Source: an uncultured Clostridia bacterium
GTDB lineage: Bacteria; Bacillota; Clostridia; Peptostreptococcales; Anaerovoracaceae
Reading direction: 5' to 3'
NCBI GenBank assembly: GCA_934247125.1
Contig: CAKQIZ010000013.1
Coordinates: 1-29,553 of the forward strand
DNA length: 29,553 nt
Made by a program: the position numbers and the translations under genes. Below, in pieces: positions 1 through 29,553 of this stretch (positions within the stretch are counted from its first letter, which is position 1; each line of letters begins with the position of its first letter). The notes under the pieces are model-generated. The model did not search any database. It worked only from the letters and a program-made list of their open reading frames with translations, and was not told the origin of the DNA.

Positions 1-477
1 GTTGCCCCGGAAACAATCCTGAACTATATCAAATACTGCTGCGAGGCATACCTGTTCTATCAGGTGAAGCGGGAAGACTTGCAGGGCAAACAGATCCTTG
101 CCTCCAATGAGAAGTATTATATTGCCGATCACGGTATCCGCGAGGCTGTTTTCGGCGGCAATATGCGGGACATCAATCTCATTTTGGAGAACATCGTCTA
201 TCTTGAGCTGCTGCGCCGGGGCTACGAGATAACTGTCGGTAGAACGGGCGATAAGGAAATTGATTTTGTATGTGACAAACGCGGCGAAAAGCTGTATGTT
301 CAGGTCACTTATTTGCTGGCATCGGAAGAAACATTGAACCGCGAGTTTGGTGCGTATGATAACATCCGAGACAACTTCCCGAAGTACGTTGTTTCTCTTG
401 ATGAGTTCGATATGAGCCGCAACGGGATCAAGCACCGAAATATCCGCGATTTCCTCTTGGCTGAGGAATGGAACTGA
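1..477 (+). CDS. C-terminal part of a DUF4143-type AAA ATPase (cut by window start)
   Basis: The reading frame is open from base 1, so this is the last 158 residues of a gene that begins outside the window; the GTG at 64 is an internal valine codon. The visible part matches the C-terminal domain (DUF4143) of the widespread AAA_14/DUF4143 ATPases: NEKYYIADHGIR, LENIVYLELLRRGYE and the nuclease-like GDKEIDFVCDKRG followed by YVQVTYLL, ending in IKHRNIRDFLL. The DUF4143 domain has a restriction-endonuclease-like fold in many members; their cellular role is poorly known and they are common in accessory DNA. The ATPase domain cannot be seen here. A terminator follows the stop codon directly, so the gene ends its transcript. 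Several arginines use CGC/CGG, unlike the core genes further right. The family assignment is strong; the function is unknown. Confidence 0.85.
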   Translation, partial: VAPETILNYIKYCCEAYLFYQVKREDLQGKQILASNEKYYIADHGIREAVFGGNMRDINLILENIVYLELLRRGYEITVGRTGDKEIDFVCDKRGEKLYVQVTYLLASEETLNREFGAYDNIRDNFPKYVVSLDEFDMSRNGIKHRNIRDFLLAEEWN

Positions 478-482
478 ACACG

Positions 483-523
483 AAGCCCGACATCACGTCA
501 AGCGACGCGCTGCCGGGCTTTTT
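483..523 (+). terminator. Rho-independent terminator after the DUF4143 ATPase gene
   Basis: The arms AAGCCCG (483-489) and CGGGCTT (514-520) pair perfectly, with a smaller AGCG/CGCT stem in the loop, and are followed by a T run (519-523). It starts six bases after the stop codon of the ATPase gene. Confidence 0.8.
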
Positions 524-559
524 AATAAAAAAATCAAGGCAGCTTCAATTGCTGTCAGC

Positions 560-694
560 ATGATTGCAACGAACAGCAATCATGCCTGTCGCCGCATCAA
601 CAGCACCGGGCGTTTCTGCGATGCCGATGTTGCTGAACTGAAAGAGCGGATGGCTGACGTATGGGAACTTGCTAAAGCGCACGGCTCGTTTTGA
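560..694 (+). pseudogene. Relic of a MobC-like mobilisation protein
   Basis: A 44-residue frame from ATG 560 to TGA 692-694 contains RRINSTGRF, DADVAELKERM and VWELAKAHG. This resembles the C-terminal part of MobC-type relaxosome accessory proteins of mobilisable plasmids and integrative elements, which carry an N-x-x-A-R-R-x-N-x-x-G-R pattern followed by a helix with a conserved tryptophan. Intact MobC proteins are about 100-160 residues, so the N-terminal ribbon-helix-helix part is missing. There is no convincing ribosome binding site before ATG 560, and the frame is open upstream to about 518 across the terminator of the previous gene, which suggests that a deletion joined unrelated DNA. 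The call rests on a pattern recalled from the family, so it is tentative; an unrelated short peptide is possible. Confidence 0.45.
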
Positions 695-704
695 CCTGCA
701 GAAA

Positions 705-731
705 CTTGACACCGCCTGCGTGTAAGTCAAG
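705..731. repeat. Short inverted repeat in a gene-free stretch
   Basis: CTTGAC (705-710) and GTCAAG (726-731) are perfect inverted repeats separated by 15 bases. The surrounding stretch, 695-790, has no open reading frame that I can support. It may be the leftover end of a mobile element, but nothing in it identifies a family. Confidence 0.4.
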
Positions 732-794
732 ATTGAAAAATGGTCCACTTGTGACCCACTAACCTTTTGATCGAAGTCCTAATATGGTAAGGAG

Positions 795-822
795 AAGCGC
801 TTGAATGAGTGCTTTTTTTTTT
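795..822 (+). terminator. Rho-independent terminator upstream of the fic relic
   Basis: AAGCGCT (795-801) pairs with AGTGCTT (808-814) with one G-T pair and a six-base loop, followed by a T run to 822. It would insulate the fic/macrodomain promoter from upstream transcription. Confidence 0.7.
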
Positions 823-840
823 AGAATAACTGTAGATGCA

Positions 841-891
841 TTGTTCCGTTATTTCAGCAAATGTTGTTCCGATATTATTGATATTGTTCCG
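841..891 (+). promoter_or_regulatory. Three TTGTTCCG direct repeats, probable operator
   Basis: TTGTTCCG occurs at 841-848, 864-871 and 884-891, with start-to-start spacings of 23 and 20 bases, about two helical turns. The third copy overlaps a likely promoter (TTGATA at 878-883, 17 bases, CATACT at 901-906) for the fic relic and macrodomain genes. Repeats on the same face of the helix over a -35 box are typical of repressor binding sites. A candidate binder is the HTH-like C-terminal domain of the macrodomain protein encoded downstream; that link is inference. Confidence 0.55.
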
Positions 892-906
892 TTAAAGTGG
901 CATACT
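878..906 (+). promoter_or_regulatory. Probable sigma-A-type promoter of the fic relic-macrodomain genes
   Basis: TTGATA (878-883) and CATACT (901-906) are separated by 17 bases. The -10 is weak (4 of 6); TACTAT at 903-908 is an alternative with a longer spacer. A ribosome binding site GGAGGG follows at 919-924. Confidence 0.45.
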
Positions 907-931
907 ATATCTTAAATTGGAGGGATAACCT

Positions 932-1407
932 ATGTTTATGACAGTAAAAGGCCTTTGACTGCGGGTGAGGCTGCAAGGCTCAACGAAGAATTTATTGTAG
1001 AGTACACATATAACTCCAATGCCATCGAAGGAAATTCACTTACACTGCGAGAAACGGATTTGGTTCTTCGTGGTCTTACGATTGATCAGAAACCGCTGAA
1101 AGACCATATGGAGGCAGTCGGTCATAAAGAAGCATTTGATTTTGTGAGTGAACTGGTAAAAGATAATGTTCCGATTAGTGAGAGCATCATCAAGCAGATT
1201 CACTATCTCGTTCTTGTGGATAAGAAAGAAGACCGTGGCGTTTATCGCAGAGTTCCAGTTCGTATTATGGGCGCACAGCATAGAATTGCCTATTATAATG
1301 CGTTTGATGAATATCATGTAAAGCACAATCTTTCGGCAATGGAAAATCTGTTTGCAGGATACGTCAATGCCAGATTGGATATGTATTTAGATATGCTGCA
1401 GGATTAA
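932..1407 (+). pseudogene. Broken fic-family gene: 5' frameshift and loss of the catalytic motif
   Basis: The original start was probably ATG 932, seven bases after GGAGGG, but that frame stops after eight codons. Adding one T after ATGTTT would restore YDSKRPLTAGEAARLNEEF in the frame that runs on to 1407. The remaining frame has the class II Fic inhibitory motif (S/T)xxxE(G/N), seen as SNAIEGN near base 1015, and the conserved RVPVRIMGAQH segment. It then jumps straight to RIAYYNAFDEYHVKHN, the C-terminal part of the fold. The roughly 65-70 residues between these points in intact Fic enzymes, including the HPFxDGNGRxxR nucleotide-transfer motif, are missing in frame (junction near 1285). 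The product cannot carry out AMPylation. A short protein from TTG 955 is possible, but no ribosome binding site precedes it. It lies directly upstream of the macrodomain gene. Confidence 0.8.
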
Positions 1408-1437
1408 CCGACATGCTTCTGAACAAGGAGGTCACCT

Positions 1438-2508
1438 ATGCCTTTTGAAATAGTACGAAATGATATTGTAAATATGCAAGTAGATGCGGTGGTGAACACT
1501 GCAAATCCCGACCCTGTCATCGGCTCCGGCGTTGACAGCGGAATACATAAAAAGGCCGGACATGAGTTGCTTTTGGCAAGACATAAAATCGGCTACATTG
1601 ATTTCGGTGATGCAGTTATTACACCAGGCTTCAATTTGGATGCTAAGTATGTTATCCATACCGTAGGACCTGTTTGGGAGGATGGCAACCACGGAGAGAA
1701 ACAGATTTTATCTTCGTGTTACAGGAAGTCACTGGTATTGGCTAAAGAGCATGAGTGCGAGTCCATCGCATTTCCCTTGATAGCTACAGGCAATTATGGA
1801 TTTCCGAAGCCTCTTGCTTTGCAAATAGCCGTTCGTGAAATCAGCACTTTCCTGCTAGAAAATGAAATGCAGATTTACCTGGTTGTGTTTGGCAAAGAAG
1901 CCTTCGTCCTTTCGGAGAAACTATTCAAATCTGTCAGCAGTTATATTGACGAAAACTATATCCGCAGTAAAACGATTGATGAATATGGAATGGAAAGCGT
2001 GTATGGTTCTCGTCTTGAAACAAGGCGCATTAGAGAACGGCTGAAACGAAGTAATCGATTCCATGAGGATATTTGCCCGTCACAGACAACGGAAGAATGC
2101 CTTGAGATGTCTATAGGGGAAGCAGTACCGATGGATTCGGATGATTGGGGGCAGTTGCTGAAAAATCTGGATGCGGGGTTTTCCGAAACACTCCTGCAAT
2201 TGATTGACCGCACCGGAAAGAAAGACTCTGAAATCTACAAAAAGGCAAATGTGGATAGAAAGTTGTTCTCTAAAATCCGAAATAATAGGGATTACAAGCC
2301 ATCCAAGACAACTGCACTGGCCTTTGCCTTTGCACTGGAACTGGATGTTGATGAAACAAAGGACTTTATTGGCAGAGCAGGGTTTGCCCTCTCTCACAGC
2401 AGTAAGTTTGATGTGATAGTGGAGTATTTCCTGGTAAACAAAAACTACAATGTGTTTGAACTGAACGAAGTTCTTTTTGCTTTTGACCAGCCGCTTATCG
2501 GCGCATAA
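1438..2508 (+). CDS. Macrodomain protein with HTH-like C-terminal domain
   Basis: The 356-residue protein starts with a macrodomain (about 1-155), which binds ADP-ribose or removes it from targets. NDIVNMQVDAVVNTAN (8-23), the glycine-rich loop GSGVDSGIH (29-37) and the loop ATGNYGFPK (116-124) are visible. After a variable linker, residues about 250-315 look like a Cro/XRE-type helix-turn-helix: DSEIYKKANVDRKLFSKIR, then PSKTTALAFAFALEL. The last 40 residues (SSKFDVIVEYF to FAFDQPL) are a conserved tail seen in other Firmicutes macrodomain proteins. A strong ribosome binding site AAGGAGGT (1425-1432) fixes ATG 1438. Neighbours are a fic relic, a vWA gene and an ADP-ribosylglycohydrolase relic, so an ADP-ribose-related role is likely. 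Whether it removes ADP-ribose, binds it, or is an ADP-ribose-sensing DNA-binding regulator cannot be settled from the sequence. Confidence 0.88.
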   Translation: MPFEIVRNDIVNMQVDAVVNTANPDPVIGSGVDSGIHKKAGHELLLARHKIGYIDFGDAVITPGFNLDAKYVIHTVGPVWEDGNHGEKQILSSCYRKSLVLAKEHECESIAFPLIATGNYGFPKPLALQIAVREISTFLLENEMQIYLVVFGKEAFVLSEKLFKSVSSYIDENYIRSKTIDEYGMESVYGSRLETRRIRERLKRSNRFHEDICPSQTTEECLEMSIGEAVPMDSDDWGQLLKNLDAGFSETLLQLIDRTGKKDSEIYKKANVDRKLFSKIRNNRDYKPSKTTALAFAFALELDVDETKDFIGRAGFALSHSSKFDVIVEYFLVNKNYNVFELNEVLFAFDQPLIGA

Positions 2509-2513
2509 AAAAT

Positions 2514-2530
2514 GTCGCATACCATGCGAC
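2514..2530. repeat. Perfect 7-bp hairpin just after the macrodomain gene
   Basis: GTCGCAT (2514-2520) and ATGCGAC (2524-2530) are separated by ACC, five bases after the macrodomain stop. The nearest T tract (2545-2552) lies 14 bases downstream, so it is not a classical terminator on its own. It could stabilise the 3' end or act together with the next inverted repeat. Confidence 0.6.
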
Positions 2531-2538
2531 CATTCATT

Positions 2539-2580
2539 CTCCTGTTTTTTTTATAATGAAATCACAATAAAAAACAGGAG
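2539..2580 (+). promoter_or_regulatory. 12-bp inverted repeat that buries the vWA ribosome binding site
   Basis: CTCCTGTTTTTT (2539-2550) is the exact reverse complement of AAAAAACAGGAG (2569-2580), with an 18-base loop. The 3' arm contains most of the AGGAGG site (2576-2581) of the vWA gene, and the 5' arm is an anti-Shine-Dalgarno. In a read-through transcript the site would be paired. A TATAAT in the loop (2552-2557) could start a transcript lacking the 5' arm, though no good -35 box is visible. Confidence 0.6.
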
Positions 2581-2589
2581 GATTTCAAA

Positions 2590-3234
2590 ATGACAGAACT
2601 TGTATTTATCTTAGACCGCAGTGGTTCCATGTCGGGACTGGAAATGGATACTATCGGAGGTTTTAATTCCATGTTGGAAAAGCAGCGCAAGGAACCGGGT
2701 GATGCCGTGGTATCTACCGTGCTGTTTGACAACGGAACAGAGGTTATTCATGACCGTGTTGCTATTGCAGATGTACCGAACCTTACGGACAAGGAATATT
2801 TCGTGCGTGGCTGCACTGCACTTCTTGATGCTGTTGGTGGTGCAATTCACCATATCGGGAATATTCACAAATATGCCCGAAAAGAAGATGTGCCGGAAAA
2901 GACACTCTTTATCATCACAACTGATGGCATGGAAAATGCCAGCCGCCGTTACACCTACGATAAGGTGCGACACATGATTGAGCGTCAGAAAGAGTGTTAC
3001 GGCTGGGAGTTCCTTTTCCTCGGCGCAAATATCGATGCGGCGGCAGAAGCCAGAAGATTTGGTATCGATGAATCTATGGCTGCAAACTATCACTGTGATG
3101 AGGTTGGAACGGCACTCAACTATGAAGTCATCAGCGAGGCAATTACCAGTGTAAGGTCGTGTGCAGCACCGTTATCTGCTGATTGGAAAAAGAAGATTGA
3201 TGCGGATTATAAGAAGAGAGGTGGCAAGAGATGA
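2590..3234 (+). CDS. Small vWA-domain protein
   Basis: A 214-residue single-domain von Willebrand factor A protein without signal peptide or membrane segment, hence cytoplasmic. The metal-ion-dependent adhesion site is complete: DRSGS (9-13), a threonine in RGCTALLDAVG (T76) and the aspartate in TTDGMENAS (D112). Such small vWA proteins act as protein-interaction modules; the family is often annotated as VWA domain or TerY-like, and no reaction is known. AGGAGG (2576-2581) sits eight bases before ATG 2590. The TGA stop overlaps an ATG (ATGA at 3231-3234) that was probably the start of the next gene, an ADP-ribosylglycohydrolase now broken, so the two were likely translationally coupled. Arginines are mostly CGN. 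The fold is certain; the biological role is unknown. Confidence 0.88.
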   Translation: MTELVFILDRSGSMSGLEMDTIGGFNSMLEKQRKEPGDAVVSTVLFDNGTEVIHDRVAIADVPNLTDKEYFVRGCTALLDAVGGAIHHIGNIHKYARKEDVPEKTLFIITTDGMENASRRYTYDKVRHMIERQKECYGWEFLFLGANIDAAAEARRFGIDESMAANYHCDEVGTALNYEVISEAITSVRSCAAPLSADWKKKIDADYKKRGGKR

Positions 3235-3562
3235 TTGGATTTTGCGAATCCTGGCTAATCGTATGCGTCAATTTGGAAAGATGTATCCGAATGTCGGGTA
3301 CGGAGGAATGTTCCGACAATGGCTTCGTGATCCAGAGTGCAAGGCTTACAATAGTTTTGGTAATGGCTCTGCAATGCGTGTTTCATCGGTTGCGTGGTTA
3401 TATAACGATATCGACGCTGTCAGACATGCAGCAAGGTTTTCTGCCGAAGTTACCCACGATCATCCGGAAGGAATCAAGGGTGCTGAAGCAACTGACAGTG
3501 CTATTTTCCTGGCAAGGACAGGACATAGCAAGGCAGAAATTAAGGAATATATTGAAATATAA
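3231..3562 (+). pseudogene. Relic of an ADP-ribosylglycohydrolase (ARH/DraG family)
   Basis: From about 3242 to 3562 one frame reads NRMRQFGKMYPNVGYGGMF, then YNSFGNGSAMRVS and THDHPEGIKGAEATDSAIF, the central core of ADP-ribosylglycohydrolases, which hydrolyse ADP-ribose from proteins or nucleic acids. Intact enzymes are about 250-330 residues. Here the N-terminal part with the DDT metal motif and the C-terminal part with the DxDT metal motif are both missing, so it cannot be active. The ATG at 3231 overlapping the vWA stop begins MIG, like many family members, and then loses frame; this suggests an internal deletion of about 80 codons close to the start. The frame stops at 3560-3562 after KAEIKEYIEI. 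Together with the macrodomain and vWA genes it shows that the module once contained an ADP-ribose hydrolase. Confidence 0.85.
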
Positions 3563-3589
3563 ATGAATGACATGAGATGAAAATGAATA

Positions 3590-3618
3590 TTCACAAAGAT
3601 AAGATGCTATGGTATAAT
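3590..3618 (+). promoter_or_regulatory. Strong sigma-A promoter of the integrase relic
   Basis: TTCACA (3590-3595), 17 bases, then a perfect TATAAT (3613-3618) preceded by an extended TG at 3610-3611. It points at the integrase start at 3661. Because the integrase is now only 31 codons and no terminator is seen before ychF, this promoter may also transcribe ychF. Confidence 0.75.
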
Positions 3619-3660
3619 ACAAGACGCTGTATTAGGGCTTCTTATGAGAGGAGCTGAAAT

Positions 3661-3756
3661 ATGGGAAAAGATTTAAAAGGCAAAGAACTTGGCAAGGGAA
3701 TATCCCGGGAAAGTACGGGATTAATGACACAGTGCTGTTTAAGTATGGCAATGTAA
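3661..3756 (+). pseudogene. N-terminal relic of a tyrosine integrase
   Basis: The first 16 residues, MGKDLKGKELGKGISR, match the N-terminus of a common Firmicutes family of integrative-element tyrosine recombinases (MGKxLKGKELGxGISQRKDG..., the start of the arm-type DNA-binding domain). After this the similarity ends and the frame stops at residue 31; intact integrases have about 370-420 residues, so the catalytic domain is gone. A good ribosome binding site (GAGAGGA, 3646-3652) and a strong promoter are still present. Another frame, 3711-3785, reads without stop but I do not recognise it. An integrase at the edge of an accessory block, next to the conserved gene ychF, is what one end of a decayed integrated element would look like. 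The short match limits certainty. Confidence 0.65.
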
Positions 3757-3784
3757 TGGCCCACTTGCAAAAATACGTATGCTG

Positions 3785-3808
3785 AAATCCCTTGAAATCA
3801 AAGGATTT
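3785..3808. repeat. Imperfect inverted repeat before ychF, possible attachment-site remnant
   Basis: AAATCC (3785-3790) and GGATTT (3803-3808) pair, as do TTG (3792-3794) and CAA (3799-3801), around an AAAT loop. Integrase core sites often sit beside the integrase start and contain short inverted repeats, so this could be an att remnant. No second copy is recognisable within the window, so the idea is untested. Confidence 0.3.
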
Positions 3809-3827
3809 ATAGGAGGAAATAGATAAA

Positions 3828-4919
3828 ATGAAATTAGGTATCGTAGGTCTGCCTAACGTAGGCAAAAGCACGCTGTTCAACGCGATAACAAAGGCAGGTG
3901 CAGAAGCAGCGAACTATCCGTTCTGTACCATAGAGCCGAATGTGGGTGTGGTAACAGTACCGGATGAAAGGATCAGAGTGCTGCACGAGATGTACGATTC
4001 GAAGAAAACTGTATATGCGACGATAGAGTTTTACGATATAGCAGGGCTCGTAAAAGGCGCGTCAAAGGGTGAAGGTCTTGGAAACAAGTTCCTCGGACAT
4101 ATCCGTGAAGTCGCAGCGATAGTGCATGTGGTAAGATGCTTCGACGATCCGAATGTAGTACATGTGGATGGAAAGATCGATCCGATATCTGATATCGAGA
4201 CGATAAATACAGAGCTGATATTGTCAGACCTTGAGGTGCTGGAGAGAAGGATACAGAAGACTACCAAGAACCTCAAAGGGGACAAGAGCCTGCAGAAGGA
4301 ACTGGATCTGCTGAAGAAGATCGCAGATTTCCTGGGCGAGGGAAAATCGGCAAGAGCTATGGAACTAACAGAAGAAGAGGCTGAATATGTAAAGAACCTG
4401 GATCTGCTTTCGTATAAACCGGTGATATATGCGGCTAATGTTTCGGAAGACGATGCGGCAGCTGAAGATAATGAATATATCAGAAAGGTGCGCGAGTTTG
4501 CAGAAACAGAAGGTTCGGATGTCATTGTGGTATGCGCTAAGATCGAATCAGAGATGGCAGAGCTTGAGGAAGATGAAAAAGCGATGTTCCTCGAAGAGCT
4601 CGGCATCAAAGAGTCAGGTCTCGACAAGCTCGTCAAGGCGTCATACAGACTTCTCGACCTCATATCATTCCTGACTGCGGGAGAACCGGAAGTCAGAGCA
4701 TGGACGATAAAGCGCGGGACCAAAGCTCCGGGAGCGGCAGGCAAGATACATACGGACTTCGAGAAGGGCTTCATTCGTGCAGAGACTATCGCATATGACA
4801 AGCTCATGGAGTGCGGAGGAAATCTGGCGACAGCCAAGGAAAAGGGACTGATCCGTTCCGAAGGAAAAGAGTACGTGGTAAAAGACGGTGATGTGATGCA
4901 TTTCCTGTTCAACGTGTAA
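3828..4919 (+). CDS. ychF: Redox-regulated ATPase YchF (OBG family)
   Basis: A 363-residue P-loop protein of the YchF/OLA1 family, which binds ATP rather than GTP, associates with ribosomes and affects stress responses. The G1 motif GLPNVGKST (7-15), G3 DIAG (70-73) and the family-specific NVSE (204-207), in place of the NKxD that selects guanine, are all visible. A coiled-coil insertion (about 125-190) and a C-terminal TGS domain (about 280-363, ending DVMHFLFNV) follow. Full length agrees with the family. AGGAGG (3811-3816) lies 11 bases before ATG 3828. It is the first core gene to the right of the decayed element; its arginine codons are mainly AGA/AGG with few CGN. No separate promoter is clear, so transcription may come from the integrase-relic promoter. 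A terminator follows about 90 bases downstream. Confidence 0.97.
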   Translation: MKLGIVGLPNVGKSTLFNAITKAGAEAANYPFCTIEPNVGVVTVPDERIRVLHEMYDSKKTVYATIEFYDIAGLVKGASKGEGLGNKFLGHIREVAAIVHVVRCFDDPNVVHVDGKIDPISDIETINTELILSDLEVLERRIQKTTKNLKGDKSLQKELDLLKKIADFLGEGKSARAMELTEEEAEYVKNLDLLSYKPVIYAANVSEDDAAAEDNEYIRKVREFAETEGSDVIVVCAKIESEMAELEEDEKAMFLEELGIKESGLDKLVKASYRLLDLISFLTAGEPEVRAWTIKRGTKAPGAAGKIHTDFEKGFIRAETIAYDKLMECGGNLATAKEKGLIRSEGKEYVVKDGDVMHFLFNV

Positions 4920-5008
4920 AACCAGAAATCTGAAACTTTGCATAAACATATCCAACAGAATAGAATGTCCGGCAGTCATGATACTGCCTGATAAGATAGA
5001 ATGACGGG

Positions 5009-5047
5009 AAACAGTCGGCGCTTGATGCAGCAGTCGGCTGTTTTTTT
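5009..5047 (+). terminator. ychF terminator
   Basis: AAACAGTCG (5009-5017) pairs with CGGCTGTTT (5035-5043) with one G-T pair, and the T tract continues to 5047. Confidence 0.75.
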
Positions 5048-5052
5048 ACATG

Positions 5053-5079
5053 AAAAAACCCTGTGTGCCATACACAGGG
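5053..5079 (-). terminator. Terminator of the lipoprotein gene
   Basis: CCCTGTGT (5059-5066) and ACACAGGG (5072-5079) form a perfect stem with a five-base loop. The A run at 5053-5058 is a T run on the - strand, directly after the stem. It faces the ychF terminator, so transcription from both sides stops here. Confidence 0.85.
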
Positions 5080-5105
5080 CTGCTTTATCTGGAACATTTA
5101 CCTGA

Positions 5106-5594
5106 TTACTTGATGATGACATCTGCGGGATCAGTGGCGAGCATGAGCTCGATAGAATCTCCCATCATATATATAGTGTAGATCTGGTCAGGATCTTTAG
5201 ATGACTGTTTGATGAATTTATCAATAGTGACAACTTTCTTTTCTCCGTCGACCATACAAGTCATTCTTGCACTCTGACCAAGGGCGATATCCTTGGACAC
5301 GTTGGTATCAGCAATATAGTAGCCGTCATCCTGATCCGAATTCGGAACGACTTCTTTCTCGGTTACATGGACGATATATGAATCGTCGTTCTGTTCAACG
5401 CTTACAGTACCCAGCATCGTTTCGGCTCCATCGTTGATAAGCTGATCGGCATATTCTCCGTCAAGATAGTTCGCCGTTATTTCAGGCTCGCTTATGGTAT
5501 TCCCTGATTTCTCATTCCCGCACCCTGCCAGGAGCAGCAATAAGAGCATCAGTGCTGTCAGAGCCAGGATGGCGCATCTTTTTGATTTTTTCAT
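5106..5594 (-). CDS. Putative lipoprotein of unknown function
   Basis: A 162-residue protein with a signal peptide of the lipoprotein type: a lysine-rich N-terminus, a leucine-rich hydrophobic core and a lipobox LAGC, after which GNEKSGN begins the mature protein. It should be exported, lipidated on the cysteine and anchored to the outer face of the membrane. The mature part (about 135 residues) is acidic, with no domain I recognise. A GTG at 5600 would add two residues, but it lies only one base from AGGAG; ATG 5594 has a seven-base spacing and is the better start. It is the only - strand gene here, divergent from the dcw cluster, with its own promoter and terminator. It may respond to the envelope, but nothing in the sequence proves a role. 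Confidence 0.8.
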   Translation of the reverse strand: MKKSKRCAILALTALMLLLLLLAGCGNEKSGNTISEPEITANYLDGEYADQLINDGAETMLGTVSVEQNDDSYIVHVTEKEVVPNSDQDDGYYIADTNVSKDIALGQSARMTCMVDGEKKVVTIDKFIKQSSKDPDQIYTIYMMGDSIELMLATDPADVIIK

Positions 5595-5643
5595 TTTCAC
5601 TCTCCTGTTGACTAATAATGGTGATTTTCTATACTATATTGCC

Positions 5644-5672
5644 ATTCTACACTGAAAAATAAACGCTTTCAA
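5644..5672 (-). promoter_or_regulatory. Sigma-A promoter of the lipoprotein gene
   Basis: Read on the - strand, TTGAAA (5672-5667) is followed by 17 bases and TAGAAT (5649-5644). The ribosome binding site AGGAG and ATG 5594 lie 40-55 bases downstream. Confidence 0.75.
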
Positions 5673-5730
5673 GAGGTTTTGAGAAAATATAAAAAAATCG
5701 TAAAGAAAGCATGAAGTTAATGTAAAGAAC

Positions 5731-5762
5731 GGCTCGGAGCACGGAATGACCGGGCTTTTTTT
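5731..5762 (+). terminator. Orphan terminator between divergent genes
   Basis: GGCTCGG (5731-5737) pairs with CCGGGCT (5750-5756) with two G-T pairs, followed by a seven-T run (5756-5762). No + strand gene lies upstream before the convergent terminators at 5009-5079, so it must end a short unannotated transcript or shield the mraZ promoter from antisense-derived read-through. Confidence 0.6.
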
Positions 5763-5920
5763 ACGCGTTTGAAAGCTTTGCAGCGAATGAAAAACAGGCG
5801 TTGTGAGATCATGGATATTACCTGAAATGGAAATAAAAGCACAGAAGTCGAGATGTTGTTGATGCTTGATACAGAAATACTAAATATGGCGTTTTTTATA
5901 ATAAAGAACGAAATGATTTC
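5763..5920. other. Gene-free stretch upstream of the dcw promoters
   Basis: The divergent spacer between the lipoprotein gene and mraZ spans 5595-6029. Apart from the lipoprotein promoter, the orphan terminator and the two mraZ promoters, I see no gene, RNA or repeat; this part is AT-rich with no supported frame. Confidence 0.5.
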
Positions 5921-5949
5921 TTGCCTGATTTTCATTTTTGGAGTAAAAT
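5921..5949 (+). promoter_or_regulatory. Distal promoter of the dcw cluster
   Basis: TTGCCT (5921-5926), 17 bases, TAAAAT (5944-5949). It lies upstream of the TGG repeats, so a transcript from here would cross the MraZ operator. Confidence 0.45.
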
Positions 5950-5972
5950 ATACTGCGCGTGGAGTGATTTTG

Positions 5973-6001
5973 TTGATAAATGGTTTAAAGTGGTTTAGAA
6001 T
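5973..6001 (+). promoter_or_regulatory. Proximal sigma-A promoter of mraZ
   Basis: TTGATA (5973-5978), exactly 17 bases, TAGAAT (5996-6001). Start of transcription would be near 6008, and the ribosome binding site GGGAGGG precedes ATG 6030. The spacer and -10 box overlap the TGG repeats. Confidence 0.75.
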
Positions 6002-6010
6002 GGAGCTAAA
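5981..6010 (+). promoter_or_regulatory. MraZ operator: three TGG repeats with 10-bp phase
   Basis: TGGTTTAAAG (5981-5990), TGGTTTAGAA (5991-6000) and TGGAGCTAAA (6001-6010) are consecutive 10-base units; a TGGG at 6015 is a possible extra half-site. MraZ from E. coli and mollicutes is known to bind TGG-containing direct repeats spaced one helical turn apart (AAAGTGG-like in mollicutes, also present here at 5987-5993) and to control its own promoter. The units cover the spacer and -10 box of the proximal promoter. Confidence 0.75.
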
Positions 6011-6029
6011 CACAATGGGAGGGAACTAA

Positions 6030-6473
6030 ATGTTTGTAGGCAAATACAACAATTCAATAGACAGCAAGTCTAGGGTGATAGTGCCTGCAAAATTCAGGGA
6101 CGAGCTTGAGGGCAGGTGCATAATAGCGAAATCTCTGGACAGATGCCTGACTATTTATCCGCTGGCGCAGTGGGAAAAGTTCGTCGAGGAAAAACTGGAG
6201 ATCCTTCCTGCCGGCAATCCTCAGGCGAGAAAACTCAAGAGACATTTCTATTCATCTGCGGCGGAATGCGATGTGGACAAGCAGGGAAGACTTACCATAC
6301 CGCAGGAGCTCAAGGAGTACGCAGGTATAGAAAAAGATCTGATAACTGTTGGAAGCGACAAGACTATAGAAGTGTGGAGCAGGGAGCACTGGGAAGATGA
6401 ACTGGATCCTGACACCGGCGAACTGATGAATGCCAGTGAAGTGGCGGAAAGTATGGAGCAATATGGATTTTAA
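6030..6473 (+). CDS. mraZ: Transcriptional regulator MraZ
   Basis: A 147-residue protein with the two SpoVT-AbrB-like repeats of MraZ: DSKSRVIVPAKFR (11-23) and DKQGRLTIPQEL (83-94), each with the DxxxR core. MraZ forms a ring of subunits that binds TGG direct repeats upstream of its own gene and adjusts expression of the division and wall cluster. Three such repeats lie 20-50 bases upstream. It is the first gene of the dcw cluster, as usual. GGGAGGG places the start at ATG 6030. Its end overlaps the next gene, rsmH, by 11 bases. The acidic C-terminal tail (about 125-147) is typical in length. Confidence 0.97.
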   Translation: MFVGKYNNSIDSKSRVIVPAKFRDELEGRCIIAKSLDRCLTIYPLAQWEKFVEEKLEILPAGNPQARKLKRHFYSSAAECDVDKQGRLTIPQELKEYAGIEKDLITVGSDKTIEVWSREHWEDELDPDTGELMNASEVAESMEQYGF

Positions 6474-7401
6474 ACATGTACCGGTGCTGTATGAAGAGTG
6501 CATTTCAAATCTGAATATAAAGAGCGACGGCATCTATGTCGACGGGACTCTCGGAGGAGGCGGACATGCCGGCGGTATAGCGCGGCAGCTCGGTCCGGAC
6601 GGGACACTGATCGGAATAGACAGGGATGCTGATGCGATAAATGCTGCCGGTAAGCGTCTGGAGTCTGCAGAGTGCAGAGTGCAGCTCGTGCACAGTAATT
6701 ACTCGGAAGTAAAGCATGTGCTTCGCGATCTGAACATAGACGGGATAGACGGAGCGCTGCTGGATATCGGTGTATCGTCGTTTCAGCTTGACAACAGCGA
6801 GCGCGGATTTTCATATATGCAGGATGCGCCCCTTGACATGAGGATGAACCGGGAAGAGAGATTCTCGGCATATGATGTGGTCAACGGGTATGATAAAAAG
6901 CATCTTACGGAAATAATCAGGAAATACGGTGAAGAAAAGTGGGCGTCGAGAATAAGCGATTTCATCGTAAACAGACGCAGAGAAAACAGGATAGAAACCA
7001 CCGGACAGCTGGTGGATATAATAAAAGCGGCGATCCCGGCATCTGCCAGGAGAGACGGGCCGCATCCCGCAAAGCGGACATTCCAGGCGATAAGGATAGA
7101 AGTCAACGGAGAACTCGAGCAGCTGAGCACTGCGATAGACGAGTTCTGCGACGTGCTCCTGCCGGGAGGGAGGCTGTGCATAATAACTTTTCACTCTCTT
7201 GAAGACCGGATAGTGAAAGAAACATTCAACAGGCGACTGAACCCGTGCACATGCCCGAAGGAATTTCCGGTATGTGTGTGCGGAAAAGTTTCTGATATGA
7301 AAAAAGTAACGGGTAAGCCTATAGTGTCCGGCGAGGCCGAGCTTGAGAGCAACCCGAGGGCAAGAAGTGCAAAGCTCAGAGTGATAGAAAAGAAGAGGTA
7401 A
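6463..7401 (+). CDS. rsmH: 16S rRNA (cytosine-1402-N4)-methyltransferase RsmH
   Basis: A 312-residue AdoMet-dependent enzyme (formerly MraW) that methylates N4 of C1402 in the 16S rRNA P site. The start MDFKHVPVLYEEC is the family's conserved N-terminus, so ATG 6463 is chosen although the frame is open upstream to 6430; GGAG at 6455-6458 supports it. The AdoMet-binding loop DGTLGGGGHAGGI (28-40), DIGVSSFQLD, the PAKRTFQAIRIEVN segment, TFHSLEDRIVK and the C-terminal NPRARSAKLRV are all present. A helical insertion domain lies between about 105 and 200. It overlaps mraZ by 11 bases and is followed four bases later by ftsL, so the genes are tightly coupled. Full length and no anomaly. Confidence 0.97.
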   Translation: MDFKHVPVLYEECISNLNIKSDGIYVDGTLGGGGHAGGIARQLGPDGTLIGIDRDADAINAAGKRLESAECRVQLVHSNYSEVKHVLRDLNIDGIDGALLDIGVSSFQLDNSERGFSYMQDAPLDMRMNREERFSAYDVVNGYDKKHLTEIIRKYGEEKWASRISDFIVNRRRENRIETTGQLVDIIKAAIPASARRDGPHPAKRTFQAIRIEVNGELEQLSTAIDEFCDVLLPGGRLCIITFHSLEDRIVKETFNRRLNPCTCPKEFPVCVCGKVSDMKKVTGKPIVSGEAELESNPRARSAKLRVIEKKR

Positions 7402-7405
7402 TGAC

Positions 7406-7858
7406 ATGATAGCAGCTGAAAGATGGTATGAATACCAGAAAAATTATCAGAAGTACGGTCTGGACATGAAGCCGCAGCCGGAGCAGGAAGAACGCTCGCG
7501 CAGAAGGCGCAGTGCGAAAAAGCCGGCGATAGCTGCAGGCGAAGGAAAAAAAGCGGCTCTTTCGCTGGTCATGATAGCAGGTGTTGTGATGATAATGCTC
7601 ATCATAATAATAGCGTATTCGGCAAACCTGCGGTATAATATAAATTCGATGCAGAAGGAAAACCGGGCGCTTGCAGGTGAGATAGAGAACCTGCAGGTAA
7701 AGGTGTACAGTGCCAACAACATCGAGTATGTGGAGAGCAAGGCCACCGGTGAACTCGGCATGGTATATCCGAGTGAAAACAGTAAAGTGTACATAACCGA
7801 CGACGACATCCCGGAAGAAGGTTTTGCTGATATGCTCAGGGAAAAGGCATATAACTGA
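7406..7858 (+). CDS. ftsL: Cell division protein FtsL-like
   Basis: A 150-residue bitopic membrane protein in the usual ftsL position between rsmH and the division PBP. It has a basic cytoplasmic N-terminus (RSRRRRSAKK, about 30-39), one membrane helix (about 50-73, rich in I, M and V) and an extracellular leucine-zipper-like coiled coil (about 74-105), followed by a conserved short segment (ATGELGMVYP). FtsL works with FtsQ/DivIB and FtsB/DivIC to activate FtsW and the division PBP. Sequence conservation in this family is low, so the call rests mainly on topology and context. The cytoplasmic part is longer than in E. coli but usual for Clostridia. ATG 7406 follows the rsmH stop by four bases, with GAGGT inside the rsmH end as ribosome binding site. 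Confidence 0.88.
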   Translation: MIAAERWYEYQKNYQKYGLDMKPQPEQEERSRRRRSAKKPAIAAGEGKKAALSLVMIAGVVMIMLIIIIAYSANLRYNINSMQKENRALAGEIENLQVKVYSANNIEYVESKATGELGMVYPSENSKVYITDDDIPEEGFADMLREKAYN

Positions 7859-7910
7859 CGGGAGAAAAATATAATATCTCGTAGCAGATGATAATAAAAT
7901 GTAACTGTGA

Positions 7911-7954
7911 TACCCGGGCAGATAAATTCAGCGATATGTCCGGGGTCGCTTTTT
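7911..7954 (+). terminator. Weak hairpin plus T run between ftsL and ftsI
   Basis: ACCCGG (7912-7917) can pair with CCGGGGT (7940-7946) with one bulged G, followed by CGCTTTTT to 7954. It lies in the longest gap inside the early dcw cluster (7859-7967) and might act as a partial terminator that lowers distal expression. Structure is imperfect, so this is tentative. Confidence 0.3.
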
Positions 7955-7967
7955 AAAGGGGAGTAAA

Positions 7968-9959
7968 GTGACGGCATTAAACAGTAGTAAGAAAAATCTT
8001 ATCATAATACTCGTGATAGTATTCACGCTCATGCTGATCCTGTGTATCAGGCTAGGCTGGGTGCAGATCGTAAAAGGCAGTGAGTATTCTGAACTGGCGG
8101 TAGAGCAGCAGACTAAAGATACTCCTATAGAAGCCAAGCGCGGCGTGATCTATGACACGAACGGCAACGAGCTGGCGGTCAGTGTCACATGCTATACGAT
8201 ATGGGCAAGACCTGCTGATGTCAGATCAGGCGATACAGAGGCTGAAAAAAACGAGAACATCGAAAAGGTATCCAAGACACTCGCTGAGGTCCTGGAAATG
8301 GATTATGACGATGTCAAAGAAGCTGTGACGAAAGAACAGAGCGTGATCAAGATAAAAAAGGGTATAGATAAGGATCATGCAGACAAAATAAGAGAAGCTG
8401 AGCTTCCGGGAGTAGAGATCGCAGAAGATACCAAGAGGAGTTATCCGCTCGGCGCTTTTGCTTCGCATACACTCGGATCGGTGACGGATGACAATACGGG
8501 GCTCTCAGGTCTGGAGCTGCAGTACAATACATATTTGAGCGGCGTTTCAGGACGGTCGGTAAAGTATACGGATATCGGCGGGAACAGTCTGGCATACGGT
8601 AAAGAAAAACATTACAATGCGGAAGACGGATACAGCATCGTTACGACCATAGATCAGGTGATACAGCATTACACGGAGAAAACCATAGCCGAAGTACAGG
8701 AGAAAACCAGCGCGAAGAGAGCTATGGCGATAGTCATGGATCCAAAGACAGGAGATATCCTGGCCATGGCTCAGACGCCTGAATTCGATCTGAACGATCC
8801 GAAGACTCCGTTAGATAAAGAAGAACAGAAGAAGCTCGAAAGCATGTCTGAGGAAGAGAAGGTGACATACTGGAACAAGATGTGGAGGAATTCACTGATC
8901 TCCGATGTGTATGAACCGGGATCGACTTTCAAGTTGCTGACGACAGCTATCGCACTGGAGGAAGGCGTGACGGATCTTGATTCGACATATACATGTACGG
9001 GATCGATCGCTGTCGGAGACCAGATCCTGCATTGCTGGAGCAGCGATCATCCTCACGGGACGCAGAATCTGAAACAGGCGGTGGGAAATTCCTGCAATCC
9101 TGTTTTCGTGCAGCTTGCAACAGGCATAGGTATAGATAAATTCTACAACTACATGGCGACGTTCGGCATAACGGGAAAGACCGGAATAGACTTCCCGGGA
9201 GAAGGAAGCGCCATACTCCAGTCAAAGGAAAGCGCAGGTCCTGTAGGTCTTGCGACTATAGGCTTCGGCCAGGGTGTTGCGGTGACGCCTGTACAGCTGA
9301 TAACGGCGATAAGCTCGTTCGGAAACGAGGGGAAGCTGCTGAAACCGAGACTCGTCAAGGAACTCAGGGATTCCAACGGCAATACGGTCGAAAAATTCGA
9401 GACGAAAGTTGTCAGGCAGGTGGTTTCCAAGGAGACTGCCGAGGAGATATGTGATATAATGCAGTTTGTCGTTGATGAAGGCGGCGGCGGCGCAGCCAAG
9501 GTCGACGGATACAAGGTCGGCGCCAAGACAGGTACTGCAGACAAGGTCAAAGAGGACGGAACAGGGTACAGCGGAGACACTTATTCATCATGTATAGCGA
9601 TGGCTCCTATGGACGATCCTCAGATAGCGGTACTGCTTATAGTCGACAGCCCGCAGGGTGTGAAATACGGAAGCGTGACGGCAGCTCCGGGAGTGCATCA
9701 GATACTTGAGGATTCACTCAGATATCTGAACATTTCCCCTGATGAGGAGAGCCAGAAGGAAGCTGATGCGGAAAAGGTGGAAGTACCTGATGTCGTAGGG
9801 CAGAGTGCGAGCAATGCCATAGGGATACTTGCGGGTGATTCGCTGGATTACGATACCGATAAGGAGGCTGCGTCAGAGAGTGACTTCATAGTCACGAAGC
9901 AGTATCCTGAAGCAGGAACAAAAGTGAAAAAAGGCAGCAAAATCTATTTGTACAAATAA
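7968..9959 (+). CDS. ftsI: Division/sporulation transpeptidase (class B PBP, FtsI/SpoVD type) with PASTA domain
   Basis: A 663-residue class B penicillin-binding protein that cross-links septal peptidoglycan together with FtsW. After a short basic start there is one membrane anchor (about 9-29), then the dimerisation domain with KRGVIYDTNGNELA, and the transpeptidase domain with S319-T-F-K322 (catalytic serine), S375-C-N377 and K520-T-G522. A single PASTA domain closes the protein (about 604-663, VPDVVGQSASNAI), as in SpoVD of Bacillus and its clostridial relatives. The start is GTG 7968, supported by AAAGGGGAG just before it. Because only one such gene is in the cluster it may serve both vegetative division and spore cortex; which name fits best cannot be decided. 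murE, which usually follows, is absent; murF starts 15 bases downstream. Confidence 0.95.
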   Translation: MTALNSSKKNLIIILVIVFTLMLILCIRLGWVQIVKGSEYSELAVEQQTKDTPIEAKRGVIYDTNGNELAVSVTCYTIWARPADVRSGDTEAEKNENIEKVSKTLAEVLEMDYDDVKEAVTKEQSVIKIKKGIDKDHADKIREAELPGVEIAEDTKRSYPLGAFASHTLGSVTDDNTGLSGLELQYNTYLSGVSGRSVKYTDIGGNSLAYGKEKHYNAEDGYSIVTTIDQVIQHYTEKTIAEVQEKTSAKRAMAIVMDPKTGDILAMAQTPEFDLNDPKTPLDKEEQKKLESMSEEEKVTYWNKMWRNSLISDVYEPGSTFKLLTTAIALEEGVTDLDSTYTCTGSIAVGDQILHCWSSDHPHGTQNLKQAVGNSCNPVFVQLATGIGIDKFYNYMATFGITGKTGIDFPGEGSAILQSKESAGPVGLATIGFGQGVAVTPVQLITAISSFGNEGKLLKPRLVKELRDSNGNTVEKFETKVVRQVVSKETAEEICDIMQFVVDEGGGGAAKVDGYKVGAKTGTADKVKEDGTGYSGDTYSSCIAMAPMDDPQIAVLLIVDSPQGVKYGSVTAAPGVHQILEDSLRYLNISPDEESQKEADAEKVEVPDVVGQSASNAIGILAGDSLDYDTDKEAASESDFIVTKQYPEAGTKVKKGSKIYLYK

Positions 9960-9973
9960 GCAGGTGTGCGTTT

Positions 9974-11368
9974 ATGGACAGAATATCAATAGAAGAAATC
10001 GTCAGAGCCGTGAAAGGTACTCTGGTGAGAAAGTGCGAAGAATACTACATCACCGGTATAAAGCACGATTCCCGGGAATGTCAGACCGGAGACATGTTCA
10101 TTGCGGTAAAAGGAGAAAACCATGATGGCCACAGATATATACCGCAGGTGGCCGCAGCAGGGTGCCGCACAGTCATGGTTTCACACAGGGAAGGCTGGTA
10201 CGGAGAGATCAGTTCCATGCCTTGCAATATAATAGAGGTCGAAGATACCGTATATGCGATGGGCGAGCTGGCGTCATATTACCTTGGCAAACTGGATATA
10301 TTGAAAGTCGCAGTCACGGGAAGCGTCGGGAAGACATCTGCAAGAGACATGATATACTATGTGCTCGGCGAGAAATACGTATGCGGAAGAAATATGAAAA
10401 ATTTCAACAACGATATCGGACTTCCGTTATCTGTATTCCAGTTCGACAGCAGTACACAGGCTGCAGTGCTGGAGATGGGAATGGACCGGTTCGGCGAGAT
10501 CGACCGGCTTGCTGAGATCGTAAAGCCGGATATAGCGGTAATAACGAATATCGGGATCTCTCATATGGAAAACCTGGGCAGCCGCGAGGGGATCTTCAAA
10601 GCGAAGATGGAAGTCGCAGGGCATATCACCGGACGCGACGGGAAACCGGGATATCTCGTATTCCCTTGGGACGGAGAGTTCCTGACGAGAGAGCGAACTG
10701 CGGGAGCCTATAAACAGATAATGATAGGCAGCGACGGAAAAAGCGATTACATCATCTCGAATGTGAACGATTTTGGAATGGACGGAATATCATTCGATCT
10801 GGAGCATGATGAAAAGATAGAAAAGATAAAGATACCTGTTCCGGGCCGCCACAATGCAGTCAACAGCACACTTGCGATCGCTGTTGGCGAGCTGCTGGGG
10901 GTGAGCATAGCGGAAGCCCGTGAGGGGCTTGCAAAGGTGCAGCTTACGGGAAGCAGGCTGAAACGTCTTGAAAACGGGAGACTCAGCGTTATCGACGACA
11001 GCTACAATGCGAGTCCTGATTCTGTGAAAAGTGCGCTCAAGGTGCTTGAGCAGAGCGCATGCAAAGGCCGCAGGACTGCTGTGCTGGGAGATATGTTCGA
11101 GCTGGGCGATCAGACAGAACGGCAGCATTTCGAAGTCGGTCTCTTTGCACGAGGTCTTCGTATAGACAGAGTCATAGCAGTCGGAGAGCTTGCAAAAAAT
11201 ATAGCCGACGGGGCATCGGGCGGCGATGTGCAGGTCATATGGTGTGAAAAGAAAGAAGACCTGTATGACATGCTGGATCAGTTTGCAGGTGCCGGTGATA
11301 TAATACTGGTCAAGGGATCCAGAGGGATGAAGATGGAGCAGATAGCGGAAAGGATTTTAAAAATTTAG
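9974..11368 (+). CDS. murF: UDP-MurNAc-tripeptide--D-Ala-D-Ala ligase MurF
   Basis: A 464-residue Mur ligase that adds D-Ala-D-Ala to the UDP-MurNAc-tripeptide, the last cytoplasmic step of the pentapeptide. The ATP loop is GSVGKTS (116-122), the N-terminal domain shows HDSRECQTGDMFIAVKGENHDGH (binding of the uracil nucleotide), and the central domain has NNDIGLPLS, AVLEMGM and ITNIGISHMENLGS, all MurF-typical; the C-terminal domain contains DDSYNASPDSVKSAL. These set it apart from MurE, which is not found in the cluster. ATG 9974 has AGGTG seven bases upstream. mraY follows after eight bases. Length agrees with the family. Confidence 0.96.
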   Translation: MDRISIEEIVRAVKGTLVRKCEEYYITGIKHDSRECQTGDMFIAVKGENHDGHRYIPQVAAAGCRTVMVSHREGWYGEISSMPCNIIEVEDTVYAMGELASYYLGKLDILKVAVTGSVGKTSARDMIYYVLGEKYVCGRNMKNFNNDIGLPLSVFQFDSSTQAAVLEMGMDRFGEIDRLAEIVKPDIAVITNIGISHMENLGSREGIFKAKMEVAGHITGRDGKPGYLVFPWDGEFLTRERTAGAYKQIMIGSDGKSDYIISNVNDFGMDGISFDLEHDEKIEKIKIPVPGRHNAVNSTLAIAVGELLGVSIAEAREGLAKVQLTGSRLKRLENGRLSVIDDSYNASPDSVKSALKVLEQSACKGRRTAVLGDMFELGDQTERQHFEVGLFARGLRIDRVIAVGELAKNIADGASGGDVQVIWCEKKEDLYDMLDQFAGAGDIILVKGSRGMKMEQIAERILKI

Positions 11369-11376
11369 GAGACGCC

Positions 11377-12345
11377 ATGAATTATATTAACATCGTAATA
11401 ATCATCTTGATAGCGTTTATTATCTCTGTGATTTTAACAAAGCTGGCAATCCCTGTTTTGAGAGCTAAGGCAGGGCAGAACATCAGAGAGGAAGGGCCGG
11501 AATCACATCTGTCAAAGGCCGGAACTCCGAGTATGGGCGGGATCGCGATAATAATAGGTGCGGCAGTCGCAGCAGCTGCGGGAGGTCTGATATGGGGTGC
11601 AAGCGCTTCGGACATGATCGTGATACTGTTTGTGTTCGTCGGATTCGGTCTGATAGGATTCTTTGACGATTATCTGAAAGTGATAAAGAAAAACAATCTG
11701 GGACTTAGAGCCTATCAGAAGTTCGGTCTTCAGATCGTGATATCTGTGATACTGGCTGTATTTCTTGCAAACTGTTCGGAGGGGAGCACGCTGGTGTTCA
11801 TTCCGTTCGCAAATATATATGTCGATTTCGGCATATGGTATATACCGTTTATCGTGTTTGTCGTTCTTGCTATGACGAATGCGGTGAATCTGACAGACGG
11901 GCTTGACGGACTTGCATCCGGAGTCACAGCGCTCGTAACGCTGTTCTTCTCGATAGCCGGTGTGATCTACGGGCTTTCGGCAGGAGCATATTTCTGTGCG
12001 GCAGTGTGCGGAGGATGTCTCGGATTCCTGGTGTTCAACAGGAACCCTGCAAAGATATTCATGGGCGATACGGGATCGCTTGCACTTGGAGGAGGACTTG
12101 CGGCGGCTGCAATAGTTATGAAAATGGAGCTGTTCCTGCCTGTCGCCGGACTGCTTTATGTGATCGAGGCTCTGTCTGTAGTACTTCAGGTGGGATATTT
12201 CAAACTTACAAAAGGCAGGAGACTGTTCAGGATGGCTCCGATACATCACCATTTCGAGAAGTGCGGATTCAGGGAAGTCCAGGTCGTGACAGCATTCTGG
12301 ATATTTACAGCTATATGCTGTTTTGTAAGTCTTATAATTATTTAG
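11377..12345 (+). CDS. mraY: Phospho-MurNAc-pentapeptide transferase MraY
   Basis: A 322-residue polytopic membrane enzyme (about ten helices) that transfers phospho-MurNAc-pentapeptide from UDP to undecaprenyl phosphate, forming lipid I. The family motifs are visible: SKAGTPSMGGIAI near the start, FFDDYLKVIKK, NAVNLTDGLDGLASG with its catalytic aspartates, FMGDTGSLALGG, and MAPIHHHFEKCG near the end. AGGAG lies six bases before ATG 11377. The gene sits in the standard order murF-mraY-murD. Length is normal and no anomaly is seen. Confidence 0.97.
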   Translation: MNYINIVIIILIAFIISVILTKLAIPVLRAKAGQNIREEGPESHLSKAGTPSMGGIAIIIGAAVAAAAGGLIWGASASDMIVILFVFVGFGLIGFFDDYLKVIKKNNLGLRAYQKFGLQIVISVILAVFLANCSEGSTLVFIPFANIYVDFGIWYIPFIVFVVLAMTNAVNLTDGLDGLASGVTALVTLFFSIAGVIYGLSAGAYFCAAVCGGCLGFLVFNRNPAKIFMGDTGSLALGGGLAAAAIVMKMELFLPVAGLLYVIEALSVVLQVGYFKLTKGRRLFRMAPIHHHFEKCGFREVQVVTAFWIFTAICCFVSLIII

Positions 12346-12374
12346 ATCATTGATTGAGTTAGGAGAAGATACAG

Positions 12375-13754
12375 ATGGCAAAAGGAAATGTGACAGATAT
12401 GAAAAACAAGAAAGTACTGATAGTAGGTATGGGGAATTCGGGAAAAGCGGCAGCGCAGGCTATGGTAAAGCTTGGCGCCGATGTTTCGGTCCAGGACAAT
12501 AAAGCCGAAGACAGTATAGATCCTCAGCTGCTGACATTCCTCAGGGAAAAGTCGGTAAAGTGCTATCTGGGCTGCCAGCCGGATGACATGAGCATCTTTG
12601 ATATGCTTATACTCAGTCCGGGAGTTTCTCCGGAGCTCAGCTTCATAAAGGAAGCACAGGCTGCCGGTGCAGAGATAACGGGCGAGCTTGAGATAGCATA
12701 CAGGGTAGGACACGGAAATTACGTTGCGATAACGGGAACGAACGGCAAGACTACGACGACTACGCTTGTCGGAGAGATATACAAGGCTGCGGGAAAGAAA
12801 ACCTACGTTGTAGGAAACATCGGAGTTGCAGTGATATCGAAGGCGCTTTCGGCAGAGGATGACAGCTGGCTCGTGACGGAGACCAGCAGCTTCCAGCTTG
12901 AGACTATCAGAGATTTTGCACCTGAGGTATCAGCAATACTGAACCTCACGCCTGATCATCTCGACAGACATAAGACGATGGAAAACTACGGAAAAGCAAA
13001 GGCTGCGGTTTTCCGAAACCAGACTCCTGACCAGTACTGTGTCGTTAATTATGACGATGAGGAATGCATGAAGCTGGTCAGGGACTGCAAGGCTAAGGTA
13101 GTTCCTTTCAGCAGGAAGAAAACTCTCGATTTCGGTGTCTATGTAGACGGAGATACGATAATAATAAAAGACGAAGACGGAAGTATCAAAGAGATATGCA
13201 GACCGGTGGAACTGCAGATACCGGGAAACCATAATCTGGAAAATGCGCTTGCGGCATGTGCGATAGCTTACTTCGGAGGTATTGAGCCTTCAGTGATAGC
13301 CGATGTGCTCAGGAGCTTCAAAGGCGTGGAGCACAGAATAGAGCTGTGCGGTGTGATCGATGATATAAGATTCGTGAACGATTCCAAGGGAACGAATCCG
13401 GATGCTTCGATCAAGGCTATAGAAGCGATGAAGAACAATATAATACTGATAGCCGGGGGATATGACAAGAACTCGTCATTCGACGAATTCGTAAACGCGT
13501 TCGACGGCAGGGTCAAAGCGCTGCTGCTGATGGGCAAGACGGCTACAAAGATCAAGGAGGCGGCCGAGAAGGCAGGCTTTACAGATTCTATAATACTCAA
13601 GGATATGGAAGCTTGTGTGAGGGAAGCATACAGGATAGCGCAGCCGGGAGATGTCGTGCTGCTTTCGCCTGCATGCGCCAGCTGGGATATGTACACGAGC
13701 TTTGAACAGAGGGGAAAACACTTTAAAGATTGTGTGCAGGCTTTGGAAAGGTGA
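12375..13754 (+). CDS. murD: UDP-MurNAc-L-Ala--D-glutamate ligase MurD
   Basis: A 459-residue Mur ligase that adds D-glutamate to UDP-MurNAc-L-alanine in the cytoplasm. The N-terminal Rossmann-like domain has VLIVGMGNSGKAAA and LSPGVS, the ATP loop is GTNGKTTTT (121-129), followed by VGNIGVA, the ETSSFQLE segment and LNLTPDHLDRH; the C-terminal domain has NDSKGTNPDA and LSPACASWDMY. All are MurD signatures. GGAG (12361-12364) lies 10 bases before ATG 12375. ftsW begins nine bases after the stop. Length is typical. Confidence 0.97.
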   Translation: MAKGNVTDMKNKKVLIVGMGNSGKAAAQAMVKLGADVSVQDNKAEDSIDPQLLTFLREKSVKCYLGCQPDDMSIFDMLILSPGVSPELSFIKEAQAAGAEITGELEIAYRVGHGNYVAITGTNGKTTTTTLVGEIYKAAGKKTYVVGNIGVAVISKALSAEDDSWLVTETSSFQLETIRDFAPEVSAILNLTPDHLDRHKTMENYGKAKAAVFRNQTPDQYCVVNYDDEECMKLVRDCKAKVVPFSRKKTLDFGVYVDGDTIIIKDEDGSIKEICRPVELQIPGNHNLENALAACAIAYFGGIEPSVIADVLRSFKGVEHRIELCGVIDDIRFVNDSKGTNPDASIKAIEAMKNNIILIAGGYDKNSSFDEFVNAFDGRVKALLLMGKTATKIKEAAEKAGFTDSIILKDMEACVREAYRIAQPGDVVLLSPACASWDMYTSFEQRGKHFKDCVQALER

Positions 13755-13763
13755 CGGTTATAA

Positions 13764-14915
13764 TTGGAAAGAGCAGATAATAAGGCAAAAGGGAAAAAGA
13801 GAACGAAACTGAAGCTGAAAAGCGGCGATTTCTGGCTGATGCTGTTCACGCTGATGCTGGTGCTCTTTGGGCTGATAATGGTTTTCAGTGCGAGCTATTA
13901 TTCATCTATAAGCCAGGACGGCAATCCGTACGGCTATTTTGTAAGACACGGTGCGTGGGTCATTGCCGGGCTTGCTGTAATGGCTTTTGGAGCATTACTG
14001 GATTACCGGAAATATAAAAAGTGGGCAATACCTATACTCATAGTAAGCGTAATACTGCTGGTGCTGGTGCTGACCCCGATCGGACAGACGACAAACGGTG
14101 CTACAAGGTGGATAAAGATCGGACCGGTAACGATCATGCCGGGTGAGATCGCAAAGATCGCAGCGATAATATTCGTGGCATGGTTCCTCAGTGAAGATGC
14201 TGGCCGGATAAAATCGCTGACGAGAGGCATACTTCCGCTTCTCGGTATCATTGCGCTTTACGGTGCGCTTATAGTAAAGCAGCCGAATCTATCCACTGCG
14301 ATAACGGTGTGCGGCATAATAATCGCCATGATGCTGGTTGCGGGACTGAAATGGAGATATGTTGCTACGGCTGGAGGGATAGGCGCAGCCGGGATACTCA
14401 GCATAGCATTATTTATGAAGGACACGTACTGGTACAACAGGCTTACGAGCTTCACTGATCCGTTCCAGGATGCGCTGGGTGACGGATATCAGGCTGTGCA
14501 GTCTCTGCTCGCGCTCGGATCAGGCGGCCTGTTCGGCGTCGGACTGGGAAAGAGCGTTCAGAAAAACCTTTATCTGCCTGAACCGCAGAATGACTTCATA
14601 CTTGCGATAATAGGAGAAGAGCTGGGATATATAGGCGTACTGCTTTTGATAGCACTTTACTGCCTGTTTATATGGAGAGGCATCCATATCGCGCTCAATG
14701 CGCCGGATCAGTTCGGACTTCTTCTGGCTTCGGGCATCGTCCTTATGGTGGCCATACAGGTGATACTGAATATCGCAGTCGTTACATCATCGATGCCGCC
14801 GACAGGCATAAATCTGCCGTTCATAAGTTACGGAGGAAATGCATTGCTGATTTTTATGTTTTCGGCAGGAGTGCTGCTTAATATATCGCGGCACGGACTG
14901 AAAGTACAGGAGTGA
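13764..14915 (+). CDS. ftsW: Peptidoglycan polymerase FtsW (SEDS family)
   Basis: A 383-residue SEDS protein with about ten membrane helices, the glycosyltransferase that polymerises lipid II at the septum with the class B PBP encoded upstream. Motifs: FSASYYSS in the first helix, GATRWIKIGP, KQPNLSTA, the PEPQNDFILAIIGEELG loop, and TGINLPFISYGG near the C-terminus. The start is TTG 13764: an in-frame TAA lies directly before it (13761-13763), and the next start codon is inside the first helix, so TTG is the only start that keeps the membrane segment. The ribosome binding site is the AAAGGTG at the murD end. The basic N-terminal tail (KAKGKKRTKLKLK) is cytoplasmic. It overlaps the GTG upstream of murG slightly. 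Confidence 0.95.
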   Translation: MERADNKAKGKKRTKLKLKSGDFWLMLFTLMLVLFGLIMVFSASYYSSISQDGNPYGYFVRHGAWVIAGLAVMAFGALLDYRKYKKWAIPILIVSVILLVLVLTPIGQTTNGATRWIKIGPVTIMPGEIAKIAAIIFVAWFLSEDAGRIKSLTRGILPLLGIIALYGALIVKQPNLSTAITVCGIIIAMMLVAGLKWRYVATAGGIGAAGILSIALFMKDTYWYNRLTSFTDPFQDALGDGYQAVQSLLALGSGGLFGVGLGKSVQKNLYLPEPQNDFILAIIGEELGYIGVLLLIALYCLFIWRGIHIALNAPDQFGLLLASGIVLMVAIQVILNIAVVTSSMPPTGINLPFISYGGNALLIFMFSAGVLLNISRHGLKVQE

Positions 14916-14920
14916 ATCAA

Positions 14921-16030
14921 ATGAAAGTTATTATGACCTGCGGAGGCACAGGAGGCCATATATATCCTGCGCTGGCTATCGCAGATGAGATCAGGAAGAG
15001 GAAGCCTGATGCAGAGATAATATTTGTAGGATCCGAGATAGGTCTTGAAAGAGATCTGGTACCTGAGAACGGATATGAGATAGAACTCATTTCCGCAGAT
15101 GGGTTCAACAGAGAGCACCTGCTCAAGAATTTTGAGGTCATCAGAAAGCTGAGAAGGGGCAGCAAGCGTTCTCGAGAGATACTGCGAGAATTCAGGCCTG
15201 ATGTCGTGATAGGCACGGGAGGCTATGCCAGCGCGCCGATCATGAAGGCTGCTCAGAAAATGCATATCCCGACATTCATACATGAGCAGAATGCTGTGCC
15301 GGGGATGGCGAACAAGATGCTGGAAAAACACGTCAATAAACTTTTTCTCGGATTCGAGGAGGCGTCAAAATATTTCAGATATCCTGAAAAACATGTCGTG
15401 GCCGGCAATCCGGTAAGACATGTCTTCATGACTGCGGACAGGGAAAAGTCAAGGGCGGAGCTCGGCTTTGACAAGTCTGATTTCGTACTGCTCGCGTTCG
15501 GAGGAAGCCAGGGTGCGGGACGTGTAAACAAGGCGATGATCGGAATAATAGAGGCTTTCAATGGTCTTGAGGGATTCCGCATATGCCTTGCGACCGGCAG
15601 CTACTACTACGATGCGATAAAAGAGGAACTTAAAGAGAAAGGTATGCAGGTGGCGGACAATGTGGATATCATGGAGTACATACATGATATGGCTAAATAC
15701 CTGTCAGCAGCAGATCTGGTAATAAGCCGCAGCGGAGCGCTCAGCGTTGCAGAGGTCACTGTCTGCGGTGTGCCGGCAGTGTTCATCCCATCGCCGCTCG
15801 TAACCGGAAATCATCAGTATTTCAATGCAAAAGCCGTAGCGGACAAAGGCGGAGCTTTGATAATAGAAGAAAAAGATCTCAACAATGAGGAACTGATCAG
15901 TGAAATACTGAAACTTAAAAACGATCCGGTGATGCTGAAGCAGATGGCAGAAAAAAGCTATTCGTGCGCACCTCTCGATGCCACGGGAATAATCTGTGAC
16001 AATATCATGGAAGCGATAGAGCAGAAGTAA
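14921..16030 (+). CDS. murG: UDP-GlcNAc:lipid I N-acetylglucosaminyltransferase MurG
   Basis: A 369-residue GT-B glycosyltransferase that adds GlcNAc to lipid I at the inner membrane face, giving lipid II. The N-terminal loop CGGTGGHIYPALA (7-19), GTGGYASAP, HEQNAVPGMANK, the C-terminal domain GGSQGAGRVN, ISRSGALSVAE and the PLVTGNHQYFNAK segment are all conserved. A GTG at 14912 would add three residues, but AGGAG (14908-14912) overlaps it; ATG 14921, eight bases from that site, is the better start. The gene begins six bases after the ftsW stop. A hairpin with a T tract follows, so the upstream dcw transcript probably ends, at least in part, here. Confidence 0.97.
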   Translation: MKVIMTCGGTGGHIYPALAIADEIRKRKPDAEIIFVGSEIGLERDLVPENGYEIELISADGFNREHLLKNFEVIRKLRRGSKRSREILREFRPDVVIGTGGYASAPIMKAAQKMHIPTFIHEQNAVPGMANKMLEKHVNKLFLGFEEASKYFRYPEKHVVAGNPVRHVFMTADREKSRAELGFDKSDFVLLAFGGSQGAGRVNKAMIGIIEAFNGLEGFRICLATGSYYYDAIKEELKEKGMQVADNVDIMEYIHDMAKYLSAADLVISRSGALSVAEVTVCGVPAVFIPSPLVTGNHQYFNAKAVADKGGALIIEEKDLNNEELISEILKLKNDPVMLKQMAEKSYSCAPLDATGIICDNIMEAIEQK

Positions 16031-16040
16031 TGATAAAGGA

Positions 16041-16080
16041 ACCTCCGACATATCATGGAATATGATCCGGAGGTATTTTT
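16041..16080 (+). terminator. Terminator after murG whose 3' arm is also a ribosome binding site
   Basis: ACCTCCG (16041-16047) and CGGAGGT (16068-16074) form a perfect 7-bp stem, extended inside by CATAT (16049-16053) with ATATG (16060-16064), and are followed by a T run (16076-16081). It starts ten bases after the murG stop. GGAGG (16069-16073) is also spaced six bases from TTG 16080, the likely start of the murA relic, so folding would both stop transcription and hide that site. Confidence 0.65.
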
Positions 16081-16319
16081 TGGGAGCGTATATTGAAATA
16101 TCACAAAAAGAAGTTATAATTAAAAGTAATGATATATTGTGCAGGGCATCTGTTGCAGATGTAGAACTCAGGGGTGGTGCAGCTCTCGTTATCGCAGGTC
16201 TTATGGCTCAGCGAGGCACCGTGGTCAGGAACACAAAATATATCAAACGGGGATGCAGCAGGTTTGCGGATAATATAAGACGTTTAGGTGGAGACATCAG
16301 AGAGAATGAGAAAAGATAA
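16080..16319 (+). pseudogene. murA: Truncated murA: C-terminal relic only
   Basis: The roughly 80-residue frame matches the last 65-70 residues of UDP-GlcNAc enolpyruvyl transferase MurA, which has about 420 residues: VELRGGAALVIAGLMA corresponds to the family's DLRAGAALVxAGLxA, and YIKRGCSRFADNIRRLGGDI to the HIDRGYExxxxKLxxLGAxI end. The two arginines of these motifs (R371 and R397 in E. coli numbering) are kept, but the substrate-binding lysine and the active-site cysteine loop lie in the missing N-terminal 80%. It cannot make enolpyruvyl-UDP-GlcNAc, so a full murA must exist elsewhere. GGAGG (16069-16073) suggests TTG 16080 as start; ATG 16062 lies upstream of that site. murA is the normal neighbour between murG and ftsQ in Clostridia. 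The frame has stayed open and overlaps the ftsQ start by 14 bases. Confidence 0.85.
16093..16120 (+). promoter_or_regulatory. Strong sigma-A-type promoter inside the murA relic
   Basis: TTGAAA (16093-16098), 16 bases, perfect TATAAT (16115-16120). It lies just downstream of the murG terminator and upstream of ftsQ, so it can drive ftsQ and ftsZ independently of the upstream cluster. Confidence 0.7.
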
Positions 16320-17058
16320 CCGTACAGAAAAAACTGTTAAAAAGAAAAAACGGCGAAAGAAACATTATCTCCTCAGGCTGATTATAATAGCAGCCGTATG
16401 TGTCGGACTTTATTTTACGGCACATATAGAGTATTTCAATGTGGACAACGTTGTTGTGACGGGAAACAGGGAGATATCCGATGAGGAGATAATAAAGCTC
16501 TCAGGGATAAAGACGGGAGACAATCTGTTTGATGTGCATCCGCTGATAGCTCAGCATAAGATAAAGAAAAACCTTTATATAGAAGACGTCGATGTAGACA
16601 GGAAGCTGCCCGACAGGGTGGAAATCAATGTCAGTGAACGAAGCGGCAAGGCTCAGTTCATAAAGGGCAGGAAGTACTGCGTTACAGACAATGATGGCAA
16701 AGTGCTGGAGATAAGCAAAGAAGAGAAAAAAGTGACGATAGTTGAAAATGTGACAGTGACAGAGGCACAGCTGTCCGAAACTATCAGCGTTAAGGAGACG
16801 GGCGTCTACCGCAAGGCCATGAAGCTCATCCGGACAACTGAAAACAATGATCTTTACTTCAAAAAAATAAAGATCAGCGGCAAGAATGTAGAAGCTTATG
16901 TGTACGATGGACTTGTGTGCAAAGGCAAATATGACAATATCATGACCGCGATAAAGTCAGGCGCGCTGAAGGCAGTCGTATATGATCTGTACCAGAAAGG
17001 CGTCGAAAGCGGCGTTATCAGTGTAGGCAGCAATAATTATTGTTCCTTTACGCAATAA
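16306..17058 (+). CDS. ftsQ: Cell division protein FtsQ/DivIB
   Basis: A 250-residue bitopic membrane protein: a very basic cytoplasmic tail (KTVKKKKRRKKH), one membrane helix (about 21-38), then a POTRA domain starting at FNVDNVVVTGN (about 44-112) with SGIKTGDNLFDV and the DRKLPDRVEINVSER segment, and a beta domain. It links FtsL and FtsB/DivIC to the septal synthases. GTG 16288 is a possible earlier start without a ribosome binding site; ATG 16306 has GGTGGAG 12 bases upstream and is preferred, overlapping the murA relic by 14 bases, which suggests coupled translation. The gene lies between the murA relic and ftsZ; ftsA is not found after it. Its own promoter is probably inside the relic. 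Confidence 0.93.
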   Translation: MRKDNRTEKTVKKKKRRKKHYLLRLIIIAAVCVGLYFTAHIEYFNVDNVVVTGNREISDEEIIKLSGIKTGDNLFDVHPLIAQHKIKKNLYIEDVDVDRKLPDRVEINVSERSGKAQFIKGRKYCVTDNDGKVLEISKEEKKVTIVENVTVTEAQLSETISVKETGVYRKAMKLIRTTENNDLYFKKIKISGKNVEAYVYDGLVCKGKYDNIMTAIKSGALKAVVYDLYQKGVESGVISVGSNNYCSFTQ

Positions 17059-17075
17059 AATTTATATGTTATAAT
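17047..17075 (+). promoter_or_regulatory. ftsZ promoter overlapping the ftsQ end
   Basis: TTTACG (17047-17052), 17 bases, extended -10 TGTTATAAT with TATAAT at 17070-17075. A weaker second candidate is TTCACG (17109-17114) with TAAAAT (17133-17138). Both fall in or near the 100-base ftsQ-ftsZ gap and give ftsZ an independent supply. Confidence 0.65.
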
Positions 17076-17158
17076 GTATGTGTTTATTATGAAGAAAATG
17101 CTTTTAAATTCACGTTTTGAAGATATGGGGCATAAAATTTTACAGGAGGTACCTCTGA

Positions 17159-18271
17159 ATGTTACAATTTGAGATGAATGACTCGACGCTGCAGGAGATA
17201 AAAGTAATAGGTGTCGGTGGCGGCGGCTGTAACGCAGTTAACAGGATGATAGACGGCGGCATGAAAGGCGTTACTTTCATCGCTGTGAATACTGACAAAC
17301 AGGCTCTTGCCAAGAGTAAGGCAGAAACTAAAATACAGATAGGTGAAAAGCTTACAAAAGGTCTCGGAGCCGGAGGGAATCCTGAAGTGGGCCAGAAATC
17401 AGCAGAAGAAAATCTTGAGGATCTTGAGAAATTCATTGCAGGATCGGATATGATCTTCGTTACATGCGGAATGGGCGGAGGTACAGGAACAGGTGCGGCT
17501 CCTATAATCGCAAAAATCGCCAAGGATATGGGGATACTTACGGTGGGTGTCGTTACGAAACCTTTCAGATTCGAAGGCAAGAAGCGAGGGGAACACGCTG
17601 ATCTCGGCATCAAATTCCTTAAGAAATATGTGGACTCGCTCGTAGTGGTTCCTAATGACAAGCTTCTCGAGAGTGTGCAGGAGCAGACTTCACTTCTCGA
17701 AGCATTCGAGATGGCAGATGAAGTGCTCAAGAAGGGCGTTCAGGGCATTTCCGACATAATAGTCGATGATGCGCTCATCAACCTCGACTTTGCCGATGTT
17801 ACTACCATCATGAAGGACAGAGGAATCGTACATATGGGAGTAGGCATAGGAAAAGGCGAGACCAAGCTTGATGACGCAGTGAGAGGTGCGATCGACAGCC
17901 CGCTTCTCGAAACAAAGATCTCGGGCGCAAGAGCTGTCCTTATCAATATCACAGGCGGAAGAGATCTCACAATGTACGATGTTGACAGAGTTGCTTCGCA
18001 GATCGACGAAGAAGCAGACAAGAATGCAATAATCATTCTGGGGGCATCGATCAAGGAAGATCTGCAGGATGAGATATCAGTAACAGTAATAGCAGCAGGC
18101 TTTGAAAAGCCTAACAGTGATCTGCTCAACAGCTCTGTCGTTCCGGGCGAAGGAACTCTGGAAGACAGCGCAGAACTCAGAAAACCACAGGAGACAAAGG
18201 CTGCGGCTGCGGATGATGATGTTTACAAAGGCACATCACGCATAGATATACCAACTTTCTTACAGCGATAA
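17159..18271 (+). CDS. ftsZ: Cell division GTPase FtsZ
   Basis: A 370-residue tubulin homologue that assembles the Z ring. The nucleotide-binding start [14 protein letters not shown] (17-30), the tubulin signature GGGTGTG (106-112) and the T7 loop NLDFAD (208-213), which completes the GTPase site of the neighbouring subunit, are present. A short variable linker (about 318-360) leads to the C-terminal peptide DIPTFLQR (363-370), the site for membrane tethers and regulators; the usual basic residues at the very end are reduced to one arginine. AGGAGG (17144-17149) fixes ATG 17159. It closes the cluster without an adjacent ftsA, so the tether is encoded elsewhere (FtsA or SepF). A hairpin follows the gene. 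Confidence 0.98.
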
Positions 18272-18292
18272 GAGAAAGGAAAAGAGTATTCC

Positions 18293-18320
18293 AATAGCCG
18301 GTTCTAACTAGCCGGCTATT
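18293..18320 (+). terminator. Hairpin after ftsZ, likely terminator
   Basis: AATAGCCGG (18293-18301) and CCGGCTATT (18312-18320) form a perfect 9-bp stem with a ten-base loop. The T content after it is low (GTTCTGC), with a T5 only at 18334, so it may terminate inefficiently or protect the 3' end, letting some transcripts continue into the methyltransferase gene. Confidence 0.55.
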
Positions 18321-18352
18321 GTTCTGCACTGCACTTTTTCGGTTCAGGATAT

Positions 18353-19117
18353 ATGAAAACGATCAGATCAAAAGATAATCAGATATACAAAAACACGCTC
18401 AAGCTGCTCAAAAAGAAATATCGTGATGAGACAGGCAGGTATCTTCTCGAAGGCGTCAAGCCGCTGGAAGATGCATTCGGGACGGGAGCAGGTATCAGCA
18501 GTATATTCGTCCGCGAAGGCGTTTCTCTGGATACGGACAAGTATGCGTCGGATACAGTGATCCTGAGCAGTGAACTGTTTGACAAGCTGTCCTCGACAGA
18601 AAACTCGCAGGGGATAATCGCGGTGGCAGAAAAGCGTATATACAGTGCGGCAGATTTCGGGAAAGCTGTCGGCAAAGGGAATATCCTGGTAATGGACAGG
18701 CTGCAGGATCCGGGAAACATCGGCACGATGATACGGACCGCAGAGGCTGCCGGATATAAAGGAATAATACTGACTTCGGGAACAGGCGATGTGTATTCGC
18801 CTAAAGTGGTGAGAGCCGCAGCCGGCTCGCTTTTCAGGATGCCCGTATTGAATGCAGGAGACAGCAGCGAGGCTGCAGGATTCATCAGAAGAATGGGAAA
18901 GAAGATAACAGTGACATGCCCGGACAACGGGATAAACTGTTTTGCGGCAGACATGACAACAGATACGGCTCTGGTCATAGGCAATGAAGGCCGTGGAGTG
19001 AGTCGCGGCTTCATGGAAAATGCAGATATAAAAGTAAAGATACCTATGGAGGGTTCCATAGAATCGTTAAATGCGGCAGTGGCTGCCGGAATACTTATGT
19101 ATCAGTCACAAAGATAA
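18353..19117 (+). CDS. TrmH/SpoU-family RNA 2'-O-methyltransferase
   Basis: A 254-residue SPOUT-class methyltransferase. The N-terminal part (about 1-95, NTLKLLKKKYRDETGRYLLEG) is the L30-like RNA-binding domain; the C-terminal part has the three SpoU motifs: DPGNIGTMIRTAEAAG (about 121-136), VIGNEGRGV and SLNAAVAAGI, which make the AdoMet-binding trefoil knot. Members methylate 2'-O of ribose in 23S rRNA or tRNA; the exact target cannot be told from the sequence. A gene of this type directly upstream of pheS is a known arrangement in Firmicutes (ysgA in Bacillus). The ribosome binding site is weak and close (AGGA three bases before ATG 18353). It is followed by pheS after 22 bases, so the two probably share a transcript. 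Confidence 0.93.
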   Translation: MKTIRSKDNQIYKNTLKLLKKKYRDETGRYLLEGVKPLEDAFGTGAGISSIFVREGVSLDTDKYASDTVILSSELFDKLSSTENSQGIIAVAEKRIYSAADFGKAVGKGNILVMDRLQDPGNIGTMIRTAEAAGYKGIILTSGTGDVYSPKVVRAAAGSLFRMPVLNAGDSSEAAGFIRRMGKKITVTCPDNGINCFAADMTTDTALVIGNEGRGVSRGFMENADIKVKIPMEGSIESLNAAVAAGILMYQSQR

Positions 19118-19139
19118 ACTTAGATGAGAGGTAAATACG

Positions 19140-20162
19140 ATGCAAGCTCAGTTAAACAAAATTTTAGAAGAAGCAAAGGCACAGCTTAATGAAGCTTCAA
19201 CTCTGGCACAGACCGACGATATAAGAGTAAAGATCCTCGGAAAAAAGGGAAAGCTTACTGAGATACTCAGAGGAATGGGCAAACTGTCGCCTGAGGAAAG
19301 AAAAACCACAGGACAGATGGCAAACAAAGTCAGAGCAGAAGTTGAAAAAATGCTCGAGGAAAAGTTCGAGGCAGTAAAGGCAGCTGCCAAGGAGGCACAG
19401 TTCAAGATCGAGAAGATCGACGTGACAGAACCGGGCAGAGAAGTGACTCTGGGTGTCAAACATCCGCTGACGATAACTATAGAAGAGGTGTCAAAGGTAT
19501 TCATGAACATGGGATTTTCGATCGCGGAAGGCCCTGAAGTGGAAACTGTCTTCAACAATTTTGATGCGCTTAATGCAGGACCTAATCATCCTTCGAGAGA
19601 CATGACAGATACATTTTACATTACAAAGGACACGCTGCTGAGAACACAGACTTCACCGGTACAGGTAAGGACGCTTCTCAAGCAGGAACCTCCTATCAAG
19701 GTCATCTCACCGGGCAGATGTTTCAGATGCGACACTCCGGATGCTACACATTCACCGATGTTCCATCAGATCGAAGGCCTTGTGGTCGATGAAGGAATAA
19801 CTATGGCAGACCTCAAGGGAACGCTCGACAGTTTTGCAAAACAGCTATTCGGAACGAGCACCAAGACGAAGTTCAGACCTCACCACTTCCCGTTCACGGA
19901 GCCTAGTGCAGAGATGGACGTGTCGTGCTTCAAGTGCGGCGGGAAAGGCTGCAGGGTATGTAAAGGCAGCGGCTGGATCGAGATCCTGGGCTGCGGCATG
20001 GTGCACCCTCATGTGCTGAAAGTGGGTAATCTGGATACAGAAAAGTACACCGGATTCGCCTTTGGTATGGGCGTTGAGCGAGTTGCGATGCTTAAATACG
20101 GTGTAGACGATATAAGATTATTTTATGAGAACGACATGCGTTTCATAAATCAGTTCAAATAG
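19140..20162 (+). CDS. pheS: Phenylalanyl-tRNA synthetase alpha subunit
   Basis: A 340-residue class II aminoacyl-tRNA synthetase subunit that, with PheT, forms the (alpha-beta)2 enzyme charging tRNA-Phe. The N-terminal coiled coil (about 1-85) contacts tRNA. The catalytic domain has TITIEEVSKVFMNMGF, GPEVETVFNNFDALN, HPSRDMTDTFY, the motif 2 region RTQTSPVQVRTL with the ISPGRCFRCD loop, FRPHHFPFTEPSAE and motif 3 FGMGVERVAMLKYG. The four-cysteine stretch CFKCGGKGCRVCKGSG (about 261-276) is usual in many Firmicutes PheS. No T-box leader fits in the 22-base gap upstream. pheT follows after 12 bases. Confidence 0.98.
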   Translation: MQAQLNKILEEAKAQLNEASTLAQTDDIRVKILGKKGKLTEILRGMGKLSPEERKTTGQMANKVRAEVEKMLEEKFEAVKAAAKEAQFKIEKIDVTEPGREVTLGVKHPLTITIEEVSKVFMNMGFSIAEGPEVETVFNNFDALNAGPNHPSRDMTDTFYITKDTLLRTQTSPVQVRTLLKQEPPIKVISPGRCFRCDTPDATHSPMFHQIEGLVVDEGITMADLKGTLDSFAKQLFGTSTKTKFRPHHFPFTEPSAEMDVSCFKCGGKGCRVCKGSGWIEILGCGMVHPHVLKVGNLDTEKYTGFAFGMGVERVAMLKYGVDDIRLFYENDMRFINQFK

Positions 20163-20174
20163 GAGGGTTAATAG

Positions 20175-22649
20175 ATGTTAGTTCCAATAGAATGGCTTAA
20201 AGACTATATAGATTTGGATGTAACTACCGAAGAATTCTGCGACAGGATGATCATGTCGGGATCGAATCTTGAGACATGTGAGCATTTCTGCGAGGAAATG
20301 GAAAACGTGGTAGTCGGGAAAATAGAAAAGATAGAGAAGCACCCTGATGCGGACAAGCTCGTGGTATGTATGCTCAACGTCGGCAAAGAAGAGCCGGTGC
20401 AGATAGTCACAGGCGCTCCGAATGTGTTCGAAGGAGCACTCGTACCTGTAGCTCTCCACAAGAGCAGGATACCCGGACCGCTTCATGGACAGCCTAAGCA
20501 GGAAGGCGGAGTGAAAATAACGAAGGGTAAGCTCAGAGGTGTGGAATCGTTCGGGATGCTCTGCTCTGCAGAGGAACTCGGCTTTGAAGACAAAGTCGTT
20601 CCGGTCGCACACAAGGACGGTATCTGGATCCTTGAAGGCGACTACGAGCCGGGACAGGATTTTGCAGAAGCACTGGGACTCAGGCAGGCTGTAGTCGACT
20701 TTGAAATAACACCGAACAGACCTGACTGCCTGGCCATGGTAGGAATGGCGAGAGAAGCTTCTGCGACTTTCAAAAAACCGTTCACATATCCTGATACAGA
20801 TATAAAGGACGAAAACGGTAAGGGAGAAACTAAAGATTACGTTTCTGTAGATATAAAGAATCCGGAAAGCTGCAAGAGATACGTTGCCAGGATCGTTACG
20901 GATGTAAAGGTAGAGCAGTCGCCGTGGTGGCTCCAGAAGAGACTCATGTATGCGGGAATGAGACCTATAAACAATATCGTCGACATCACAAACTTTGTAA
21001 TGCTCGAATACGGTCAGCCGATACATGCATTCGATATCAATCAGGTGAAGGGCGGCAGGATCATCGTCGAGAATGCGGCAGAAGGAGAAAAATTCGTTAC
21101 GCTCGACAACAACGAAAGAACGCTTACAAAGGATATGCTGCTGATCAAAGATGAAGAGAGAGGCATAGCTATCGCAGGAGTCATGGGTGGACTGAACTCG
21201 GAGATCGAAGAAGATACGACTACGATAATCGTTGAATCAGCAAATTTCAGCGGTGACAGCGTCAGAGCGACATCCAAGAAGCTCGGCCTGCGAACAGAAG
21301 CTTCTTCGAGATTCGAAAAGGGGATAGATCCTAACCTCTGTGAGGCTGCAGCGGACAGAGTATGCAGGCTGATAGAGCTCACAGGCGCAGGCAGGGTATG
21401 CAAAGGCAGCGTTGATAATTATCCGGCTCCGGAAGCGGCAAAGACTATAGATATCAGAGTTGACAGGATCAATCACGTCCTCGGCATAGATATCACTCGT
21501 GAAGACATGGCGGCAATGCTGGAAAGCCTTGAAATAAAGGTGGAAGGCAGTGGAAACATCATGACGGTGACACCGCCGACAGTGAGACAGGACCTTCTCG
21601 AAGAGGAGGACTACATCGAAGAAGTCGCAAGACTTTACGGTTATGACAAGCTTCCTGTGACACTGCCGAAAGGCAACTGTGAAGCAGGCATCTCAGACGA
21701 GAGAGCACTGAGAGATCTTACGAGGAATTCACTCTGCGGCATGGGACTGAATGAGATACAGACATATTCTTTCGTAAGTCCTAAGGGTGTGGATAATGTC
21801 AGGATAGATGAGGATTCATGGGAGAGAGCCTTTGTAAAGCTGATCAATCCGCTTGGAGAGGAAAATTCAGTGATGAGGACCATCCTCACTCCGAATATGC
21901 TAGAAGTCCTTGCAAGAAACTATTCGAGAAACATTGACAAGGTAAAGGCCTTTGAAATAGGAAATACATTCATGGCAAACATGCTGAACGAAGAGGAACT
22001 GCCCGATGAGCAGTATTCGCTCTGTATAGGTATGTACGGCAAGAAAGAAGATTTCTTCAGCCTCAAGGGAGTCGTGGAGGAACTCCTTAAAGTCCTCGGT
22101 ATAAAGGGCACTGTATTTGAAGCCGAATCCGAGTACGGCGTATACCATCCCGGCAGATGTGCAAGGATAGCAGTTCCGTCAGCCAGACAGGGTGCGGAAG
22201 ATGCGGATGTCCTGTATGACGAGCTTGGAATAATGGGTGAGATACATCCTGATGTTGCAGAGAACTACGGCATGGACGGCGTAAGGATCTACTGCTGTGA
22301 GCTCATGTTCGATGCGATAATGAGACACGCTGATACAGAGATAGTATATACACCGCTGCCTAAGTATCCTTTGACATCGAGAGACATCGCACTTCTCGTA
22401 GATGAAGACATGGCAGTAGGAAAGATCGAAGAAGTGATCAGAAAGCATGGGAAGAAGATCCTTGAAAATGTCAAGCTCTTCGATGTATACAGAGGCAAGC
22501 AGGTCGAGGAAGGCAAGAAGAGCGTTGCATTCACTCTGACTTACAGAGATAAAGACAAGACACTGACCGACGATGAAGTGGCTGCAGTCCATAACGATGT
22601 ACTGAATGCACTTAAGGATAAACTTAACGCAGTCCTGAGAGAGATATAG
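20175..22649 (+). CDS. pheT: Phenylalanyl-tRNA synthetase beta subunit
   Basis: An 824-residue protein with the expected domain order: an N-terminal tRNA-binding OB fold (about 40-150, KIEKHPDADKLVVC), the B3/B4 editing domain in the middle (about 210-400), B5 (about 405-475), the catalytic-like core (about 480-690) and the C-terminal ferredoxin-fold anticodon-binding domain (about 730-824, PLPKYPLTSRDIALLVDE). It binds tRNA-Phe and hydrolyses mischarged Tyr-tRNA-Phe. AGGAGGG precedes ATG 20175 by seven bases. The gene order pheS-pheT-zapA is conserved in Firmicutes. Length is typical. Confidence 0.98.
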   Translation: MLVPIEWLKDYIDLDVTTEEFCDRMIMSGSNLETCEHFCEEMENVVVGKIEKIEKHPDADKLVVCMLNVGKEEPVQIVTGAPNVFEGALVPVALHKSRIPGPLHGQPKQEGGVKITKGKLRGVESFGMLCSAEELGFEDKVVPVAHKDGIWILEGDYEPGQDFAEALGLRQAVVDFEITPNRPDCLAMVGMAREASATFKKPFTYPDTDIKDENGKGETKDYVSVDIKNPESCKRYVARIVTDVKVEQSPWWLQKRLMYAGMRPINNIVDITNFVMLEYGQPIHAFDINQVKGGRIIVENAAEGEKFVTLDNNERTLTKDMLLIKDEERGIAIAGVMGGLNSEIEEDTTTIIVESANFSGDSVRATSKKLGLRTEASSRFEKGIDPNLCEAAADRVCRLIELTGAGRVCKGSVDNYPAPEAAKTIDIRVDRINHVLGIDITREDMAAMLESLEIKVEGSGNIMTVTPPTVRQDLLEEEDYIEEVARLYGYDKLPVTLPKGNCEAGISDERALRDLTRNSLCGMGLNEIQTYSFVSPKGVDNVRIDEDSWERAFVKLINPLGEENSVMRTILTPNMLEVLARNYSRNIDKVKAFEIGNTFMANMLNEEELPDEQYSLCIGMYGKKEDFFSLKGVVEELLKVLGIKGTVFEAESEYGVYHPGRCARIAVPSARQGAEDADVLYDELGIMGEIHPDVAENYGMDGVRIYCCELMFDAIMRHADTEIVYTPLPKYPLTSRDIALLVDEDMAVGKIEEVIRKHGKKILENVKLFDVYRGKQVEEGKKSVAFTLTYRDKDKTLTDDEVAAVHNDVLNALKDKLNAVLREI

Positions 22650-22659
22650 GAGAATTCGC

Positions 22660-23220
22660 ATGGAAAGCAATAAAGTAAAAGTAAAGATTTACGGCCAGGA
22701 ATATGTTATAGCAGGAGAAAAGACGAAGGAAGAGATCATACAGGTCGCAGCTCATGTCGACATGAAGATGCAGGAAGTCACTGAAGCTGCAAAGACTGCA
22801 GGAGTCGTTCCGTCAAACATAGCTGTACTTTCGGCGGTAAACATCGCGAGCGAGTATTTTCAGATGCTCGAGGAAATGGAAGAGCTGAAGAGAATGAATA
22901 TACAGCTTGAAAAGGATGCACAGCACTACGTTCAGCTGTGGGATGAGTCCAAGAAAAACTATATGGATTACAAAGAGGAGACACAGGCTATCGTACTGCA
23001 GAAAGACGAGCTCCTCAACCAGCTTAGACAGAAGGACGCCGATATACAGAATCTGATGCAGGCCGCTGAAACTGCAAAGACGCAGGCTCAGAGCAGCATG
23101 GATGAAGTTGTCAGGGAGATCGAAGGTAAGTGCAAGGAGCTTGAAAACAGCTTTTTCGATCTTCAGATGGAAAACCTTCAACTGAAGAAAGAACTGGAAA
23201 AATATAAGAATAACGGATAA
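22660..23220 (+). CDS. zapA: Cell division protein ZapA
   Basis: A 186-residue protein with the ZapA fold at its N-terminus (KVKIYGQEYVIAGEKTKEEI, then AAHVDMKMQEV and VLSAVNIASEYFQM), followed by a long coiled coil (about 68-186) rich in E, K, Q and L. ZapA binds FtsZ and bundles Z-ring filaments. Bacillus ZapA is about 85 residues; this version has an extra 100-residue coiled coil, a variation also seen in other Clostridia. It lies in the pheT-zapA-mutS2 order known from Bacillus, but the cvpA-like and polX genes that often come between zapA and mutS2 are missing. AGGAGA precedes ATG 22660; mutS2 starts six bases after the stop. Confidence 0.93.
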   Translation: MESNKVKVKIYGQEYVIAGEKTKEEIIQVAAHVDMKMQEVTEAAKTAGVVPSNIAVLSAVNIASEYFQMLEEMEELKRMNIQLEKDAQHYVQLWDESKKNYMDYKEETQAIVLQKDELLNQLRQKDADIQNLMQAAETAKTQAQSSMDEVVREIEGKCKELENSFFDLQMENLQLKKELEKYKNNG

Positions 23221-23226
23221 TTCTAA

Positions 23227-25602
23227 ATGAAAGAGAAGACTTTAACTGTTTTAGAATATGATAAGATTATAGACATGCTTGTAGAAAAGGCGGGTTCCGA
23301 AATGACCAGAAAGGTCATTTCGGAGCTGACGCCTTCTGATGATGTGTCTGAAATAAGAGAAAGTCAAGGTGAAACCACAGAAGCGGTAAGGCTCATAAAT
23401 CACAAAGGGCCTTTACCTGTCGGTGGTTTTTATGATATTGAGGAAAGTGTGTCTTTTGCGCGAAAGGGCGGTGTGCTGACTATGGCTCAGCTGCTCAAGA
23501 TCCTCTATAATATGAAGACAGCTGAGCGTGTCGCTGCATTTCTCAAAGGAGATATACCGGATGTGCCGGTGATCTGTTCGGTCGCCGAACTTCTGGCAGT
23601 TCACAAACGCCTTGCAGACGAGATCGACAGATGCATAATTTCTGAAGATGAGATGGCAGACAATGCGAGCCCGCAGCTCAGGAGCATCAGGCGGGCGATC
23701 GTTCGTCAGAATGAAGCTCTCAAAGCAAAGATCAGTCACATACTGAATTCGGCAGACAACAAGACGATACTGCAGGATTCGATCGTGACGATGAGAAACG
23801 GCAGATATGTAGTCCCTGTAAAACAGGAGCACAGGAGCCGCGTGCCGGGCATAGTGCATGACCAGAGCGGCACGGGAGCCACGCTTTTCATAGAACCGCA
23901 GGCGATCGTGAATCTCAATAATGAACTCAGACAGCTGGAGCTCGATGAAAAGGCAGAGATAAACAGGATACTGCAGGAACTGTCGGATGGCGTTTCGGAG
24001 TATTACCATGATCTGGTGAACAACCAGAAGCTGCTGCTGGAGCTCGATATCTTCATGGCGAAAGGGCGTCTTTCCATCGAGATGGGGGGCGAAGAGCCTG
24101 ACATAAACGAAGACGGCATCATGGATCTGAAGGCAGCGTGTCATCCGCTGATCGACCGTGAGAAGGTCGTCCCGGTAGACATCTCGCTTGGACGCGATTA
24201 CAGGACTCTGGTGATAACCGGCCCGAATACGGGAGGTAAAACGGTGACACTGAAGACTGCCGGACTGCTTTCGCTGATGGCGCAGACCGGACTCCATATA
24301 CCGGCGGCTCCGGGAAGCAGACTGCCGATCTACAGAAAAATATTCGCAGACATCGGAGATGAACAGAGCATCGAGCAGAGTCTGTCTACATTTTCATCGC
24401 ATATGACGAATATCGTTGATATCGTAAAGGAGGCAGATCAAGGAAGCCTGATACTGCTGGACGAGCTGGGGGCCGGAACGGATCCGGCGGAAGGTGCGGC
24501 GCTTGCGATCGCCACCCTTGAGAAGCTGGCACAGGCAGGTGCATATTCGATAGCGACGACGCACTACACGGAACTCAAGAAGTATGCGATAGCTACAGAC
24601 GGCGTGGAAAACGCATCTATGGAATTCAATGTCGAGACTCTGAGTCCGACGTACAAGCTGCTGACAGGTATACCGGGAAAATCAAATGCATTTGATATAG
24701 CCCATAAGCTGGGACTTCCGGGCGCTATCACAGACAGAGCCAGAGAACTCATGGAAGAGGGGGATATAGCGTTTGAGGACGTGGTGACCGCTCTCGAAGA
24801 GGATAAGCGGCTTGCTGAGGAAGAGCGTGACGAAGCTATCATGATAAATATCGAGATGAAGCGTCAGAAGGAAGAGCTTGAAGAACGGATCAGAAGATTC
24901 GAAGAACAGAAAGAAAAAGAGCTGGCAAAAGCAAAAGAAAAAGCCAGAGAAATAGTAAATGAGGCCAGGGAAGTTTCGAAAGAGGTCCAGGAAGAGCTCA
25001 GGGCGCTGGCAAAGCTGGAGAGCCTGGGCGAGAGGAATGCCGGATTCGACAGGAACAGACGGCGTCTCAGAGAACTTGAAAAGAAAAACAGGAGCACTAT
25101 AAAGCGCGAAACGAATGCGGAGCCTGTAGATCCGGACAAGATCGAAGCCGGACAGCGTGTCAAGATACTGACGCTGGGTCAGAACGGCGAAGTGATATCG
25201 CGGCCTGACAGTAAAGGAGAGCTGCAGGTGCAGGTCGGCATAATGAAAGTCGGTGTGAACATTTCCGATATAATGCTGATCGACAGCGGCAGGCCTAAGA
25301 AAAAGCCGAAGCCGAAGGCATCAGGATACGGCAGACTTTACAAGAGCAAAGCACAGACTATATCGACATCAGTGGATGTACGCGGCAAAAACATGGATGA
25401 CGCGGTGATGGATGTCGAAAAGTATATAGATGATGCATTTATCTCCGGTCTCAAGGAAGTGACCGTGATACACGGAAGAGGCGAGGGGATACTGCGTTCC
25501 GGCATCAGGGACATGCTGAAACGAAACAGGAATGTCGACAGTTTCAGGAACGGAGGCTTCAATGAGGGTGGAGACGGAGTGACCGTCGTCAAGCTCAAAT
25601 AG
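23227..25602 (+). CDS. mutS2: Endonuclease/ribosome-rescue ATPase MutS2
   Basis: A 791-residue MutS2 with a lever/clamp domain (1-300), an ABC-type ATPase domain (Walker A GPNTGGKT at 332-339, then LILLDELGAGTDPAEGAAL), a charged coiled-coil (about 515-640), a KOW-like beta domain and a C-terminal Smr domain (about 716-791; DVRGK and VIHGRGEGILR). MutS2 does not do mismatch repair; work in Bacillus links it to splitting collided ribosomes, and older work to suppressing recombination. ATG 23227 lies six bases after the zapA stop with no good ribosome binding site (only GGAT), so translation is probably coupled to zapA. argS follows after 42 bases. Full length; no anomaly. Confidence 0.97.
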   Translation: MKEKTLTVLEYDKIIDMLVEKAGSEMTRKVISELTPSDDVSEIRESQGETTEAVRLINHKGPLPVGGFYDIEESVSFARKGGVLTMAQLLKILYNMKTAERVAAFLKGDIPDVPVICSVAELLAVHKRLADEIDRCIISEDEMADNASPQLRSIRRAIVRQNEALKAKISHILNSADNKTILQDSIVTMRNGRYVVPVKQEHRSRVPGIVHDQSGTGATLFIEPQAIVNLNNELRQLELDEKAEINRILQELSDGVSEYYHDLVNNQKLLLELDIFMAKGRLSIEMGGEEPDINEDGIMDLKAACHPLIDREKVVPVDISLGRDYRTLVITGPNTGGKTVTLKTAGLLSLMAQTGLHIPAAPGSRLPIYRKIFADIGDEQSIEQSLSTFSSHMTNIVDIVKEADQGSLILLDELGAGTDPAEGAALAIATLEKLAQAGAYSIATTHYTELKKYAIATDGVENASMEFNVETLSPTYKLLTGIPGKSNAFDIAHKLGLPGAITDRARELMEEGDIAFEDVVTALEEDKRLAEEERDEAIMINIEMKRQKEELEERIRRFEEQKEKELAKAKEKAREIVNEAREVSKEVQEELRALAKLESLGERNAGFDRNRRRLRELEKKNRSTIKRETNAEPVDPDKIEAGQRVKILTLGQNGEVISRPDSKGELQVQVGIMKVGVNISDIMLIDSGRPKKKPKPKASGYGRLYKSKAQTISTSVDVRGKNMDDAVMDVEKYIDDAFISGLKEVTVIHGRGEGILRSGIRDMLKRNRNVDSFRNGGFNEGGDGVTVVKLK

Positions 25603-25644
25603 TCCAGGCAAGTAAAATGTTTAACATACAAAGAGGAGAATAAT

Positions 25645-27357
25645 ATGATCAGCTACAGAGAAAAAATCGCGGACATTCTGGCTCCGCAGATAGAGGGTCT
25701 TGAGAAAGACGAGATAATGTCGATGATAGAAACACCGGCTGATATCAAGATGGGCGACTATGCGTTCCCGTGCTTCAAGCTGGCGAAGCTGCTTAGAAAA
25801 GCGCCGCCTGTGATCGCGAAATCGATCGCGGAAGCTATCGGAGACGATCCGATGTTTGAAAAGGTGGAAAGCGTCAATGCATATGTCAATATGTTCGTTT
25901 CAAAAGAGGATTTCGCGCGTGAAGTCGTGAGTGAAGCTGTCGAAAAAGGTGATGACTACGGCAGAAGCAGCATAGGCGGCGGGAAGAAAGTAATAGTAGA
26001 ATATTCTTCGCCGAATATCGCGAAGCCTTTCCACATAGGACACATCAGAAGTACGGTCATAGGAAATTCGATATACAAGATCTATGACTTTCTGGGATAC
26101 GACACGATGAGGATCAATCATCTGGGAGACTACGGAACACAGTTCGGCAAGATGATCTGTGCATACAGAAGATGGGGAAACAAGGAAGACGTCATAAAAG
26201 AGCCGATCAAGTCGCTTCTTTCATACTACACGAAGTTCCATGCAGAGGCTGAAAAGGACCCGGCGCTGGAGGATGAGGCAAGAGCGATCTTTGCAAAACT
26301 CGAAAAAGGAGAGCCTGAGGAAGTCGAACTCTGGCAGTGGTTCAGAGATGAAAGCCTCAAGGAATTCAACAGGGTATACGATATGCTCGGAATCACTTTC
26401 GATTCGTACAACGGCGAAAGCTTCTACTCGGACAAGATGCCGAGATTCGTACAGGAGCTCAAGGACAAGGGACTGCTCGTGGAGGACGCGGGCGCTCAGA
26501 TCGTCAAACTCGACGAATACGACCTTCCTCCTGCACTGATAACGAAATCAGACGGCTCGACGCTTTACATCACGAGAGACATCGCAGCAGCCGTATACAG
26601 AAAAGAAACGTACGATTTTTACAAGAACATATACGTCGTGGCTTCGCAGCAGAATCTGCATTTCCAGCAGTGGATCAAGGTGATCGAGCTGCTCGGATAT
26701 GACTGGGCGAAAGACTGTGTTCACGTTCCGTTCGGGCTTGTCAGCATGGAAGAGGGCACGATGTCGACGAGACAGGGCAGAGTGATATTCCTCGAAGACG
26801 TGCTCAACAGAGCTGTAGAGCAGACAAGACAGATAATCAAAGAGAAAAATGTAAATACAGAAAACATCGACGAGACTGCAAAGGAAGTAGGCATAGGCGC
26901 TGTAGTGTTCAATGAGCTGTCGAACTACAGGATCAAGGATTACGTGTTCTCATGGGATAAGGTCCTCAACTTTGAGGGAGAGACGGGTCCTTACGTTCAG
27001 TACACTCATGCGAGAGCATGCAGCATACTCAGGAATGCAGGCGATGATGCAGCTGCAAAGGCTAGGGCCGGTTTCGATGCGAAGTATATCACTTCGGAAA
27101 GCGCACACAGGCTCATGTCGCTGATCTACGAACTGCCTGAGGTGATCGTTGAAGCAGGTGAAAAATACGAACCGTCGATCGTTACGAGACATATAGTGGA
27201 TATATCGCAGGCATTCAACAAGTTCTATCATGATGAACACATCCTGGTGGACAATGAAGATGAGAAGATCGCTAAGATAGCGCTGGTGCTGGCTGCAAAG
27301 ACTGCAATAAAGAACGGTCTCGGTCTGCTTGGAATGAAGGCGCCTGAAAAGATGTAG
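25645..27357 (+). CDS. argS: Arginyl-tRNA synthetase
   Basis: A 570-residue class I synthetase that charges tRNA-Arg. The N-terminal ArgS-specific domain (about 1-100) is followed by the catalytic signature SPNIAKPFHIGHIRST (122-137), with the HIGH motif at 130-133. The KMSKS position is the degenerate MSTRQG, as in many ArgS proteins. The C-terminal helical anticodon-binding (DALR-type) domain (about 445-570) ends in NGLGLLGMKAPEKM. AGAGGAG precedes ATG 25645. No T-box leader is visible in the 42-base gap. The next gene, a radical SAM protein, begins 30 bases downstream without a terminator. Confidence 0.98.
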   Translation: MISYREKIADILAPQIEGLEKDEIMSMIETPADIKMGDYAFPCFKLAKLLRKAPPVIAKSIAEAIGDDPMFEKVESVNAYVNMFVSKEDFAREVVSEAVEKGDDYGRSSIGGGKKVIVEYSSPNIAKPFHIGHIRSTVIGNSIYKIYDFLGYDTMRINHLGDYGTQFGKMICAYRRWGNKEDVIKEPIKSLLSYYTKFHAEAEKDPALEDEARAIFAKLEKGEPEEVELWQWFRDESLKEFNRVYDMLGITFDSYNGESFYSDKMPRFVQELKDKGLLVEDAGAQIVKLDEYDLPPALITKSDGSTLYITRDIAAAVYRKETYDFYKNIYVVASQQNLHFQQWIKVIELLGYDWAKDCVHVPFGLVSMEEGTMSTRQGRVIFLEDVLNRAVEQTRQIIKEKNVNTENIDETAKEVGIGAVVFNELSNYRIKDYVFSWDKVLNFEGETGPYVQYTHARACSILRNAGDDAAAKARAGFDAKYITSESAHRLMSLIYELPEVIVEAGEKYEPSIVTRHIVDISQAFNKFYHDEHILVDNEDEKIAKIALVLAAKTAIKNGLGLLGMKAPEKM

Positions 27358-27387
27358 CCACCTGTAACAGATATCCAGGAGGAGAGA

Positions 27388-28260
27388 ATGAGATACGAGG
27401 GAGATATATACAGACCGCCCAGCGAGGCATACAGCCTGCTGGTGCAGGTCACTATAGGATGTACGCATAACAAGTGCACGTTCTGTAAAATGTTCAAGGA
27501 TAAAAAATTCAGAGTCAGGAATCTTGATGAGGTCTTCGAAGATCTGGCATGGGCAAGGAGAAGGTACAGCAGAGTCGAAAGGATGTTTCTGTGCGACGGT
27601 GATGCGCTGGCGCTTTCCAACAAGAGGCTGATGCCTATCCTGAAATATATATCGGACAACTTTCCGGAGTGTGAGAGAGTGACGATATACGGAAGAGCGA
27701 CAGACGTTCTCAAGAAGACTGACGAGGAGATGCGTGAGCTTTACGAGGCGGGTCTTACGATGGTCTACATTGGGGCCGAGTCGGGAAGTGACAAGGTCCT
27801 GAAGGACATCTGCAAGGGTGAGACGAGACAGGAGCTGATCGACGCTGTAAGAAAGATCGAGGCATGCGGCATGCAGTCTTCGGTTACGTTCATTTCCGGC
27901 CTTGCCGGCAAGGACGGCTGGGAGGATCATGCGATACAGACCGGTACGATGATAAGCGAGATGGAGCCGTCATACGTAGGACTGCTGACTCTTATAGTGG
28001 AGCCGTCGGTCCCGATGGCAAAGGATATAGAGTCGGGCAAGCTGAAACTGCTGTCGCCTGACGAGGTCATGGCAGAGACGCTGCTGATGCTGGAAAACAC
28101 TAATGTTACGAAGAAATGCGTATTCAGAAGCAACCATGCGTCGAATTACGTATCGCTCAGAGGTGATCTGCCGGACGACAAGGAAAAGATGATGAATATG
28201 CTCAGAAAAGCTATGAAGAATCACGACATGTTCAGAGATGAAAGATTCAGAGCTCTGTAG
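27388..28260 (+). CDS. Radical SAM protein with CX4CX2C cluster motif
   Basis: A 290-residue radical SAM enzyme. The cluster-binding cysteines are C25, C30 and C33 in GCTHNKCTFC, a CX4CX2C spacing in place of the common CX3CX2C. Later parts of the TIM-barrel core are visible: FLCDGDALALS (strand 2), VTIYGRATDVL, MVYIGAESGSDKVL (strand 4) and SSVTFISGLAGKDG. This resembles a group of Firmicutes radical SAM proteins in COG1032 whose substrate is unknown; no B12-binding, TRAM or auxiliary-cluster domain is present. AGGAGGAG precedes ATG 27388. It lies between argS and a TPR protein gene, 19 bases apart from the latter, so the pair is probably co-expressed. The superfamily call is firm; the reaction is unknown. 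Confidence 0.88.
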   Translation: MRYEGDIYRPPSEAYSLLVQVTIGCTHNKCTFCKMFKDKKFRVRNLDEVFEDLAWARRRYSRVERMFLCDGDALALSNKRLMPILKYISDNFPECERVTIYGRATDVLKKTDEEMRELYEAGLTMVYIGAESGSDKVLKDICKGETRQELIDAVRKIEACGMQSSVTFISGLAGKDGWEDHAIQTGTMISEMEPSYVGLLTLIVEPSVPMAKDIESGKLKLLSPDEVMAETLLMLENTNVTKKCVFRSNHASNYVSLRGDLPDDKEKMMNMLRKAMKNHDMFRDERFRAL

Positions 28261-28279
28261 CGGATAAGGAGTAGATTTG

Positions 28280-29392
28280 ATGTTTGCTTCTCAGAAAGAA
28301 CAATATGATATCCGTAAGAGGACTGACCGTATAGGTAAATATTTCAGGAAATATCTGGACAGATTCGCCTTTGCGGAGTTTTCGGAGGAATTTGCGAGAA
28401 AATCAAAGGCCGGTGATCTTATGCTCGGGGTCCCGATACCTCTGCGCGAGGAAGAGGTGAAGGACTTCGCCGGCGGCAGCGGCATTTCGATGTCTGTGAT
28501 CGCAGAGAATATGGCGTGGGTGATGGGATGCGATCCGCATTTCAGGTATACCGGCGATTATGTGGCGATACTGTCGGCGCTGTTCAGATCAGCAATCAGC
28601 GAGATGATGCTGAAAACCGGCAGAGACGCTGCGGAGAAAGGTGATATGGACAACGCGTGCATACACTTTCGTGCAGCGCTTTGCGTGAAAGCAGACTACC
28701 TCGATGCGATGTACAGCTATGCGAGGGCCTGCAGAGCGATCTATCTGGCAGGAGACAGCGAAGAGCACGTGGGACGCTTCAAGGCTGAGGCACTGGAATG
28801 GTTCGAAATGCTCACAGAGGTGCATCCGAAGTTTGCTCAGGGCTATTACTATCTCGGTTATGCATATCTGAATCTGGGGCTTTATGCGAAAGCTGGCATA
28901 GCGTGGAAACGATTCATGAAGCTCAGCAGGATAAGCAAGGATAAAAAAGAGATAAGAAAGAGGCTGGAGCAGATAGAAGAACCGATCCGCATAGAAGAGG
29001 GCTGCAATGATATCATGGCCGGAAGATATGAAAAGGGCGTGCAGATACTGGAGCCGTTTTTATCATCCAGGTTCAGCGACTGGTGGCCGCTGCACTATTA
29101 TCTCGGTGTGGCGTACAGAGAATGTGGCAGGACAGAAGATGCCGAGGAGAGGCTGAAACAGGCTCTCAGGCTGAACGGGAGCCATCTGGAGACCATGCAG
29201 GAGCTTCTGGATATGTACAGAGTCGAGGGCGATGAAGCGAATATCGAAAAGTATTCGCGAAAGATCCGGATGGTGCAGGGACTGATGACGGAGGATCAGG
29301 AGGCCAATGCAGAAGTGCTCAGAAAAGAAGACGAAAAGCTTCAGAAAAATGAGCCTGAGATGCTCGAGCCGGAAGTGATAACGGTAGAATAG
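28280..29392 (+). CDS. Tetratricopeptide-repeat protein of unknown function
   Basis: A 370-residue soluble protein without signal peptide or membrane helix. The first 110 residues form an unrecognised domain (KYFRKYLDRFAFAEFSEEF). TPR-like helix pairs follow: about 110-150 (GDMDNACIHFRAALCVKADYL...), about 170-215 (AQGYYYLGYAYLNLGLYAKA) and about 240-320 (LHYYLGVAYRECGRTEDAEE, then RLKQALRLNGSHLET). The tail is acidic and charged. TPRs bind partner proteins; no partner is identified. AAGGAG (28266-28271) is eight bases from ATG 28280 and five from the TTG at 28277; the ATG is preferred. It follows the radical SAM gene closely and may be its partner, as an inference from context only. Confidence 0.8.
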   Translation: MFASQKEQYDIRKRTDRIGKYFRKYLDRFAFAEFSEEFARKSKAGDLMLGVPIPLREEEVKDFAGGSGISMSVIAENMAWVMGCDPHFRYTGDYVAILSALFRSAISEMMLKTGRDAAEKGDMDNACIHFRAALCVKADYLDAMYSYARACRAIYLAGDSEEHVGRFKAEALEWFEMLTEVHPKFAQGYYYLGYAYLNLGLYAKAGIAWKRFMKLSRISKDKKEIRKRLEQIEEPIRIEEGCNDIMAGRYEKGVQILEPFLSSRFSDWWPLHYYLGVAYRECGRTEDAEERLKQALRLNGSHLETMQELLDMYRVEGDEANIEKYSRKIRMVQGLMTEDQEANAEVLRKEDEKLQKNEPEMLEPEVITVE

Positions 29393-29442
29393 ACAGAGCT
29401 TCGTATATATCCGTATGTAAAGGATATGTAAAAAGCATGTTA

Positions 29443-29466
29443 GCGATTTAGTGATTTAGCGATTTA
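29443..29466. repeat. Three tandem 8-bp repeats G(C/T)GATTTA
   Basis: GCGATTTA, GTGATTTA and GCGATTTA follow one another at 29443, 29451 and 29459; GCAAATTTA at 29467 looks like a diverged fourth unit. They lie in AT-rich DNA after the TPR gene. The 8-bp unit is too short for a CRISPR array; slippage-generated repeats or an operator are possible. Confidence 0.6.
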
Positions 29467-29490
29467 GCAAATTTAAGCTGAGTTGTAGAA

Positions 29491-29519
29491 TTAACTTGCA
29501 AACATAAGTTGTAAGTTAA
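29491..29519. repeat. Inverted repeat TTAACTT/AAGTTAA
   Basis: TTAACTT (29491-29497) and AAGTTAA (29513-29519) are perfect inverted repeats with a 15-base spacer; AACTT (29493-29497) and AAGTT (29506-29510) offer an alternative pairing. It may be part of a regulatory region for a gene beyond the window. Confidence 0.45.
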
Positions 29520-29526
29520 TCATGAT

Positions 29527-29553
29527 ATATTGAAATATCAACATATTCAATAT
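29527..29553. repeat. Inverted repeat ATATTGAA/TTCAATAT at the window end
   Basis: ATATTGAA (29527-29534) and TTCAATAT (29546-29553) are perfect 8-bp arms with an 11-base loop. The second arm ends at the last base of the window, so the full extent is unknown. Confidence 0.45.

What the first reader, a model, noticed from the sequence alone, without database searches (positions are those of the whole stretch)
16080..16319. A murA C-terminal relic is kept in the dcw cluster
Only about 80 codons of murA remain, in its normal place between murG and ftsQ. The frame has no stop, both conserved C-terminal arginines are kept, and the 3' end overlaps ftsQ. A neutral relic of this length would normally have picked up stops, so either the loss is recent or the piece is useful: as a coupled leader for ftsQ, as a carrier of the promoter, or as a small protein that might interact with full-length MurA. 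I do not know of a described role for such a fragment.
Basis: partly seen in the sequence, partly recalled or inferred. Interest (0 to 1): 0.75.

Follow-up and report, generated by a model that had tools for sequence, protein, structure and literature searches.

The report
Dead murA piece carries ftsQ promoter
A leftover end of a lost cell-wall gene sits in front of a cell-division gene and most likely survives because it contains the on-switch (promoter) for that division gene, an on-switch that related bacteria keep hidden inside the intact gene.

Summary
In detail: window 16080-16319 is an open 79-codon MurA C-terminus between murG and ftsQ. The top-scoring sigma-A-type site in 8-20 kb, TTGAAA-16-TATAAT (16093-16120), lies inside it. 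In relatives the same site is written into the codons of intact murA: 28 of 54 dcw murA genes examined have an 11/12 site at the same codons and 26 score 8 or less. The 28 form one exclusive group in a MurA tree built without those columns. In the window's nearest held relatives (G321, G322) the frame is dead and shortened, yet both hexamers are intact (12/12), while the stretch behind keeps 65/164 and 31/164 consensus bases. The 32 genus loci that lost murA entirely have no 11/12 site there.

The relic is unlikely to work as a protein: it breaks 3 of 13 columns invariant in 54 intact MurAs, and an open frame is weak evidence. The lost copy was probably redundant: 48 of 49 genus genomes have a murA over the curated cut-off, and 8 of those carry a second one in dcw. 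Transcription was not measured.

The parts
14912..16030 (+). murG, upstream neighbour
   Evidence: ORF; related genomes match at up to 68% identity
16036..16081 (+). terminator-like hairpin with U-tract after murG; its 3' arm holds GGAGG (16069-16073), 6 nt before TTG 16080
   Evidence: fold -16.4 kcal/mol, z -3.0 for 16034-16083; -14.3, z -2.6 for 16036-16081; z only -0.8 for the longer stretch 16028-16140. The consensus scan did not list it
16080..16319 (+). murA C-terminal relic, open frame, 79 codons plus stop
16093..16098 (+). -35 hexamer TTGAAA inside the relic
   Evidence: same codons in 28 dcw murA genes; kept in dead-frame G321 and G322
16115..16120 (+). -10 hexamer TATAAT, spacer 16; predicted transcription start near 16127
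   Evidence: start site inferred
16306..17058 (+). ftsQ (ATG 16306), the gene the promoter points at
   Evidence: similar FtsQ start in G321 and G322

Best explanation
The fragment is what is left of a second, redundant murA paralog that stood between murG and ftsQ. The 3' coding part of that gene contained a sigma-A-type promoter (TTGAAA-16-TATAAT) reading into ftsQ. When the enzyme was lost, selection kept the stretch from the promoter to the ftsQ start. The protein frame is a young, no longer constrained leftover. In the window a terminator-like hairpin after murG would make ftsQ depend on this promoter. Shown: the sequence, its conservation in intact murA of relatives, and its survival in dead frames. 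Inferred: promoter activity, start site, terminator function, dependence of ftsQ on it, and the presence of another murA in this genome (which is not held).
For: (1) Best promoter match of 8-20 kb on both strands, 11/12; 23 sites of 9 or more were found against 15.6 in shuffles, and this is the only one at 11. (2) 28 of 54 dcw murA genes carry an 11/12 site at exactly the same codons; the other 26 score 8 or less. (3) The 28 are one exclusive split in a MurA tree built without those columns (28 in, 0 others, support 80), at median 48% and minimum 42% MurA identity. (4) Codons fixed: ATT 28/28, GAA 27/27 of Glu, ATA 28/28, GCT 20/20 of Ala, GTT 8/8 of Val; the mean top-codon fraction over 124 conserved columns is 0.53 and 6 columns reach 1.0, 3 of them here; usage elsewhere in these genes ATT 0.29, GAA 0.64, ATA 0.44, GCT 0.19, GTT 0.29. 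(5) It is the only 11/12 site on the coding strand of those 28 loci (91 kb); the 26 loci without it (58 kb) have none. (6) Dead-frame G321 and G322 keep 12/12 hexamer bases and 23/28 of the core, against 65/164 and 31/164 downstream. (7) All 7 intact and both dead genus loci scanned have the 11/12 site before ftsQ; 0 of 32 loci without murA do. (8) In the family the same 30-base pattern elsewhere (4 of 23 hits) stands before tRNA-Pro genes (2) or before an ATG with a Shine-Dalgarno-like sequence (2).
Against: No transcript data. The 28 were recognised by the pattern, so hexamer invariance is partly built in; the bimodal scores and the tree test mitigate this. Two of the 28 loci (L125, L130) came in through the pattern search; without them the count is 26 of 52. 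32 of 42 genus loci have lost murA and have no 11/12 site in the 400 bp before ftsQ (7 of the 32 have a 10/12 site), so ftsQ can manage without it. Unique changes at codon positions 1+2 versus 3 do not separate the window relic from intact genes (8:6 against 35:17, p 0.54). At the laxer level of columns at least 93% conserved the relic breaks 5 of 23, and one intact gene also breaks 5. G321 and G322 are sister species and probably one event. Outside the family the pattern is at about the control rate (9 hits against 6 of the reversed pattern).
Confidence: 0.82

Rival explanations
1. The fragment is a translated small protein, for example a regulator or partner of full-length MurA, started at TTG 16080 behind GGAGG.
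For: Open frame; GGAGG 6 nt before TTG 16080; a 79-aa protein 95% identical and three 59-60-aa proteins at 68-82% are recorded elsewhere, and P0003 has no substitution at the invariant columns it covers.
Against: Breaks 3 of 13 columns invariant in 54 intact MurAs, 2 of 13 already in P0002; frame dead in G321 and G322; the Shine-Dalgarno lies in the 3' arm of the hairpin; a transcript from the internal promoter would start beyond TTG 16080 (inferred).
Confidence: 0.06
2. Plain recent decay: the piece has no use and has not yet been lost.
For: Frame still open; changes at invariant residues; an open frame after tens of substitutions is not rare; complete loss is common in the genus (32 of 42 loci).
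Against: The two hexamers are kept 12/12 in the window and in two relatives whose frames are gone. Plain decay does not predict this.
Confidence: 0.1
3. The 3' end is kept as a translational coupler or ribosome-binding site for ftsQ, and the promoter match is incidental.
For: The relic stop overlaps ftsQ by 14 bases; intact relatives also run into ftsQ.
Against: In G321 and G322 the murA frame no longer runs into ftsQ and much of the 3' part is gone, while the hexamers stay; the codon-level fixation sits at the promoter, about 200 bp from the ftsQ start.
Confidence: 0.05

Closest known systems
E. coli ftsQ promoters (ftsQ1p/ftsQ2p) nested in the upstream dcw gene ddlB
   Same: A promoter for ftsQ lying inside the preceding cell-wall gene of the dcw cluster. 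The position inside ddlB is recalled; passages of PMC4462998 mention the ftsQ p1 gearbox promoter and its reference list has a title placing ftsQ1p in the ddlB-ftsA region.
   Different: Different host gene (murA), different lineage, housekeeping-type hexamers rather than a gearbox sigma-S promoter, and here it outlived its host gene.
MurAA/MurAB (MurA/MurZ) paralog pair of Firmicutes
   Same: Most Firmicutes encode two such enzymes (PMC12077105, abstract and passages). In this genus the dcw copy is the second, lower-scoring one.
   Different: Only the C-terminal 79 codons remain; no enzyme. Which of the two named paralogs it corresponds to was not tested.
murA as a dcw-cluster gene in Firmicutes
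   Same: murA inside the dcw cluster in some Firmicutes (PMC8871954, passages).
   Different: The main text of that paper has no occurrence of 'promoter' or 'pseudogene'.

Membership tests
MurA enzyme | full-length protein of about 419 residues | tested here: not met
   only profile positions 342-417 of 419 present
MurA enzyme | residues invariant among intact relatives | tested here: not met
   3 of 13 invariant columns changed: G to R, D to E, Y to C
sigma-A-type promoter | -35 and -10 hexamers near consensus with 16-18 spacing | tested here: met
   TTGAAA-16-TATAAT, 11/12
sigma-A-type promoter | conserved beyond coding need | tested here: met
   kept in two dead frames; fixed codons in 28 intact genes
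sigma-A-type promoter | transcript start and activity | not testable with these tools
   no expression data
nested dcw promoter for ftsQ | lies in the coding part of the gene before ftsQ and points at ftsQ | tested here: met
   213 bp before ftsQ in 7 of 7 intact genus loci scanned
nested dcw promoter for ftsQ | drives ftsQ | not testable with these tools
   inferred from orientation and from the upstream hairpin
small protein or leader peptide | frame conserved in close relatives | tested here: not met
   murA frame lost in G321 and G322
intrinsic terminator (upstream hairpin) | GC-rich stem followed by U-tract | tested here: inconclusive
   stem with bulges followed by AUUUUUU, z -3.0 and -2.6; not listed by the consensus scan

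The most novel reading that the evidence does not exclude
In one group of Clostridia a DNA on-switch for cell division has been the senior partner in an overlapping gene: it dictates both codons and amino acids of MurA at two spots over deep divergence (down to 42% identity) and is kept as a free-standing promoter after the enzyme dies, so that how murA can be lost is governed by what happens to ftsQ transcription. A palindrome near the predicted start (ACAATATATTGT in some genus members) could add regulation.
Probability: 0.35. Interest if true: 0.65.

Novelty: new variant of a known kind. Interest (0 to 1): 0.5.

Why it matters
Promoters inside upstream genes are known, but here the age of one, its codon cost and its fate when the host gene dies can be read from one alignment. 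It offers a natural experiment (intact, dead-but-kept and fully lost states in one genus) on how a division gene keeps its expression while its neighbour disappears. It also warns that short conserved gene relics may be regulatory rather than coding.

Tried and rejected
Small-protein reading: tested by invariant columns, relatives' frames and codon-position counts; not supported. The codon-position count gave no difference (p 0.54) and is reported as a negative. Known RNA element: no Rfam match at gathering threshold in the window. Operator palindrome ACAATATATTGT: no copy with up to 1 mismatch in the window; left as a lead. Order-wide pattern search (297 genomes, 21 with a match): 12 of the 21 were already known; of the 9 outside the family, 8 were held as loci and read and are not murA, and 1 (G476) was not held. 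The reversed control had 8 hits in 7 of those 297 genomes, 6 of the hits outside the family, so the pattern means little outside it. Early gap sizes were wrong for reversed loci and were redone. In one search three rows of the promoter group were shifted by a stop upstream of the start; corrected. One search repeated (same genus). The second fold used the stored orientation of L041 and was not used. One search was run to recheck the murA-less count: G304 had been counted as lacking murA but is cut off before murG, so 33 of 43 became 32 of 42. Six of the 49 genus genomes were not examined for the interval (G244, G290, G300, G306, G311, G316). DNA behind P0002-P0005 could not be fetched, so their context is unknown. 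Literature: searches returned 0 papers; some searches gave listings, from which passages of three papers were read (PMC4462998, PMC12077105, PMC8871954); the other listed papers were not opened.

Full report
What is there. Window 16080-16319 is an open frame that matches only the C-terminal end of MurA (profile positions 342-417 of 419, E 4e-15; Pfam EPSP_synthase 22.3 bits against a cut-off of 22.8). murG ends at 16030 and ftsQ starts at ATG 16306, so the relic's stop overlaps ftsQ by 14 bases. Between murG and the relic lies a hairpin (16041-16074) followed by AUUUUUU (z -3.0, z -2.6). The consensus scanner did not list it, so it is only terminator-like. Inside the relic lies TTGAAA-16-TATAAT (16093-16120), the top-scoring promoter-like site of 8-20 kb on both strands (11/12) and one of two 11/12 sites in the whole window.

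The intact gene. The window's genus has 49 held genomes. The murG-ftsQ interval was read in 42 of them: 8 have a full murA there, 2 have dead remains, and 32 have nothing recognisable (one further locus, G304, is cut off, and six genomes were not examined). All 49 genomes match the MurA profile. 48 have a copy over the curated cut-off: in 47 it scores 551 bits or more, and in one (G071) it is cut short at 497.5 bits. The 8 dcw copies score 465-484 bits and stand beside another copy of 563 bits or more in the same genome. The lost gene was therefore redundant in its relatives. The window's own genome is not held, so a remaining full-length murA there is inferred.

The promoter is written into the intact gene. 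Of 136 family loci examined, 54 have the murA C-terminus in place. In 28 of these TTGAAA (once TTGATA)-16-TATAAT stands at the same codon offset; the other 26 score at most 8 of 12. Two of the 28 (L125, L130) were brought in by the pattern search; without them the count is 26 of 52. A MurA tree built without the promoter columns puts the 28 on one side of a split with none of the 26 (support 80), so among these loci the trait follows descent, with no loss while murA is intact. MurA identity within this group is 42-93%, median 48%. At the promoter the codons are fixed (ATT 28/28, ATA 28/28, GAA in all 27 with Glu, GCT in all 20 with Ala, GTT in all 8 with Val), whereas the mean top-codon fraction over 124 conserved columns is 0.53 and 6 columns reach 1.0, 3 of them here. 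Because the set was recognised by the pattern, this invariance is partly circular; the lack of intermediate scores and the tree are the independent supports. On the coding strand of the 28 loci (91 kb) there is no other 11/12 site; in the 26 others (58 kb) there is none.

What happens when the gene dies. G321 and G322 are the nearest held relatives; with the window they form a group with support 100. Both have lost the frame, share a one-base gap just after TATAAT in the alignment, and are shortened so that the -35 site lies 177 and 113 bp before ftsQ instead of 213. Yet both hexamers are complete (12/12) and the core is 23/28, as in the least similar intact genes, while the stretch behind, up to ftsQ, keeps 65/164 and 31/164 consensus bases. 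The window keeps 12/12, 25/28 and 117/164. Where murA is gone altogether (32 loci) there is no 11/12 site in the 400 bp before ftsQ; 7 of the 32 have a 10/12 site, 205-400 bp before ftsQ.

The motif as a promoter. The 30-base pattern occurs 23 times in 22 of 349 family genomes; the reversed control occurs twice, in one genome. 19 hits are in dcw murA (in one of these, G274, the contig ends before ftsQ). The other 4 stand before tRNA-Pro genes (2, one genome) or before an ATG with a Shine-Dalgarno-like sequence (2). That is what a housekeeping promoter would do. Outside the family the pattern is near its control rate (9 hits against 6).

Is the frame useful? The window relic differs at 3 of 13 columns invariant in 54 intact MurAs (G to R, D to E, Y to C); leave-one-out gives 0 for 52 and 1 for 2 intact genes. 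With columns at least 93% conserved it breaks 5 of 23; 42 intact genes break 0, and one breaks 5. P0002, a 79-aa relative, already has two of the three changes; P0003 has none in the part it covers (all). Counts of unique changes by codon position do not differ from intact genes (p 0.54), so the relaxation is visible only at invariant residues. Random substitution leaves the frame open in 45% of runs after 20 changes and 25% after 40. The most economical history is that the frame was lost independently, and later, in the window lineage than in the G321/G322 lineage; this is inference.

Relation to what is known. Promoters for ftsQ inside the preceding gene are known in E. coli (ddlB; position recalled; PMC4462998 passages). 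Two MurA paralogs are usual in Firmicutes (PMC12077105, abstract and passages), and murA in the dcw cluster is described for Firmicutes (PMC8871954, passages). Three searches for such a promoter or for one kept in a dead gene returned 0 papers; the library covers open-licence papers only.

Verdict. The relic is real. Its most likely reason for being there is a promoter for ftsQ that was nested in murA and outlived it. Activity is untested.

Noticed in passing
17047-17075: TTTACG-17-TATAAT with TG before the -10 (10/12) stands at the end of ftsQ, before ftsZ; ftsZ may have its own promoter.
   Followed up: no
L046, L048, L051 and L045 (genus loci), just after the -10 box: Perfect 12-base palindrome ACAATATATTGT near the predicted transcription start, kept with one change in the dead-frame relic of G321; a possible operator, or a by-product of the coding sequence.
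   Followed up: partly
16069-16079: GGAGG six bases before TTG 16080 lies inside the 3' arm of the hairpin, so a ribosome site and a terminator-like stem overlap.
   Followed up: partly
L079 (G299) and the L105-L108 group: Further losses of dcw murA in the genus, without an 11/12 site before ftsQ, placed apart from the main murA-less group in the tree (support at L079 is only 56).
   Followed up: partly
L127 1541-1934 (G234): Two inverted copies of a tRNA-Pro/tRNA-Ala pair, each preceded by the same promoter pattern.
   Followed up: no
L050, L053, L054, L062, L064, L069 (genus loci): Where murA is absent, an open frame rich in Glu, Gln and Pro runs from near the murG stop into ftsQ, as if ftsQ were extended at its N-terminus.
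   Followed up: no
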